From Synechococcus sp. WH 7803 (GTDB lineage: Bacteria > Cyanobacteriota > Cyanobacteriia > PCC-6307 > Cyanobiaceae), in NCBI GenBank assembly GCA_000063505.1, contig CT971583.1, positions 2,077,918 to 2,141,917 on the forward strand: DNA of 64,000 nt, given 5' to 3'. Shown one piece after another: positions 1-64,000 of the stretch. Under the pieces are notes generated by a model, which searched no databases, was not told the DNA's origin, and worked only from the letters and a program-made list of their open reading frames with translations. Position 1 is the stretch's first letter. The number at the start of each line of letters is the position of its first letter. The translations under genes were made by a program, and so were the position numbers.

Positions 1-297
1 GAAGGATGGGCCATTGGCGTGTTCCTCGATGGAACGCGCCAGCCCGATGGCCGCGTCAACCAACCCATGCCCGGAGCGGCCCTGCTCTCCGCTCGCTCAG
101 GAGCACCGCTACTGCCCGTGGCCATCGTGAACAGTCATCGGGCCCTGGGCACGGGGCGAAGCTGGCCCCGGCTGGTGCCCCTGCAAATGCGCATCGGCGA
201 ACCGATCCCTGCCCCTGCCAGTCGCCGCAAACCCGACCTGGAGGCCGCCACCCTCGAACTGCAACGCAGGATCAACGCCCTGCTCGATCAGGGCTGA
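1..297 (+). CDS. plsC: 1-acyl-sn-glycerol-3-phosphate acyltransferase, C-terminal part (5' end outside window)
   Basis: The reading frame is open from base 1 and stops at 295-297, so only the C-terminal 98 residues are here. The stretch FLDGTR followed by a Pro/Gly/Ala-rich segment and PLLPVAIV matches block III and the downstream strand of PlsC/LPLAT acyltransferases. These transfer an acyl chain to lysophosphatidic acid at the inner membrane. The usual FPEGTR motif is altered here (Leu for Pro, Asp for Glu). The catalytic HX4D box would lie upstream of the window. The 3' end overlaps the convergent DUF218 gene by 10 bases. Confidence 0.75.
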   Translation, partial: EGWAIGVFLDGTRQPDGRVNQPMPGAALLSARSGAPLLPVAIVNSHRALGTGRSWPRLVPLQMRIGEPIPAPASRRKPDLEAATLELQRRINALLDQG

Positions 298-878
298 GCA
301 AACAGTCCGGGCCATTGCCTGCGCACCCAGGGCTTTAGATCACGGCCCGTGAGCACCCATGCCAAGGCTCTGAAACCATCACCCCATCGCTTTCCCATAC
401 TTTCCATGCGGCACTGCTCAGCACAACTCACCGGCACGCCCGTCAGGCGAATGCCGCGGCTACCGGCAACCACCCCTCCCACCAGCAAAGCGCGGGGCAA
501 GTGATCCTCACTGGTCACCAACAGCACATGCTCAACCCCCTCAGCCTGCAGCTCATCCACCAATGAGGTGAAATTGCCAAGCGTGTCCTGGGCCCGGTAA
601 TCGAGGCGCACCTCGTTGGTTCCAAGTCCCTCATGCTCCATCAACCACCTGGCGTACTCAGGATTGGTTCCACCGCTGACCACCAACGGCAACGCCAGTC
701 GACGAGCCAGGCGTAATCCGATGCGCTCTCGTTCGGCATCACCACCCAAGACAAGAATGCGTTGCGGGTCCTGTCGGGTGAGCGCTGCCTTAGCAAAAGG
801 CCGCAGGGGCGTCGCCATCGCGGCCCCACCAATCAACGCTGACACCAGCAGAAAGGAGCGGATGCCGTGGCCCATCAA
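288..878 (-). CDS. YdcF/SanA-like DUF218 domain protein
   Basis: The 196-residue product has an N-terminal hydrophobic segment (about residues 8-24), probably a signal anchor. It is followed by the DUF218 signature: a strand ending in ILVLGGD, an arginine-rich helix (RIGLRLARRL), then LVVSGG and a later LLVTSEDHLPRA. DUF218 proteins such as SanA and YdcF are envelope-associated; their biochemical role is poorly defined. The start overlaps the tsaB stop by 4 bases (ATGA type), so it is probably translated together with tsaB and ycf34. The family call is good; a precise function cannot be given. Confidence 0.7.
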   Translation of the reverse strand: MMGHGIRSFLLVSALIGGAAMATPLRPFAKAALTRQDPQRILVLGGDAERERIGLRLARRLALPLVVSGGTNPEYARWLMEHEGLGTNEVRLDYRAQDTLGNFTSLVDELQAEGVEHVLLVTSEDHLPRALLVGGVVAGSRGIRLTGVPVSCAEQCRMESMGKRWGDGFRALAWVLTGRDLKPWVRRQWPGLFAQP

Positions 879-1525
879 ACGGATCCCACAGGAGAGGTGG
901 GGTAGATCGGCAGCACGGAGTCCCAGGGCCCCAAAGCGTCACTGGCATGGCGATCCACGCAACAGCGCAGCAGCTGCAGCACATCGCACGCCACATCGAC
1001 AGCCATGGTCAGCGCTGGAGCCGGCTGATCTGCCGCTTGAAGCAGCGCAGGATGCTGCAACTCCCTGAAATCAAGGTCTGCGCAGGTTGCGTTGTCTTGA
1101 TTCCAGCCGTCGCGCACCTGATAGCGACCTGCAACCCGGCCGCGCCGAGGTAGATCCTGAATGATGGAGAACGGTTCTCCACGCTGTGGGGCGGGAAGCG
1201 TCAGCTGAAGGCGCGGAGCCATCAGCGCAAAGCTGCTCACCCCATCGAGGGGACATTGGAGCTGCTGAGCCAACGTGCGAGCCAGCACGACCGTGAGCCG
1301 GGTTCCTGTGAACCCCCCGGGCCCAGTCGCCACAGCGAGGCGACGGATCCCAGGCCACTCGGACGCGGGCAAGATCTCGTCCAACACGGAGGGCAGCGCA
1401 TTCGTCAGCGCACGCCCCATGGGACGGCAGACAACCTGAGCCGCGCTCAGGGGTGCTTGGGCAGACACCACCGCGATGCCCAGGGTGTCCGTTGAGCTAT
1501 GCAGGGCCAGCAGCCAGTCGCTCAT
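875..1525 (-). CDS. tsaB: tRNA threonylcarbamoyladenosine biosynthesis protein TsaB
   Basis: A 216-residue ASKHA-fold protein. It begins with the family's N-terminal strand (LLALHSSTDTLGIAVV) and has the conserved block ATGPGGFTGTRL around residues 67-78. TsaB partners TsaD and TsaE to transfer threonylcarbamoyl to A37 of ANN-decoding tRNAs. It lacks the metal-binding residues of TsaD and acts as a scaffold subunit. It lies between ycf34 (upstream, 4-base overlap) and the DUF218 gene (downstream, 4-base overlap). The C-terminal part is divergent, as is usual for TsaB. Confidence 0.85.
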   Translation of the reverse strand: MSDWLLALHSSTDTLGIAVVSAQAPLSAAQVVCRPMGRALTNALPSVLDEILPASEWPGIRRLAVATGPGGFTGTRLTVVLARTLAQQLQCPLDGVSSFALMAPRLQLTLPAPQRGEPFSIIQDLPRRGRVAGRYQVRDGWNQDNATCADLDFRELQHPALLQAADQPAPALTMAVDVACDVLQLLRCCVDRHASDALGPWDSVLPIYPTSPVGSV

Positions 1526-1773
1526 TGAGGCACCTCCTCACCAGGGCGCAGGCGCGCCCATCGTCCTTGATCGAGGCTGAAGCTTCCGCAGGCGCGCACA
1601 TCCCACTCAACGCCGACCTGCCCGTGGGGGAGATCCTGCACACTGATGTGAATCCTGGGCTCAACAGGCTTCATCGGCGGGGCCTCACAGAGATGGGCAG
1701 CACCATGCTGACGCTCGACCGCGTGATAGGCCTGACAACGATCGACCCAGCGGCAGTCCACACAGATGCACAT
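1522..1773 (-). CDS. ycf34: Ycf34 family protein
   Basis: An 83-residue product beginning MCICVDCRWVDRC, which is the Ycf34 signature. Longer in-frame starts exist (for example at 1800), but the family begins exactly at this MCIC, so 1773 is chosen. Ycf34 is conserved in cyanobacteria and algal plastids and has been linked to Fe-S binding and photosynthetic electron flow. The clustered cysteines fit that. The 3' end overlaps tsaB by 4 bases. The 5' end faces cca with almost no spacer. Confidence 0.85.
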   Translation of the reverse strand: MCICVDCRWVDRCQAYHAVERQHGAAHLCEAPPMKPVEPRIHISVQDLPHGQVGVEWDVRACGSFSLDQGRWARLRPGEEVPQ

Positions 1774-1807
1774 GCCCAATGGTTCCAGTGCGGACTCCAT
1801 TTTGACG

Positions 1808-3037
1808 GTGAGCCCAGAGCAACTGACTGATCTGCTCTGGCGCCGACTCGAACCGGAGCGATGGCCCCTCAAGCCCTCTCAGCTCCCTGAAGGGGCAGTT
1901 CTGGTGGGCGGAGCGGTTCGTGACGGATTGCTGAATCGATTGCCTCCATGTCCGGATCTTGACCTGGTGGTTCCGGGTGCGGTGCTGGGCACCGTCCAAC
2001 GCTTGGCGAGGGAGCACGGTGGCGCGTGCGTGGTGCTGGACGAGCAGCGGCAGATGGCTCGGCTGGTGCTGAAAGGCTGGACGATCGACTTCGCCAGGCT
2101 TGAGGGGGAAGACCTCACCGAGGATCTGTTCCGTAGGGATTTCAGACTCAACGCCATTGCGCTGAGCCTGTCGCACCCCCAGCAACTGATCGATCCCACA
2201 GGAGGACTTCAAGATCTTCAAGACGGGCTGATCTGTGCCATCCGGGAAAGCAATCTTCGCGACGACCCCTTGCGCCTGCTGCGCGCACTTCGCTTGATGG
2301 CCGAACTGGAGATGCGCATTGATACCGACACCTTGGCCATGGTGAAAGCCAATGGTGCATTGCTGACGCGTTCGGCCCCGGAACGCATTCAGGCCGAATT
2401 ACTGAGACTCGTGGCCGCTCCTGCTGCCGATGCGGCGATCACGCTCCTGCAGTCCCTGGACCTTCTCAAGCCATGGAGTGCGCCCGGTTGGCAGCACTCG
2501 CACGTCAACGCAAGCCAACCACTGCGCGCAGCCTCCTCCATGACCTTGGAAGAGCAGAGCCTGGCCCTGCCTCTGGCTCGGCTCACCGCCCTACTCAGCG
2601 ATTCAGGACTGAGGTCCCTGCGCTTCAGCCGACGACAGATTCAACGTTGCGCCAAGCTGCGCCAATGGCAGGAGCGCTGCGCTCATGGGGACAGCAGCAG
2701 CTTGGATGAGATGGAAAGGCTGCGCTTGCACCAAGACCTTGAGGCTGATCTTCCAGCCCTGGTTTTGTGTTGGCCAGAGCAGCACAGAGACCGATGGATG
2801 CAGCAATGGAGGAACCCGGAGGACCCGTTGTTCCATCCCCGTTCCCCCTTGGATGGGGACACCCTCCAGAGCGAGCTCTCTCTCAATCCGGGCCCAATAC
2901 TCGGTGCCTTGATCCTGCACCTCACGACCGCGCGCGCCTATGGTCGTGTTTCATCCCGTGAGCAGGCCCTCGACGAGGCCCGCCGATGGCTCCACCGGCC
3001 TCCTTCGACAAGCGAGTTGAGCAGGCGCTGTGATTAA
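1808..3037 (+). CDS. cca: CCA tRNA nucleotidyltransferase (poly(A) polymerase family)
   Basis: A class II nucleotidyltransferase of about 410 residues. Motif A reads GGAVRDGLL, followed by PDLDLVVPG with the two metal-binding aspartates. Motif B/C includes RRDFRLNAIAL, and then RLLRALRLMAEL binds nucleotide. The enzyme adds or repairs the CCA end of tRNAs. The frame is open from an ATG at 1766, but that start would overlap the divergent ycf34 start. GTG 1808 (or TTG 1802) is preferred for that reason; the choice is uncertain. The RRM gene follows 64 bases downstream. Confidence 0.85.
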   Translation: MSPEQLTDLLWRRLEPERWPLKPSQLPEGAVLVGGAVRDGLLNRLPPCPDLDLVVPGAVLGTVQRLAREHGGACVVLDEQRQMARLVLKGWTIDFARLEGEDLTEDLFRRDFRLNAIALSLSHPQQLIDPTGGLQDLQDGLICAIRESNLRDDPLRLLRALRLMAELEMRIDTDTLAMVKANGALLTRSAPERIQAELLRLVAAPAADAAITLLQSLDLLKPWSAPGWQHSHVNASQPLRAASSMTLEEQSLALPLARLTALLSDSGLRSLRFSRRQIQRCAKLRQWQERCAHGDSSSLDEMERLRLHQDLEADLPALVLCWPEQHRDRWMQQWRNPEDPLFHPRSPLDGDTLQSELSLNPGPILGALILHLTTARAYGRVSSREQALDEARRWLHRPPSTSELSRRCD

Positions 3038-3101
3038 CTGCCATGGCAGCGACGACAACGATCGGCCTGACACGCAGTTTTCCGTTTTTCTTCCCCGTTT
3101 C

Positions 3102-3539
3102 ATGAGCGTGCGTCTTTACATCGGCAATTTGCCGCAGAATTTTGAAAGCAAAGAGCTTGAAGCTCAGCTCACCAGCGTGGGAGAAGGCGTTCGCTTCAAA
3201 GCGGTCTTTGACAGGGAGACTGGAGCATGCCGCGGGTTCGGTTTCGCCAACATCGACGATGAAAAGGTCGCCGATGCCGTGATCGAACAGTTCAACGGCA
3301 AGGAGTTCAACGGCAACAGCCTGCGCGTCGAGCGCTCTGAACGTCGTGACAACAATGGTGGCGGTGGTGGTCGCCGTGCCGGACAAAATGGAGGAGGCCA
3401 CGCTCCCGGTTCAGCCCGCAAAGCTGTCAACAAGGTGGTTCACAGCGATGCCAAAGCTGAGGATGGCCCCGATCCCCGCTGGGCAGGCGAACTGGCGAAA
3501 TTAAAAGACTTACTTGGCAATCAAAAAACTGCCGTTTGA
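3102..3539 (+). CDS. RNA-binding protein, single RRM domain with Gly-rich tail
   Basis: The start MSVRLYIGNLP is chosen because cyanobacterial Rbp proteins begin right at the RRM. RNP2 is LYIGNL (residues 4-9) and RNP1 is RGFGFANI (about residues 44-51). The RRM is followed by a run of glycines and arginines, as in cold-inducible cyanobacterial Rbps, and then by an extra tail of about 45 residues (GDPRWAGELAKLKDLLG-like), which is longer than usual. It probably binds mRNA. A strong intrinsic terminator follows the stop by about 26 bases. Confidence 0.85.
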   Translation: MSVRLYIGNLPQNFESKELEAQLTSVGEGVRFKAVFDRETGACRGFGFANIDDEKVADAVIEQFNGKEFNGNSLRVERSERRDNNGGGGGRRAGQNGGGHAPGSARKAVNKVVHSDAKAEDGPDPRWAGELAKLKDLLGNQKTAV

Positions 3540-3565
3540 GATTTCCACAAGGTCAAACATAAAAA

Positions 3566-3593
3566 AGAGGTCCAATTGGGCCTCTTTTTTTTT
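3566..3593 (+). terminator. Rho-independent terminator after the RRM gene, probably bidirectional
   Basis: An 8-bp stem (AGAGGTCC at 3566-3573 with GGGCCTCT at 3578-3585, one G-U pair) encloses an AATT loop and runs into nine T residues. An A-run (3561-3566) precedes the stem, so the reverse strand also reads as hairpin plus T-run. It can therefore also terminate the minus-strand small gene that ends at 3621. Confidence 0.9.
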
Positions 3594-3620
3594 GCGTTTA
3601 AAACAACCAAAGCCAGGCTG

Positions 3621-3797
3621 CTAGGGCAGGAAAGCTGCAATCGCGATCACGCTTGCAAAAATACCAAGAAACAAAAATCCCATTTTTGTCATATTGGCTT
3701 CATGATCGTCCACACCTTCGTCGATGGCGTCCTTCATTTCAGACCTGAAGGAATCCATCGCTTGATCGATTTCGCTGTCCGCTTGTTTTCTTGACAT
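3621..3797 (-). CDS. small 58-residue membrane protein related to the tail of the adjacent cNMP-binding protein
   Basis: Read directly from the minus strand: ATG at 3797, 58 codons, TAG at 3621-3623. The N-terminal 38 residues are charged and helical; residues 40-57 form one hydrophobic span ending FLP. Residues 7-38 align without gaps to residues 112-143 of the neighbouring cNMP-binding protein with 11 identities, including the D..ID start, R.EM, I...V, HE and a final K. In both proteins this stalk is followed at once by a membrane span. No Shine-Dalgarno sequence is obvious. It lies 59 bases downstream of the cNMP gene, in the same direction, and ends next to the terminator at 3566. Function unknown. 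Confidence 0.7.
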   Translation of the reverse strand: MSRKQADSEIDQAMDSFRSEMKDAIDEGVDDHEANMTKMGFLFLGIFASVIAIAAFLP

Positions 3798-3856
3798 GGG
3801 AGGAAGGGTTCAAAGGGAAAGGAAATAAAACTCGGTTACGCCGAACTGGGCTGGGC

Positions 3857-4375
3857 TTAGCCCCTGTGGAAGAACCAATAGGCGCCCACAGCCAGGACGA
3901 CCAGCAAAATAATTGGCACTGCGATCGCAGCCATTCCATTGTGGCTCTTGAGGACCCTGGATTCGTGGGCGACGACCGCATCGCGAATGTTCACATGCAT
4001 TTCCTCTCGCAGGCGCTCGAGATCTGAATCAATCGAGGCATCGTCATAAAGAGAGCGCAGATGCTCAAATGTGGACTTACCAAGAATCAGGCTCTTTTCA
4101 GGCTTCTCGTAAAGGATTTCCATGAGCTCCTCCTTGGGGATCTCCACGATCTGGGAGGACCGTGCTGCGCGGGCATTGGCGATCCGAGGTCGGCTGTCGA
4201 TGATCTCAACTTCTCCGAAAACGTGACCAGGACCATGGGTCTCGTCCACACCTTCTCCGGTTTCCGGATACAGGGTGGTGATTTCTACCGATCCGGATTT
4301 AACGAGGTAAATCGAAGCGCTGTCTTGATCAGCCCTGTAGATGTAATCGCCCTGTTGAACCGCAAATCGACGCAC
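3857..4375 (-). CDS. cyclic nucleotide-binding (cNMP) domain protein with C-terminal membrane anchor
   Basis: 172 residues from a GTG start (MRRFAVQQGDYIYRADQ). Residues 1-95 form a CRP/PKA-type cNMP-binding fold: GDYIYRADQ, then IYLVKSGSVEI, then GHVFGEVEII...R.A.ARA, matching the phosphate-binding cassette and its Arg. The PBC reads FGEVEII rather than the canonical FGE(L/I)AL, so cyclic nucleotide binding is plausible but not certain. A charged linker follows, then a membrane span (about residues 149-168). There is no HTH, so this is not a CRP transcription factor. Its linker and tail match the 58-residue protein encoded downstream. Confidence 0.8.
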   Translation of the reverse strand: MRRFAVQQGDYIYRADQDSASIYLVKSGSVEITTLYPETGEGVDETHGPGHVFGEVEIIDSRPRIANARAARSSQIVEIPKEELMEILYEKPEKSLILGKSTFEHLRSLYDDASIDSDLERLREEMHVNIRDAVVAHESRVLKSHNGMAAIAVPIILLVVLAVGAYWFFHRG

Positions 4376-4453
4376 GGGTTGTCACGGAAATTGCGACCAC
4401 CTTATCCGCACATGCATTAAGGTGCAGCGCCAGTAAACACCCATGTGTCAACG

Positions 4454-5356
4454 ATGACAGAGCAGCCCGCAAGACGCGGCGTCATCCGCGGCACGTTGAT
4501 CGCCCTTGGAGTGGTTGCCGCTGGCGCCATCGGCTGGAACGTCTTCAAACCCAAGCCAGTCCCTAAAGCTGTTGTGAGTCGTCCTCAGCAGGTCACGGCT
4601 CTCGGGCGCCTGATGCCCACAGGGGGGCTTGTTCCAATCTCCATTCCAGCAGGAACGGCTGGGGGGAACGAGGTGGTTAAGGAGTGGTTTGCAGGGGAGG
4701 GTGAGCCGATCCGCAAGGGTCAAGTTCTTGTGAGGCTCAGCAGCTTTCAGGAGCTTCAGGCCGCCGTCGTACAGGCCCAGTCCAAGCTTCAGAGCACGGG
4801 AGCGTTGCTTCCTTTTCTCAAGATCAGTCAAAGCCGAGGCAAGGAGCTGTTCCAGGGAGGCGCCATCTCCGAAGAGGAGCTCGCCAAAACAACGGCGAGC
4901 ATTTTGGAAAAGCAGGCTGACGTCGAGGCAGCACGCGCCTCGCTCGTGCAGGCCAAAAGTCAGCTGAAAGCTGCAGAGGTTCGCTCACCACTAGATGGTC
5001 GCCTGATCAGGATTTACAGCTGGCCAGGCATGAAAGAGAGCGAGGAAGGACTTGCAGTGATTGGCCGCACCGGCTCGATGCAAGCATGGGTTCAAGTGTT
5101 CCAAACTGACGTTGAGCGCTTGCGGATCGGACAAAAGGCCTCGATCACCGCTGAAACAGGAGGGTTTCCCGGAACAGTGCAGGGCACACTCAAATCCATC
5201 ATCGGCAAAGTGTCCGAGCGTGATCTGTTCGCGGTGGCAGCCAATAACGATGTCAATGCGCGAGTGGTGCTTGTGAAACTCGATCTCGCGCCCAACCCTG
5301 ATCTGCAGCTGGATCGCCTCAGTGGCCTCAATGTGACGGCGCGCTTCGAGCCATGA
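4454..5356 (+). CDS. devB: DevB-type ABC exporter membrane fusion protein (HlyD family)
   Basis: About 300 residues with one N-terminal membrane span (about residues 10-28), a lipoyl-like domain (VKEWFAGEGEPIRKGQVLVRL), a short coiled-coil hairpin (about residues 97-175), a second lipoyl half (AAEVRSPLDGRLI) and a beta-barrel. This is the periplasmic adaptor of the DevBCA exporters, which link an inner-membrane ABC pump to a TolC porin. GTG 4445 is an alternative start three codons upstream. The 3' end overlaps devC by 4 bases. In filamentous cyanobacteria the relatives export heterocyst glycolipid; the substrate here is unknown. Confidence 0.8.
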   Translation: MTEQPARRGVIRGTLIALGVVAAGAIGWNVFKPKPVPKAVVSRPQQVTALGRLMPTGGLVPISIPAGTAGGNEVVKEWFAGEGEPIRKGQVLVRLSSFQELQAAVVQAQSKLQSTGALLPFLKISQSRGKELFQGGAISEEELAKTTASILEKQADVEAARASLVQAKSQLKAAEVRSPLDGRLIRIYSWPGMKESEEGLAVIGRTGSMQAWVQVFQTDVERLRIGQKASITAETGGFPGTVQGTLKSIIGKVSERDLFAVAANNDVNARVVLVKLDLAPNPDLQLDRLSGLNVTARFEP

Positions 5357-6552
5357 GACGCGGAGGGGGATGGACATCTCGGCTGAATTGGCACGACCTG
5401 CCTCTGGCATGGCTTCAGCTGAAGCGTCAACCAGTTCGTTACCTGGTGGCCGTCACCGGCATCGGTTTTGCGGCCTTGCTGATGTACATGCAGCTTGGCT
5501 TTCAGTCCGGTCTGCTGAAAAGCGCCACCACTTTTTACAACGCGCTCGACACAGACCTTGTTCTGATCAGCCCCGCAACCGTTAATAGCGGCAGTTACCA
5601 ACAGTTCCCGCAATCCCAACTGTTTCAAGCTCTGGGACTGCGCGGCATCAAGGAAACCATTCCTCTCTACATCGCCAATATTAATGCTCAACAACTTGGC
5701 GGAGTCAAGCCAACATCACTAAGGATGATTGGCTATGACCCCGATCTCACGGTCTTGAATGTTCCTGAGATCAACGCGCAAAGCGATCAACTCAAAACAC
5801 CGGGCTTTGTCCTCTTCGACACCCTTGGCATCGCAATCAAAACAGGCCCTGTTGGCAAAACATTTAAAGCCGATGGCCCACTCGACATGATCTTGTCGAA
5901 CTTTGAAAAAACCTTTCGAATCAAAGGATTGTTCAAGCTTGGCTCAACCTTCGTTGCCGACAGCAATTTGATTGGCAGCCAGGCAACTGCTCTACAACTT
6001 GCATCCAGACAAATCAATCTGGGCGAAATTTCACTGGGATTGATCCGCGTTGACAATCCATCCGAGATTCCGAGAATTCAAAGAGATCTGAGATCGCTCT
6101 ACGGTAATGAGCTTCAAGTCTTGACCAAGCCCGAACTGATTACGCAAGAAAGAGATTACTGGAATAACGTTTCATCATTTGGCGTTATTTTCGGCTTCGG
6201 GACAATTATGGGACTTCTGGTGGGAGGGGTTGTGGTTTATCAAGTGCTTTACACCGATGTCAGCGACCATCTCAAGGAGTACGCCACCCTGAAAGCCATG
6301 GGATTTTCTGATCAATTTATTTTAATTGTTGTTATTCAGGAAGCCGTTCTCCTCGGCGCATCCGCCTTCATCCCAGCCACAATTCTCAGCGCCATTCTCT
6401 ATGCAGCTCTAACGGCAGTGTCTGGCATCCAACTGCAGATGACCGCCGACAAATCCCTCCTCGTTGGGGCTCTCACGATCAGCGTTTGCGCCATCGCCTC
6501 CGCAATTGCAATCCGCAAGCTGCGTGATGCAGATCCGGCATCCGTTTTCTGA
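5353..6552 (+). CDS. devC: DevC-type ABC exporter permease (MacB/FtsX family)
   Basis: 399 residues with the FtsX/MacB topology: one span near the N-terminus (about residues 31-48), a large periplasmic domain (about 50-265), then three spans (about 272-297, 325-350 and 365-385). The motif YATLKAMGFSDQFI in the cytoplasmic loop is typical of DevC permeases. It starts with ATGA overlapping devB and is followed 5 bases later by devA, so the three form one operon. The central part of the gene is visibly more AT-rich than devA. Confidence 0.85.
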   Translation: MRRGGGWTSRLNWHDLPLAWLQLKRQPVRYLVAVTGIGFAALLMYMQLGFQSGLLKSATTFYNALDTDLVLISPATVNSGSYQQFPQSQLFQALGLRGIKETIPLYIANINAQQLGGVKPTSLRMIGYDPDLTVLNVPEINAQSDQLKTPGFVLFDTLGIAIKTGPVGKTFKADGPLDMILSNFEKTFRIKGLFKLGSTFVADSNLIGSQATALQLASRQINLGEISLGLIRVDNPSEIPRIQRDLRSLYGNELQVLTKPELITQERDYWNNVSSFGVIFGFGTIMGLLVGGVVVYQVLYTDVSDHLKEYATLKAMGFSDQFILIVVIQEAVLLGASAFIPATILSAILYAALTAVSGIQLQMTADKSLLVGALTISVCAIASAIAIRKLRDADPASVF

Positions 6553-6557
6553 CTTTT

Positions 6558-7283
6558 ATGCAGAACTCCTCTCCCAATTCACCCGTCATCAGAACGGAGA
6601 ACCTTTGTCACAGCTATGGCAAAGGCGAGCTGCGCACGCAAATTCTGCATGATCTGACATTCGACGTTCGTCGTGGTGAAATCACTCTCTTGGTTGGCCC
6701 CTCAGGCAGTGGGAAGAGCACCCTTCTCACGCTGATCGGAGCCCTCCGTTCGGTGGAGGAGGGATCCATTCAGGTTCTTGGTCAGGAACTGAACGGAGCG
6801 AATGAAACGGTCCTGATGCAGACACGTCGCAGGATTGGCTTCATCTTCCAGAGCCACAACCTGGTGTCGTCACTGACCGTGCTCCAGAACGTGCAAATTC
6901 TGCTCCAGCTCACGGAACCGAACCCTCAAGCCCGCCGCGAGAAAGCCATGGCTTTGCTGGAGGCCGTTGGCCTAAGCCATCGGTTGCATCATTTCCCAGA
7001 AGAACTCTCCGGAGGTCAGCGTCAGCGTGTGGCCATCGCCAGAGCCCTCGCTCCCGAACCAGAATTGGTGCTTGCCGATGAACCAACAGCGTCCCTCGAC
7101 AGCCGCTCTGGTCAGGACGTGGTCGAACTACTCGGCAACCTCTGCCGCGATCGTGGCAGTGCGGTACTTCTTGTGACCCACGACCTCAGACTGCTCAATG
7201 ACGCTGACCGCATCTGGGCCATTGAGGATGGTCGCGTCAAAGCCTGGACTGAATCCAACGGCAATATCGTGCAGACTCACTGA
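6558..7283 (+). CDS. devA: DevA-type ABC exporter ATP-binding protein
   Basis: 241 residues with a complete ABC ATPase set: Walker A GPSGSGKST, Q-loop FIFQSHNLV, signature LSGGQRQR, Walker B LVLADEPTAS and the switch VTHD. It belongs to the MacB/LolD/DevA subgroup (the SLTVLQNVQ segment fits DevA). It is expected to drive the DevC permease. The same-strand hydrolase gene follows after 20 bases. Confidence 0.88.
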   Translation: MQNSSPNSPVIRTENLCHSYGKGELRTQILHDLTFDVRRGEITLLVGPSGSGKSTLLTLIGALRSVEEGSIQVLGQELNGANETVLMQTRRRIGFIFQSHNLVSSLTVLQNVQILLQLTEPNPQARREKAMALLEAVGLSHRLHHFPEELSGGQRQRVAIARALAPEPELVLADEPTASLDSRSGQDVVELLGNLCRDRGSAVLLVTHDLRLLNDADRIWAIEDGRVKAWTESNGNIVQTH

Positions 7284-7303
7284 GCCGCATCGAAGTCCCA
7301 ACC

Positions 7304-8269
7304 GTGACCGCCAGTGCCAGTGCAGCAGTCTTCCCTGATCACTGGATCAAGCAGGGGAGTTGGAACAACCACAGGATCAGCTGGATCGAGACAGACCGCC
7401 GAGACGGTGAAAGCACGGCGCTTCTTATTCACGGGTTTGGAGCCTGCAAGGAACACTGGCGCCATACCGTGCCTGCCCTGACGGGGGATCACCACGTTGT
7501 CGCTCTCGACTTGCTCGGCTTTGGCATGAGTAACAAGCCCCAGTCGATCCTTCAGGGTGAGCCCCCCAATCCTGAAGGAGTGGTGTACAGCATCGACCTC
7601 TGGGCCAATCAGGTGGTTGATTTCATCGACAACCATGGAATCGTTGATGTTTCTCTGATTGGCAATTCGATTGGTGGTGTGGTGGCGCTGCGCGCCGCCG
7701 AAATCCTTGAAGAACGCCAGAAGCCTGCAGCCATGGTCGTTCTGATCGACTGTGCACAACGGGCCATCGACGACAAACGCGTTTCGGAACAACCACCTTT
7801 CAGGGCCCTTGGTCGGCCACTGCTCAAACAACTCGTGCGGCAACGCTGGGTGACACGCTCGCTCTTTATGAGCCTGGCCAGGCCCGGAGTGATCCGAAAA
7901 GTTTTGAAGTTGGCGTACCCCACCGGCGCTTGCGTGGACGACACCCTGGTGGAGGTTTTGCACCGGGCCGCACGCAGCCCTGGAGCGACTGAATCCTTTC
8001 GCGGTTTCATTAACCTCTTTAACGACCACCTTGCCCCCGAGGTGCTTGAACGAATCAAAACACCGGTGGGGATGATCTGGGGAGAAGCCGATCCCTGGGA
8101 GCCACTCAGCCAAGCTCAGCAATGGACGCGCTTTGCGTCCGTTCATGAACTCGCGACCCTCCCATCCCTGGGTCACTGCCCGCACGATGAAGGCCCTGAT
8201 CAGGTCAATCCCATCCTGCAGAGAATGCTCAACACCAATGGCCGTTCCTCCGCGGAGCTGAACTCTTGA
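7304..8269 (+). CDS. alpha/beta-fold hydrolase
   Basis: 321 residues. The oxyanion-hole motif is LLIHGFGACKEHWRH. The nucleophile elbow is LIGNSIGG (Ser in GNSIGG), the acid is probably in WGEADPWEP, and the histidine is in SLGHCPHDE. The family contains haloalkane dehalogenase-like and chlorophyll-related hydrolases; the substrate cannot be told from sequence. The stop overlaps the MFS gene start by 4 bases (TTGA), so the two are probably translated together. The gene follows devBCA in the same direction. Confidence 0.8.
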   Translation: MTASASAAVFPDHWIKQGSWNNHRISWIETDRRDGESTALLIHGFGACKEHWRHTVPALTGDHHVVALDLLGFGMSNKPQSILQGEPPNPEGVVYSIDLWANQVVDFIDNHGIVDVSLIGNSIGGVVALRAAEILEERQKPAAMVVLIDCAQRAIDDKRVSEQPPFRALGRPLLKQLVRQRWVTRSLFMSLARPGVIRKVLKLAYPTGACVDDTLVEVLHRAARSPGATESFRGFINLFNDHLAPEVLERIKTPVGMIWGEADPWEPLSQAQQWTRFASVHELATLPSLGHCPHDEGPDQVNPILQRMLNTNGRSSAELNS

Positions 8270-9459
8270 ACAAGAAAATCCTTCTCGTCCTCTGCCTCGT
8301 GGTGGCAGTGGATGCCGCCAGTTTCGGCCTGCTGCTTCCAGTGGTGCCGTTTTTCGTGAATGAGCTCACTGGCTCCTTTAACGCCATCGCTGTGACCAGC
8401 GTGACGGCGACGTACTCAGGCTTGCAATTTCTCGGAGCTCCACTGATTGGACGATTGTCGGACCGCTGGGGTCGACGCAGTGTTCTGACGGTCACCGTGG
8501 CGATCAGTGCCATCGCCCTGATTGGTCAGGCACTCTCCACCTCGCTTCTGATCCTGCTGCTGTTTTCCGCCTTGAATGGCGCCTCCTCTGGCGTGTTCGC
8601 AATCTCCCAGGCTCTGGTCGCTGACACCGTCGAAGATCGAAATCAGCGCACCGTTGGCTTCGGTGCGATCGGTGCAGCCCTCGGCCTCGGCTTCATCATC
8701 GGACCTGGAATCGGTGGAGCACTCGGGGCCATTGATCCACGCTTTCCGTTTGTGGTGGCATCAGCTTTTTGCTTGCTGAATGTTGTTTTGATTCGCCTTT
8801 ATCTTCCGAAGACGACGAGATCGAATCAACCCGAAGCGTCCACAGAAAAAACGAAAAACCCCCTGTTGACCCAAGGCAACCACCGTTTAAAAAAGCTCAT
8901 CAGCATCTATTTCCTTTTCTATCTGGGCTTCAGCGCCTTCTCGGGCATCTTCGTGTTGGCAGCCAAAGAACGGTTCAACTGGGGCCCCCAACCCACGTCC
9001 TTGGTGCTTGTGTATGTGGGCGTGGTTGCCGTTGTTGTGCAAGGCGCCCTGCTGCCTCGCCTCCTCAAGGCGATTCGTCCCGACAAGCTCTCGATTATCG
9101 GGCTCAGCCTGGTGGCCGTTGCCATGTTGGGCGTGTCCGTGATCAGCGAGGGCCGCGAACTGTACGTGACCCAATTCCTGTTCGCCGGGGGCGTCGGACT
9201 CAGCACCCCTGGTCTTCGATCAGCCATGTCGCTTTGCGTCAACGAAAGCCAGCAGGGTGTCCTTGGGGGAATGACGCAGTCCGTGGTGAGTCTGACCTCT
9301 CTGATCGGTCCTCTGCTTGCCGGACAAATGTACGAGTCAGCAGGCTACGGAGCCACCTTCCAAACCCAGGCGGTTTTGGTCTTGATCGCCGTTGGGCTGT
9401 TGGCCTCAATGCCACGGCTGCCGGCTGAATCTCAGGCTGTAAACACCCCTTCGGCATAA
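8266..9459 (+). CDS. major facilitator superfamily transporter
   Basis: 397 residues, about 12 membrane spans. The loop 2-3 signature GRLSDRWGRRSVL marks an MFS drug/metabolite transporter, and the region GFGAIGAALGLGFIIGPGIGG is the antiporter-like motif C. The start is TTG, overlapping the upstream hydrolase stop. It most resembles the tetracycline-resistance-like DHA1 group, but no substrate can be assigned. It converges with the VOC gene (28-base overlap of the 3' ends). Confidence 0.82.
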   Translation: MNKKILLVLCLVVAVDAASFGLLLPVVPFFVNELTGSFNAIAVTSVTATYSGLQFLGAPLIGRLSDRWGRRSVLTVTVAISAIALIGQALSTSLLILLLFSALNGASSGVFAISQALVADTVEDRNQRTVGFGAIGAALGLGFIIGPGIGGALGAIDPRFPFVVASAFCLLNVVLIRLYLPKTTRSNQPEASTEKTKNPLLTQGNHRLKKLISIYFLFYLGFSAFSGIFVLAAKERFNWGPQPTSLVLVYVGVVAVVVQGALLPRLLKAIRPDKLSIIGLSLVAVAMLGVSVISEGRELYVTQFLFAGGVGLSTPGLRSAMSLCVNESQQGVLGGMTQSVVSLTSLIGPLLAGQMYESAGYGATFQTQAVLVLIAVGLLASMPRLPAESQAVNTPSA

Positions 9460-9848
9460 CCGATCAACTCGATTTGGTGACCGTCAGGATCTGACAGAAA
9501 CAGAGCACGGCAGCGGGGCCCGTAGTCAAAAGCAGTGATCGCGAGACCCTGGGATTCCAGCTTCTTCTGAACATCGTCGAGGCAGGCGTAGGTGATGCGG
9601 AAGGCCACATGACGCATCGCCACGGTGCTGTGATCGGGCACAGGCTTGAGCTCAGCGCTGTCTGCAGGGAACAGATTCAGATAGTTGCCCTCGGCAACGC
9701 GAAGAAGGAAAGGGGGGCCCTGCTGAAGCCCCTCCATGGCAGCGGGCTTAAAGCCGAGCATGGTCTCGTACCAGCGCATGGAGCGCTGAGGATCACTCAC
9801 GGTAAGAGCGACATGGTCAAGGGCTTCGATCGGAAGAGAAGAGGCCAT
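9432..9848 (-). CDS. VOC (glyoxalase/bleomycin resistance) family protein
   Basis: 138 residues from MASSLPIEALDHVALTV. The frame is open further upstream, but the VOC fold begins here. The repeated beta-alpha-beta-beta-beta modules are visible: DHVALTVSD...RWYETMLGF and MRHVAFRI...GHQIELIGY. The two His and the late Glu (QIEL) are in the positions of VOC metal ligands. The substrate is unknown. It is the last gene of the minus-strand run and lies 40 bases after the Rieske oxygenase. Confidence 0.8.
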   Translation of the reverse strand: MASSLPIEALDHVALTVSDPQRSMRWYETMLGFKPAAMEGLQQGPPFLLRVAEGNYLNLFPADSAELKPVPDHSTVAMRHVAFRITYACLDDVQKKLESQGLAITAFDYGPRCRALFLSDPDGHQIELIGYAEGVFTA

Positions 9849-9888
9849 GATTTGCAGTAACAGTGGGGGAAAACAGCAACAAGAGTCC

Positions 9889-10938
9889 CTACCGGAAGAG
9901 TCCGGCATCACGCTTCTCTCTCAACATGCGGCGGAGGGCAAGCGTGGAAACATCACTGGCGACAAGGAGATCGCCATGGCCATCGAGATCAGGGATCAGA
10001 GGCCTGAGGGTCTCGACCGTGCCCTGGTCCTCGGCCATGAAACGGTCGACCCGTCCACGCGCATTGCTGTCAGCCAAGGGGCTGCGCAAGAAGGAACGGA
10101 AATGACGCCAGAGATTACGGGTTTTGGTCCCATCAACTGGAACGTGGGCCGTGAGCAGCGAGATCTGAAAATCACCAAAAACCACGCGAACCAGAGACAC
10201 ATTCGCCAGCCAGAGCTGAATGTGCTGTTCTCCGCCGTCATCAGAGGAAACGGAGGATGACTGGTCATCACCTTGGTTGAACCAAGCACGCAATCCGCGA
10301 CCCTGGTCAGCGCGGTAGTGACGGTCACGGGGGGCCAGAACCCTCTCATAGACACTGTCATCCTTGGCCCACTGCTCAACGGGCATCAGCTGGTCCGGAG
10401 CCATCGCCCCAAAGCTGCCGCTGTGCACAAACGGCGCATGGGTGAGATCCATGAAGGCCTCGAGCACACGCAGCCAGTGGGCATTCCATTCCACAGAGCC
10501 TTCCAGCGCTCGCCAGCCGCGATCGTCATCCTCTGGAACGGGACCAACCGTCGGCAAGGGGGGCAAGTCCTCAGCAGAGGACTCTGCGCTGGGGTCCCAC
10601 CAGATCCAAATGAATCCAACGGACTCACGGCATGGTAATGAGAACGCTTGAGCCCGCCGGGGGATGGCTTGCGCGCTGTCCTGGGCGGGAATCTTGGCGC
10701 AGTGGCCATCCGACTGAAAACACCAGCCGTGATATGGACAGGCCAAGCCCTCCTCACCAACGCGTCCTGCGCTGAGGCTGGCTCCCTTGTGGGGGCAGCG
10801 ATCAGAAACGACTGAGAGCGTGCCGTCGAGGGCTCTCCAGATCGCAAAGGCCTGACCATGAAAATCGAGACGGCGCACAGACCCCGCAGGAACCGCGGAT
10901 GAATGCTCGACGACGTACCAGGAGCGAGTCAGCTGCAT
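9889..10938 (-). CDS. Rieske non-heme iron oxygenase
   Basis: 349 residues. The Rieske centre is C48PH...C67PYH70, matching CxH-X15-17-CxxH. The mononuclear iron site is E160-x3-D164-x2-H167-x4-H172, an exact match to the bacterial oxygenase consensus; the Asp bridges the two metal sites between subunits. This makes it a catalytically complete alpha-type oxygenase, closer to single-component VanA/PaO-like enzymes than to a two-subunit dioxygenase. It lies in the run that contains the carotenoid genes, so a pigment-related substrate is possible; that is inference only. Confidence 0.85.
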   Translation of the reverse strand: MQLTRSWYVVEHSSAVPAGSVRRLDFHGQAFAIWRALDGTLSVVSDRCPHKGASLSAGRVGEEGLACPYHGWCFQSDGHCAKIPAQDSAQAIPRRAQAFSLPCRESVGFIWIWWDPSAESSAEDLPPLPTVGPVPEDDDRGWRALEGSVEWNAHWLRVLEAFMDLTHAPFVHSGSFGAMAPDQLMPVEQWAKDDSVYERVLAPRDRHYRADQGRGLRAWFNQGDDQSSSVSSDDGGEQHIQLWLANVSLVRVVFGDFQISLLTAHVPVDGTKTRNLWRHFRSFLRSPLADSNARGRVDRFMAEDQGTVETLRPLIPDLDGHGDLLVASDVSTLALRRMLREKRDAGLFR

Positions 10939-10950
10939 GGTGATGAGGGT

Positions 10951-11229
10951 TTAAGAACCGAGATGGGTTTTCCAGACGTCGGCGTCCGCAGAGGATATGA
11001 ACCAGCGCCGATCCTGCAACGCCTTGAGAAGGCTGGATGCAGACTCGCTCTCTAAAGCCAGACCCCAATCAGCGTCAAGACATTGGCGAAGTTCGGCAGT
11101 GGAGAGACCACGGCGCAGGCCCTTTTTCAACAGCCGACGGAGAGGAGGGGGCTCCAGTTGAACCATCAGGGCCATGGTGAGAGGACCGCGGGGCAGAGCC
11201 TCGAGGTTGGGGAATGACCCTTCAGTCAT
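10951..11229 (-). CDS. small protein of unknown function coupled to a ParA/MinD ATPase
   Basis: 92 residues, with a proline- and arginine-rich middle (PPLRRLLKKGLRRGL) followed by a predicted helical C-terminal half. I recognise no family. Its start overlaps the stop of the ParA/MinD gene by 4 bases, which suggests a partner or adaptor of that ATPase. The Rieske gene begins 12 bases further on. Confidence 0.6.
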   Translation of the reverse strand: MTEGSFPNLEALPRGPLTMALMVQLEPPPLRRLLKKGLRRGLSTAELRQCLDADWGLALESESASSLLKALQDRRWFISSADADVWKTHLGS

Positions 11230-11996
11230 GCAGAAGGAGATGCTTCTAGGAGAGCTTGGGCCAACTCTCTAACTGCCGTTGACCAGGTGTGATTCGGGAA
11301 TTCGAGCACGGCAAGACCACCACTGGCGAGGGTCAGCAAATCTTCACTCAGTGGCAGAATCGACCCAATACTGACCTCATAACTTTCCTGCATTCGCAGA
11401 CGAACTTCGTCTCGACTGAATTGGCTGGGTAATTTATTCATCACGAGCTGAATATTCGCAACGTCCAATCGCTGTGCGACCTCAATGGCGACAGCAGTAC
11501 CCAGATAATCTTGGCTGTCTGGACGCATCACCATCACCAAATAATCGGCAATGGCTGCCGAAAGCAATGTCTCTTCATTAATACCAGGATGGGTATCGAC
11601 AATCACATAATCAAGACTGAGCGCATCGGCTAGAGCAAAAATTGCATCATTCAACTTCTCAACCTGATATCCCTCACGAAGCAGACGAGCAATTCGATCG
11701 CTATCCATTGAAGCCGGAGCGAGGAACACATGCCCCTTTGCGGCCTTGACGGGAGCGGGCGTAACTTCGTGAACACAGTCCTTAATTGCTGCGTCTTCCT
11801 GAAGAAAATCGTTCAGGCAAAGGCTCTCGCCCTCATGCGTGTACCCGAAGAGAACATGCACACCAGGAGAAGCCAGGTCCGTATCAAAAACAGCCACCCG
11901 CTTGCCTTGAAGCCCAAGACTTGCAGCCAGATTCGCCGTGAGATTGGATTTCCCCGTACCCCCTCTAAACGAGTGAACAGCAATGATCTGCGTCAT
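11226..11996 (-). CDS. ParA/MinD-family P-loop ATPase
   Basis: 256 residues. The deviant Walker A is FRGGTGKSNL (Arg in place of the usual first Lys of KGGxGKT). Switch I is FDTDLASPGVHVLFG and Walker B is VIVDTHPG. The phrase TDLASPGVH resembles MinD/FleN-like and septum-site ATPases more than plasmid ParA. No ParB-like partner is visible, and there is no clear C-terminal amphipathic membrane helix. It lies 75 bases after the TolC gene and is less GC-rich than the downstream Rieske gene. The cargo or process it positions is unknown. Confidence 0.8.
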   Translation of the reverse strand: MTQIIAVHSFRGGTGKSNLTANLAASLGLQGKRVAVFDTDLASPGVHVLFGYTHEGESLCLNDFLQEDAAIKDCVHEVTPAPVKAAKGHVFLAPASMDSDRIARLLREGYQVEKLNDAIFALADALSLDYVIVDTHPGINEETLLSAAIADYLVMVMRPDSQDYLGTAVAIEVAQRLDVANIQLVMNKLPSQFSRDEVRLRMQESYEVSIGSILPLSEDLLTLASGGLAVLEFPNHTWSTAVRELAQALLEASPSA

Positions 11997-12071
11997 GGAG
12001 TACCTCTTCGAAGACAGTGAGGGCTAACTTCAGAACAGGTTAACCGGCAACCTCTGAAAAATCATGCTGCT

Positions 12072-13706
12072 TCAACGATCGGAGTCGAACGAGCTCTGAG
12101 CCCTACGCAGAATTGATGTGAGCCCCAACTCAGACAAAGGATTACCAACTTGTTGAATCAGGTTTGAATCCTCTGCAAAGGAGAGCCCGCTGGCCCGCGA
12201 AAGATTAACAAGAGCAAGATTGTAATTGGAAAGCTGTGAAATATACGACTCAACAGCTTGCGTCAAATCCTGCTGCGACTGAACAACATCAGTAATGGTT
12301 CCGTAGCCTGCATTGAAACGAAGTGATTGCAGCTTTAAAGCAGTTGATGCTGCTTGAACTCTTTGAGACGCCACGATGACAGCCTCGCGACCTTCGACGG
12401 ACTCAGAAAAGTACTCTCTGACCTCTTCAATCACAGAATTGATTGATTGCTGCGCCGCAGCTTGAGCTGATTTTGCACGCTTGCGAGAGGCGGAGGCATC
12501 CATACGGGCGCGTCCACCATCAAATCCAGTCAACGTCACTTGAATGACGGATTCGGAATTCCAAAGGTCACTGCGACCCGTTTCAATGATCCAGGGAGAA
12601 CCAGAACTCGGAAAACCTAAATTCTTAGTCCAATAGAGAGAATTGACAAGTTCAATTGTAGGCCGATAAATAGCTAAATCAATCTGAGCCTGCAATTCAT
12701 TTTGCTGAGCAATCGAAAGATTCTTGACAATAATCTGACGATAGTCGAGAGCTGATTCGATCGTTTTATCAAGAGACTCCTGCCAAGAGCCCAGTGGACT
12801 GAGTGCTTCGCTGGGCTTGATCGTGCTTGCTTTTGGATCATTCAGCAACGCAGCAAGCTCAGCCTGCGCAACCATCGAGTCACTTTTCGAATTAACGAGA
12901 TTAACCTGATCAGTTCTCAAGACCGTTAACTGCTTGGCTACATCAAGCTCGGATGAAACGCCAAGTTTTTTTCTTGATTTAGCAAGATTGAGAAGCAACA
13001 AATCATTCTCAACAAGCTGCTCACTCGTCAGGATGGAGGCCAGAAACTTCTGCAAGCGTACGTAAGCTTGTTGCGTTTGCAACGCGTAGTCGCGGCGTGA
13101 AATGATGTAATCACTGCCCGCTTCTTTCACGAGATACTTACCTTTCCAGATCTGAGGCTGCCGAGCCGGGTCATAGATCTTCCAGTTCAAATCAAGTGTT
13201 TGAACTCCCTGAAGGAAACTGCTCGTGTAAGATCGCGCGAATAAATAGGAGGGCAATTCACTCGCAGAAGCGCCATACTCAGAATAGATTGAAGTGTCAA
13301 TTCCACTGTTTGCGCCAGCATAATTGTAATAAGAATTTTGATTATAATTACCAAAATTGAAGTTAAAACTTAAAACTGGCCACCACGTCGCAAAATCAGA
13401 GCCCAAGGAATCTTGCGCAGCCTTGAATGACTGAAGATTTTCAAGAATGACGGGATTTCTCTCTTCAGCCAAGCGAACAGCTGTTGGCATGTCGAGACTT
13501 TTCAGAGTCTCCTCGGGTATGGACGCTGGCTGGGGCTGAGGCAACTGACGGCTCACTGGCCAAGACTTCGTTATCGCCTCAATGGAGGCAGCAGATGGAC
13601 GCTCATCGTCGGCACGAACAATGTCGGTGTTTAAGCCCTCGCACAGAAGCACTCCTGCACTAATTGCGGACAGATAAGCGATTAGCTTTAAACGTAAAAG
13701 TCTCAT
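12072..13706 (-). CDS. TolC-family outer membrane efflux protein
   Basis: 544 residues with an N-terminal signal sequence (about residues 1-25). Two long helical repeats follow, with the alternating small/polar heptads typical of TolC. The C-terminal repeat contains LKLQSLRFNAGYGTITDVVQSQQDL, matching the conserved RY.aG..t..dvl.aq..L pattern. It should form the outer-membrane channel for an ABC or RND exporter; the devBCA operon 5 kb away is one candidate partner. The start codon overlaps the crtB stop by 4 bases. Codon use is AT-rich. Confidence 0.85.
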   Translation of the reverse strand: MRLLRLKLIAYLSAISAGVLLCEGLNTDIVRADDERPSAASIEAITKSWPVSRQLPQPQPASIPEETLKSLDMPTAVRLAEERNPVILENLQSFKAAQDSLGSDFATWWPVLSFNFNFGNYNQNSYYNYAGANSGIDTSIYSEYGASASELPSYLFARSYTSSFLQGVQTLDLNWKIYDPARQPQIWKGKYLVKEAGSDYIISRRDYALQTQQAYVRLQKFLASILTSEQLVENDLLLLNLAKSRKKLGVSSELDVAKQLTVLRTDQVNLVNSKSDSMVAQAELAALLNDPKASTIKPSEALSPLGSWQESLDKTIESALDYRQIIVKNLSIAQQNELQAQIDLAIYRPTIELVNSLYWTKNLGFPSSGSPWIIETGRSDLWNSESVIQVTLTGFDGGRARMDASASRKRAKSAQAAAQQSINSVIEEVREYFSESVEGREAVIVASQRVQAASTALKLQSLRFNAGYGTITDVVQSQQDLTQAVESYISQLSNYNLALVNLSRASGLSFAEDSNLIQQVGNPLSELGLTSILRRAQSSFDSDR

Positions 13707-14650
13707 TTTGATTGCGAGAGAATGAACGAAAGCGGCAAGTCAATTAATTTGCGATATCGCGGAACAAAGGCACGATAGTTGAAGACATCATAATCATTGT
13801 CTTCAATTCTCGATAGAATTCCACGATACAGTCGCAAGGAAGTCCAAACAGGCCAGCGAGCATCGGGTGCCAGAAAACGCACTCCAGATTCAGAGCGCTT
13901 GAACCACTCTCGCGCACGATGGATCTGAAAAGCCATCAACTTTCGCCATTGATCATTCAAGACACCGTCAAGGAGCTCTGCCTCGGAGTAGCCAAAGTCA
14001 TTAATTTCATCCATTGGCAAATAAATTCTGCCTCGCTGGCGATCTTCACCAACATCGCGAAGAATATTAGTGAGTTGATTGGCAATACCCAATGCAACGG
14101 CCGCCCCAGACGTCTCTGCTTCTTCACTCCAAGGTGCCGAGGTGTAAGAATCATCAATTCCCATCACCTGCTCAGACATCAAACCAACAGTGCCTGCAAC
14201 GCGATAACAATACAATTGAAGGTCTGAAAAAGTCTTATAGCGCAGATTAGTTAGATCCATGCGCATGCCCTCGATCATGTCGAGATAGGGCTGAAGCGGC
14301 TGAGAATAACGTTGAATTGTATCCACCATGACTTTGTCAAGCCATGTCTCAATATGACCTTTAAACATTGCTCGAGTGTGCAGCTCCCAAGCATCTAATT
14401 CATCCAACAATTGTTCTTTTGGCTTAGAGAGAGCCTCAGTGCTATCCATAATTTCGTCTGTGCGTCTGCACCAGACGTAAATCGCCCAGATTGCTTGCCG
14501 TTTCTCCAGCGGCATCAGCATTGTGCCGAGGTAAAAGGTTTTGGCCCATTCTTCGGTTTCTGCGCGACAGCGCTCGAAAGCCTCCTTCAAAGAAAGAGGG
14601 GTGGTCTCAGGCACAACCGAAGAGAGAGATGAGGTAACACCCATCGTCAA
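13703..14650 (-). CDS. crtB: 15-cis-phytoene synthase
   Basis: 315 residues. The two Asp-rich prenyl-diphosphate binding sites are intact: RRTDEIMD in the N-terminal half and DVGEDRQRGRIYLP after it. RYKTF and YCYRVAGTVG are also conserved. The enzyme condenses two geranylgeranyl diphosphates to phytoene, the first step of carotenoid synthesis. In cyanobacteria crtB normally follows crtP directly. Here 4.1 kb of signalling genes separate them, and crtB overlaps the preceding regulator by 4 bases and the following TolC gene by 4 bases. One 60-base line counted by hand (14041-14100) is 43% GC, well below the neighbouring crtP. Confidence 0.93.
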   Translation of the reverse strand: MTMGVTSSLSSVVPETTPLSLKEAFERCRAETEEWAKTFYLGTMLMPLEKRQAIWAIYVWCRRTDEIMDSTEALSKPKEQLLDELDAWELHTRAMFKGHIETWLDKVMVDTIQRYSQPLQPYLDMIEGMRMDLTNLRYKTFSDLQLYCYRVAGTVGLMSEQVMGIDDSYTSAPWSEEAETSGAAVALGIANQLTNILRDVGEDRQRGRIYLPMDEINDFGYSEAELLDGVLNDQWRKLMAFQIHRAREWFKRSESGVRFLAPDARWPVWTSLRLYRGILSRIEDNDYDVFNYRAFVPRYRKLIDLPLSFILSQSK

Positions 14651-15681
14651 GCACCCAGCTGCTGACGCCGTTGGCGCATCAACCGCGCACGGTCGGAGAG
14701 GGACTGGAAAGCAGGATCGCTGGTGATGGCCTTGACCTGCGAAACAACGGATTGACGGCTGATCTTAACCTCTAGCTTCTGGATTGTCACATGCAGCGCT
14801 GTGTCATTGTCGACTAGCACTGACGCAATCTCAGACACATGGCTGAGCAAGCGCGTCACGTTGGGATCATGGCTGGACGTAGCCGACAATTGACTGATCA
14901 CTGACTGCGCTTGATCAATTTGAGCGCGTACACGTGATTGCGCCTCCTTAAGGTTCTCGTAAAGCGTTAAGTCGTCGTCATAACGGAATTTCTTTTCCAG
15001 TGATGAGTCAACCCGTGCTCGCAGCAATGTGAGGTTGCAGGGCTTCGGCAAGTAATCATCAGCGCCACAATCAATACAACGGATCACCACATCGATATCA
15101 TCCAATCCAGAGATCATGATCACTGGAATCATAGAGAATTGATCATTGGCTTTTAAATACTCCAAGACCTGTTCTCCATTGAGGCGAGGCATCTGCACAT
15201 CTAAAAGAATCAGATCGAATGGCTTCTCTTTAACACTACTCACCGCGATCTCACCATCTTCAGCCGTTGAAACGACGTGGCCTTGCCGTGATAGTGCAGC
15301 AACAAGCAAATCTCGATTGCTTGCATTGTCATCAACCACCAATACCCTTCCTTTTCGACCAGCCAGACGATCTGACTGGCGCAAATGCTCTTTGTTAGTG
15401 TGATTAGTTTTGAGCTGAACGACAGAACCTGACGACTTTTCTTCTGTCGAAGAGTGCTTTTCAGCTTTTAATTCCTGAGGTGTTAATCGGCTGCGGATCA
15501 TCTCCAACAAAACAAGTGCGGAGTCCTTAATCTTAGATAGGTCTTCTGTCGCGAGATCTTCTCCTGCTTCCAGTTCTTCAGTTAAAAGCTCGCTATAACC
15601 AACAATTTGGTTGATCGGATTATAAAGGTCGTGGCGTAGGAGCCTTAGATTTGTTTCTTCAGAAATGGAATGATCTGACAT
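14647..15681 (-). CDS. histidine-kinase-like dimerisation domain fused to a receiver, no ATPase domain
   Basis: 344 residues. Residues 11-65 resemble a HisKA dimerisation domain with the phospho-acceptor box RHDLYNPINQIVGYSELL (H17). No HATPase domain follows. A linker of about 45 residues leads to a full receiver (about 111-230) with D117/D118, phospho-acceptor D161 (LILLDVQMP) and K213 (LPKP). A coiled-coil tail (about 235-344) follows. The design suggests a phosphotransfer or phosphatase protein acting with the kinase encoded upstream. Its start shares one base with the preceding receiver gene stop (TAATG), and its stop overlaps the crtB start by 4 bases. Confidence 0.8.
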   Translation of the reverse strand: MSDHSISEETNLRLLRHDLYNPINQIVGYSELLTEELEAGEDLATEDLSKIKDSALVLLEMIRSRLTPQELKAEKHSSTEEKSSGSVVQLKTNHTNKEHLRQSDRLAGRKGRVLVVDDNASNRDLLVAALSRQGHVVSTAEDGEIAVSSVKEKPFDLILLDVQMPRLNGEQVLEYLKANDQFSMIPVIMISGLDDIDVVIRCIDCGADDYLPKPCNLTLLRARVDSSLEKKFRYDDDLTLYENLKEAQSRVRAQIDQAQSVISQLSATSSHDPNVTRLLSHVSEIASVLVDNDTALHVTIQKLEVKISRQSVVSQVKAITSDPAFQSLSDRARLMRQRRQQLGA

Positions 15682-16055
15682 TATGAAGCACTCCTTTCCA
15701 ACAGGTTGTTGATTTTCTCAAGCAAACGGGGTAAATCGATTGGCTTGGTATCAAAATCATCACACCCAGCACTGAGGCAGGCTTCACGGTCTTGCATCAT
15801 GGCGTGAGCCGTCAGCGCAATGACTGGGATAGCTTGGGTTTGGGGATCATCTTTTAATCGTCGCGTTGCATCGAATCCATCGATCACTGGCAAACCGATG
15901 TCCATCAAAATCAAATCAGGCTGCAGCGCATTGGCACGTTCGATGGCAGCAGCGCCATCGAACGCCATCTCAACTGTAAAACCCTTACGAGTGAGCCGAC
16001 GCGACAGCATATCGCGGTTCAACTCGTTGTCTTCAACCAGCAAGATCACTGTCAT
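15681..16055 (-). CDS. single-domain response regulator (CheY/DivK type)
   Basis: 124 residues, a lone receiver domain: acidic pair ED (residues 8-9), phospho-acceptor D52 in LILMDIGLP, switch Thr in ALTAHA and K104 in FDTKPID. There is no output domain, so it probably passes phosphate or binds a target protein. The pattern [20 protein letters not shown] is typical of receivers paired with hybrid kinases. It overlaps the kinase gene by 4 bases upstream and the next gene by 1 base. Confidence 0.9.
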
Positions 16056-18727
16056 GGTGTCGATGGTACCTCGGTCGAGAGCGTGATGAGTTCTTCAATA
16101 ACAGAGATAAGCACATGAACACTATCATTGGTTAATGGAAGCCAACGCGTACCTACCGCATCCAACCTTGTGAGAACATCAAGCGATAAATTGTTTGAAG
16201 AAATAGCAACAAGCGGCAATTCTCGTGCGTTGTAATGTTTGCGGATGCGCTCAATCATCAACATTGTTGGCTCAAGGCGGTAAGTCATATCCACGATCAT
16301 GAGATGTGGACAGTGCTTTAAAACAGATGCCTCCATTGCGCCTGGTTCCTGCTCGATCGTGAGCTGGCATGGAATATTTTCAAGCGACTCAAGCTTTTCT
16401 TGAATCTTCAAACCGAGATCAGAGCAATTTTGCAGCAAGGCGATATCTAAATGATTCGCCTTGTGGCTGATGCTCACACGATTTAAAATTGACTCCAATC
16501 GATCCCAATCGATCGGTTTCTGTAAGCAACCAGCGGCACCGAGCATCGCTGACAATTTCTGCGTGTCATCCCGGCTGACAACCACAACCGGCAATGAAGA
16601 TAACTTTCGATCACTCTTTACCATTGCAAGAACATTCCATTCATCTGATCTTGACGTATTGATATCTACGATCAAAGCATCAGGCTGAATGCTGACGATC
16701 GACTCGAAACCAGCTTCTCCGTTGGGAACACCAAAAACCTCAAAATTATTTTTTTTCAAAAAACGCTTAATCAAATCCATGGAATCTTGATCATCATCAG
16801 CAACGACAATTTTTCCACGGCTTACTGATGAGGAACTAGTCTCAGCACTTTGCGAGCTACCTTGAGTTTGCTCTGTAGAAGCATGGGTATCGGAGGTCTC
16901 TTCAGAGACTTCAGATGATGCATAACGTGGGAGAATCATCGTAAAGGTGCTACCCACACCTAACGAACTTTGTACACTGATATCACCACCCATTAAGCGA
17001 CTGAGTTTCCTACTCAGGGACAAGCCAAGTCCAGTACCTCCATATTGGCGTGTTGTACTTGCATCTGCTTGACTAAAATCACTAAACAACTTTGCTTGCT
17101 GTTTCTCTGACATCCCGATTCCAGTATCGATGACTGAGAACGAAACCTGAGGAATACCAGCTTCAGAGTTCAAAAGCCTGCAAGACAAGCGTACTGAACC
17201 GTTCTCAGTGAACTTACAAGCATTACCGATAAGATTGATAAGAGACTGACGCACCTTTGTAACATCCAGAAAAGCCATATCATCATCTCGAGAAGGTCTC
17301 TCACAAACAAATTGATTCTTATTTTTTTGAGCAAGAGGCTCAGCCGTCGCGCACACATCATCTAAAACTTTATTAATCGAAAAACTTTCATTGTAAACAG
17401 TCATTTTTCCAGCCTCGATTTTCGAAAGATCAAGAACGCCATTGATCAATCCCAAAAGATGACGTCCCGAGGACAATATTTTTTCCAGGTCAACAACAAA
17501 ATCGCTCGGCTCTAACTCCTCTGACTCTTCGATCAGCATTTCGCTGTAGCCAATAATCGCATTCATCGGTGTACGGAGCTCATGGCTCATATTCGCCAAA
17601 AACTCACTTTTTGCCTTACTCGCTAGGAATGCTGTTTTCTTTGCTCGGTGGGCGCGCATACTTTGATGTTCTGCCTCGAGACGGAGCTTCTCCGCCTCAA
17701 GTAACGTCATTTTCAGTCGCCTCTCGAAAAACACAGTAACCAAAATTACCAGTAACAAAATAAGAGTGATTGGCGCCATCGATACAAAAACAATGCGAGC
17801 AGCCAAATCATTAATTTCAGATACTTTAGAGCCAACATAAATCTGAAAGCCCCAGCGCTCGAATGGATACTGTTGTATCTCAAATCCATCAACCAGCATC
17901 TGCTGATTGTTGCTTTGCCTTGATTGATCAATAATGGATTGAATCTTTTCACGCGGCTTACCGACCGTGAGGTAGACAATGTCCCCTTTATCGTCAACAA
18001 GAGTCAGAAATCCAAGAGATCCAACCGCTGATGTTTGGATCACTTGCCCAACATCGCGAAGCTCCTCCAAGGGATAACCGACCCCCACAGCGCCAATAAC
18101 ATTGTTTTTACGATCTTCAATTGGTTTATATTGAGTGATGTAAGGCCTGCCAAATAGATATTCAATCCCGTAGGATTCTTTACCCTGCAGCAGCAGAGGT
18201 TTTACCTTTCCGTCTATATTTAGAACTGTTCCTTGCGCCAATTCACCACTCTGCTTACGCACAGTTGTTTTGACGCGAACAAACTCTCCGTTTCGAATCA
18301 GGAATAATGTTGCCTGAGCACCGAGACTGTCATCGAGCATGTCAAAGACTCGGTCCACTCTCTGAGAAGAACCATCCTCGAACTCCTTCAACGAATCAAG
18401 AATTAACTCACGCGACTGTTCGTCAGACCGCGGCGAAGCGGTTTGACCATCACTCAACGTGGCAAAGATAAAACTAATGTCAGCTTCTGTAAGACTCCGG
18501 TAGAAAGAGTCAACCAGATCAAGCTGTGCTGCTGTTGAGCGAATGAGTTGATCGGTTCTTTCCAGAAAATATTGTTGCGTGCGTTCGCGCAAGCGCACAT
18601 AGGTATAACCAACCGATCCAACGATGAGTGTAGCAACAACTAAAATCCAGGTTCGCGACAAACGCTGAACACGCTCGGAACGGGATTCCGAGGTTCCAAG
18701 CAAACGTTGCTTAATGGCTTTCAGCAT
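16052..18727 (-). CDS. membrane-bound hybrid histidine kinase with Cache-like sensor and two C-terminal receivers
   Basis: 891 residues. Membrane spans lie at about 27-46 and 311-334, enclosing a periplasmic domain of about 265 residues with Cache features ([36 protein letters not shown]). A coiled coil (340-370) follows, then HisKA with H382 in SHELRTP, HATPase (N502 box, [17 protein letters not shown]), a Ser/Thr-rich linker (603-636), and a receiver with D688 and K737. A last receiver-like domain (about 757-885, D813) lacks the usual acidic pair and Lys, so it looks degenerate. It begins 5 bases after the crtP stop. A hand count of one line (17701-17760) gives 37% GC. Confidence 0.9.
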
Positions 18728-18732
18728 TCAAG

Positions 18733-20262
<1,530 letters not shown>

Positions 20263-20610
20263 ATGGCCGAGACCCTGCTCAAGAGCACCACGCGCCACAT
20301 CCGCCTCTTCACGGCTCGGGTTGAAAACGGTGATCTCGTCCCCGATCCAGAGCAGCTCACGTTGGACCTTGACCCGGACAACGAATTCCTCTGGACCGAG
20401 GGCACGGTGACCACAATCCAGACGCGCTTCCGCGACCTGGTTGAAAGCTATGCAGGCCAACCCCTCAACGACTACAACCTCCGGCGCATCGGCACCGAAC
20501 TCGAGGGAAGCATCCGCGAGCTTCTTCAAGCTGGAAGCCTCACCTACAACCCTGACTGCAGGGTGATGAACTACTCCATGGGCCTGCCAAGGACCCCTGA
20601 ACTGCTGTGA
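20263..20610 (+). CDS. ndhM: NAD(P)H-quinone oxidoreductase subunit M
   Basis: 115 residues matching cyanobacterial NdhM throughout: [29 protein letters not shown] at the start and [21 protein letters not shown] at the end. NdhM is an oxygenic-phototroph-specific subunit of the peripheral arm of NDH-1, which runs cyclic electron flow and respiration in thylakoids. It overlaps the next gene by 4 bases (GTGA). Confidence 0.92.
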
Positions 20611-21239
20611 GCCGCTCCCCTTACGACCGTCCCCGCGGCGGCAACGACCGTCGCTCCGATGACCGCCGTCGCATGAGAGATCCCCGCTTGGATGAAAGGC
20701 GCAGCGATCGTGGCTACGGAGGCCCACCTCCCGACCAACCTGGCGGCCCAGGACTGCGCCTCAACAGTGCCACCATTGCCGTTCTGGCTGGTGTGCTCGT
20801 CATTGGAATTGGCATCGGCAGCGCCGTCACCAGCACAACGCAAGGCGACCAGGGCAATATCGCCAGTTCTCAACAGCTCGACATGGCCGTGCCGGATCCT
20901 GAGTTTTGCCGGCAATGGGGTGCCAGCGCCTTCGTGATGGATATCGAGATGTACACCACGCTCAACCCGTCCAGCAGCTTCGTCACCCAACCCACACTGC
21001 AACCGGGCTGTGTGATCCGCCGTGAAAACTGGGCTGTTCTCAGAAAGGAAGGGGCCATCACCTCCGCCCAGGAACGGGAATGCAAGCAGCGGATGAACAC
21101 CTTCGCTTACATCGGTTCCGTGCGAGACAAACCAGTGGTGCGCTGCGTGTATCAAACCGACATCAGTCAGAACAAGTTTCTGACCCGCGGCGTTGCCGAC
21201 GACACCGTGGGCATCACCCCGGAAGCTGATCAGTTCTGA
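20607..21239 (+). CDS. DUF3172 domain protein
   Basis: 210 residues from GTG. The first 50 residues are very rich in Arg, Asp, Gly and Pro (disordered). One membrane span follows (about 51-72), then a conserved C-terminal domain with [16 protein letters not shown] and [11 protein letters not shown], which I recognise as DUF3172, found in cyanobacteria. Function is unknown. It is translationally coupled to ndhM, which hints at a thylakoid role, but this is inference. The 3' end overlaps rbcR by 10 bases on the opposite strand. Confidence 0.75.
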
Positions 21240-22243
21240 TCTTGGCTCGGCAGGGGATCGGCTCCTCCATCTCCTGCTTCCCCAGCCAACCCGCTCCCTC
21301 TGGCTTGGCGCAAAGGGCTGTCAGCACTGGCGAACACCGGTAAGACATCGCGGCGAAACGCCTCTGCGGCCCGAGAGCAGTACCGGGAGGGGTTGGTGAT
21401 CAGCTTCAGCTGTCGCCGAACCTGAAGATCCACCACCGCCGGACGGTGCAACGTGTTCGCGGTGAGCTCCCGCTCAATCGACACCACAGGGAGGAACGCT
21501 GCTCCAAGACCGGCCTGAACAGCATTCTTGATGGCCTCAAAAGAATTCAACTCCATCTCAATGCGCAGACGGGGCACATCGAGACCGGAACGCGCCAAGA
21601 GCTGATCCACCATTTTGCGGGTCGTGGACTGCGCATCCAGGCTGACGAAGCCAAGGCGGTAGAGGTCGTCCTTGCTGAGCTCCACCAGACGCGAGAGGGG
21701 ATGCTTGATGGGCAGCACAAGAGCCAACTCATCGCTGGCGTAGGGCACGACCTGCAGAAGTTCATTGAGTTCAGCAGGAAGCTCCCCGCCAATGATCGCC
21801 AAATCGATCTGACCGTTGGCAACGCTCCATCCCGTCCGCCGGGTGCTGTGCACGTGCAGCTGCACTGACACATCAGGGAATTTTTGGCGGAACAGTCCGA
21901 TCATCCGCGGCATCAGGTAAGTGCCGGTCGTCTGACTCGCCCCCACGAGCAGCGAACCACCTTTGAGGTCATGAAGATCATCCAGCGCGCGGCAAGCCTC
22001 ATGGCACTGGCTCAGGATTCGATCGCAGTAACTGAGGAGAAGGTGACCTGCTTCGGTGAGCTGAGCCTTGCGTCCACCACGATCAAACAGCGACACCTCA
22101 AGCTGTTTTTCAAGGTTCTGAATCTGGAGGCTGACAGCCGGTTGGGTGACGTAAAGACTGTCAGCAGCCTTCTTGAAGCTTCCTTCGCTGACGATGGCCC
22201 GCAGGATGCGCAGCTGATCCAGAGTGAAGGGCAGATCGGCCAT
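21230..22243 (-). CDS. rbcR: LysR-type regulator RbcR (Ycf30)
   Basis: 337 residues. The winged-helix start is [43 protein letters not shown], typical of the CbbR/RbcR subgroup. The effector domain (about 95-310) contains [15 protein letters not shown]. RbcR regulates carbon fixation (rbcLS, carboxysome genes) in response to metabolites of the photorespiratory and Calvin pathways. The neighbouring ndhF and ndhD belong to the set of genes that LysR regulators of this group can control. It diverges from the NnrU-like gene. Confidence 0.85.
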
Positions 22244-22374
22244 GGAGAGCTGCCTTGAGGCAGCAGGGACTTGAAAACTGTAAGTGCGCCCTTCCCCCCA
22301 GACTCCAGAATCAACACTCTTGCAGCATCTCGTTGGCTGAAGTCACCGGCGATCTCCACCACAGCAGCCTGGTC

Positions 22375-23076
22375 ATGATTCTGCTGCTCTTGGTGTTCGC
22401 CATCATTCACAGCGGCGGTGCGGCGTTGCGAAGTCGTGCGGAGGAGCGGATCGGTGCTCGGGCCTGGCGGTTGGTCTTTGCCGCCCTGAGCATTCCATCA
22501 GCTGTCGTGGTGATCGGCTACTTCCTGGCCCACCGCTACGACGGCATCCGTCTGTGGAATCTCCAGGGCGTTCCCGGCATGGTTCCCGCCGTGTGGATCG
22601 TGACGGCGATCAGTTTTCTCTTCTTGTGCCCCGCCACCTACAACCTGCTGGAAATTCCCGCCGTTCTGAAACCGCAGGTGCGTCTCTACGCCACCGGAAT
22701 CATCCGCATCAGTCGACACCCCCAGGCTGTTGGACAAATTCTCTGGTGCCTCAGCCACGCCCTCTGGATCGGAAGCAGCTTCATGCTCGTGACCTGCGTA
22801 GGCCTAATCGGACATCATCTTTTTGCCGTCTGGCACGGCGACCGTCGCCAGAGGGCTCGGTTCGGAGAGGCGTTCGAAACCCTGCGATCGGAAACCTCGG
22901 TCGTTCCATTCGTGGCGATTGTTGACGGCCGGCAGCAGCTGATTTTGAAAGAACTCGTCAGGCCAGCTCAGTTGGGAATCGCCATTGCCGTGGGTGTGTT
23001 TTGGTGGGCGCATCGCTACATCCCGGCCGGTGGGATGGCTTTTCTGCATTCCCGTCTTGGAGAAGTGCTGAACTGA
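22375..23076 (+). CDS. NnrU / zeta-carotene isomerase (Z-ISO)-like membrane protein
   Basis: 233 residues from the ATG at 22375; the frame is open to 22255, and TTG 22333 is a possible start. Six or so membrane spans are visible. The conserved NnrU features AIIHSGGAALR, GIIRISRHPQAVGQILWCLSHALW and GLIGHHLFAVWHGDRR supply the His residues that ligate heme in plant Z-ISO. Z-ISO isomerises 9,15,9'-tri-cis-zeta-carotene, the product of CrtP, so a carotenoid role in this window is plausible. The bacterial NnrU relation to denitrification is an alternative name, not a good functional guide here. Confidence 0.75.
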   Translation: MILLLLVFAIIHSGGAALRSRAEERIGARAWRLVFAALSIPSAVVVIGYFLAHRYDGIRLWNLQGVPGMVPAVWIVTAISFLFLCPATYNLLEIPAVLKPQVRLYATGIIRISRHPQAVGQILWCLSHALWIGSSFMLVTCVGLIGHHLFAVWHGDRRQRARFGEAFETLRSETSVVPFVAIVDGRQQLILKELVRPAQLGIAIAVGVFWWAHRYIPAGGMAFLHSRLGEVLN

Positions 23077-23110
23077 GCTGCTTACACTCTTAACAACACG
23101 TTTTCTCCGG

Positions 23111-25123
23111 ATGCCCTCGGCTGCCGATTCCGCCTGGTTGATTCCGGTGCTGCCCCTGATCGGGGCGTTGATCACTGGTCTCGGCCTCATCAGCTTTAAC
23201 CGCACCATCAACCGCCTGCGCAAGCCGGTTGCACTGCTGCTGATCAGCTGCGTCGGAGCTGCTGCTGTGATCAGCTACGCCGTTCTCTTCGAGCAACTCG
23301 GTGGAGCGCCGCCCGTTGAGCACTTGTTCGTTTGGGCCAGTGCCGGTGATTTCAGCCTGCCGATGGGCTACGTGGTCGATCCTCTTGCCGCTGTGATGCT
23401 GGCTCTCGTCACCACCGTGGCGTTGCTGGTGATGATTTACTCCCACGGCTACATGGCGCACGACAAGAGCTACGTGCGCTTTTTCACGTACCTGGCGATC
23501 TTCAGCAGCTCGATGCTTGGCCTGGTGGTCAGTCCCAACCTGCTGGAGATCTACGTGTTCTGGGAACTGGTGGGGATGTCCTCCTACCTGCTGGTTGGTT
23601 TCTGGTACGACCGTGATGGAGCGGCCCACGCGGCACAAAAGGCCTTTGTGGTGAACCGCGTGGGCGACTTTGGCCTCCTGCTTGGCATCCTCGGATTGTT
23701 TTGGGCAACGGGAAGCTTCGGCTTCCAGGGCATTGCCGATGGGCTCTCAACCGCTGTCAGCAGCGGCGTCGTTCCTGGCTGGGCCGCTCTGGCCCTCTGC
23801 CTGTTCGTGTTCATGGGCCCGATGGCGAAATCGGCCCAGTTCCCTCTGCATGTGTGGTTGCCAGACGCCATGGAGGGCCCCACGCCAATCTCAGCCTTGA
23901 TTCATGCCGCAACGATGGTGGCTGCGGGCGTGTTTTTGGTTGCCCGGCTGGAGCCGCTTTACAGCCAGTTCCCCGCGGTTGGGGTGTTCATCGCCGTGAT
24001 CGGAACGCTGACCTGTTTCTTGGGTGCCACGATCGCCCTCACCCAGATGGATCTGAAAAAAGGGCTGGCCTACAGCACCGTGTCTCAGCTGGGTTACATG
24101 ATGCTGGCCATGGGTTGCGGTGCTCCGGTTGCCGGGATGTTCCACCTGGTCACCCACGCGTTCTTCAAAGCGATGCTCTTCCTGGGGTCAGGGTCCGTGA
24201 TCCACGCCATGGAGGATGTGGTGGGTCATGAACCCGTACTGGCGCAGGACATGCGCCTGATGGGAGGCCTACGCAAGAAAATGCCCATCACGGCCATCAC
24301 CTTCCTGATCGGCTGTGTCGCCATCAGCGGAATTCCTCCTCTGGCCGGTTTCTGGAGTAAGGACGAAATCCTTGGTCAGGCTTTTCAGACCTTCCCCCTG
24401 CTTTGGGTCGTGGGCTTTCTCACCGCAGGCATGACGGCCTTCTACATGTTCCGGCTGTACTTCCTGACCTTCGAAGGAAGCTTCCGCGGCCATGACGAAG
24501 CCCTGCAGGCTCGCCTGATGGAAGCGGCAGGCAAATCCGTGGATGCTGAGCACGCCCACCATGCCGGCACACTGCATGAGTCACCCTGGTCGATGACCAC
24601 ACCACTGCTGGTGTTGGCGGTTCCCTCCATCCTGATTGGCTTGCTTGGCACGCCCTGGAACAGTCGGTTTGCTGCCTTGCTCAACCCGGAGGAAGCTGTT
24701 GAGATGGCCGAGCATTTCAGCTGGGGTGAGTTCCTGCCGCTGGCCGGTGCCTCGGTTGCGATCTCGGCAGCAGGAATCACGGTGGCTGTGCTGGCCTATG
24801 CCCTGAAACGAATTGATCTTGGACAGCTCGTTGCAGCGCGCTTCCCGAGCGTGAATGCCTTCCTCGCCAACAAGTGGTATCTCGATGCCATCAACGAGAA
24901 GCTGTTTGTGCGCGGCAGCCGGAAAACTGCCCGGGAGGTGCTGGAGGTGGATGCCAAGGTCGTGGATGGTGTCGTGAACTTGACCGGCCTCTTAACGCTT
25001 GGCAGTGGCGAAGGCCTCAAATATTTCGAAACGGGCCGCGCGCAGTTCTATGCCCTGATCGTGTTCGGAGGGGTGATTGCCCTGGTGGTTTTGTTTGGGG
25101 TTCTGGGTGGTCCGATCGCCTGA
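23111..25123 (+). CDS. ndhF: NAD(P)H-quinone oxidoreductase subunit 5 (NdhF)
   Basis: 670 residues with about 16 membrane spans. The antiporter-like core has the conserved Glu and Lys sites (FWELVGMSSYLLVGFW; GPMAKSAQFPLHVWLPDAMEGPTPISALIHAATMVAAGVF). It is the distal proton-pumping subunit of NDH-1L/M. Sequence type matches NdhF1 (respiratory/cyclic) rather than the CO2-uptake NdhF3/F4, judging by neighbours ndhD and rbcR; that is inference. The last 450 bases have a decayed duplicate at 25654-25870. Confidence 0.92.
   Translation: MPSAADSAWLIPVLPLIGALITGLGLISFNRTINRLRKPVALLLISCVGAAAVISYAVLFEQLGGAPPVEHLFVWASAGDFSLPMGYVVDPLAAVMLALVTTVALLVMIYSHGYMAHDKSYVRFFTYLAIFSSSMLGLVVSPNLLEIYVFWELVGMSSYLLVGFWYDRDGAAHAAQKAFVVNRVGDFGLLLGILGLFWATGSFGFQGIADGLSTAVSSGVVPGWAALALCLFVFMGPMAKSAQFPLHVWLPDAMEGPTPISALIHAATMVAAGVFLVARLEPLYSQFPAVGVFIAVIGTLTCFLGATIALTQMDLKKGLAYSTVSQLGYMMLAMGCGAPVAGMFHLVTHAFFKAMLFLGSGSVIHAMEDVVGHEPVLAQDMRLMGGLRKKMPITAITFLIGCVAISGIPPLAGFWSKDEILGQAFQTFPLLWVVGFLTAGMTAFYMFRLYFLTFEGSFRGHDEALQARLMEAAGKSVDAEHAHHAGTLHESPWSMTTPLLVLAVPSILIGLLGTPWNSRFAALLNPEEAVEMAEHFSWGEFLPLAGASVAISAAGITVAVLAYALKRIDLGQLVAARFPSVNAFLANKWYLDAINEKLFVRGSRKTAREVLEVDAKVVDGVVNLTGLLTLGSGEGLKYFETGRAQFYALIVFGGVIALVVLFGVLGGPIA
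24796..24805 (+). repeat. 10-base direct repeat in ndhF, copy 1 (CTATGCCCTG)
   Basis: CTATGCCCTG occurs here and again at 25048-25057, 252 bases later. The decayed ndhF copy downstream joins the sequence before copy 1 directly to the sequence after copy 2, so it has lost exactly one repeat plus the interval. Confidence 0.85.
25048..25057 (+). repeat. 10-base direct repeat in ndhF, copy 2 (CTATGCCCTG)
   Basis: Second copy of the repeat at 24796. The 252-base spacing is a multiple of three, so the deletion in the duplicate was itself in frame before other lesions broke it. Confidence 0.85.
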
Positions 25124-25125
25124 TG

Positions 25126-25158
25126 GCCAGTTCACGCAGCATTTCTACACTCCGAGCA
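25126..25158 (+). repeat. 33-base direct repeat, copy 1, just after ndhF
   Basis: The 33 bases from GCCAGTTCAC to CTCCGAGCA recur at 25923-25955 with one mismatch (G here, T there, at position 11). Copy 1 precedes the lipoprotein gene and copy 2 precedes ndhD. This is the ancestral spacer that followed ndhF, now present on both sides of the lipoprotein gene. Confidence 0.9.
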
Positions 25159-25172
25159 AACTTCGGAGGAGC

Positions 25173-25634
25173 ATGACCTTTCGATCTCTGTCTGGTTTGG
25201 GCTTCACCATTGGATGCCTGAGTCTTTTGACAGGCTGTTCGGGAGGCGAGCTTCTCCATCGCTTTACGTTTTCCCCCGAGGCGATTGAGGCTCAGCAAAC
25301 GAACCTCAGCTTGCGCAAGGGAGAACGATTGCAGTTCTGGAACAGTCTCGATGTCAGTTATCAGAAGGGAACAAAACTGACCTTCAAGATTGGGCTGAAG
25401 CCTGGCAACAGCAAAGAAGAGTCAACCGTCATTTGTGATGCCCTGAATCCCTCGCTCACGATCATGAGCTCAACGGTGGAGCGAAACAGCAGCATCACGA
25501 AGTCGTGGAAGCAGGCGCGGATGAACTGCAGTTTTGGTCCTCTCTCTGAGACGCAAACCATCTCCATCACTGCATTGCCAGCCGCCTCCGGACCTGTGCA
25601 AGTGAAGCGTTTGATCCTGGACGTGAAGCGCTGA
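25173..25634 (+). CDS. small lipoprotein of unknown function between ndhF and ndhD
   Basis: 153 residues. The N-terminus has a hydrophobic signal ending LLTGC, a lipobox with Cys at about residue 22, so it is probably lipidated and exported. The mature part looks all-beta (alternating polar/hydrophobic strands, two Cys that may pair: VICDAL and RMNCSF). I recognise no family. The ATG at 25173 is set by GGAGGA at 25165-25170, an unusually strong ribosome site for this window; the frame is open upstream into ndhF. It is bracketed by copies of the ndhF 3' end. Confidence 0.7.
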   Translation: MTFRSLSGLGFTIGCLSLLTGCSGGELLHRFTFSPEAIEAQQTNLSLRKGERLQFWNSLDVSYQKGTKLTFKIGLKPGNSKEESTVICDALNPSLTIMSSTVERNSSITKSWKQARMNCSFGPLSETQTISITALPAASGPVQVKRLILDVKR

Positions 25635-25653
25635 ATGATCGCTCGCAGATCCG

Positions 25654-25870
25654 CGGTTCGCTGCCTTGGCCCTGTTCAACCCGAAGGAAGCTGTTGAAAT
25701 TGAGATGGCCGAGCACTTCCGCGGGGCTGCCTTCCTGCCTCTTGCCGGAGCCTCAGTTGCAATCTCGGCAGCCGCAATCACTTTGGCTGTTTGACCTATG
25801 CCCTGCTCGTGTTCGGAGGGTGACAGCCCTGATGGTGTTGCCTTGGGTTCCTGGGGGTCCGATCGCCTGA
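25654..25870 (+). pseudogene. decayed duplicate of the ndhF 3' end
   Basis: Translated from 25660 it reads ALFNPKEAVEIEMAEHF..FLPLAGASVAISAAAITLAV and then a stop, against ALLNPEEAVEMAEHF..FLPLAGASVAISAAGITVAV in intact ndhF (24670 onward). Two codons are inserted near VEIEMAE. A 1-base deletion at GTTTGACC breaks the frame. The segment matching 24806-25057 is gone, deleted between the two CTATGCCCTG repeats. A further 1-base loss follows in the GGAGGG run. The match resumes to the end of ndhF (GGTCCGATCGCCTGATGGCC). It cannot encode a functional protein. Confidence 0.88.
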
Positions 25871-25888
25871 TGGCCAGCCTGGGGAATC

Positions 25889-25911
25889 AGGCGTTGTGTG
25901 TGTCAACGCCT
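25889..25911 (+). repeat. inverted repeat inside the duplicated spacer
   Basis: AGGCGTT (25889-25895) and AACGCCT (25905-25911) form a perfect 7-bp stem around a 9-base GT-rich loop. It lies in a stretch of about 45 bases (25878-25922) that is present only in the decayed ndhF copy, between its final GGCCAG and the second 33-base repeat. There is no T-run, so it does not look like a terminator. Confidence 0.55.
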
Positions 25912-25922
25912 ATCGACAGGAT

Positions 25923-25955
25923 GCCAGTTCACTCAGCATTTCTACACTCCGAGCA
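25923..25955 (+). repeat. 33-base direct repeat, copy 2, just before ndhD
   Basis: Matches 25126-25158 with a single mismatch. It lies immediately upstream of ndhD and, with the pseudogene, shows that the ndhF end and its spacer were duplicated as a unit. Confidence 0.9.
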
Positions 25956-25974
25956 GTGGTGAATGTGCTGACCC

Positions 25975-27630
25975 TTGCTCGAGTTTGCCGTCAGTGCTCC
26001 GTTTGACCCGGCAGCTGATATCTCCGCGGGAATCATTCCCGCCCAGTTCCCCTGGCTGAGCCTTTCGATCCTCTTCCCGATCGTTGGTTCGCTGATGGTT
26101 CCCTTCATCCCTGATCAGGGTGACGGACGTCAGGTGCGTTGGTTCGCCCTTGGGATCGCCTTAACCACGTTTCTGATCACAGTCGCTGCCTACCTCAATG
26201 GCTACGACCCCAGCTTCAGTGGGCTTCAGCTTTCAGAGCGGGTGAGCTGGCTTCCGAATCTCGGCCTGACCTGGGCCGTTGGCGCCGATGGCTTGTCCAT
26301 GCCCCTGATTCTTCTCACCAGCTTCATCACAACACTGGCCGTTCTGGCCGCGTGGCCTGTGACCTTCAAGCCGAAGCTGTTCTTTTTCCTGATGCTGGCC
26401 ATGGACGGGGGGCAGATTGCTGTCTTCGCTGTTCAGGACATGCTCCTCTTCTTTCTGGCCTGGGAACTCGAACTGTTGCCTGTGTATTTGCTGCTGGCCA
26501 TTTGGGGAGGAAAAAAGCGGCAATATGCAGCGACCAAATTCATCCTTTACACCGCAGGAAGCTCTCTATTCATCCTTCTGGCGGCGCTGGCCATGGGCTT
26601 CATGGGCGGAGGAACGCCCAATTTCGAATACGCCGTACTGGCCCAGAAAGGGTTCAGCACCAGTTTTCAACTTCTTTGTTACGCAGGCCTACTGATCGCT
26701 TTTGGGGTCAAGCTACCGATCGTGCCGCTGCACACCTGGCTTCCTGATGCCCATGGTGAGGCCACAGCTCCTGTGCACATGCTGCTGGCAGGGATCCTTC
26801 TGAAAATGGGGGGGTATGCACTGATGCGTTTCAACGCCGAGATGTTGCCAGACGCGCATGCGCAGTTCGCACCGCTGCTTGTGGTTCTGGGTGTGGTCAA
26901 CATCATTTACGCAGCACTCACCTCCTTCGCCCAACGCAATCTCAAACGCAAGATCGCCTACAGCTCAATCAGTCATATGGGATTTGTGTTGATCGGCATC
27001 GGCAGCTTCAGTGCGCTGGGCACGAGCGGAGCCATGCTCCAGATGATCAGCCACGGGCTAATCGGAGCCAGCCTCTTCTTTCTTGTGGGCGCCACCTATG
27101 ACCGCACCCACACGCTTCAGCTCGATGAGATGGGCGGAGTGGGACAGAAGATGCGCATCATGTTTGCCCTCTGGACCGTGTGCTCTCTGGCGTCCCTGGC
27201 TTTGCCAGGAATGAGTGGCTTTGTCAGTGAACTGATGGTCTTCACCGGATTTGCCACCGACGAGGCTTATACCCTCACGTTCCGGATTGTGATTGACGGT
27301 TTAGCGGCGGTTGGTGTGATCCTGACTCCGATCTATCTGCTGTCGATGCTGCGAGAAATCTTCTTCGGCAAGGAAAATGTTCAGCTGGCCTCGAACACCA
27401 ATTTGGTGGATGCCGAGCCCCGCGAGGTTTACATCATCGGCTGTTTGCTGGTGCCGATTATCGGCATCGGCCTCTACCCACGCCTGATGACCGACAGTTA
27501 CCGCACGGCAATCGAGGCGCTGGTGGATCGTGATGTTGCGGCAATGGAAACCATCAGCCGTCCCACCGCACCGCTGATCCGAAACCCAAGCCTCGCACCT
27601 GCTCTGCTTCAGGCACCAAAGCTTCCCTAG
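25975..27630 (+). CDS. ndhD: NAD(P)H-quinone oxidoreductase subunit 4 (NdhD1 type)
   Basis: 551 residues, about 14 spans. The conserved antiporter-like elements are [21 protein letters not shown] (Glu on TM5) and [39 protein letters not shown]. It pumps protons in NDH-1. The start is TTG ([15 protein letters not shown]); no ATG is available nearby. It follows the disturbed ndhF spacer, so it may have a changed promoter or depend on readthrough. The partnership with ndhF argues for the D1/F1 respiratory complex. Confidence 0.9.
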
Positions 27631-27683
27631 GACTGGCCCATCCCTTCCAGGATCGGTACTTTTCCAGGAGATGGTGATCACGG

Positions 27684-28586
27684 GTGGCAGAAGCCGGGCT
27701 GAATCCAAGTGCTGATTCCGGCGCCAGGCTTGCCATTCGTCTGCTCCAGGATGCAGCGCAACGCGGCGATTTAGACCCCTGGGATGTGGATGTGATCGCC
27801 GTGGTCGATGGATTCCTCGACCAGCTCAAGCAAAGGATCGAGGTTCCGAAGCGCGTCGCGGCGGAGATCAACAACAGGGGAGGCAGCTACGAACGCGATC
27901 TGGCCGACAGCAGCGAAGCCTTTCTGGCCGCATCGGTTTTGGTCAGCCTCAAGGCTGAAGTGCTTGAGGCCCAAACATTCCCACCGGAACCAGTGCTGGA
28001 GGAGGCCTTCGACGCTGACTTCGCTGATCAGGGATGGCTGGATCCAAGCTTCGACCTCCCCAGACGTCCTGAAAAACATCTTCTGCGCCGTCCGGTGGCG
28101 CCGCCGCCCCTACGCCGACCGGTCACCCTCGGAGAGCTGATTGAACAGCTGGAGTCGATTGCTGAACAGCTGGAGTCGGATGAGCTGGACATGCGTCGAC
28201 GCCAACGACAGAAACGATTCTCCAATCGCGAAGCGATCGCCCAGGTCGCAGCCCTGGCCCATCGCGAAAAGCTTCCGGAAACCACCGCCGCACTTGGTGT
28301 GTTCCTCAACAAGTGGGAACAGGCTCTGCAGTGGGTCAACTTCGAGAGCCTCGTTGAGCGCTGGGGCGACGCTGCTGCGCCGGATCTCGACACCGATCGT
28401 GTCGGTGTGTTCTGGGCCCTCCTGTTCCTCTCATCACAGGGTCAAGTGGAGTTGGAGCAGGTCGGGACTTTGCATGGACCGATTCAGCTCAGACGGCTTC
28501 TGGAGCCTGGCGCCATGGCACAACTCCCCCTGACCAGCCTTGACGTGCCAGATGTCGTGCCGGCCAAAGCAGCGATAGCCGCCTAA
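27684..28586 (+). CDS. scpA: segregation and condensation protein A (ScpA)
   Basis: 300 residues from GTG. The N-terminal block LAIRLLQDAAQRGDLDPWDVDVIAVVDGFL and the following FLAASVLVSLKAEVL match ScpA, the kleisin subunit that bridges the SMC ATPase in chromosome organisation. The C-terminal winged helix (about 225-295) ends RVGVFWALLFLSSQGQVELEQ. The middle (120-170) is rich in Pro, Arg and Glu and probably flexible. No scpB or smc is in the window. Confidence 0.85.
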   Translation: MAEAGLNPSADSGARLAIRLLQDAAQRGDLDPWDVDVIAVVDGFLDQLKQRIEVPKRVAAEINNRGGSYERDLADSSEAFLAASVLVSLKAEVLEAQTFPPEPVLEEAFDADFADQGWLDPSFDLPRRPEKHLLRRPVAPPPLRRPVTLGELIEQLESIAEQLESDELDMRRRQRQKRFSNREAIAQVAALAHREKLPETTAALGVFLNKWEQALQWVNFESLVERWGDAAAPDLDTDRVGVFWALLFLSSQGQVELEQVGTLHGPIQLRRLLEPGAMAQLPLTSLDVPDVVPAKAAIAA

Positions 28587-28632
28587 GCCCCCACTTATGG
28601 TGGCTTTTCGAATCAAAAGCTGTGTAACGCCG

Positions 28633-29811
28633 ATGAAGGCGATGATCCTGGCCGCGGGCAGAGGAACAAGGGTCCAGCCGATCACCCACGTGATCCCCAA
28701 ACCCATGATTCCGATCCTGCAAAAGCCGGTGATGGAGTTCCTGCTCGAACTTCTCAAGGAGCATGGGTTCAAGGAGGTGATGGTGAATGTGTCTCACCTC
28801 GCTGAAGAAATCGAGAATTACTTCCGCGATGGTCAGCGATTCGGCGTAGAGATCGCTTACAGCTTCGAGGGAAGAATCGAAGATGGCGAGTTGATTGGTG
28901 ATGCCCTCGGCTCAGCGGGTGGGCTGAAAAAAATCCAGGATTTTCAGAGATTTTTCGACGACACCTTTGTGGTGCTTTGCGGTGATGCGCTCATCGACCT
29001 TGATCTCACCGAGGCCGTGCGCCGCCATCGAGAAAAGGGTGCCATGGCCAGCCTGATCACCAAAAGGGTCCCTAAAGATCAGGTGAGCAGCTACGGCGTT
29101 GTTGTCAGTGATCAAGAAGGCCAGATCAAAGCCTTCCAAGAGAAGCCAACGATTGAGGAAGCCCTCAGCGACACGATCAATACCGGTATCTACCTCTTCG
29201 AACCCGAGATCTTCGATCACATTCCATCAGGTCAATCATTTGATATCGGCTCCGACCTCTTCCCGAAGCTGGTGGAACTCGGAGCTCCCTTCTACGCCCT
29301 GCCCATGGATTTTGAATGGGTCGATATTGGCAAGGTTCCCGACTACTGGCAGGCCATCCGCAGCGTGCTGCAGGGCGAAGTCCGGCAGGTGGGCATCCCT
29401 GGCAAGCAAGTACGTCCCGGTGTGTATGCCGGCCTGAACGTGGCGGCCAACTGGGATCGCATCAATGTGCAGGGGCCGGTTTATGTGGGCGGAATGACCC
29501 GAATCGAAGACGGAGCCACCTTGATCGGTCCCTCGATGATTGGCCCCAGCTGCCACATCTGCGAAGGGGCCACGATCGACAACTCCATCATTTTTGACTA
29601 CTCGAGAATCGGTGCCGGCGTGCAGCTGGTGGAGAAACTGGTGTTCGGTCGCTACTGCGTTGGCCGCAACGGCGACCATTTCGACCTTCAGGAAGCAGCG
29701 CTCGACTGGCTGATCACCGATGCCCGTCGCCAAGATCTTGTGGAGCCCTCCCCCCAGCAAAAGGCCATGGCCGAGCTGCTCGGCACCGACCTCACTGCAC
29801 CGGCAAGCTGA
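28633..29811 (+). CDS. sugar-phosphate nucleotidyltransferase (mannose-1-phosphate guanylyltransferase type)
   Basis: 392 residues. The nucleotide-binding motif is MILAAGRGTRVQPITHVIPKPMIPILQKPV, then CGDALIDLDL for the metal site. The C-terminal third (about 255-360) has hexapeptide repeats of a left-handed beta-helix (GPVYVGGMTRIEDGATLIGPSMIGPS). This is the arrangement of GDP-mannose or glucose-1-phosphate nucleotidyltransferases used for cell-surface polysaccharide. The ATG at 28633 places the motif at residue 4, as in the family; a longer frame opens at 28597. The 3' end overlaps metF by 20 bases. Confidence 0.82.
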   Translation: MKAMILAAGRGTRVQPITHVIPKPMIPILQKPVMEFLLELLKEHGFKEVMVNVSHLAEEIENYFRDGQRFGVEIAYSFEGRIEDGELIGDALGSAGGLKKIQDFQRFFDDTFVVLCGDALIDLDLTEAVRRHREKGAMASLITKRVPKDQVSSYGVVVSDQEGQIKAFQEKPTIEEALSDTINTGIYLFEPEIFDHIPSGQSFDIGSDLFPKLVELGAPFYALPMDFEWVDIGKVPDYWQAIRSVLQGEVRQVGIPGKQVRPGVYAGLNVAANWDRINVQGPVYVGGMTRIEDGATLIGPSMIGPSCHICEGATIDNSIIFDYSRIGAGVQLVEKLVFGRYCVGRNGDHFDLQEAALDWLITDARRQDLVEPSPQQKAMAELLGTDLTAPAS

Positions 29812-30685
29812 CACCGGCACGGTCCAACACCTCAGGAATGCGCTGTTCCGCTTTCACAGCCATCAGATGCACCCCCTGGGCGATTCCTGTGAACTGACGC
29901 ACCTGCTCAGCAGCAATCGCGATGCCTTCAGCCATTGGGTCCTTGGCCTGATCCAAACGGTCAATCAGATGGTCGGGGATGCATGCACCCGGCACCATGC
30001 GATTGATGAACCGGGCATTGCGGGCTGACTTGAGCAAAAACACCCCTGCGAGCACTGGCAGTTCGAGGGGATCGGCAAGGTCTCTGCAGAACCTTTCCAG
30101 CGCATGCGGATCCATCACCATCTGCGTTTGCACGAATCGAGCACCGGCCTCACGCTTGCGCGCGAGGCGACGTGACAGACCGGACCAACTCGCGCAGTGG
30201 GGATCAGCGGCAGTTCCGGCGAACAGATTGGTTGGACCGTCAACCAGCCTGTCTTTGACAGGATCCTCCCCTCGATTGAACGCGCTCACCTGCTGCAGAA
30301 GCCGAACCGACTCCAGCTCGTGGACCGAGCGAACAGACGCTTGATCACCGGCGCGTACTGGATCTCCGGTGAGGCAAAGCACATTGCGGATCCCCAGGGC
30401 ATGGGCGCCAAGCAGGTCGGCTTGAAGTGCGATGCGGTTGCGATCGCGTCCAGCCATCTGCAGAACGGGCTCCAAGCCGTGATCGAGCAGTAAACGACAC
30501 ACAGCGAGACTGCACATGCGCATCACCGCCCGGCTGCCATCGGTGACATTGATGGCTTGAACACGGCCGCGCAGGCATTCCGCCATCGCGATGGTGTGGG
30601 CGGGATCGCCTCCTCTCGGTGGCATGACCTCAGCAGTGATCGTGATGGACCCAGCCTCAAGGCTGCGCTGCAGCGCGGAACTCAA
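29792..30685 (-). CDS. metF: methylenetetrahydrofolate reductase
   Basis: 297 residues, a TIM barrel of the MetF family: TITAEVMPPRGGDP at the start carries the catalytic Glu, AINVTDGSRAVMRM follows, and NVLCLTGDP forms the FAD site. It makes 5-methyl-THF for methionine synthesis. It converges with the nucleotidyltransferase gene (20-base overlap) and diverges from the PedR-like gene. The upstream spacer is 88 bases. Confidence 0.88.
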   Translation of the reverse strand: MSSALQRSLEAGSITITAEVMPPRGGDPAHTIAMAECLRGRVQAINVTDGSRAVMRMCSLAVCRLLLDHGLEPVLQMAGRDRNRIALQADLLGAHALGIRNVLCLTGDPVRAGDQASVRSVHELESVRLLQQVSAFNRGEDPVKDRLVDGPTNLFAGTAADPHCASWSGLSRRLARKREAGARFVQTQMVMDPHALERFCRDLADPLELPVLAGVFLLKSARNARFINRMVPGACIPDHLIDRLDQAKDPMAEGIAIAAEQVRQFTGIAQGVHLMAVKAEQRIPEVLDRAGVSLPVQ

Positions 30686-30773
30686 ACGACGGAACGCTTC
30701 TGAGGGCCACTATGGAAGATCACGTTCTGCGGCGATGCCTAAGATGGTGGCTAGGTTGATCCAGTCGGTCAGT

Positions 30774-31052
30774 ATGACCAAGGCCGAGGGAGCAGACGCA
30801 ATGAATGTTTCCCTCTCCGCTAGGGAGCTTGAAATCATCGAACTGGTCTCAGAGGGACTGACCAATCAGGAGATTGCCGAGCGACTCACCATCAGCAAGC
30901 GCACCGTTGATAATCATGTGAGCAACGTGTTCACAAAAACCGGATCCAAGAATCGCGTTGCCCTCCTCAACTGGGCGATGGATCACGGCAAAATTTGCCG
31001 GGATGGCTTCAACTGCTGCTCGCTTCCGGAAGCATCCGACGACGCGTCCTAA
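30774..31052 (+). CDS. pedR: PedR-like small LuxR-type transcription regulator
   Basis: 92 residues with only a LuxR/GerE helix-turn-helix: SARELEIIELVSEGLTNQEIAERLTISKRTVDNHVSNVFTKTGSKNRVALLNWA. The tail KICRDGFNCC carries the cysteines of PedR, a regulator in Synechocystis that senses photosynthetic electron transport through thioredoxin. No receiver domain is present. Starts at 30735 and 30801 are also possible. The last 44 bases overlap a small minus-strand reading frame. Confidence 0.8.
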   Translation: MTKAEGADAMNVSLSARELEIIELVSEGLTNQEIAERLTISKRTVDNHVSNVFTKTGSKNRVALLNWAMDHGKICRDGFNCCSLPEASDDAS

Positions 31053-31194
31053 CCGCCAACGGCAACGGAACGGGAAGGTCGAGCATCGAGCAGTGCGTTA
31101 GAGAAAGGTCGAAGAGATCGGCATAAGCAATGCAGGCCTCACGATCGAGACCGATGAATCGCAAAATCCCCTCATGGTCATAGAGGCCGTGCAC
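31009..31194 (-). CDS. small 61-residue protein of unknown function
   Basis: GTG start at 31194, TGA at 31009. The first 40 residues (LYDHEGILRFIGLDREACIAYADLFDL) form a compact alpha/beta-looking unit with good codon use; the last 20 are rich in Arg and Ser. Short picocyanobacterial proteins of this shape exist, but I cannot name the family. It overlaps pedR tail to tail by 44 bases, so its end may be constrained by the opposite gene. Moderate to low confidence that it is expressed. Confidence 0.45.
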   Translation of the reverse strand: MHGLYDHEGILRFIGLDREACIAYADLFDLSLTHCSMLDLPVPLPLAVRTRRRMLPEASSS

Positions 31195-31260
31195 GGCACC
31201 TTCACGTTTCCTGAGAGAAATCTAAAGGAAAACCAAAGAAGCCTTCAAGGGTGTTTGGAC

Positions 31261-31770
31261 TCATTCACCGGTGCTCAAGCCGTAGCTGGATCTCAGCTCA
31301 TCAGGCCATGCCGCCATGGGAGTGGCAGCGAGGGCCGCATTGCTCCAGCGGCCATCACCCGTTATTTCCTGGCCACACCACGAAGGCACATCAAGAGAGG
31401 CCCCTTCACGAGCCAACTCCACCTCAGCGAGCACAAGAGGGGCGTTGTCCCCCTCGAAGCAATCCACAACCCAGTCACCACCGGGCAGCGCGAGGGAATA
31501 GCGGGTCTTGATCAGGCGATGAGGTGCCAGATCCCAGAGCGCCTCTGCATCGGTGGTGGGCAGGGGATATTCAAATTCATGGCGTGCAAGTCCCGACGTG
31601 GGCGCCTTGAGGGTGAGCCAGGCCTGACCATCGGCGCGCAAGCGCATCCGCACGGTGACACCATCCTTGGACACCGCCAGATAGCCCTGCCTGAGCGGCT
31701 GAGGAGCACCTGCCAAGGCACGCCAGCCCGAACCGGTCACCAAGAAACGTCGTTCGATCTCGAGAGGCAT
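31261..31770 (-). CDS. CYTH domain protein (triphosphate tunnel family)
   Basis: 169 residues beginning MPLEIERRFLV, which is the ExExK-type start of CYTH/TTM enzymes with Arg for Lys (EIERR). Later strands supply the expected basic and acidic residues: VRMRLRADGQAWLTLK, IKTRYSLAL, VDCFEG and LAEVELA. Members hydrolyse tripolyphosphate or other triphosphates. It overlaps nothing and lies 7 bases downstream of nadK, so the two are probably cotranscribed. Confidence 0.82.
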   Translation of the reverse strand: MPLEIERRFLVTGSGWRALAGAPQPLRQGYLAVSKDGVTVRMRLRADGQAWLTLKAPTSGLARHEFEYPLPTTDAEALWDLAPHRLIKTRYSLALPGGDWVVDCFEGDNAPLVLAEVELAREGASLDVPSWCGQEITGDGRWSNAALAATPMAAWPDELRSSYGLSTGE

Positions 31771-31777
31771 CGGGGTT

Positions 31778-32719
31778 TCAGTTCGGCGAAGGCATGCTGT
31801 CGACCAAACTGCCCGCCCAATGCAGTTTGCGCGACAAGGTGCGGTAGTACGAAGGGTTCTGCTCCAGCTGCACCATGAGGGCGTGATGGGGAGCCCGTTG
31901 AATCACACAGCATTCCCCAGGTGCCATCACTTCCCCCGCGGCACCATCCTTCCAGAGCTTCACCTGGCGATGGGAATCCCCGAGAGGCCAGATCACCAGA
32001 CGCGAGCGAGGGGGAAGCACAATCGGTCGACTCGACAAGCTCATCGGACAGATGGCACTGACGATGATTGCGTCAATCCCGGGGTGAAGAATGGGTCCTC
32101 CAGCCGCCATGGCGTAGCCGGTGGAACCAGTGGGTGTGGACAGGATCAACCCATCACCCCTCACCTGATCCACCACCTCTCCATCAATCTCCAGTTCCAA
32201 CGTGCATGTTGGGGCAAGATCCTCGCGATAAGGGCGGAGATAGATGTCGTTGAGAGCCCAGTGCCGTTCCTCCACAGACGTCGCCCCCGAGGGAAGGCCT
32301 GAAACGGGACAGGCCAGATCATCGCCTCTGTTGACCACGGCCTGAAGCATCATGCGTCGCTCCATGGCGAAATGATCCTCAAGAATCCGCGTCCAGAGCG
32401 TGTCACTGCGCAGCAGGCCAGGCTCATGGGTCAGAAATCCCAGATGGCCACCCACGTTGAAGCAGAGGATGGGGACATCCAGCACGGCCAGGTGCCGAGC
32501 GGCTCCAAGCACGGTGCCATCGCCACCGAGAACAACCGCCAAATCAGGCAGCTCAGGCTCAGATGCCAGAAGACCGGGAAAGGGATCCGCCGTGAGCCCA
32601 CTCATTGCGATCGCAACAGACACACCCAGCAACTCCAACTGGGAAGCACACGCTTTTGCCTCCTTCAGAGCGAGCGGACTGTCAGCCCTATAGATCAGCC
32701 AAACCCGTTGCAGCTGCAT
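31778..32719 (-). CDS. nadK: NAD kinase
   Basis: 313 residues. The [11 protein letters not shown] motif binds the polyphosphate, ALNDIYLRP holds the conserved Asn-Asp/Glu pair, and [15 protein letters not shown] is the NAD site. It phosphorylates NAD to NADP. It lies between ndhE and the CYTH gene on the same strand, 15 bases after ndhE. Confidence 0.9.
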
Positions 32720-32734
32720 GGTGGGGGCGCTGCC

Positions 32735-33067
32735 CTACCAGCGCAGAAGGTTGAAGCGTTCCATGTCCACTGTGACGCGATTGCGATAAAGCGACAAAAG
32801 AATCGCCAAACCAACAGCAGCCTCCGCCGCAGCCACGGTGATCACAAAAACCGAGAACACCTGTCCTCGAATCAACTGTCCATCCACGTAGGACGAGAAC
32901 GCCATGAGATTGATGTTCACGGCGTTGAGCATCAACTCGATGCTCATGAGCACCCGAACAGCGTTACGACTGTTGATCAGCCCCCAAACTCCTGTGCAGA
33001 ACAAAACTGCCGCAACAAGAAGGTAAGCCTCGAGGGGAACGGAACCGGAAAGCAGCTCAGAAGCCAT
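32735..33067 (-). CDS. ndhE: NAD(P)H-quinone oxidoreductase subunit 4L
   Basis: 110 residues with three spans. [18 protein letters not shown] carries the conserved membrane Glu of NuoK/NdhE, and [14 protein letters not shown]-type sequence ([17 protein letters not shown]) the second. It is the last gene of the ndhA-I-G-E group and is followed 15 bases later by nadK. Confidence 0.93.
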
Positions 33068-33088
33068 GGGTGAGAGGGGAAGAGAAGA

Positions 33089-33688
33089 TCAGGCGGGTGG
33101 CTGGTCCACCAGCAGAGGAGTGCGTGCTTTTTCGATCAAGCCTTGATCCACAGCTTCACCAGTGCCTGGGTCCACTGCCTGCACATCCCGCCGCGCCAAC
33201 ACGATGGCCCCAATCATGGCCATCAGAAGCAGCACGGATGCCAGCTCGAAGGGAAGCAGGTAGTCGGTGAAAAGGTGCTCACCGATGCGAATCGTCGCCC
33301 CTTCGCCGATGGGCTCTGGCCCCTGAGCCCAAGGCGTGGTGAGCACCACGCGGGTCAGGAGAACGAACAAGCCCGCACAAACCCCACCGGAGAGCAGACG
33401 ACGGACTGCAATCCCAGGAATCGGAGCCAGATCCTCACGCTTGTTGACCAGCATGATCGCGAACAGGATCAGAACATTGACAGCACCGACATAGACCAGG
33501 ACCTGGGCGGCTGCCACAAAGCTGGCATTCAGCAGCAAATAAAGGCCAGCGACCGCGAGAAAAACGCCACCCAGGAGGAAGGCCGAGTACACGATGTTGC
33601 TGAGGAGCACAACACCAAGGGCTCCCAGAACGATGACAGCGCTGAGAACAAGAAAGCTGATCAGCTGCGTTGACGCTGCGATCGTCAT
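33089..33688 (-). CDS. ndhG: NAD(P)H-quinone oxidoreductase subunit J-type (NdhG)
   Basis: 199 residues, five spans. The segment [21 protein letters not shown] matches NuoJ/NdhG TM3, including the pi-bulge region. The C-terminal tail (about 165-199) is soluble. It overlaps the ndhI stop by 4 bases upstream, and ndhE starts 21 bases downstream. Confidence 0.92.
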
Positions 33689-34341
33689 TCAGCGCTCCCC
33701 TTGCTGGTGTTGGTTGATGTCGCCGATTCTCCCTCATTGCCTGCTGAGCCACCAGCGTTCTGCTTCAGAGAGGACAGAACCTGGTCGGGACGTTGACCTG
33801 CCCGCGGACGCGATGGATCCACGCCATGGGGCTGCACTTCACCGGCCGGAAGATACGCCAATTCCCTGAGGGGTTGGACGGCGGGGTCGGTGGTCACACT
33901 GGTTGGGAGCCGCCCGAGGGCCACGTTGTCGAAGTTGAGGCTGTGGCGGTCGAAAGCAGCCAGCTCATACTCCTCCGTCATCGACAGGCAATTGGTGGGG
34001 CAGTACTCCACACAGTTGCCACAGAAAATGCAGACCCCGAAGTCGATGGAGTAGTTCCGCAACTCCTTCTTCTTGGTCTCCTTGTTCATCACCCAGTCCA
34101 CCACTGGGAGGTTGATGGGACAAACCCGCACGCAGACTTCACAAGCGATGCACTTGTCGAACTCGTAGTGAATCCTTCCGCGGTAGCGCTCTGACGGAAT
34201 CAGCTTCTCGTAGGGGTACTGCACCGTCACGGGACGGCGCTTCATGTGATCGAAGGTGACAGCCAGGCCTTGGGTGAGATTGCGCGCTGCGTCAACAGCG
34301 TCGCGGGTGTAGTCACCAACCTGTTTGAGGAAACCGAACAT
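33685..34341 (-). CDS. ndhI: NAD(P)H-quinone oxidoreductase subunit I (2 x 4Fe-4S)
   Basis: 218 residues with two ferredoxin-type motifs: [12 protein letters not shown] and [12 protein letters not shown], each CxxCxxCxxxCP. It carries the two clusters that pass electrons to plastoquinone. The C-terminal 50 residues are long and rich in Ser, Gly and Asn, which is typical of the cyanobacterial extension. It lies 81 bases after ndhA and overlaps ndhG by 4. Confidence 0.93.
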
Positions 34342-34422
34342 TGGCTGAGGTCAGGTAAGAAGCGGTCTGACGAGAGAAAACCAGAGCGTCATGATGACGT
34401 CACCCGGATGAAAGTGTCGTGT

Positions 34423-35541
34423 TCACCCACCGAACGCTACGGGGAATGCGAGCTTGAGAGCCGCCGTGACCAGCAGATTGACCAAGGCCAGCGGAAGCAG
34501 AAATTTCCAACCGAGGTCCAAGAGCTGGTCAATGCGCACCCGGGGCGTGGTCCAGCGCAGCAGGATGGCGATGAACACCAGCAGGTAAGCCTTCAGCACG
34601 GTCATCACGATGCCTGTCGCGCCTGTGATCACCTGAACGAGCGGCGCGTCAACAGACTGGCCAAGCCAACCAGCGAGCCATTCCACGGGCACTGGGAAGC
34701 CCCAGCCACCGAGATACAGAACGGAGACCAGAAGGGCGGATAACACCAGGTTGATGTAGCTGCCCAAATAGAAGAGGGCGAATTTCATGCCCGCGTATTC
34801 GGTCTGGTAACCGGCGACCAGTTCCTCTTCCGCTTCGGGGAGGTCGAAAGGAAGACGTTCGCATTCAGCCAGGGCACAGATCCAGAAGATCAGGAAACCC
34901 ACCGGTTGGCGCCAGATGTTCCAGCTCAGGATTCCAGCGCCTGTCTGCTGGCTGACAATGTCGACGGTGCTGAGTGAATTGCTCATCATCACCACCGCGA
35001 GAACAGCGAGGGCAAGCGGAATCTCGTAGCTGATCGACTGGGCGGCAGCCCTGAGTCCACCGAGCAGGGAGTACTTGTTGTTGGAGGCATACCCACTCAT
35101 CAGCAGCCCGATGGGCTGAACGCTGCTGAGGGAGATCCAGAGGAAGATCCCAACCCCCACATTGCTGATCAGAAGATTCTGTCCAAAGGGAACGATCAGC
35201 CAGGACAGGATCACCGGCACCACGACGAGCACAGGGCCAAGCGTGAACAGCAGCCCATCAGCCCTTGCCGGAATGATGTCCTCTTTGACCAGAAGCTTGA
35301 GGCCATCGGCAAGGGGCTGAAGAACACCGAGAGCTCCGGCATATTCCGGTCCAATGCGCTGCTGAACAGCAGCGGAGATCTTGCGTTCCAACCAGACCGT
35401 GACCAGCACACCAACCACTGCTGCCACAAGCACCAGAAGCATGGGCAGCGGCAGCCAGATCAACCGGGCCGCCTGATCAGAGAGACCGAAGCCCTCCAGG
35501 GTCTGACTGAAGCTCTGTTCGAGATCCAGACCGGGACTCAC
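34423..35541 (-). CDS. ndhA: NAD(P)H-quinone oxidoreductase subunit 1
   Basis: The GTG start at 35541 gives 372 residues, the usual length for cyanobacterial NdhA; the frame is open to 35577. Eight or so spans are visible. Conserved loops are [21 protein letters not shown] and the quinone-pocket stretch [22 protein letters not shown]. It anchors the peripheral arm and forms the quinone channel. It begins the ndhA-I-G-E operon. Confidence 0.92.
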
Positions 35542-35601
35542 CAGAGCCGGTGCATTGGTGGCAAAGAAAGTCACCATGAACTGAGGATTGATGTGTGCAA
35601 C

Positions 35602-36792
35602 TTAGGTGCTTGCGGAGGGAAGCCGGTCTTCCAGCGGGCTCCACTGACGCATCGAACAGCCCGTGTAGATCTGAGAGGGCCGGAAAATGCGGTTGGCGCC
35701 CAGTTGCTCCCGCCAGTGGGCAAGCCATCCCGCCACCCTGGCGATGGCGAACACGGGCGTGAACAGATCCCTTGGAATGCCGAGCTTGCGGTACACCAAG
35801 CCCGAGTAGAAGTCCACATTGGGGAAAATCCCTTTCGGCCCGAGGCGACGCTCGGCAGCGGCCTCCAGAGCACGGGCCACGTCGTACATCTCGTCGTGGC
35901 CGAAGCGGGCAAACAGCTCTTCGGCCAGTGCCTGAAGAATCACAGCACGGGGGTCTTTCACCCGGTACTCCCGATGGCCGAAACCCATCACTTTGCGTTT
36001 GCTTGCGATGGCCGCATCGAGGTAATCGGCGGCACGATCGGCTGTCCCGATCTCATCCAACATGGCGAGCACATCTTCATTGGCTCCTCCATGCAGGGGA
36101 CCGGCCAGGGTTCCCACAGCGGAAGCGACCACGGCGTAAGGATCGGTCAACGTGCTGGCTGTCACCCTCGCGCTGAACGTGCTGGCATTCAGGCTGTGTT
36201 CCGCATGCAGGATCAGACAGCGATCAAAGATTCTCGACGCCAGAGGGTCAGGCTCACGCTCCATGAGCATGTAAAGGAAATTGGCCGAATAGGCCAGGTC
36301 ATCACGGGGTTGAATCGGATCCTGTCCTTTGCGGATCAACTGAAACGCCGCAACCATGGTGGGGATCTTGGCGATCAACCTCACGACGGCGTCGTAGATG
36401 TACTGGGGATCATCGATGGCGCGCCGGGAGTAAAACAACCCGAGCGAGGCCGCACTCGACTGCAGAGCATCCATCGGATGACCATCCGATGGAAAACACT
36501 TCATCATGTCGCGAACGCGGAAGCTCACCCGTCGGTGCATCTGCACCTCCTGCTCGAAATCTCTCAGCTGCTGTGGATTGGGGAGTTCACCCCAGATCAG
36601 TAGGTAGGTGGTTTCCAGGAAACTGCAGTGGGACGCGAGCACATCAACGGGATAGCCGCGATAGGACAGCAATCCCTTCTGCCCGTCGATATCGCAGATT
36701 GACGACTGGGTTGCAGGAACCCCTTCCAACCCAGGGCGGAACACCAAACCGGTGCGCTCATGACGGATTTCTCCCCCCTCGGTTGGACTCAC
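35602..36792 (-). CDS. gltA: citrate synthase
   Basis: About 396 residues. Catalytic His residues are visible in ILHAEHSLNASTF and GPLHGGANE, and the GFGHREYRVKDPRA block carries the active-site residues of the bacterial dimeric type. It makes citrate for 2-oxoglutarate supply in an incomplete or bypassed TCA cycle. The start is GTG 36792 (TTG 36795 is also in frame). It lies 60 bases upstream of ndhA. Confidence 0.93.
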   Translation of the reverse strand: MSPTEGGEIRHERTGLVFRPGLEGVPATQSSICDIDGQKGLLSYRGYPVDVLASHCSFLETTYLLIWGELPNPQQLRDFEQEVQMHRRVSFRVRDMMKCFPSDGHPMDALQSSAASLGLFYSRRAIDDPQYIYDAVVRLIAKIPTMVAAFQLIRKGQDPIQPRDDLAYSANFLYMLMEREPDPLASRIFDRCLILHAEHSLNASTFSARVTASTLTDPYAVVASAVGTLAGPLHGGANEDVLAMLDEIGTADRAADYLDAAIASKRKVMGFGHREYRVKDPRAVILQALAEELFARFGHDEMYDVARALEAAAERRLGPKGIFPNVDFYSGLVYRKLGIPRDLFTPVFAIARVAGWLAHWREQLGANRIFRPSQIYTGCSMRQWSPLEDRLPSAST

Positions 36793-36817
36793 CAATCGCC
36801 TTCAACTCAGAGGCAAC

Positions 36818-37318
36818 TTAATCGGAGCACGGGATCAGGAGTCGAGGCTTGAGCAGCGCCTGCAGCTCAGCATGTCCGAAAGGATCGTCAAGAAGCGCAT
36901 CCCAACGGAGATGGCAAAAGCCTGCTTTGCGCAATCGCAGGCTGCCAGGTGCCGCTCCGATCAGTGCAGCGGCGAGCGCGCTGAGATCGGGTTCATGGCC
37001 GACCAGAAGGCATCGGCCGTGGAGTGATCGCAGCAAAGGCCTGGGATCGCGTCCAGGGGCGAGGGTCGACTCGATCCTTGCCTGCGAAGCCAAACCCGCC
37101 TGTACGGCCAGATCGGCGGTTTCTGCGGCACGCCTGTAAGGACTGCAGAGAATTTGGTCGGCTCGATAACCCAAAGCCCGAAGGCGGTTGGCGACCGCCA
37201 AGGTGCGCTGCACTCCGCGCAGCGTCAGGGGGCGATCCGGATGGTCCTGCCCATGGTCCCGTTCAGCAGCAATGCCATGACGGAACAGGAAGAGATCAAC
37301 CGAATCGGAGGCGGGCAT
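36818..37318 (-). CDS. sixA: phosphohistidine phosphatase SixA
   Basis: 166 residues from the ATG at 37318. The histidine phosphatase motif is FLFRHGIAAE, the second catalytic His is in LLVGHEPDLSALAAAL, and the Arg in CSPYRRAAETA binds phosphate. SixA removes phosphate from phosphohistidines (HPt domains or the phosphotransferase system). Its 5' end overlaps the stop of the DUF3352 gene by 23 bases on the same strand, so the two are probably coupled. Confidence 0.85.
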   Translation of the reverse strand: MPASDSVDLFLFRHGIAAERDHGQDHPDRPLTLRGVQRTLAVANRLRALGYRADQILCSPYRRAAETADLAVQAGLASQARIESTLAPGRDPRPLLRSLHGRCLLVGHEPDLSALAAALIGAAPGSLRLRKAGFCHLRWDALLDDPFGHAELQALLKPRLLIPCSD

Positions 37319-38927
37319 GCAGACGCAGGCTGCTCGACTCACCACTCTGACTTGATGCTGAGTCTGGTGCTGCAGCCAGCGTGAGGCTCTGCACCGCAGG
37401 ACTCAGCGCTCGTCCACCCAGGCCCTGAAGCAGAATCCAGGGTCGCCACTGCGCAAGGCCATCCCGACTTGGATCGGCGGACAGGGCGAGCTGCTGCGTG
37501 ATCGGTGCCTTGACCAGGCTGCGCAACTCCTGCAGATGCTGCTTCAGAGCGCTTGGATCGCTGCCACTGCGACGTTGACGCAGTCCCTCCAGGGTTTGCC
37601 CCCACCAGTTGAAGCCAGAACCATGCTCTAACGCCACAGCAAGATCAGCCGTCAGCGACTCCTCACCATGGCGTCGTTGACGCACCAGCCGTGTCCAAAC
37701 CTGAAGCGATTGGCCATCGGCATCCAGGGTGGATCCCACGAGGCCGCCTTGCTCGAGCTGGCGGCTCACCGCATCCGGCGATGGTGCATCCGCACGGCTG
37801 CCCAGAAGCCAACCCGCCTCACCCTCTTGGAAGAGCAGCGGGCCGGAATCGAGAGCAGCCACAGCCGCTGCCCCTTCTGCCGTGCTGGACTCCAGCGCTC
37901 GCCGCAACGCTGGAGCAATCCACTGCGCCAAAGGATTCTGGCTGTCGGGATTGATCAATGCCTGGGGCGCCGACAACAGGGCCAGCGCGTGAGCGTCCCC
38001 CCCGGCACCGGCAAGGAGAGCCTCAGCATCAGAGCGTTCATCGGCCGCAGGTATCACCTCGTCTCGAAAACGAACCAGCGCCTTCAGGTCGAGATCCGTG
38101 CCCTGGGTTGCGAGGCCAGCGACCAAACCGGTGAGATCACCACGGTTGGCGATCACGGCGGGGACGCCAAGCCAACGCTGCATGGCAGCTGGACTGGCTG
38201 TGAGAAACGCCACCCCAGAACCGAGAGATCTCAAATCATTGGCAAGACCTTCATCGCCTTGGAGCTGCAAACTCTCCAACTGCGACACATCGAGGGCCTG
38301 CTCCAGTACCCCACGACCTGAAGCCAGGAGCAGAAGGTCATCATCGATCAGTGCCGTGGCGATCGGCTGGGGGTCGCGCCCCAACAAGGCACCTCGACCA
38401 CTAATCACACCCATGCCCCGATAGCGGGTGATCTGCAAATCAGTCCCGGCCAGGCTGCGGGTCTGCCAGAACCGCTGCAGAAAACGTCTCGCCCCGTCGT
38501 CGTCCTGACTGGACAGAGCCAGAACCCACCCCAAAGCGCCCGGATCACCGGCGTTGGCGGTGCTGTCATCCAACACGGCCAAACTCACCTGCGGGCCGAT
38601 CCAGTCCCGCAGTTCGTCGTTGAAATTCAGGCCTGCCAGAGCGAAAGCGCCATCACGGAGCTGGCGGGTGCTTTCACTCACGGCCTCGCGTTGACGCACC
38701 GGGGCAACAGCTCGGGCATAGGCCGGGATGCGCGACGGATCCACCAGCCAATTGAAGGTGAGTTCAGCATCGCGGGGCATGAATCGCGCCGCTCGGGTGA
38801 GCTCCAACGGGCGATCCACAATCCGTAGCGGGCTCTGTCTGGCCATTGCCCACCACACCCCGAGGGCCAGGGTGAGGAGCACCATGGCCGATGCGACCAG
38901 AGCGAGCAGGAACGAACGCCCCTTCAT
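37296..38927 (-). CDS. DUF3352 domain protein, membrane-anchored
   Basis: 543 residues from ATG 38927 (ATG 38966 is possible; the longest frame would run into the divergent rhodanese). The N-terminus has a hydrophobic anchor (about residues 5-25). The body, with ARFMPRDAELTFNW near the start, matches DUF3352, a family of cyanobacterial periplasmic or thylakoid-lumen proteins of unknown function. The sequence is rich in Ala, Leu, Gln and Asp, with no catalytic motif that I recognise. Confidence 0.75.
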   Translation of the reverse strand: MKGRSFLLALVASAMVLLTLALGVWWAMARQSPLRIVDRPLELTRAARFMPRDAELTFNWLVDPSRIPAYARAVAPVRQREAVSESTRQLRDGAFALAGLNFNDELRDWIGPQVSLAVLDDSTANAGDPGALGWVLALSSQDDDGARRFLQRFWQTRSLAGTDLQITRYRGMGVISGRGALLGRDPQPIATALIDDDLLLLASGRGVLEQALDVSQLESLQLQGDEGLANDLRSLGSGVAFLTASPAAMQRWLGVPAVIANRGDLTGLVAGLATQGTDLDLKALVRFRDEVIPAADERSDAEALLAGAGGDAHALALLSAPQALINPDSQNPLAQWIAPALRRALESSTAEGAAAVAALDSGPLLFQEGEAGWLLGSRADAPSPDAVSRQLEQGGLVGSTLDADGQSLQVWTRLVRQRRHGEESLTADLAVALEHGSGFNWWGQTLEGLRQRRSGSDPSALKQHLQELRSLVKAPITQQLALSADPSRDGLAQWRPWILLQGLGGRALSPAVQSLTLAAAPDSASSQSGESSSLRLHARLRFG

Positions 38928-39003
38928 GAACAAGCGGTGAAGGACATCATGGTCATCTTCATGCATCCAGGATGCATGGCCAGCCCAGAGCCAGACTGAT
39001 GCC

Positions 39004-39354
39004 ATGAACCAACGCACGCCTCAACCCCTGACCGCCGCGGAGCTGGCGGCCTGGCTGAAGAAGGAGCCTGCGTTGACCCTGGTCGATGTTCGTGAACACA
39101 GAGAACTGACAATCGCTGCCTTTCCCTACCCAGTGGAGCATCTGCCGTTAAGTGAGGCGGCGCAATGGATGGATGCCATCGACCAGCGGCTGCCCGCATC
39201 CCAAGCCGTGGTTGTGCTTTGCCATGCAGGGGTGCGCAGCTGGAACTTCGGATGCTGGCTGCTGGAACGCAATCCCGCGCAGGAGGTTTGGAATCTCGAG
39301 GGTGGCATTGATGCCTGGAGCCTGGCCGTGGATTCCTCCGTGCCGCGCTACTGA
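39004..39354 (+). CDS. rhodanese-like domain protein
   Basis: 116 residues, a single rhodanese domain: LTLVDVREHRELTIAAFP (CH2A-like motif), the HLPLSE strand, and the active-site loop VVLCHAGVRSWNFG with Cys at about residue 78. The loop is six residues, the sulfurtransferase size. WNLEGGIDAWS at the end is typical. It moves sulfane sulfur; the partner is unknown. It diverges from DUF3352 and precedes hrcA. Confidence 0.85.
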   Translation: MNQRTPQPLTAAELAAWLKKEPALTLVDVREHRELTIAAFPYPVEHLPLSEAAQWMDAIDQRLPASQAVVVLCHAGVRSWNFGCWLLERNPAQEVWNLEGGIDAWSLAVDSSVPRY

Positions 39355-39448
39355 ACGCCATTCCTGCCTGAACCAACCGTCGGCTTCGTGACGGTCACGC
39401 TCGAATCCAAGGAATCATTCGTACGATCGCTCCATCTCGTTAGCTGCT

Positions 39449-40444
39449 GTGGAGCTCCTGCCCCGACGCCAACAGGAAGTGCTGCAGGCCACGGTCCATC
39501 ACTACGTGGACACGATTGAACCGGTAGGCAGCAAAACCCTCGTTCAGCGTTTCGGGCTTCAGGCGAGCTCAGCCACGGTGCGTTCGGCGATGGGAGCTCT
39601 GGAGCAAAAAGGCCTGCTGGTGCAGCCCCATCCATCCGCCGGTCGAATTCCCAGTCCAAGGGGGTACCGCCACTACGTGGACTGCTTGCTGCCCAAGCCT
39701 GGAGCCGCAGTTCACCACCTTGAGCAGGAACTCACCCAACTGAGCTTGCGCTGGGCTGCACTCGATGATCTCCTGCAGCAGCTGACACGGCGCTTAACCG
39801 ATTTCACAGGGTTGATGAGCCTGATCACCCTGCCGCAACCGTCAGAGCAACGGCTGCACGCGATTCGCCTGGTCCCCACGGATGAAAGGCTTTTGGTGAT
39901 GCTGGTGGCTGATTCCAGCCAAACCCATCACCTCAATCTGCGTTTGCCTCACGGCAGTGTCCATCAGGTGGCGGCCCTTGAGCGCTGGACCGATGATCAA
40001 CTGCATCAGTCCGGACAGATCAGCTGGGAGTCGTTACCGCAGCAGCTGCAAACCTGTGGACAGGCACTGAGGGAAGCCCTTCACAACGAAGAAGGTCGAT
40101 TCATCAGCCCAAGTGATCAGAGCGCTCACGTTCATGGCGTGTCCAGACTGGTGGCACAACCGGAGTTCAGCGACAGCACCAAGGTGGCCCCGCTCCTCGA
40201 TCTGATGGATTGCAACCCCGCCGCCTTCATCCCCAGCGGTCCCGGTCATGATGACTGGGTTTGGATCGGCGGGGAGCATCCCCATACGGCTCTGAGCGAC
40301 TGTTCTGTGATCCAATCGAGTTATCGGGATGGACAAGGAGGTGTGGGGCAAGTGGCTCTTGTGGGCCCAATGCGCATGGCTTACGCCACGGCACGTGCTG
40401 CCGTTCAATGTGTTGCGAAACACCTCAATCATCTTCTGAGCTGA
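39449..40444 (+). CDS. hrcA: heat-inducible transcription repressor HrcA
   Basis: 331 residues from GTG. The winged-helix start is RRQQEVLQATVHHYVDTIEPVGSKTL, followed by SSATVRSAMGALEQKGLLVQPHPSAGRIPSPRGYRHYVD, a clear HrcA signature. HrcA binds CIRCE operators upstream of groESL. I saw no CIRCE (TTAGCACTC-N9-GAGTGCTAA) in this window. The stop is followed directly by the GTG of the binding-protein gene. Confidence 0.9.
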   Translation: MELLPRRQQEVLQATVHHYVDTIEPVGSKTLVQRFGLQASSATVRSAMGALEQKGLLVQPHPSAGRIPSPRGYRHYVDCLLPKPGAAVHHLEQELTQLSLRWAALDDLLQQLTRRLTDFTGLMSLITLPQPSEQRLHAIRLVPTDERLLVMLVADSSQTHHLNLRLPHGSVHQVAALERWTDDQLHQSGQISWESLPQQLQTCGQALREALHNEEGRFISPSDQSAHVHGVSRLVAQPEFSDSTKVAPLLDLMDCNPAAFIPSGPGHDDWVWIGGEHPHTALSDCSVIQSSYRDGQGGVGQVALVGPMRMAYATARAAVQCVAKHLNHLLS

Positions 40445-41671
40445 GTGACAAGCCCCAGGCCATCTCGCCATCTCCCTCGGGCCCTGATGTGGTCTGCAGG
40501 AATCACAATGCTGGCCTTGGGGCTTTGGGCTGGAACAACCTTCCACGCCAAACGCTCGACCTTGATTGCTCCTAAAGGAGACAACGTTGATCCAAGCAGA
40601 AAGAACGCGGTCGCGACATCAAACATCAACTCACTGCTGAACGAGCAACCAAAGCCCTACATTTTCGCTCAGTCACTCCCACTAACAGGCCCTGCTGCAC
40701 ACCTGGGCAAGAGCTACAGCAGGGGGATCGATGCCGCGCTTCGCGAGATCAATCAGGCTGGTGGAATCAACGGACGCCCTGTAAAAATCTGGCGCTTGGA
40801 TGATGGCTATGAACCCAATTTGACCATCACCAATACAGCACTGTTCACGAAGCAACCTGAGGTGCTGGGTCTTTTCGGGTACGTGGGGACTCCCACAACC
40901 AAAGCCATCCTCAACGCAGCGAGCAAGGCCAAGCTTCCCATCATCGCGCCGATGACAGGGGCTAGCGCACTACGACAGCCGCAACAGGGCAATCTTGTGC
41001 ACTACCGCTCCAGTTACGCCCAAGAAGCCAATCGCATTGTCAACCACCTCATCAACGACGGATATGTGCGCATCGCCATCGCCTACCAGAACGACGCCTA
41101 CGGGAAGGACGTCCTGGCCAGCCTGAGATCAGCCTTACGACGCCATGGGCTCAAACCAGCGAGCACGGTTCCGCTACCGAGAAACTCCACCCGTGTCAGT
41201 GCAGCGGCACTCAGCCTCGACCGAAGCAATCCAGACGCGCTCGTGGTGATTTCCACCAGTCAAACCATGAGCGCCGTCGTTTCCAACCTGCATCGCATGG
41301 GCAGCCATCCCCAGCTGATGACCATTTCCTTCATCGGAACGAAAGCACTGTTCGACGACCTTCCCCAGAGTGCGTCCTACGGAATCGGCGTCACCCAAGT
41401 GGTTCCTTTCCCTTGGGATCGTCGCCAACCCGATGTGAAGCGCTACCAAAAAACATTACAAGCACAAAGTGACCAGCCTGATTTTGATTTCGTCAGCCTT
41501 GAGGGCTTCCTCGCGGCTGAATGGCTGATCAACGCACTAAAAAATTTAGGTCCACAGCCCACCAGATCAGCTCTGATGAAGGAACTTAAACGCACATCAC
41601 CGGTTCAAAACAGGCGAGGAAGTCAGAACGTGGATCTCGTGTTTCTCGGCAGCGGCCCTTGGCAACCTTAA
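40445..41671 (+). CDS. orphan type 1 periplasmic solute-binding protein (LivK/amide-binding type)
   Basis: 408 residues. An N-terminal hydrophobic segment (about residues 12-30) is a signal or anchor. The body has the PBP type 1 features: AQSLPLTGPAAHLGKSYSRGIDAALREINQAGGINGRPVKIW, then LGLFGYVGTPTTKAIL and PIIAPMTGAS. It resembles branched-chain amino acid, urea or amide binders. No permease or ATPase genes flank it. It immediately follows hrcA (adjacent stop and GTG) and ends 17 bases from the convergent ion-channel-like gene. The ligand cannot be told from sequence. Confidence 0.82.
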   Translation: MTSPRPSRHLPRALMWSAGITMLALGLWAGTTFHAKRSTLIAPKGDNVDPSRKNAVATSNINSLLNEQPKPYIFAQSLPLTGPAAHLGKSYSRGIDAALREINQAGGINGRPVKIWRLDDGYEPNLTITNTALFTKQPEVLGLFGYVGTPTTKAILNAASKAKLPIIAPMTGASALRQPQQGNLVHYRSSYAQEANRIVNHLINDGYVRIAIAYQNDAYGKDVLASLRSALRRHGLKPASTVPLPRNSTRVSAAALSLDRSNPDALVVISTSQTMSAVVSNLHRMGSHPQLMTISFIGTKALFDDLPQSASYGIGVTQVVPFPWDRRQPDVKRYQKTLQAQSDQPDFDFVSLEGFLAAEWLINALKNLGPQPTRSALMKELKRTSPVQNRRGSQNVDLVFLGSGPWQP

Positions 41672-41688
41672 AACCCTCCTGATAACTC

Positions 41689-42912
41689 CTAAGTCAACGT
41701 CCAGGTCACCAGCGAAACCCCAACCAGAATTGAAAGTGAGAGCGAAGGCCAGATCTGCTCTAAAAACAACTCTCTACGCAACAACAGCCGACGGAGATCA
41801 GGGTCTTGTGCATTAGCAGCTCGACGCTTGAGGGCTTCGAGGTAGAGCACCAGCCCGAAACTTACAAACGACGTGAGATAAGCGATCACATACACACTAT
41901 CCATAAACGTAAGATACGAAAGATCTGGCAAATCCGCCTTGTAACCCTCCTGCAAAAATATCAACGTTAAAAGCACTGCAACAGGAATTTCTATTCGGAA
42001 TTCAGTCATCACACGCGTGATCAAAATGACGGATGCCATCACAATGATCAACGGCTGAATCAAGGTCCAGAAGGCCGACCAACTCGATCGCTGATAAGAG
42101 GAATCAAAGATCAGCTGACTAAACTCATTATCCTCAGAGCTGAACCCCAAACCCGAGGAAAAATGGTGTCGATACTCTCCGATAGACCACCCTCGAGAGA
42201 GCCATCCAGGGAGCGACGAATACAACCCTAAACCGCTGTCGCGGAGATCAGGGATGAGTCGCAAATTCTCAAAGACCAGATCTCCGAAAGGATCTTCAGC
42301 CTCAAGAACGATGGGAAGACTGACCGAATTAAACGGAAAACGACGCAAATCCAAGGTATCAATATAAAACTGACCCGTGTAAACAAATCCCTGGGAAAAC
42401 ATCCCTTGCCCGAGCTTACGCGCCTCGCGAAGAGGCGTAATCGCAGTGGTTTCAGGATTAATATCATTCTCGAAACTAATCACCTCTTCAATACTCAGTT
42501 CTCGCTCAGAAAGGTACTCTTGAAATGCTTGATCCCACTGCATCCATAGGTAGCCCTTGCTTGAAAAAGCGGGAATCTCAAGATCAACATCAAAATTATT
42601 GGCCACGTAAACGCCTGCATACACCTTGTACGGAGCTTTTTCCAGAAGCGCTGCATCCCGCTTCACCTCAAGGCCCTGAAGCGGCTTACCCCGAGAGGCC
42701 ACACCAGAAGCTTCATTCACAATATGTGGCGTACTGGTGAGGCGCAGAATCTCTCTTGATTGAACAATATCGGTCGACTCATAACCCAGGAATCGACCAA
42801 GCAAAATCATTGAAATTGCCACCACAATCAGCAACAGCACGTTCCAACGTTTTTGACGCTGGTCTGGGAGCCGCGTGAGAAAAGGGCGCAGACGGTTAAC
42901 GATGCGCTTCAT
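41689..42912 (-). CDS. pentameric ligand-gated ion channel homologue (Cys-loop type, prokaryotic)
   Basis: 407 residues from ATG 42912 (GTG 42918 is also in frame). A signal anchor lies at about residues 24-44. The extracellular beta-sandwich (about 90-265) contains KVYAGVYVANNFDVDLEI, GYLWMQW and DLRRFPFNSVSLPIVLE, the pLGIC counterpart of the F/YP-x-D loop; the two loop cysteines are absent, as in GLIC and ELIC. Four membrane spans follow: TM1 with the conserved Pro (WTLIQPLIIV), TM2, a loop and TM3 with LPDLSYLTFMDSVYVI, which fits the pLGIC pattern well, and TM4 at the C-terminus. A channel is expected; ion selectivity and ligand are unknown. Confidence 0.75.
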   Translation of the reverse strand: MKRIVNRLRPFLTRLPDQRQKRWNVLLLIVVAISMILLGRFLGYESTDIVQSREILRLTSTPHIVNEASGVASRGKPLQGLEVKRDAALLEKAPYKVYAGVYVANNFDVDLEIPAFSSKGYLWMQWDQAFQEYLSERELSIEEVISFENDINPETTAITPLREARKLGQGMFSQGFVYTGQFYIDTLDLRRFPFNSVSLPIVLEAEDPFGDLVFENLRLIPDLRDSGLGLYSSLPGWLSRGWSIGEYRHHFSSGLGFSSEDNEFSQLIFDSSYQRSSWSAFWTLIQPLIIVMASVILITRVMTEFRIEIPVAVLLTLIFLQEGYKADLPDLSYLTFMDSVYVIAYLTSFVSFGLVLYLEALKRRAANAQDPDLRRLLLRRELFLEQIWPSLSLSILVGVSLVTWTLT

Positions 42913-42968
42913 AGGCACTGCTCAGCAATCCTCTTCAGAGACCGAACTCAGACAAAGGCACGGCTGAA

Positions 42969-44219
42969 TCAGAGGGCATCTCCGAGACGTTCTGCCACGG
43001 TGTTGACATCCTTGTCGCCTCGACCTGAACAATTGAGAACCACTTCCGTTCCTGCGGAGAGTGTGGGGCAAAGCGTTTCCAGCCAGGCGAAGGCATGGGC
43101 CGTTTCCAGAGCAGGAATAATCCCTTCCAGCCGACTCACCAGCTGCAGGGCTTCCAGCGCCTCGGCATCGGTGACAGCACCATATTCAGCTCGCCCGATC
43201 TCACGCAGGTAGCTGTGCTCAGGGCCGACACCTGGATAGTCCAGACCGGCACTGATGGAATGCGCTTCCTGCACCTGACCGTCCTGGTCTTGCAGGAGGA
43301 GACTCATCGCTCCGTGCAGCACGCCCACCCGTCCTTCGGTGATGGTGGCGGCATGGCGTCCGGTTGCGACGCCGTCACCAGCGGCTTCCACACCAATCAG
43401 ACGCACATCGGTGCACTCAACAAAGGGGTGGAACAGGCCCATCGCATTCGATCCCCCACCGACGCAGGCCATCAACACGTCGGGCAGACGCCCAAACGCC
43501 TCCCGGCACTGCTGCCGGGTTTCCTGACCGATCACCGCGTGAAAGTCACGCACCAGCATGGGATAAGGATGGGGACCCGCCACAGATCCAAGGATGTAGT
43601 GCGTGGTCTCCACATTGGTGACCCAGTCACGGATCGCCTCACTGGTGGCGTCTTTGAGGGTGGCGGTCCCCGCCGTCACCGGGTGAACGGTGGCACCGAG
43701 GAGGCGCATCCGGAACACGTTCAAAGCCTGTCGGCGCATGTCTTCAGCGCCCATGTACACCACACACTCCAGGCCGAAGCGGGCACAAACGGTGGCGGTG
43801 GCCACACCATGCTGGCCAGCACCGGTTTCGGCGATCACCCGCTTCTTACCCATCCGCAGAGCCAGAAGGGCCTGCCCAAGAGCGTTATTGATCTTGTGGG
43901 CACCGGTGTGATTCAAGTCTTCCCGCTTCAGCCAGATGCGGGGACCACCGTCGGCACGGCGGTAGTGCTCCGTGAGCCGTTCCGCTTCGTAAAGCGGTGT
44001 AGCCCGGCCGACGTAGCTCTTCAGCAGCCGATTGAGTTCCGCGGTGAACGCAGGATCTTTCCAGGCCTGAGCAGCCGCTTGCTCCAGCTCGGCCAATGCC
44101 GGCATCAGTGTTTCTGGGACGTACTGACCGCCGTAACGACCAAAACGGCCAGCAGCCGCTGGACGCGAACTGACGGCGAGATCGGAGGCAGAGGGTTGCG
44201 AGGGCAAGGTGCTGGTCAC
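42969..44219 (-). CDS. trpB: tryptophan synthase beta chain
   Basis: 416 residues. [14 protein letters not shown] at the start, the PLP lysine in [28 protein letters not shown], and the phosphate loop in [13 protein letters not shown] are all standard for TrpB. It joins indole and serine. No trpA is adjacent. A long antisense reading frame (43095-44249) is a shadow of this gene. Confidence 0.95.
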
Positions 44220-44257
44220 GAAGCAATGGACCGCACGCGCGACCCTTGAGCGTTGAC

Positions 44258-45217
44258 TCAGCGTAAGCAGGCGATCACGCGATGCCGTGGATCACAGGAC
44301 TGGATCCGCAGATCCCTGAAACCAGCGGAATGCAGCGCTTCAGCCATATCGAGGCGGAAGTACTGCTCGATGTAGGGCTCCGTGCTCTTCAGCAACGTGG
44401 CCACGGCGGCAGGCAAACGCTGCAGCACCGACGACGCCGGATCTTGATCCACCATCAGCAAGGCTCCCCCAGGCCGAAGCAACCGGAACGCCTCCGCGAG
44501 CACGGCATGGGTGGCGCTCTGAGGCAGCTCATGGCACACAAACTGAAGGCTGATCAGGTCGTACGACGCCGCTGCCAGCCCTGTGTTTTCCGCTGCGGCA
44601 TGCACCCAACCATCCACCAATCCCTCGTGATCGCGCACGCTGGCGACAGCGAGCATCTCGGGGGAAAGATCCAAACCGTGAATGCGCAGAGGTGACTCCT
44701 GTCGCCTCTCGGCACGCAAGCGCAGCCAGCGGCTGAGATGCTGGGTGCTGACGCCCACGGAACACCCCAGATCCAGTGCCTGCTGCACCGGGGTGGTCAG
44801 CAGGGGCTCCACCACCTGATGAATGGCATCGCGCAGACGGGTCTGGGCGATCAGAGGGGTGAGGGTCTCCTCAGGCCAGATGCGTAATGCCATGGCATCG
44901 GTGGCTTGCTCAGCCTCCGCGGCGGCCTGCCAGCAGAGATTGCCCTGCTCATAGGCATGGAAGCGAGCGCGGTAGTAATCGGGCGGGACCAAACCAGGGG
45001 TCGTCAGCTCCGACTGCCGGGAACTCGCTTGATCCCACAGCGTCTTGCGGCGCGCCCTCCAGGGGATGCCATTGCGTTCAGCCGTGCGGATGATCAGCTG
45101 CCGAGCCTGAAAGAACAGGGGTCGACGCAGCCAGCCGATGCTGATCAACCGCTCAATCCAGCGACCGAGACCCTGGCTCGAATCAGCCCATTGCGGTGTG
45201 GATGCTGAAGCGTTCAT
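44258..45217 (-). CDS. class I SAM-dependent methyltransferase
   Basis: 319 residues. The AdoMet site is [19 protein letters not shown] (motif I), then [13 protein letters not shown] (motif II acidic Asp) and [11 protein letters not shown] (motif III). The N-terminal 140 residues are helical and carry [19 protein letters not shown], seen in a group of cyanobacterial methyltransferases. The substrate is not known. It lies 38 bases upstream of trpB, same strand. Confidence 0.8.
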
Positions 45218-45256
45218 CGCAGAGACGGCAGGATGGTGGGGGGTTCAAGGGGAACG

Positions 45257-45583
45257 ATGCCGAAGGGAGGCTGGCAGGAATTCAGCAGCACCGACAGTCT
45301 GCAGCGACCGGTGGCCCCGTCGTCAGACCCGACACCCAAGGCAGAACAAAGGGTTCGGGTCCAACCCACCCGAGGAGGGAAGGGTGGCAAAACCGTCACC
45401 GTGATCCGCGGACTGGATCTCGACCCTGCCGGATTCAAAACCCTGCTGAAAAAGCTGAAAACCAGGATCGGCAGTGGCGGCACGCTGAAAGGTGATTGCA
45501 TCGAACTGCAGGGTGACCAGGTGGATCTGGCCTTGGAGCTCTTGACGAAGGAGGGGTACCGACCGAAGCGGGCCGGCGGTTGA
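45257..45583 (+). CDS. SUI1/eIF1-like translation initiation factor
   Basis: 108 residues from MPKGGWQEF; the frame is open to 45233. The SUI1 domain (about residues 34-108) reads [42 protein letters not shown], the eIF1-like core found in some bacteria (YciH). Its effect on bacterial initiation is not well defined. The stop overlaps the cysC frame. Confidence 0.85.
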
Positions 45584-45621
45584 GCGACAATGCGCCCTCG
45601 ATTGTTCACCTCACGTCTCCC

Positions 45622-46245
45622 ATGAGCTCAGCGTCTCCGAAGGCCACCAACATCGTGTGGCATCAGGCCTCGGTGGACCGCGATGCCAGGGCTGAGCAGC
45701 GTGGCCATCGCAGCGCCATTCTCTGGTTCACAGGCCTGAGTGGAGCAGGCAAGAGCACCCTGGCCAATGCCGTGAACCAGGCTCTGTTTGAACGCGGCCT
45801 GGCCACCTATGTGCTGGATGGCGACAACATCCGCCATGGTCTCTGCCGCGACCTTGGCTTCTCGGACGCAGACAGGGAGGAGAACATCCGTCGCATCGGT
45901 GAAGTTGCCAAGCTCTTTCTGGACTCTGGCGTGATCGTTCTCACAGCTTTTGTGTCCCCGTTCCGCGCTGATCGCGATAAAGCCCGTGCCCTGGTGGGTG
46001 AGGGTGACTTTCTCGAAATCTTCTGCTCAGCAGACCTGAGCGTTTGCGAAGAACGCGACACCAAGGGCCTTTACGCCAAGGCCAGAGCGGGCGACATCAA
46101 GGAATTCACAGGAATTTCCAGCCCCTATGAGGCTCCGGAGCATCCGGAACTCTCTGTCGACACAGGCGCTGGAGAGCTTGAAACCTGTGTCAACGAGGTT
46201 GTGAGCGCACTCGAGAGTCGGGGGATCATCCCCGCTCAGGCTTGA
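45622..46245 (+). CDS. cysC: adenylylsulfate kinase
   Basis: 207 residues from ATG 45622; an in-frame TTG at 45580 would overlap the SUI1 stop. Walker A is [14 protein letters not shown], with DGDNIRHGL for [12 protein letters not shown] and the [26 protein letters not shown] loop. It phosphorylates APS to PAPS for sulfate assimilation or sulfation. The 3' end overlaps the AI-2E transporter gene by 20 bases. Confidence 0.92.
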
Positions 46246-47305
46246 TCAACTCACTGCTGGCAGGGATGCCTTGATGCTCTGCCCAGGCATCCACCAGCGT
46301 TTTGAAACAACTGGCCACCGGAACGGCCAGAAGCAAACCCAGCAACTCACCAAAGCCATACAGCTCTCCCGCTTTGGCGCCGAGAGGAAGGGCGATCAGC
46401 AGCCAGGCCGGCTGCAGTCCAACGATGCTGCCCATCAAGCGCGGTTGGATCACCTGATCCACCAGCTGACCGACCAGGATCGCCGCCACCAGGATCTCCA
46501 AACCTGTCTTGGGGTCCTGAAAAGCCAGAAGTCCACTCACCGCGATGATCGTGAGGGCGCTCGCATAGGGGATCAAGGTGGTGAAACCGATCAAAACGGC
46601 AAACAAAACGCCGTAGGGAATCTTGAGCACCGTGAAGACCACGATCTGACCCATGGCCAGGATCAAAGCCAGCAGAACCTGGCCGGCGAAGTAGCCCCGG
46701 AATGTGCGTGAAAGCGTGCTGATCACGAGCTCACGCCAAGCCGTGGGAAGCCAACGGGCCAGGCCCGCTGCAATCGAGCGGCCACCCAGAAGAAAGAACA
46801 CCGCCAAGACCAACACAATCACTGTGTTGATGGTGGTTCCCAGGGTTGCCCCGAGGATGCCGAGCAACCTCTGGCTGATCTGGCTGGCCACCCGACCGGC
46901 TCGGGTGACCAGGTCACTGCTCAAGTCCCCGAATTCGCTTGGCAATCCCCTTGCTTCAGCCAAGGATTGCAAGCCTGTGATCCAGCCCTCAGCCTGATTG
47001 AGCAAACTCGGCAGGGCATTGATGAGCTGCCCGAGTTGGTCGATCAGCAGAGGCACCAGGGTGACGCCCGCGAACACGAGCAGGCTGATGGTGAACAGAG
47101 TCACCATCACGATCGCCAACCACCGGGGAAGGCCACGGCTTGTAAGCCAGACGCAAGGAATATCGAGCAGAAACGCGATCAGTGCCGCCGTGAGAAACAG
47201 TCCTGGAAACGGAGCCAGCGGAACTGTGAGCTGGCGAAGCACAAAAAGATTGAGGGTGAGCAGAGGCAACGCCAGGCTCCAGCGCATCCAGGCAGGACCA
47301 TTCAT
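46226..47305 (-). CDS. AI-2E family transporter
   Basis: 359 residues with about eight spans, in the PerM/AI-2E arrangement: paired N-terminal spans, a periplasmic helical region (about 90-145), then a C-terminal group with [23 protein letters not shown]. The transported molecule is not certain in this family. It overlaps the purE stop by 4 bases, so it is translationally coupled to purE. Confidence 0.8.
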
Positions 47306-47877
47306 GGGGCGTTGTCTTTTGCTCTCATTGTGGCCGTGGTGTCCAGATAGGCCGCCGATCCGAGCTCGACCAGCCGTTGATCCTTCGCGATCACGGCATC
47401 GTGCAGCTGACGTCGATAAGCCCCGAGACGCTCCATCAAGGCGTGGTCTTGGAGCGCCAGAATCTGCGCCGCCAGCAGTCCTGCATTCAGTCCGCCCCCG
47501 ATGGCGACCGTCGCCACGGGAATACCACCCGGCATCTGCACAATCGAATGCAGGGAGTCCACACCGGAGAGCATGGTGCTGCGCACCGGCACGCCGATCA
47601 CCGGCAGGGTCGTCAGAGACGCCACCATCCCCGGCAAGTGAGCCGCGCCGCCAGCACCGGCCACGATCACTTGCAACCCGCGGTTGTGGGCCTCACGGGC
47701 AAAGTTCACCATCTCCAAAGGTGTGCGATGGGCCGACAACACACGCACCTCCACGGCAACCTGGAGCCCCTCCAGAACCTCAACGGCTGGGTGAAGGGTT
47801 GGCAGGTCGGAATCACTGCCCATGATCACGGCCACCCGCGGTGTGATCGATGACTGGACTGGATCGGAAGGCGTCAT
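47302..47877 (-). CDS. purE: N5-carboxyaminoimidazole ribonucleotide mutase
   Basis: 191 residues from [29 protein letters not shown] and [12 protein letters not shown] are the PurE signature, with the active-site His in SAHRTP. Longer in-frame starts would overlap nagA. It rearranges N5-CAIR to CAIR in purine synthesis. Its stop overlaps the AI-2E gene by 4 bases, so purE is upstream in that pair. Confidence 0.92.
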
Positions 47878-47938
47878 GGCAACAGGCAAAACGCGCAGAG
47901 AGGGCGAGACTTCCATCGTCCCGCACAAGACCGCCCGC

Positions 47939-49093
47939 ATGCGCCGGATCACCCACGTGCGACTGCCTCAATGCGCTGGAACAACACCAAGCCAGGGTCT
48001 GCACTGGCTGATCTTGAGTGATCAAGGTGTGATCACCGAGATCGGCCCCATGCCTGCGATGGCTGCGATGGCAGGAGAAAGCTGGAACGGAGACTGGCTC
48101 AGTCCACGGGGAATTGACCTGCAGATCAACGGGGGGCTCGGTCTCGCCTTCCCTGAACTCTGCGACGACGATCTCCCTCGACTGCTGCAGCTTCTCGAGC
48201 AGTTGTGGCGTGATGGTGTTGAGGCCATCGCCCCGACCCTGGTCACCTGTGGCGTCGCTCCCCTGCGCCGCGCACTCTCCGTGCTGCGCCAGGCCAGAAG
48301 CATGCACCACGAGGACCGCTGCCGCTTACTGGGGGCGCACCTGGAAGGTCCGTTTTTGGCGACAGAACGCCGAGGCGCTCACCCGATCGCGCACATTGCG
48401 CCACCGAGCCTTGCTGAACTGAACCAGCGGATCGCAGGATTTGAAACAGAGATCGGCCTGGTCACGCTCGCCCCGGAACAACCTGGCGCAGAGCACCTGA
48501 TCACCCATCTGAACGCCCTCGGAATCACCGTGGCCCTGGGCCACAGCACAGCCACCGCTGAGCAAGCCGCGACAGCCTTTGATCAAGGGGTGAGCATGCT
48601 CACCCACGCGTTTAACGCCATGCCGGGCCTCCATCACCGCGCTCCTGGCCCCGTGGGGGAGGCCTGCCGTCGCGGCGGCATCGCTCTTGGACTGATTGCC
48701 GATGGCGTTCACGTGCACCCCACCATGGCGGTGTTGCTGCAACGCATGGCCGGCGATCAGACCGTGCTGGTGAGTGATGCGCTGGCACCGTATGGGTTGG
48801 CCGATGGTGAACACCGTTGGGACGAACGCGTCCTGCACGTGCAAGACGGAACCTGCCGGCTGGAGGACGGAACCCTCGCGGGCGTGACCCTGCCCCTGCT
48901 CGAAGGTTGTTGCCGGCTCGCCCGCTGGAGCGGCGATGCGGATGGGGCGATCTGGGCCGCAACAATGGCACCGAGACGGGTGATCGGCATGGATCACAGC
49001 GTTGAAGGACTGGTGGGGCAACCCATCGACCATCTGTTGCGCTGGAACCTCAGCGAGGAGGGTGCATCCCTGGCCTGGCGTGAGGCTGTTTAA
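47939..49093 (+). CDS. nagA: N-acetylglucosamine-6-phosphate deacetylase
   Basis: 384 residues from ATG 47939, which leaves a 61-base spacer to the divergent purE. The amidohydrolase fold shows [11 protein letters not shown] (metal His is replaced by Gln-Ile-Asn as in many NagA), [11 protein letters not shown] (Glu), ALGHSTA and [12 protein letters not shown], and the catalytic Asp in [11 protein letters not shown]. It deacetylates GlcNAc-6-P in amino-sugar salvage or cell-wall recycling. chlM follows 26 bases later. Confidence 0.85.
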
Positions 49094-49119
49094 GATCCCG
49101 CCGACGCACCACCAAGCCG

Positions 49120-49836
49120 ATGACCCCTGAACAGCAGCTGAAGGACAAGCTGGCCGAGAAGCAGGAGGTGAAGGGGTATTTCGAAACCACAGGCTTCGAT
49201 CGCTGGAATCGCATCTACAGCGAATCCGACGATGTGAACAAGGTGCAGCGCAACATCCGCATCGGCCATCAGAAAACCGTGGATGAAGTGCTGGCCTGGA
49301 TCAAGGACAGCGGCGAACTCAGCGAGGTGAGTTTCTGTGACGCCGGTTGCGGTGTTGGCAGTCTCAGCCTGCCTCTGGCAGCGATGGGTGCGGGCTCGAT
49401 CAGTGCCAGCGACATCTCCGAAGCGATGGCCAAGGAAGCGGAACGCCGTGCAGGGGAGGCCGGCCTCGACATGAGCAAGCTCAACTTCTTCGCCAGTGAC
49501 CTGGAGAGCCTGAGCGGCTCCTTCCACACGGTGTGCTGCCTGGATGTCTTCATCCATTACCCCCAGGCAGCCGCTGAAGAGATGGTGAAACACCTCTGCA
49601 GCCTCAGCGAGCAACGGCTGATCGTGAGCTTCGCTCCCTACACCCCACTGCTGGCGATCCTGAAGAGCATCGGCCAGTTGTTTCCAGGCCCCAGCAAAAC
49701 CACCCGCGCTTACACCTTGAAGGAGGAAGGCATCGTTAAGGCTGCAATGGCCTGCGGCTTTGAACCCGTTCGACGGAGTCTGAACAAGGCCCCGTTTTAT
49801 TTCTCAAGGCTGATCGAATTTCGCAAGAAAGACTGA
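49120..49836 (+). CDS. chlM: magnesium-protoporphyrin IX O-methyltransferase
   Basis: 238 residues. The AdoMet motif is FCDAGCGVGSLSLPLAAMG, preceded by VKGYFETTGFDRWNRIYSESDDVNKVQRNIRIGH, which is the ChlM signature. It methylates Mg-protoporphyrin on the way to chlorophyll. It is the likely last gene after nagA and is convergent with the lipoprotein gene at 49837. Confidence 0.93.
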   Translation: MTPEQQLKDKLAEKQEVKGYFETTGFDRWNRIYSESDDVNKVQRNIRIGHQKTVDEVLAWIKDSGELSEVSFCDAGCGVGSLSLPLAAMGAGSISASDISEAMAKEAERRAGEAGLDMSKLNFFASDLESLSGSFHTVCCLDVFIHYPQAAAEEMVKHLCSLSEQRLIVSFAPYTPLLAILKSIGQLFPGPSKTTRAYTLKEEGIVKAAMACGFEPVRRSLNKAPFYFSRLIEFRKKD

Positions 49837-50409
49837 TCAGGAGCCAAAGCGATTAAAGAGCTTGAACTCCGCGACAGGGGGGGTACCGGGGACGAACATT
49901 GCCGTTCCGACGTAACCGTTGTAGACACCACCCTCCCCCACAACAGTTGCTTGATGCTTCATCGGAAAAATATCACTGATCACAAGTTTCATAGCCCCTG
50001 ATCGATTCATCGACTGCATTTGCTTCTCATTTGCTCGGAGATGCCCCAAGGATCGAACTTGAAGATTGCCATTTTCGAAAATGAAAGTGCCTTGAGCTTT
50101 GGTCAAAAACGTCTCTTCTCCATCGACCTTGCGCTGCTCAACAATCTGCTCAAGGCCATAGAAAGACCCGTCAACCTTTTCACAACCTTGATCACCAGGT
50201 GAAGAAGCAACCACGAGCTTGTAAGACACAGTATCTCCCACACTGAGCTTGCGATCGTCATTTGCATCAATGAAGGTTCCCTTTTCAACACCACAAAAGG
50301 CCACCCTCAAAGTCCTGGTTTCAGGCTTCGAGACCCTCTTTTCACCCGTGGCACACCCTGCCACCAGCAGGAGTGAACTCAAAGCAACAACAGTCAGCGA
50401 ACGTTGCAC
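49837..50409 (-). CDS. lipoprotein with an allene-oxide-cyclase/dirigent-like beta-barrel pattern
   Basis: About 190 residues from GTG 50409 (TTG 50418 is possible). The signal ends LLLVAGC, a lipobox. The mature part is beta-rich and ends with GTFIFENGNLQVRSL...VVGEGGVYNGYVGTAMFVPG, which resembles the G-T-G-x-Y/F pattern of allene oxide cyclase and dirigent barrels. That relation is an inference from pattern only. The stop directly abuts the chlM stop on the other strand. Confidence 0.6.
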   Translation of the reverse strand: MQRSLTVVALSSLLLVAGCATGEKRVSKPETRTLRVAFCGVEKGTFIDANDDRKLSVGDTVSYKLVVASSPGDQGCEKVDGSFYGLEQIVEQRKVDGEETFLTKAQGTFIFENGNLQVRSLGHLRANEKQMQSMNRSGAMKLVISDIFPMKHQATVVGEGGVYNGYVGTAMFVPGTPPVAEFKLFNRFGS

Positions 50410-50450
50410 AACCAACAACCTAAAAGCAATTCAATCTTGGCAAGCAGCGG

Positions 50451-51395
50451 TTAACCCGGGGTAAACCGAGACCCGGCCTCACAGCTGAGATGCAGGCCGT
50501 TCTCAAACACCAGCGTGTGGGCATGCAACCGATAGCCGCCATCCCCAGGCACTGCAGCAGTGTTGATGCGCTGCTGCGGCAGGTACAGCGGATCGCCGAG
50601 CAAGGGTGACCCCAATTGCGCCAGGTGGATGCGGATCTGATGCGGGCGACCGGTGCTGATGGCCACCTCCACAAGATCGCCTTGGCTGCAGCGCCTGAGA
50701 AGGCGAAGCTCACTGCGGGCCTGCAAACGCCTGCGCAGAGGCTCTCCATCAGAAGGATCAGGCCCCCAGACCCATCCGAGAAGGGGATGGGAACGCTCGA
50801 CCACATCGGTGGTCACCACCAACGGCTGATCCGCTCGCAATCCCGCCATAGGCTGCGCCCAGGCCAGATAGGTCTTCCGGCAACCGCCCTCTGGCCGGAA
50901 CTGCCGTGAAAGCCTGGCCCGTGTTTGCGGTCGGCGCGCACACACCTGAAGCCCTGACGTAAAGCGCCCCAAACGATGCACCGGCTTGGGAGCCTGGCTG
51001 GAGCCAGCCAAGCGACTGGTCTCCATCAACAAGGCCGAGAGGGTGTGCTGGAGAAATCCGCCGCCCGGCATCACCGGTAGACCCGACGGCTTGTTGATCA
51101 CCAACACATCACCATCGTCGTAAACGACGGACCACCGATCCGGAATCGCAGGCTCAAGCCATGGAGGTCGCCGCCATTGCACGACATCCTTTGAGCCCAC
51201 AGGCACATCGTTCTGAAGACACGTTCCATTCAGAAGCAATTCGCCGGTACGGATGCGGCTCTGCCAAACATCCCTCGACGAATGGCCGTACCGGCTGGCC
51301 ATCACGGCAGTCAACATCTGGCCCGACTCGGACCTTTCGATTCGATCCGAATACGTCCAGCCCTGATTCAACGCAGCGGGCCGCCAGCCCTTCAC
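50451..51395 (-). CDS. RluA-family RNA pseudouridine synthase lacking the catalytic Asp
   Basis: 314 residues. An S4-like N-terminal region (about 20-75) with SSRDVWQSRIRTGELLLNG is followed by the RluA core: YDDGDVLVINKPSGLPVMPGGG, the KTYLAWAQP strand and ISTGRPHQIRIHLA...LLGDPLY. The motif that should read HRLDxxTSG is HRLGRFTSG (codon GGG), so the catalytic Asp is Gly. Either it acts on a different mechanism, or it binds RNA without catalysis. The start overlaps the Rre1-like gene stop by 4 bases. Confidence 0.8.
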   Translation of the reverse strand: MKGWRPAALNQGWTYSDRIERSESGQMLTAVMASRYGHSSRDVWQSRIRTGELLLNGTCLQNDVPVGSKDVVQWRRPPWLEPAIPDRWSVVYDDGDVLVINKPSGLPVMPGGGFLQHTLSALLMETSRLAGSSQAPKPVHRLGRFTSGLQVCARRPQTRARLSRQFRPEGGCRKTYLAWAQPMAGLRADQPLVVTTDVVERSHPLLGWVWGPDPSDGEPLRRRLQARSELRLLRRCSQGDLVEVAISTGRPHQIRIHLAQLGSPLLGDPLYLPQQRINTAAVPGDGGYRLHAHTLVFENGLHLSCEAGSRFTPG

Positions 51396-52105
51396 TCCAC
51401 CAAGCGATGCTGCAGGGCGTAGCGCACCAGCTCGGTGCGACTGGAGGTTCCGGTCTTGATGAAGAGGCGACTCACGTATTTCTCCACGTTGCGGATCGAC
51501 GTTTCCAGCTGCCTTGCGATTTCCTTGTTCATCAACCCCTCGGCAACCAACTGGAGCACACTGCTTTCGCGGGGAGTGAAGGTGTGCTGAACGGGCTCCT
51601 GCGCGGGGAGAGCCTCTGCCTGGGCCAGCAATGAACGGATTTCAGTGATCTGCTTCGCGATCTGCCCCATGTCCGCGTCTGCAAAGCGAGCTGCTTCTTG
51701 AAGCAGGCGCTGCTGGCGCTGGGCCACGTTGCGAACCCGGGCGACCAATTCATCGGGGTCAAAGGGCTTGGGAATGTAATCATCAACACCCGCGAGATAC
51801 CCCTGGGTGCGGTCAGCGGTCATTCCCTTGGCCGTCAGGAAAATCACCGGTGTGCCTCCCAGCCGTTCATCAGCCCGCAAGCGCGTAAGCAGCCCGTAAC
51901 CATCCAGGCGCGGCATCATCACATCAGTGATCACCACATCCGGCAGCAACTGCTGGGCTTTGCCGAAACCCTCTTCACCGTCTACAGCCGTGGTCACCTC
52001 GAAACCTTCGTCCTCGAGGTAGGCCTGAACGGCGGAACGCAGCCCCGGTTCGTCGTCCACCAGCAACAGACGAACGGGTGGCTGCTCGGGCACTGAGGCA
52101 GTCAT
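51392..52105 (-). CDS. NarL-family response regulator, probably Rre1 (Ycf29)
   Basis: 237 residues. The receiver (about 11-125) has LLVDDEPG (D pair), phospho-acceptor in VVITDVMMPRLDGYG, the T/K positions in FLTAKG and PKPFDPDEL. A helical linker leads to a LuxR HTH: FTPRESSVLQLVAEGLMNKEIARQLETSIRNVEKYVSRLFIKTGTSSRTELVRYA. This organisation and the phrase VEKYVS match the cyanobacterial Rre1/Ycf29 stress regulator, the partner of Hik2/Hik34. It overlaps the RluA-like gene downstream. Confidence 0.8.
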   Translation of the reverse strand: MTASVPEQPPVRLLLVDDEPGLRSAVQAYLEDEGFEVTTAVDGEEGFGKAQQLLPDVVITDVMMPRLDGYGLLTRLRADERLGGTPVIFLTAKGMTADRTQGYLAGVDDYIPKPFDPDELVARVRNVAQRQQRLLQEAARFADADMGQIAKQITEIRSLLAQAEALPAQEPVQHTFTPRESSVLQLVAEGLMNKEIARQLETSIRNVEKYVSRLFIKTGTSSRTELVRYALQHRLVE

Positions 52106-52138
52106 GGCCTGATCAAGTCTGGGCGGAATCTAGGTGGG

Positions 52139-52654
52139 TCAGCCCCCAGGCAACCGCAACACTTCCTGGGATTCGATTAGCAGGGTGGAATAACCGAGTT
52201 CTCTGGCTTTATCCGTCAACGAACCAGGATCCTGACCCGCCAGTTCGGGATGGCAGGCGGCCCACCACACCAGATGGTCTTCCCTCGCTGTGGCACGCAC
52301 CGGGCCACCCGGGTTGAGTTTGCGGATGTAAATCGCTTCTTGATCGCGGGTGACCCGCACTGGCTCTTCGGCACTGCAATCCACCGACTCACTGGGGATC
52401 AAGAGATTGTCGGGATACTCCTGCCACAACTTGAATTTGCGCAGCGCCGGGTTGGCCGGATCGCGCTTGATCGCAAAAATGCCCAGGGTGTACTCACCGC
52501 CCACATTCCGCGTTTCAAGAACAACCAGATCCGGGGGACGCATGGATTTCATCTGCTCGAGGATCTGTTCGCGGCTGAACCCTTCGGCCATCACGGGTTG
52601 CACAGCAGACGCTGCCATCAGGCCCAGACTGGAGATCAAGCACAAGGCACGCAT
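52139..52654 (-). CDS. secreted protein of unknown function
   Basis: 171 residues from ATG 52654. The N-terminus is a clear signal peptide (LCLISSLGLMAASAVQPVMAEG, cleavage after AMA-like MA). The mature part is mixed alpha/beta with one SVDCSAEE and WWAACHPELA, so two Cys could pair. I recognise no family. It ends 33 bases upstream of the Rre1-like gene start region, same strand, and diverges from the cysteine desulfurase. Confidence 0.65.
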   Translation of the reverse strand: MRALCLISSLGLMAASAVQPVMAEGFSREQILEQMKSMRPPDLVVLETRNVGGEYTLGIFAIKRDPANPALRKFKLWQEYPDNLLIPSESVDCSAEEPVRVTRDQEAIYIRKLNPGGPVRATAREDHLVWWAACHPELAGQDPGSLTDKARELGYSTLLIESQEVLRLPGG

Positions 52655-52677
52655 CGCATCGATCACAACGTCACACC

Positions 52678-53856
52678 ATGCTGCCAACAACCAGCGCCGA
52701 TCTGATCCCAGGCGACCTCATCCAGCTTGACCATCAAGCCACAACCCCGTGCCATCCCCTGGTTGTGAAGGCGATGGAGCCTTGGTGGGAGCAGGACTGG
52801 GGCAACGCCTCAAGCCGGCAACACCGACTGGGACTCACCGCAGCGGCAGCCGTGGCTTCAGCACGGAGCAGGCTGGCCTCCCACCTGGGGGTTGAAGCCA
52901 ACGACCTGATCTTCACCAGCGGGGCCACGGAAGCCAACAACCTCGCCCTTCTGGGCCATGCCCGTGCCCGCGCCCAGGCTGAAGGGCGCTGCGGTCACGT
53001 GGTCACCCTGGCCACGGAACACCATGCGGTGCTGGATCCCATGCACCAGCTGCAGCGGGAAGGCTTCGCGCTAACCGTGCTGCACCCGAAGGACACAGGC
53101 CTGATCGATGCGAACGCCCTGAAGGGCGTGCTTCGGGACGACACACAGCTGGTGAGCGTGATGGTGGCCAACAACGAGATCGGCGTGGTTCAGCCAATGC
53201 GCGAACTGGCGGAGCTCTGCCAGAGCAGGGGCATCACCTTGCACACGGATGCCGCCCAGGCGTTCGGTCACCTCCGCCTGAATCGGGACGAGCTGGGCTG
53301 CGATCTCATCAGCCTCAGCGCCCACAAACTGAATGGCCCCAAAGGAATCGGCGCGCTGGTGAAACGCCGCAACGTTTCCATCCAGCCGCTGTTCTGGGGA
53401 GGAGGCCAGGAACAGGAGCTGCGGCCGGGGACCTTGCCCGTGCCCTTGATCGTTGGCTTCGCTGCGGCGGCAGACCTCGCACACGCCGACCTGGAGACCA
53501 GACAAGACCAGCTCGCCACTCTCAGGGACCAGCTTTGGCAGGGGCTGAAGTCCCGTCATCCCCAGTTGAGGATGAATGGTGCCCCTGAGCCGCGGCTGGC
53601 GCACAACCTGAATATCACCGTCCCGGATGTTTCGGGTGTGCGCCTGCATCGCTGCTTGAAGCGCTCACTGGCTTGCAGCAGCGGTTCCGCTTGCAGTCGG
53701 GGTCAGCCATCCCATGCTCTTCAGGCCATCGGCCTCAGCCGACGGGAAGCGGAAGCGTCCTTACGCCTAAGCCTGGGGCGAACCACAACCGTTGCCGACA
53801 TCCATCGCGCTGTGGACGCGATCTCGGCATGCATCACCCAGCTTCAAGGAGAGTGA
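52678..53856 (+). CDS. cysteine desulfurase (NifS/IscS family)
   Basis: 392 residues. IQLDHQATTPCHPLV at the start, TSGATEANNLAL, ATEHHAVLDP, the PLP lysine in LSAHKLNGPKGIGALV, and the catalytic Cys in SSGSACSRGQPSHAL. The short Cys loop fits group I (IscS/NifS), which supplies sulfur for Fe-S clusters and tRNA. The start is the ATG at 52678; its 5' end lies 24 bases from the divergent secreted protein gene. Confidence 0.9.
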   Translation: MLPTTSADLIPGDLIQLDHQATTPCHPLVVKAMEPWWEQDWGNASSRQHRLGLTAAAAVASARSRLASHLGVEANDLIFTSGATEANNLALLGHARARAQAEGRCGHVVTLATEHHAVLDPMHQLQREGFALTVLHPKDTGLIDANALKGVLRDDTQLVSVMVANNEIGVVQPMRELAELCQSRGITLHTDAAQAFGHLRLNRDELGCDLISLSAHKLNGPKGIGALVKRRNVSIQPLFWGGGQEQELRPGTLPVPLIVGFAAAADLAHADLETRQDQLATLRDQLWQGLKSRHPQLRMNGAPEPRLAHNLNITVPDVSGVRLHRCLKRSLACSSGSACSRGQPSHALQAIGLSRREAEASLRLSLGRTTTVADIHRAVDAISACITQLQGE

Positions 53857-53943
53857 AAGACTGGGCGAAACATTTTCCGCCCTTCATAAACCTGGAAAAG
53901 TCCGTCAAAACGGTTACCTTTCGGACAATTAATTAGTCAGTCC

Positions 53944-54714
53944 ATGACAGCAGCACCTGAAAACGGTCGCCTCCACGTTCTGAAGGCTGTTGAAGATGGC
54001 TGGAATGCATTTGCGAAGGCTCCGTGGACCTTCCTTCTTTATCAGGCTCTTGTAGTAGTGATCGCCTTATGCTTTGCATTTTTGGCAACCATTAACGGCC
54101 TACGCTTAGCGTCATTTGAAGGGCTTTCCGAGATTCACCCAGCAGGAGCAACCCTTGGCCTAATAATTGGCCTCATTGGTTATGTAATTACTATGCTGTG
54201 GGGAGCAATAGGGATTATACGCGGAGCTTGGATCAGCCTTGAAGGACAAAAACCAACCTTTCGAACTTTTACGCGCTGGGATGGCAACGCGACACGCCGC
54301 TTATTCATCAAAGGCATCTCATTAATAGCTGTAATTCTGATAATAGCCATTATCACTTTAGTCGCAGGCCTTGGACTAGCCCAGATTAACAGGGGGTTAG
54401 CAGTAGCCCCTGCAGCAGTTTTTGTTATTATTTATGTTTACTTAATTATAAATCAAAAATTTCTACCCTTTATTGCACTCTTTGAAAAGAAAACGCCCTT
54501 TGAGGCAATAGCTCGGGGTCGCAAAGTGATTGATCCTTCCTGGTGGATGGTTGCCTGGTTCTTCATTGTAGAAGCCGTCTTGTATGCAATCGCAGGACTC
54601 TTTCAATACGGCGGATTATTTGTCGTCTTTCCCGTATTGACTTGCATTTCGACTGCAGCTTACCGTCAATTGTTTGGCAAAGAAGATCAGACCGGTCTTC
54701 TCAGCGGAAATTAA
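53944..54714 (+). CDS. multi-span membrane protein of unknown function
   Basis: 256 residues with about six spans (about residues 28-50, 68-100, 118-140, 152-172, 195-220 and 222-240). The start DGWNAFAKAPWTFLLYQALVV and the Pro/Trp-rich loops resemble the DUF2189/DUF975-like integral membrane families, but I do not assign one. The gene is strikingly AT-rich against its neighbours. Upstream there is an AT-rich stretch, TTAATTAG (53938-53945 region), that could serve as a -10 region. Confidence 0.65.
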   Translation: MTAAPENGRLHVLKAVEDGWNAFAKAPWTFLLYQALVVVIALCFAFLATINGLRLASFEGLSEIHPAGATLGLIIGLIGYVITMLWGAIGIIRGAWISLEGQKPTFRTFTRWDGNATRRLFIKGISLIAVILIIAIITLVAGLGLAQINRGLAVAPAAVFVIIYVYLIINQKFLPFIALFEKKTPFEAIARGRKVIDPSWWMVAWFFIVEAVLYAIAGLFQYGGLFVVFPVLTCISTAAYRQLFGKEDQTGLLSGN

Positions 54715-54970
54715 GCGCAGCAATTTCGAGAAGAACCAGCAGCTCCTGGGCTACCAGGCTCACCAGCAAACCAGCCACCGAACTTTCGATCAATGGATGG
54801 TTCCAGGCTGCGAACGGTTCGATGGAAAACCCGCACCTGGGCATTACTGCTGCCGGCGTGATCAAACCAGCCACGGATAGGCGGTAACAGCTCCCAGGCT
54901 GCCGCTCTCCGCCCGCAGAACGTAGACGCCATCGAGCCAACATAAGCAGCAGGAAGGGATGGGCCTGTCA
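54715..54970. other. 256-base spacer with no clear gene
   Basis: This stretch separates the membrane protein from rsmH. On the minus strand a frame ending at 54701 encodes a hydrophobic tail (SSVAGLLVSLVAQELLVLLEIAALNF), which could be a short membrane protein of 45-80 residues, but there is no clear start or ribosome site and it overlaps the 3' end of the neighbour. I found no tRNA or terminator. Confidence 0.4.
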
Positions 54971-55888
54971 TCAAGACTCTGAACGCTTCCTAGCGATGCG
55001 CAGCTTGGCGCTGCGGCTGCGTGGATTGCGCTCCTGCTCTTCAGCAGAAGCCACCAACGGGCGCCGGGTGATCCTGTCCAGCCGCTCATCCTGGAGAAAT
55101 GCCGTTTTCACACGCCGGTCTTCCAGTGAGTGAAAACTGATGATCGCCAACAACCCCCCAGGCTGGAGCCAGCCGGGAGCAGAGCTCAGCAGCTGGTCCA
55201 GCACCCCCAGTTCGTCATTCACGGCGATGCGCAGAGCCTGAAAGGTGCGCGTCGCTGGATGGATCCGCCCGCGCCGGGCTTTGGGTGGATAGCAGCCGGC
55301 GACCGCGTATGCGAAGGAGGCGGTGCCTGCGTAGGGCCCCTGCGCGGCCAGATCCGCCTTGATCCGGCGAGCAATCCGGCGGGACAGGCGCTCCTCGCCA
55401 TAGGCATAAATCAGATCAGCCAGATCGGACTCCTCCATCCGTTCGATCAACTCCCCTGCCGTCTCCCCATCGCTCTCCGGATTCATGCGCATGTCGAGGG
55501 GACCATCGAGGCGAAAGCTGAACCCCCGCGCTGCGACATCAAGCTGGGGACTGCTGACGCCGAGATCCGCCAGCACCAATGATGCCGACTGAGGAGGGCT
55601 GTAATCGGCGAAATTCGTGGCCACGATGCTGACCCGTTCCTTCCAGGGGCTCAGACGCGTCGCGGCCGCCGCTCTCGCTGTGGGGTCTTGGTCAAGCCCG
55701 ATCAAGCGCAAGTCGGGATAACGGTCCAGCAACAGACTGCTGTGCCCGCCACCGCCGAGCGTGGCATCCACAACCAGGCCAGACTGCCAGTGAACACTGG
55801 GCTCCTCGTCCAGTGCGTTCAGCAGGACATCGGCCAGGACCGGCACATGCCGAAACGTCGAATCGGTCGCAGGGAGCTGATCGGGCAT
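54971..55888 (-). CDS. rsmH: 16S rRNA (cytosine1402-N4)-methyltransferase
   Basis: 305 residues. [13 protein letters not shown], the AdoMet motif [14 protein letters not shown] and [12 protein letters not shown] are the MraW/RsmH signature, with the C-terminal block [16 protein letters not shown]. It methylates C1402 of 16S rRNA. It is not with the mur/fts cluster here. It diverges from ndhH by 44 bases. Confidence 0.93.
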
Positions 55889-55932
55889 GGGTCCTTCCTA
55901 AGATCCCAGCACGAATGTTTTGTACCGGCCCC

Positions 55933-57117
55933 ATGACGCAGCTGGAAACGCGCACGGAGCCGATGGTGGTCAACTTCGGCCCCCATCACCCCTCCATGCA
56001 CGGGGTATTGCGGCTGGTGGTGACCCTCGACGGCGAGGACGTGGTGGATTGCGAACCGGTGATCGGTTACCTCCACCGCGGCATGGAGAAGATTGCCGAG
56101 AACCGCACGAACGTGATGTTCGTGCCCTACGTGAGCCGCATGGACTACGCGGCAGGCATGTTTTACGAGGCCGTTGTGGTCAACGCCCCGGAGAAACTGG
56201 CGGACATCCCCGTACCCAAGCGCGCCAGCTACATCCGGGTGCTGATGCTCGAACTGAACCGGATCGCCAATCACCTGCTCTGGCTTGGTCCTTTCCTCGC
56301 TGATGTGGGCGCTCAGACCCCGTTCTTCTACATCTTCCGGGAAAGGGAGATGATCTACGACCTCTGGGAAGCCGCCACCGGCCAGCGGCTGATCAACAAC
56401 AACTATTTCCGCATCGGCGGAGTCGCCGCCGATCTTCCCTGGGGCTGGCTGGAGAAATGCCGTGATTTCTGCGACTGGTTCGGCCCCAAGATCGATGAAT
56501 ACGAAAAGCTGATCACCAACAACCCGATCTTCCGCCGTCGCATCGAAGGCCTGGGCGTGATCGGGAAAGAGGAAGCCATCAACTGGAGCTTGTCTGGGCC
56601 GATGCTGCGTGCCTCAGGTGTGCCCTGGGATCTGCGCAAGGTGGATCACTACGAGTGCTACGACGACTTCGATTGGGATGTGGCCTGGGAGAAGGAAGGC
56701 GACTGCTTCGCGCGTTATCGGGTGCGCATTGAGGAGATGCGCCAGTCCCTGAAGATCCTGCGTCAAGCCTGCGACATGATCCCCGGTGGACCCACGGAAA
56801 ACGTGGAAGCCCGGCGCATGGCCGAGGGCAAAGACAGCGAATTCGCAGGCTTCGATTACCAATACGTGGCCAAGAAAGTCGCCCCCACCTTCAAGATTCC
56901 GAACGGTGAGCTCTACACCCGCCTGGAATCAGGCAAAGGGGAGATCGGAATTTTCATTCAGGGAAACAACGACGTCACTCCCTGGCGTTTCAAAATCCGG
57001 GCCGCTGACAGCAACAATCTTCAGATCCTTCCCCACATCCTCAAGGGACACAAGGTGGCCGACATCATGGCGATCCTGGGATCGATCGACGTGATCATGG
57101 GATCCGTTGATCGCTGA
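55933..57117 (+). CDS. ndhH: NAD(P)H-quinone oxidoreductase subunit H (49 kDa)
   Basis: 394 residues from ATG 55933; the frame is open to 55813, but that would overlap rsm[16 protein letters not shown] carries the conserved quinone-site His, and [29 protein letters not shown] and [29 protein letters not shown] are standard for NdhH. It forms the quinone-binding interface with NdhA. It overlaps the menI-like gene by 11 bases. Confidence 0.94.
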
Positions 57118-57568
57118 TTCCTCCAGCTGGCTCAAATTGACAAAAAAGGTGCGCTTTGGCGACACCGATGCTGCTGGTGTGATGCATTTCCATCAGCTGT
57201 TGCGCTGGTGCCATGAGGCCTGGGAGGAGAGCCTTGAGCGTTATGGCCTAGAAGCCCAAGCTGTCTTTCCAGGCTGCCGCGGCCAGGAGCAATGGCCGGC
57301 GATTGCCTTACCGGTGGTGCACTGCCGTGCCGACTTTCTTAGGCCGGTGCATGGCGGCGATCAACTGAGCCTGCATCTCACCCCACAACGCCTGGATCCC
57401 AGCAGCTTTGAGGTGCACCACCGCTTTCTGCTGGAGCAACAGGATGTCGCCCATGGCTGGATCCGGCACGTGGCCATCAGCACGGAAACACGACGACGCT
57501 CTGCCTTGCCGGATGCCATCGAACGTTGGCTGGAAGCCTCTCTGATCGGCCGGATCAGCGAGCTCTGA
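57107..57568 (+). CDS. menI: 1,4-dihydroxy-2-naphthoyl-CoA hydrolase (hotdog thioesterase)
   Basis: 153 residues from TTG. The hotdog motif [33 protein letters not shown] has the active-site Asp of the 4-hydroxybenzoyl-CoA thioesterase group, which in cyanobacteria (Slr0204 type) acts on DHNA-CoA. Its position beside menE, menC, menA and menF supports this. It overlaps ndhH by 11 bases and converges with menE 23 bases away. Confidence 0.82.
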
Positions 57569-57591
57569 GGGCTCTTCAGAACAACAGCTTG

Positions 57592-58830
57592 CTAGTGCTG
57601 CAACGCCAGCCATTGGCGCCAACGCTGACGCTCCCACTTGCCGGCCGCAGTGGGCTCCAGATCCGGACAATGCAGCCAACGCCTCGGACGTTCCGCGGCA
57701 GGCCAGTCGCACACCAAAGCGATCAGAGACTCCAGCGGAGGCTCGCACCCGCCGCTGATCGACCAACGAAACAGGGCAACCAGCTGCTCGCCCCACTCCA
57801 GCTGCGGTTCCCCGAGCATCAAAACAGCATCGAGCGGCAGGCCTCCATGCCGAGCCGCAGCCATCAACCGCTCCTCAAGCTGGGATGGATACACCGTGAC
57901 CCCTCCAGAGAGGATCGCGCCATCCCGGCGCCCCAGAACATGCAGGTGTGGCTGAGCAGCAGTCTCTGAAAGCCGGGCCCGATCACCGCTCCACCACCAG
58001 CCCGCAGGATCGGAGAGCGGATGCACGCTGCCGGCAGAGTCCACCCTGGCCAGGGCCAAGCGATCACAACGCACAGCCAGGGCTCCATCTCCATTCACCT
58101 TGAGCTCAACGCCCTCAAGGGGCTGACCACAACCATCGCCGCCCTTGAGAAAATCCCGGGGCTGTTGGGCCGTGACCATCGCAGCGGTTTCGGTTGCGCC
58201 GTAACAGGGAGCCAGCTTCAAACCGATCGCGCGCGAAGCGGCAGCCAGATCCTCGGGCAAGCCTGCCCCGCCAACCCAAATCACATCCATGGCCTGCAGC
58301 CAACAACAACCGTCGGGGTGGGCCAGCAAACGGCGCAGCTGGGTGGGAACAAGCGACAGCAGCATCGGCCGCTGCCGCCAGCCAGGGTGCTGCACACTCC
58401 ACTCCAGCAGTCGAGCCGGATGTTTCATCAGCTCGGAGGCCAGCCAGCGATGGGCAGCGTTCCACTGGCGTGCCCGCCACCAGGGCATGAAGCCACTCAC
58501 ATGATGAAACGGGAGCGGATTCCAGACCAAGGCCGTGGTGGGGTCGATGCTGATGCAGCGAAGCCACTGGGCAGTGGCCTGAGCCGAGCGCTCGAGATTG
58601 CCAACGGGATGCAGGCAGAGGGAGCGCCCGCCGGTGCTGCCTCCCGTGGACAACACCAGCCCAGGGCCTTCTGGCCACCCAACAGCCTTTGGATGCAGTA
58701 AAGCCGGATCCGCCGAGGACTCACGGCCGAGCAGCCGCACCCACTGTCCCTGACCGAGAACCTCCTGCAGGCGGGTGGCGGTGTCCTCCGGGTTCAGGGG
58801 ATCGCACAGCACGGCGACAGCAGAGGTCAT
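57592..58830 (-). CDS. menE: o-succinylbenzoate-CoA ligase
   Basis: 412 residues of the AMP-forming acyl-CoA synthetase family: P-loop LSTGGSTGG, then ATETAAM, the WWWSGDRAR motif, GGVTVYPSQLEE and the C-terminal Lys in AAGKWERQ. It activates OSB in phylloquinone synthesis. It is shorter than typical acyl-CoA ligases, as usual for MenE. It overlaps menC by 4 bases. Confidence 0.9.
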   Translation of the reverse strand: MTSAVAVLCDPLNPEDTATRLQEVLGQGQWVRLLGRESSADPALLHPKAVGWPEGPGLVLSTGGSTGGRSLCLHPVGNLERSAQATAQWLRCISIDPTTALVWNPLPFHHVSGFMPWWRARQWNAAHRWLASELMKHPARLLEWSVQHPGWRQRPMLLSLVPTQLRRLLAHPDGCCWLQAMDVIWVGGAGLPEDLAAASRAIGLKLAPCYGATETAAMVTAQQPRDFLKGGDGCGQPLEGVELKVNGDGALAVRCDRLALARVDSAGSVHPLSDPAGWWWSGDRARLSETAAQPHLHVLGRRDGAILSGGVTVYPSQLEERLMAAARHGGLPLDAVLMLGEPQLEWGEQLVALFRWSISGGCEPPLESLIALVCDWPAAERPRRWLHCPDLEPTAAGKWERQRWRQWLALQH

Positions 58831-59837
58831 GGCATTGCCTCCGCCGCCTGGGCCCAGACCTGCTCAGGATCAGAGGCGAACAACGGTCCTGAAGGGGTCC
58901 ACCCCGGTGCCAAGCCGGGGGCAACCGGTGTGGGGCCCTGCTGTTGCACCTGGGCCAGCAGAGCCAGCCAGCGCGCACCGATGCCGGTTTCAAACGCCGT
59001 ACTCAGCATCAGCTTCGGACGTCCTCGCTGCAGATCCTGAAGCAAGGGTCTCGGATCACCCTCCAACAGCGGACGCCGAACCTGCCAACCCGGCCACTGC
59101 TCACGAAGCTCAGGGTTCTGGGCCAGAGATTCATCCAACGCCACGGGGACCCTCTCCCCTAACCGCAACAACCCCTCCAGATCATGGGCCGCCAGCGGTT
59201 GCTCCAGCCAGTCCAGACGCGGATCGCCCTCGACGGCATCGGCCCAGCGGTCGGCAGTGTCCCGGTCCCAGCCGCCATTGGCATCCAGACGCAGGCGAGC
59301 CTCGTTGGGGAGACGCTCAAGGAGCAGGCCCAAAAGCTGCCACTCCAAAGCCGGCTCAGCAGCAGCCACTTTCCACTTCAACGTGAGCGGCGCCACCCCG
59401 CACGAGTCGCCCGAAGCCTCTCCGCGCTGCGCGAGCAGGGCCTCAAGCGCTGCGGGCATGGCATGACCCGCCGGGAGCAGTTGGGCCGATTGCGGCGGAG
59501 GGCACCAACACGGACCATGGGCATCGCCCACCACACCGTCGAGCTCGGCCAGGGCAGCTCCGATCGCAAAGGCCAGGGCGGCGGGAAGGGTCGGCAGCAG
59601 CGCCTCCAACTCCCCGCGGGAGCGGCACAGCTGCAGGCTCCAAGCGCTGAGCACACGCTCACAGCAGCGTTGCTCGCCAGGCTCGAGCGGAGAGACCTCC
59701 CCCCATCCCGCCGAATCGGAACCAGGGGCGACGATCTTGAGTAACCAGCCTCGGCGCTTCTGCCAGCTCCCGCGGGAGGTCACCAGCGGCCGCGTGAGAG
59801 CGAAGGCATAGGGACGGAATACCAGCTGCAGGGTCAT
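58827..59837 (-). CDS. menC: o-succinylbenzoate synthase
   Basis: 336 residues of the enolase superfamily. The catalytic Lys pair is in LTLKWKV (KxK), metal ligands in RLDANGGW (Asp), WLEQPL (Glu) and ALDESL (Asp), and the second Lys in PKLMLSTAFETGIG. It dehydrates SHCHC to OSB. It overlaps menE downstream by 4 bases and lies 4 bases after menA. Confidence 0.9.
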   Translation of the reverse strand: MTLQLVFRPYAFALTRPLVTSRGSWQKRRGWLLKIVAPGSDSAGWGEVSPLEPGEQRCCERVLSAWSLQLCRSRGELEALLPTLPAALAFAIGAALAELDGVVGDAHGPCWCPPPQSAQLLPAGHAMPAALEALLAQRGEASGDSCGVAPLTLKWKVAAAEPALEWQLLGLLLERLPNEARLRLDANGGWDRDTADRWADAVEGDPRLDWLEQPLAAHDLEGLLRLGERVPVALDESLAQNPELREQWPGWQVRRPLLEGDPRPLLQDLQRGRPKLMLSTAFETGIGARWLALLAQVQQQGPTPVAPGLAPGWTPSGPLFASDPEQVWAQAAEAMP

Positions 59838-59841
59838 GCCC

Positions 59842-60822
59842 TCAGGTCAGCTGCTGAACCACGGCCTCGAACCGGGGTCCGATCGCCAGGCCGAGACTGA
59901 GCCCCAACCCATTGAGCGCCTGGAAGCGCAGGGCCAAGAATTTGCTGCCAGAGATCCTCTCGGGATGCCGGTGGTGGTCGCGCAGCAAACGGATGAGCGC
60001 TGACGCGGCAGGCAGCCCCAGGCCTCCGAGCAAAGCAGTGAGAGGCCAGTATCCATCCAGAATCGGCACCCATTCCAGAGCGAGGGTGCCCGCGATGAAC
60101 CAGGGCACGAGCGCCGCAGCGCGGGCCGTTCCCATCCGCACCACGGGCGAGCGCTTGCCATGACGCGCATCCGTCTCCACCTGATGGAAGTGGGAGCAGA
60201 ACAGCACCAGGGTGGTGGCAAGCGCAGGACCCGAACCGAGCGCCAGGGCTGAGGCCCAGGGAACGCCGACCGTCACGGCGTCAGCCCGCGCCGGCGTGAG
60301 CACCATCAGCGCTGCTGCCGTGGCCAGTGGACCAAAGGCCATCCAGCACAGGGGCTCGCCCAGGCCGAGATATCCCAAACGAAAGGGAGGCCCTTGATAG
60401 AGGTAACCCAGAAGGCAGCACAGCAACACCAGGGCCAGCACCCAGATGCTGCTGCGCAAGGCGATCGCCGCCATCAGCAGCAACCCGGCCACCAGGGCGC
60501 CATGCGCCAGCCGTCGGACAGGGCGTCGTTGTCCCAGCAGCGCCACCACGGAATGGGGTTTGCCCTCAACATCCACCCCGGTGTCCGCATCGAACAGATC
60601 GTTGCTGAGGTTTTCCCAGAGCAGCAACAACACGGCTGCCACAAGAAAACCGATGGCCTGTCCCCAACGCACCGGAAGACCGGCGCCGATCCTCCAGCCC
60701 AGGGCCAGCAGCATCGGCATCACGGCCACGGAGTACATCGGCCACTTGATGGCCGCCTTCCAAAGACGCTGCCGTTCAGCGTCCGGGGAGTGAAGGGTTG
60801 CAACAGCCTGGCGATCTGGCAT
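59842..60822 (-). CDS. menA: 1,4-dihydroxy-2-naphthoate phytyltransferase
   Basis: 326 residues from ATG 60822; the frame is open to 60849. Nine or so spans. The prenyl-diphosphate motif is ENLSNDLFDADTGVD, and the second Asp-rich loop is QVETDARHGKRSP, matching UbiA/MenA. It attaches the phytyl chain to DHNA. It diverges from menF by 70 bases. Confidence 0.9.
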   Translation of the reverse strand: MPDRQAVATLHSPDAERQRLWKAAIKWPMYSVAVMPMLLALGWRIGAGLPVRWGQAIGFLVAAVLLLLWENLSNDLFDADTGVDVEGKPHSVVALLGQRRPVRRLAHGALVAGLLLMAAIALRSSIWVLALVLLCCLLGYLYQGPPFRLGYLGLGEPLCWMAFGPLATAAALMVLTPARADAVTVGVPWASALALGSGPALATTLVLFCSHFHQVETDARHGKRSPVVRMGTARAAALVPWFIAGTLALEWVPILDGYWPLTALLGGLGLPAASALIRLLRDHHRHPERISGSKFLALRFQALNGLGLSLGLAIGPRFEAVVQQLT

Positions 60823-60892
60823 GGACTGGACCCCTGGAGTCCTCATCAAGACTCATACATTTGAGCAGCACCCTTTCCACACTGCCGCCCGG

Positions 60893-62332
60893 ATGTCGGC
60901 CGCGTCCTTCCCAAGCTCGATGGCGATGCGCTTCGGCGATCGGCTCCAGCAGGCCCTCCAGGCCTGGGAGCAGCGCCAGGGTGAGGACTGTGTGATGAGT
61001 CTGGCCGTCCCCATCGGCGGCCTCGACCCCCTGCGGCACCTGCCAGGTCTGGAGTCCTGCGACCCCTTCCGCTTTCTCTGGGACGGCGCACCGGGTCTGA
61101 GCCTGGCCGCATCCGGTCGCTGCCACCATCTGGATCTTGCCGGTCCGAAGCGATTCGAGCTGGCCCAGCGGTTCTGTGATGCCACCTTGGGCAGGGTCTT
61201 GGAAGGATCGCCGGATGCACCGGCCCAAGCCCGATCCCGCATCCTGCTGGCCTTCTCCTTTTTCGAACAGCCCAGCGAACAACAACCTCAGGGAGGCATT
61301 CCCTCCGTGCAGGCCGTGCTGCCCCGCTGGCAACTGAGTCGGCAGGGGCGCCAGGGCTGGCTGCGGATCCACGGGGTCGCCCACGAAGCCGAGGACGTTC
61401 GGCTGCTGACCGAAACGCTTTGGCTCAGGGCCGAGCAATTGCAGGCCCAGCCTCCGCAGCCAGAGCCATGGCCCGACACGGTGCACGGCAGTCTCCGCCC
61501 TGGCGACTGGGAATCGCGCTATGCGTCGGCCCTGGAACGCGGGTTGGAACTGGTGACCCACGGTGAACTGCACAAGCTCGTGCTGGCCGTGCAGCAGTCC
61601 ATCCAGCTCAGCGCACCCCTCAATCCCCTGCCGCTGCTGGATCGCTTGCGTCACCAGCAAGCCGGCAGCTGCCGCTTTCTCTGGCAGCGGGACGCGCAAG
61701 ACTCCTTCTTTGGAGCCTCTCCGGAGCGGTTGCTCAGCCTGCGTAACGGACAGTTGCGCAGCGATGCTCTAGCCGGCACCGCCGGTCGGCTCGAAACAGG
61801 GGAGTCGCTGCTGAATTCCGAAAAAGACCGCAGAGAGCATGAGCTGGTGGTGCAGGCGATCACCGATCACCTCAAGAGCCTCGGGCTGACCCCCCGCAGA
61901 CCAAGGCGCCCCCAACTCGCCCGGCACGGACGCTTGACGCATCTCCACACACCGATCACAGCGGCTGGGGAAGGGCAGTTACCGCTAGCCCTGGCAGGCG
62001 CCCTGCACCCCACACCGGCGGTGGCCGGTCTGCCCAGACGTCAGGCCATGGGCTGGCTGCGCAGCCTTGAACCCTTCGAGCGCGGAGGGTATGCCGCTCC
62101 CATCGGCTGGATCGACAGTGCCGGTGATGCCGAACTGCGGGTTGCCATCCGCTGCGGCCATGCCCACGGCTCTCAACTCGACCTCACCGCTGGAGCCGGA
62201 CTGGTGAGGGGTTCGGTGGCGGAGCGAGAGCTGCAGGAAGTTGCGCTCAAACTGACCGTGCTGGCCGATCAGTTGGACCTGCAGTCAGGATCCGGAGCGC
62301 GGGAGCGCCCGTTGCCGCCACTGCATGGATGA
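60893..62332 (+). CDS. menF: isochorismate synthase
   Basis: 479 residues from ATG 60893; the open frame starts at 60821 and would overlap menA. The chorismate-binding domain contains GELHKLVLAVQQSI, DSFFGASPERLLSL, LAGTAGRL, the metal Glu pair in KDRREHELVVQAI, HLHTPI, LHPTPAVAGLPRR and ERGGYAAPIGW, in the order of MenF. It opens the phylloquinone pathway. The 3' end overlaps the S9 peptidase gene by 48 bases. Confidence 0.88.
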   Translation: MSAASFPSSMAMRFGDRLQQALQAWEQRQGEDCVMSLAVPIGGLDPLRHLPGLESCDPFRFLWDGAPGLSLAASGRCHHLDLAGPKRFELAQRFCDATLGRVLEGSPDAPAQARSRILLAFSFFEQPSEQQPQGGIPSVQAVLPRWQLSRQGRQGWLRIHGVAHEAEDVRLLTETLWLRAEQLQAQPPQPEPWPDTVHGSLRPGDWESRYASALERGLELVTHGELHKLVLAVQQSIQLSAPLNPLPLLDRLRHQQAGSCRFLWQRDAQDSFFGASPERLLSLRNGQLRSDALAGTAGRLETGESLLNSEKDRREHELVVQAITDHLKSLGLTPRRPRRPQLARHGRLTHLHTPITAAGEGQLPLALAGALHPTPAVAGLPRRQAMGWLRSLEPFERGGYAAPIGWIDSAGDAELRVAIRCGHAHGSQLDLTAGAGLVRGSVAERELQEVALKLTVLADQLDLQSGSGARERPLPPLHG

Positions 62333-64000
62333 CTGATCGAGCACCGTTCCGAACGGCTGCGCCCGTCCGCCGAGATGCTCGCTGAGGAAAGCTTCCACCA
62401 GAGCGGTTAGCGCCAGAGCATTGCGCGGATTCGACAGACCATGGCCTTCATCAGGGAACACCACGAAATCAACAGGCAACTGCCGAGCGACCATCGCCTC
62501 AGCGATGGTTTCGCTTTCGCTGAGCTTCACCCTGGGGTCGTTGGCGCCATGCACAAGCAGGAGTGGGCGCTGAATCCGATCCACATGACGAATCGGTGAA
62601 ATGGCATCGAGATCAACGGATCCCACCCCGATCATCCGTTCGAAGATGACGCGGGCCGACTCCCAGTAGGGAGGGATCGATTCAAGAAGGGTGCGCACAT
62701 TGGAAGGTCCCACCTCCGCAATCGCAGCCGCGAAGAGCTCGGGATCCCGCGTCAGTCCCGCCAATGACGCATAACCGCCATAGGAGGCACCCATGATGGC
62801 GATGCGATCAGGGTCGGCGATGCCTTCTGCAATGGCCCAGCGGACGGCATCAACCAGATCGTCTTGCATGCGGCCATACCACTCGCCCTCACCCGCGAGG
62901 AGATGGGCCTTGCCGAAACCGGTTGATCCTCTGTAGTTCACGCTGAGCACGTGGTAACCACGATTGGCCAGCAATTGATGGGTGGGATTCAGTCCCCAGT
63001 AATCCCTGGCCTGGGGACCTCCATGCACGAGCAACACCAGAGGGCGCGGGCCTTGATCGGGACCCAAGGCCGTGCGGGTGAGATAGCTGGGTAAACGCCG
63101 GCCGTCGCGAGCCTGGAGGTTCAGACTCTCCATCGGGCGAAGCGTGTAATCATCCAACCGCGGCTGCACGGAAAACAAGCGCCGACTCTGTTGGAGGTCG
63201 CGATCCCAGAGCAGGTATTGCGGACCCCGATCATCGGAGCCGACCACCACCAGCCAGCGGCGATCGTTCAGGTCCTGATCCACCACACCGAAGTCATTGG
63301 TCCCTGCCAGCCGCTTCAGCTGATCGATATCCGGCTGAATGGATGGATCCAGCACCACGAGACGGCGGCGCAGATCCACCTCATTCAGGGCAACGGGCCG
63401 ACCGCTGTCTGGATCACTCAAGGCACCACCAAGGGCACCCGCTGAAGCGCGATACACCAGCTCTGGCGTGCAGGTGTCCCCACAGGTCTTGAGGTGATCC
63501 CGACTCCAGCGCACGAGACGGGGAATCTCCTCATTCGTGCTCAAGATCCCGTAGAGCCACTGACCGTTCCGGGTGAACGCACTCGGTCCCGACCCACTGA
63601 TCGTGTCCTCGAAATTGAACTTGAGAAAGGGCCTCCAGTCGGCCTCACCCGGCGGCCGCAATTCCCAGGCACTGCCACCGTCTGGAAGCACCTGGGAGCG
63701 CAACACCGGCTGCCAGACGCCGTCGATCCAATCCACCGACACATTGCGTCCGTCGTCGGTGGAGCGATAGAGCAAACGGCGCTGGCCGTTGTTCACATCG
63801 ATCACATAAAGATCGTGAAACCGGGGGTCGCGGTCATTGAGACCGACCACAAGCTCGGAGGGAGCGTCCTGATCACCAGCCACCAGGATTGCTTTTACGC
63901 CTTTGGCAGGCGTGAGGTCGGTGGCTTCGCCGGTTTTGGGATCGATACGAACCAGCACGGTGTTCTCATCGCCCTCAGCGTCGCGGGATGAGATCAGGTA
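62285..64000 (-). CDS. S9-family prolyl oligopeptidase-like peptidase, 5' end outside window
   Basis: The frame is open past base 64000 with no stop, so the N-terminus is cut off; at least 571 residues are present. The C-terminal catalytic domain has the Ser in MGASYGGYASLAG, the Asp in HGANDPRVKLSE and the His in FPDEGHGLSN, a full Ser-Asp-His triad of the acylaminoacyl/DPP group. The upstream half is a beta-propeller-like region. It cuts short peptides, probably in the cytoplasm or periplasm. Confidence 0.88.
   Translation of the reverse strand, partial: YLISSRDAEGDENTVLVRIDPKTGEATDLTPAKGVKAILVAGDQDAPSELVVGLNDRDPRFHDLYVIDVNNGQRRLLYRSTDDGRNVSVDWIDGVWQPVLRSQVLPDGGSAWELRPPGEADWRPFLKFNFEDTISGSGPSAFTRNGQWLYGILSTNEEIPRLVRWSRDHLKTCGDTCTPELVYRASAGALGGALSDPDSGRPVALNEVDLRRRLVVLDPSIQPDIDQLKRLAGTNDFGVVDQDLNDRRWLVVVGSDDRGPQYLLWDRDLQQSRRLFSVQPRLDDYTLRPMESLNLQARDGRRLPSYLTRTALGPDQGPRPLVLLVHGGPQARDYWGLNPTHQLLANRGYHVLSVNYRGSTGFGKAHLLAGEGEWYGRMQDDLVDAVRWAIAEGIADPDRIAIMGASYGGYASLAGLTRDPELFAAAIAEVGPSNVRTLLESIPPYWESARVIFERMIGVGSVDLDAISPIRHVDRIQRPLLLVHGANDPRVKLSESETIAEAMVARQLPVDFVVFPDEGHGLSNPRNALALTALVEAFLSEHLGGRAQPFGTVLDQSSMQWRQRALPRSGS

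Follow-up and report, generated by a model that had tools for sequence, protein, structure and literature searches.

The genome of Synechococcus sp. WH 7803 (G000) is a single contig of 2,366,980 bases, and the window analyzed here is a stretch of 64,000 nucleotides from it. Within the window, a gene for a periplasmic solute-binding protein (SBP1) and a gene for a pLGIC homologue converge on each other. The features of this locus, in window coordinates, are:

39449..40444, + strand: hrcA-like flanking gene, outside the pair and used as a locus marker (named from sequence; same flank in five relatives)
40445..41671, + strand: SBP1, stand-alone type-1 periplasmic solute-binding protein, 408 aa, GTG start (Peripla_BP_6 E 2.1e-50; PDB 4kv7; AF2 model)
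41672..41688, no strand: interval of 17 bases, stop codon to stop codon, between the convergent genes (sequence)
41689..42912, - strand: pLGIC homologue, 407 aa from ATG (phmmer, AF2, structure alignment, 80-row alignment)
42969..44219, - strand: trpB-like flanking gene, outside the pair and used as a locus marker (named from sequence; same flank in five relatives)

The reading frame of SBP1 starts 0 bp after that of the hrcA-like gene, and an upstream GTG is an alternative start for the channel gene, giving a protein of 409 aa. The first-pass annotation had described a type 1 solute-binding protein and a channel homologue at 40445-42912, convergent and seventeen bases apart; the two reading frames, the spacing between their stop codons and the class of the binding protein (Peripla_BP_6, E 2e-50) were all as described. 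No permease gene adjoins SBP1 at the locus. In another part of the window, positions 12001-18000 have a G+C content of 0.44-0.48, compared to about 0.51-0.67 elsewhere in the window, and are possibly an acquired region.

SBP1 has the two-lobed type-1 periplasmic binding fold (Peripla_BP_6). Its nearest solved protein is PDB entry 4kv7 (E 4e-43), which was also the best fold match of the AF2 model of SBP1 (TM(target) 0.79). This entry is annotated as a possible Leu/Ile/Val-binding protein. The ligand of SBP1 may be of an amino-acid- or organic-acid-like class.

A phmmer comparison of the channel protein with the sequences in the PDB matched ELIC (E 8e-6) and GLIC (E about 1e-4). The NCBIfam model LGIC_1 was matched at E 4.5e-6, under the family cut-off, and the Pfam search gave no relevant family match, a miss that does not exclude membership of the pLGICs. 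The AlphaFold2 model, built from an alignment of 80 rows (pLDDT 85.5, pTM 0.79), consists of an N-terminal helix (residues 18-46), a beta-sandwich (95-275) and helices at 277-298, 308-325, 336-367 and 371-406, which is the pLGIC arrangement of an extracellular beta-sandwich followed by four transmembrane helices. The top Foldseek matches of the model were sTeLIC, GLIC and ELIC. Alignment of the structures with VIA-align gave Z 22.6 for GLIC (rmsd 3.0 over 283 residues), 21.9 for the alpha7 nicotinic receptor, and 21.4 for both DeCLIC (6v4a) and ELIC. The structure-prediction check that the first-pass annotation had proposed thus came out in favor of the pLGIC fold. The predicted extracellular domain is complete and is related to ligand-binding ones.

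The residues of note in the channel are Pro193 in loop 7, Pro287 in TM1, Glu304 at -2', Arg306 at 0' and Leu315 at 9'. The proline of loop 7 (at the tip between beta6 and beta7) and that of TM1 are present in all 80 alignment rows, as are an acidic residue (D/E) at -2', arginine at 0' and leucine at 9'; the acidic ring at -2'/-1' ahead of the basic 0' position is therefore in place. The proline of the beta6-beta7 loop is described as the most conserved position (PMC4795631). The protein holds no cysteine, and with it the cysteine pair of the animal-type Cys-loop receptors is missing, so that the earlier assignment to the Cys-loop family does not apply in the literal sense; the channel is a Cys-less "Pro-loop" pLGIC homologue. 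The layout proposed for it stood with respect to the beta-sandwich, the TM1 proline and the four C-terminal helices, but it had left out an additional N-terminal hydrophobic helix (residues 18-46; five in total), which is a signal peptide or an anchor.

In its fold over residues 91-407, in the loop-7 and TM1 prolines, in the acidic -2' residue and in the hydrophobic residue at 9', the channel is like GLIC, ELIC and sTeLIC. It is unlike them in its sequence (about 20% identity or less), in the helix and extension ahead of beta-1, and in having a recurrent periplasmic binding-protein partner gene. An acidic -2' position is established as going together with cation selectivity in GLIC and the nicotinic receptors; by analogy with GLIC, the channel would be homopentameric and cation-selective. 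The possibility that it is a mobile-element or phage gene was rejected, as tblastn against phage and plasmid collections gave no match.

We surveyed 400 genomes of the host's family. Channels of this kind had been called scattered in bacteria; within this family they are common, being carried by 125 of the 400 genomes. The SBP1 family was taken as the 73 high-scoring places of at least 181 bits, the other matches reaching 78 bits at most. A channel gene lies within about 410 bp of 57 of these places (51 divergent, 6 convergent), and direct reading of the contigs placed two more beside broken or partial channel frames, for a total of 59/73 adjoining a pLGIC. The co-occurrence of the two genes in other genomes, on which the first-pass annotation had made its reading depend, is thereby established. 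A further 12 places (11 genes) are followed, in the same direction, by a Bestrophin-like gene (PF14023). The last two are at contig ends, one of them being half of an already-paired gene, and every place with readable flanks has a pLGIC or a Bestrophin-like neighbor. The SBP1 clade ahead of the Bestrophin-like gene (L095, L176-L183, L208, L209) is a separate one, and most of its loci also have a PstS-like gene.

Of the 48 channels with the best scores, 44 have SBP1 as a neighbor. Three of the exceptions (G008, G011 and G027) are in genomes without SBP1, and the fourth (G114) has none beside the channel, because of which some channels of this group may work alone. The non-identical pairs number 45 and fall into eight sets by shared flanking genes. 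A mirror-tree comparison of channel and SBP1 distances gave r 0.95, a value to which the common history of the species contributes in part. Three genomes (G012, G020 and G030) contain a convergent pair as well as a divergent one. In G013 (L096, G013:C1:1850000-1868000), remnants of both SBP1 and channel are found between hrcA and trpB; both genes were therefore lost together there. The pairing is near-obligate and occurs in several gene orders and contexts. Chance neighborhood is ruled out by the 59 places and their flanking contexts, of which there are at least eight.

One pair of the cyanobacterial type (L112) was found in a metagenome bin titled Bifidobacterium breve, which is probably mislabelled or contaminated. 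Other pLGIC subfamilies were also seen, many with housekeeping-like neighbors (DnaJ, FtsW/MurG, GloB, trypsin-like), and these were not used as evidence. Another pLGIC subfamily (L187, L188, L189, L190, L195) is found in a same-strand cluster of about 7 kb (for example, L190:816-6232) with a PLP decarboxylase, a dCache-like protein and an MFS transporter. The decarboxylase of L190 scores above the NCBIfam cut-off for histidine decarboxylase, and synthesis, export and sensing of an amine beside the channel are a possible reading of this cluster.

A second pLGIC of the host genome, with about 28% identity to the first, is paired as well. Its gene and the gene for SBP2, a UrtA-like binding protein, overlap by 4 bp (L066:7123-9554; G000:C1 about 602-604.5 kb), according to the coordinates of the reading frames. 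SBP2 matches both the urea-binding UrtA (7s6e, E 2e-109) and AmiC (E 3e-42). Relative to the NCBIfam UrtA cut-off (TIGR03407, 492.75 bits), the marine SBP2 falls below at 437 and one Myxococcota copy lies above at 516. The ligand of SBP2 would be urea- or amide-like. Myxococcota/Deltaproteobacteria, Gammaproteobacteria and Verrucomicrobiota have the opposite gene order, SBP2 preceding the channel, and the two genes are -8 to 51 bases apart there. There are 27 non-identical SBP2-channel pairs, in 16 flanking contexts and several phyla; they are close operons, many with 4-bp overlaps, in both gene orders. The scanned neighbors of these pairs are diverse, with no importer permease among them.

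No permease of the LivH/LivM/UrtB/UrtC type (BPD_transp_2) was found in the host genome (12 of 14 control genomes were positive), nor in G006 and G010; urease alpha is likewise missing from all three. For permeases of this class, the remark of the first-pass annotation that the binding protein comes without permease genes extends from the immediate neighborhood to the entire genome. SBP1 and SBP2, each beside a pLGIC, account for all strong Peripla_BP_6 matches of the host; a third match (648454-649149) is weak at 32.8 bits, with no channel seen at its locus. An ABC importer of the branched-chain-amino-acid/urea class is not encoded in the genome, and neither binding protein therefore feeds an importer of its own class. 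It could still be argued that SBP1 belongs, as an orphan subunit, to an ABC importer with its genes at another place, and that it lies beside the channel incidentally. The PDB relatives of SBP1 are indeed annotated as importer subunits, and it has been proposed that orphan urtA genes make use of other importers (PMC8786288). Against this, the class-matched importer is rejected in the host genome by the missing permease, and all SBP1-family places with readable flanks have a pLGIC or Bestrophin-like neighbor. We regard this explanation as highly improbable.

The gene-level link between SBP1 and the channel is strong, and the recurrence of the pairing suggests a binding protein that signals the presence of its ligand to the channel. 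We consider it likely that SBP1 serves a pLGIC cation channel as its sensor subunit in the periplasm, the two making up one chemosensory unit. SBP1 would bind a small solute in the periplasm, and the closed, liganded protein would act on the extracellular domain of a homopentameric, cation-selective pLGIC in the inner membrane, opening or closing its pore. A ligand in the periplasm would in this manner give rise to cation influx, felt as depolarization or as a Na+/Ca2+ signal. The proposal of a sensing system made from a binding protein and a channel gains support from the pairing at 59 of 73 places, the missing permease and the second SBP-pLGIC pair; the docking of SBP1 on the channel, and the direction of its effect, we infer. 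Against the proposal stand the channels without an SBP1 neighbor and the many other pLGIC subfamilies whose neighbors look like housekeeping genes. A gene for a Na/Ca exchanger (PF01699, Na_Ca_ex) comes directly 3' of SBP1 in six marine genomes, on the same strand and within about 80 bases. The order of SBP1 and then exchanger is found at loci L086-L090, L092 and L212. An exchanger would fit the removal of the cation admitted by the channel, a hint of a link to Ca2+.

The same gene pairs could come about in other ways. SBP1 might serve as a concentrator, capturing the ligand and passing it to the orthosteric site of the channel, so that gating would be by free ligand and not by docking. The complete extracellular domain of the model, with its ligand-binding relatives, is consistent with such a hand-off, and a role of this kind was suggested for fused or operonic binding domains (PMC549065); no observation here tells hand-off from docking. 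We hold this to be unlikely, though worth keeping in mind. It is also conceivable, at a still lower probability, that the two genes share one response, for example to osmotic or nutrient stress, and are regulated and inherited together without contact between the proteins, SBP1 signaling by other means. The SBP1 pairs are convergent or divergent, not one operon or transcript, and divergent genes share a promoter region, both of which suit co-regulation. However, six of the pairs are convergent and have no common promoter, and the SBP2 genes form tight operons with their channels in either order, the ends of many of these pairs overlapping.

A soluble periplasmic binding protein can report to a membrane receptor and not to a transporter, as MalE does to Tar, LuxP to LuxQ and TorT to TorS. 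The sensor-subunit reading of SBP1 shares this arrangement; the output in those systems is a kinase or a chemoreceptor, whereas here it would be an ion channel. DeCLIC has the pLGIC core in common with our channel, and also, as an idea, the accessory periplasmic module acting on the channel. In DeCLIC the module is fused at the N-terminus, whereas the candidate module here is a separate type-1 SBP. SBP2 is like UrtA and AmiC in sequence and unlike them in forming a two-gene operon with a pLGIC and not with UrtBCDE. Tasneem et al. (2004, PMC549065) described bacterial ART-LGICs fused to PBP-I, or accompanied by operonic genes for stand-alone PBP-II or Cache proteins, and proposed a role in sensing; the cyanobacterial channels were listed there as simple. 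The present pairs share with these the association of a pLGIC with a binding-protein-type sensor. They differ in that the type-1 SBP is stand-alone, in that two SBP families are involved across many genomes, and in the lack of a matching importer. In the open-access literature searched, PMC549065 was the only paper found to deal with SBP-pLGIC gene pairs, and none described the pairing of a pLGIC with a type-1 SBP that is a separate protein. Fusions and operons of pLGICs with binding proteins have been known since 2004; what is new is a type-1 SBP that stands alone beside the channel, the repeated occurrence of this pair, and the lack of a permease.

These pairs may exemplify a general prokaryotic class of "SBP-gated ion channels", in which a separate type-1 SBP gives ligand recognition to a pLGIC (or, in one SBP1 clade, to a Bestrophin-like membrane protein). 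The class would include the UrtA-pLGIC operon, sensing urea or an amide in strains without a urea importer or urease. We judge the case for such a class to be evenly balanced. In the literature consulted for comparison, the cellular role of bacterial pLGICs has so far rested on prediction. A partner that is near-obligate and whose class is known offers a concrete and testable answer, namely that a periplasmic SBP may gate bacterial pLGICs, and it would be a two-component parallel to the animal receptors that join binding-protein domains with channels. Orphan urtA genes occur in some marine Synechococcus, and their interacting partners have been called unresolved (PMC8786288); for the orphan urtA genes of picocyanobacteria, the pLGIC is a possible partner.
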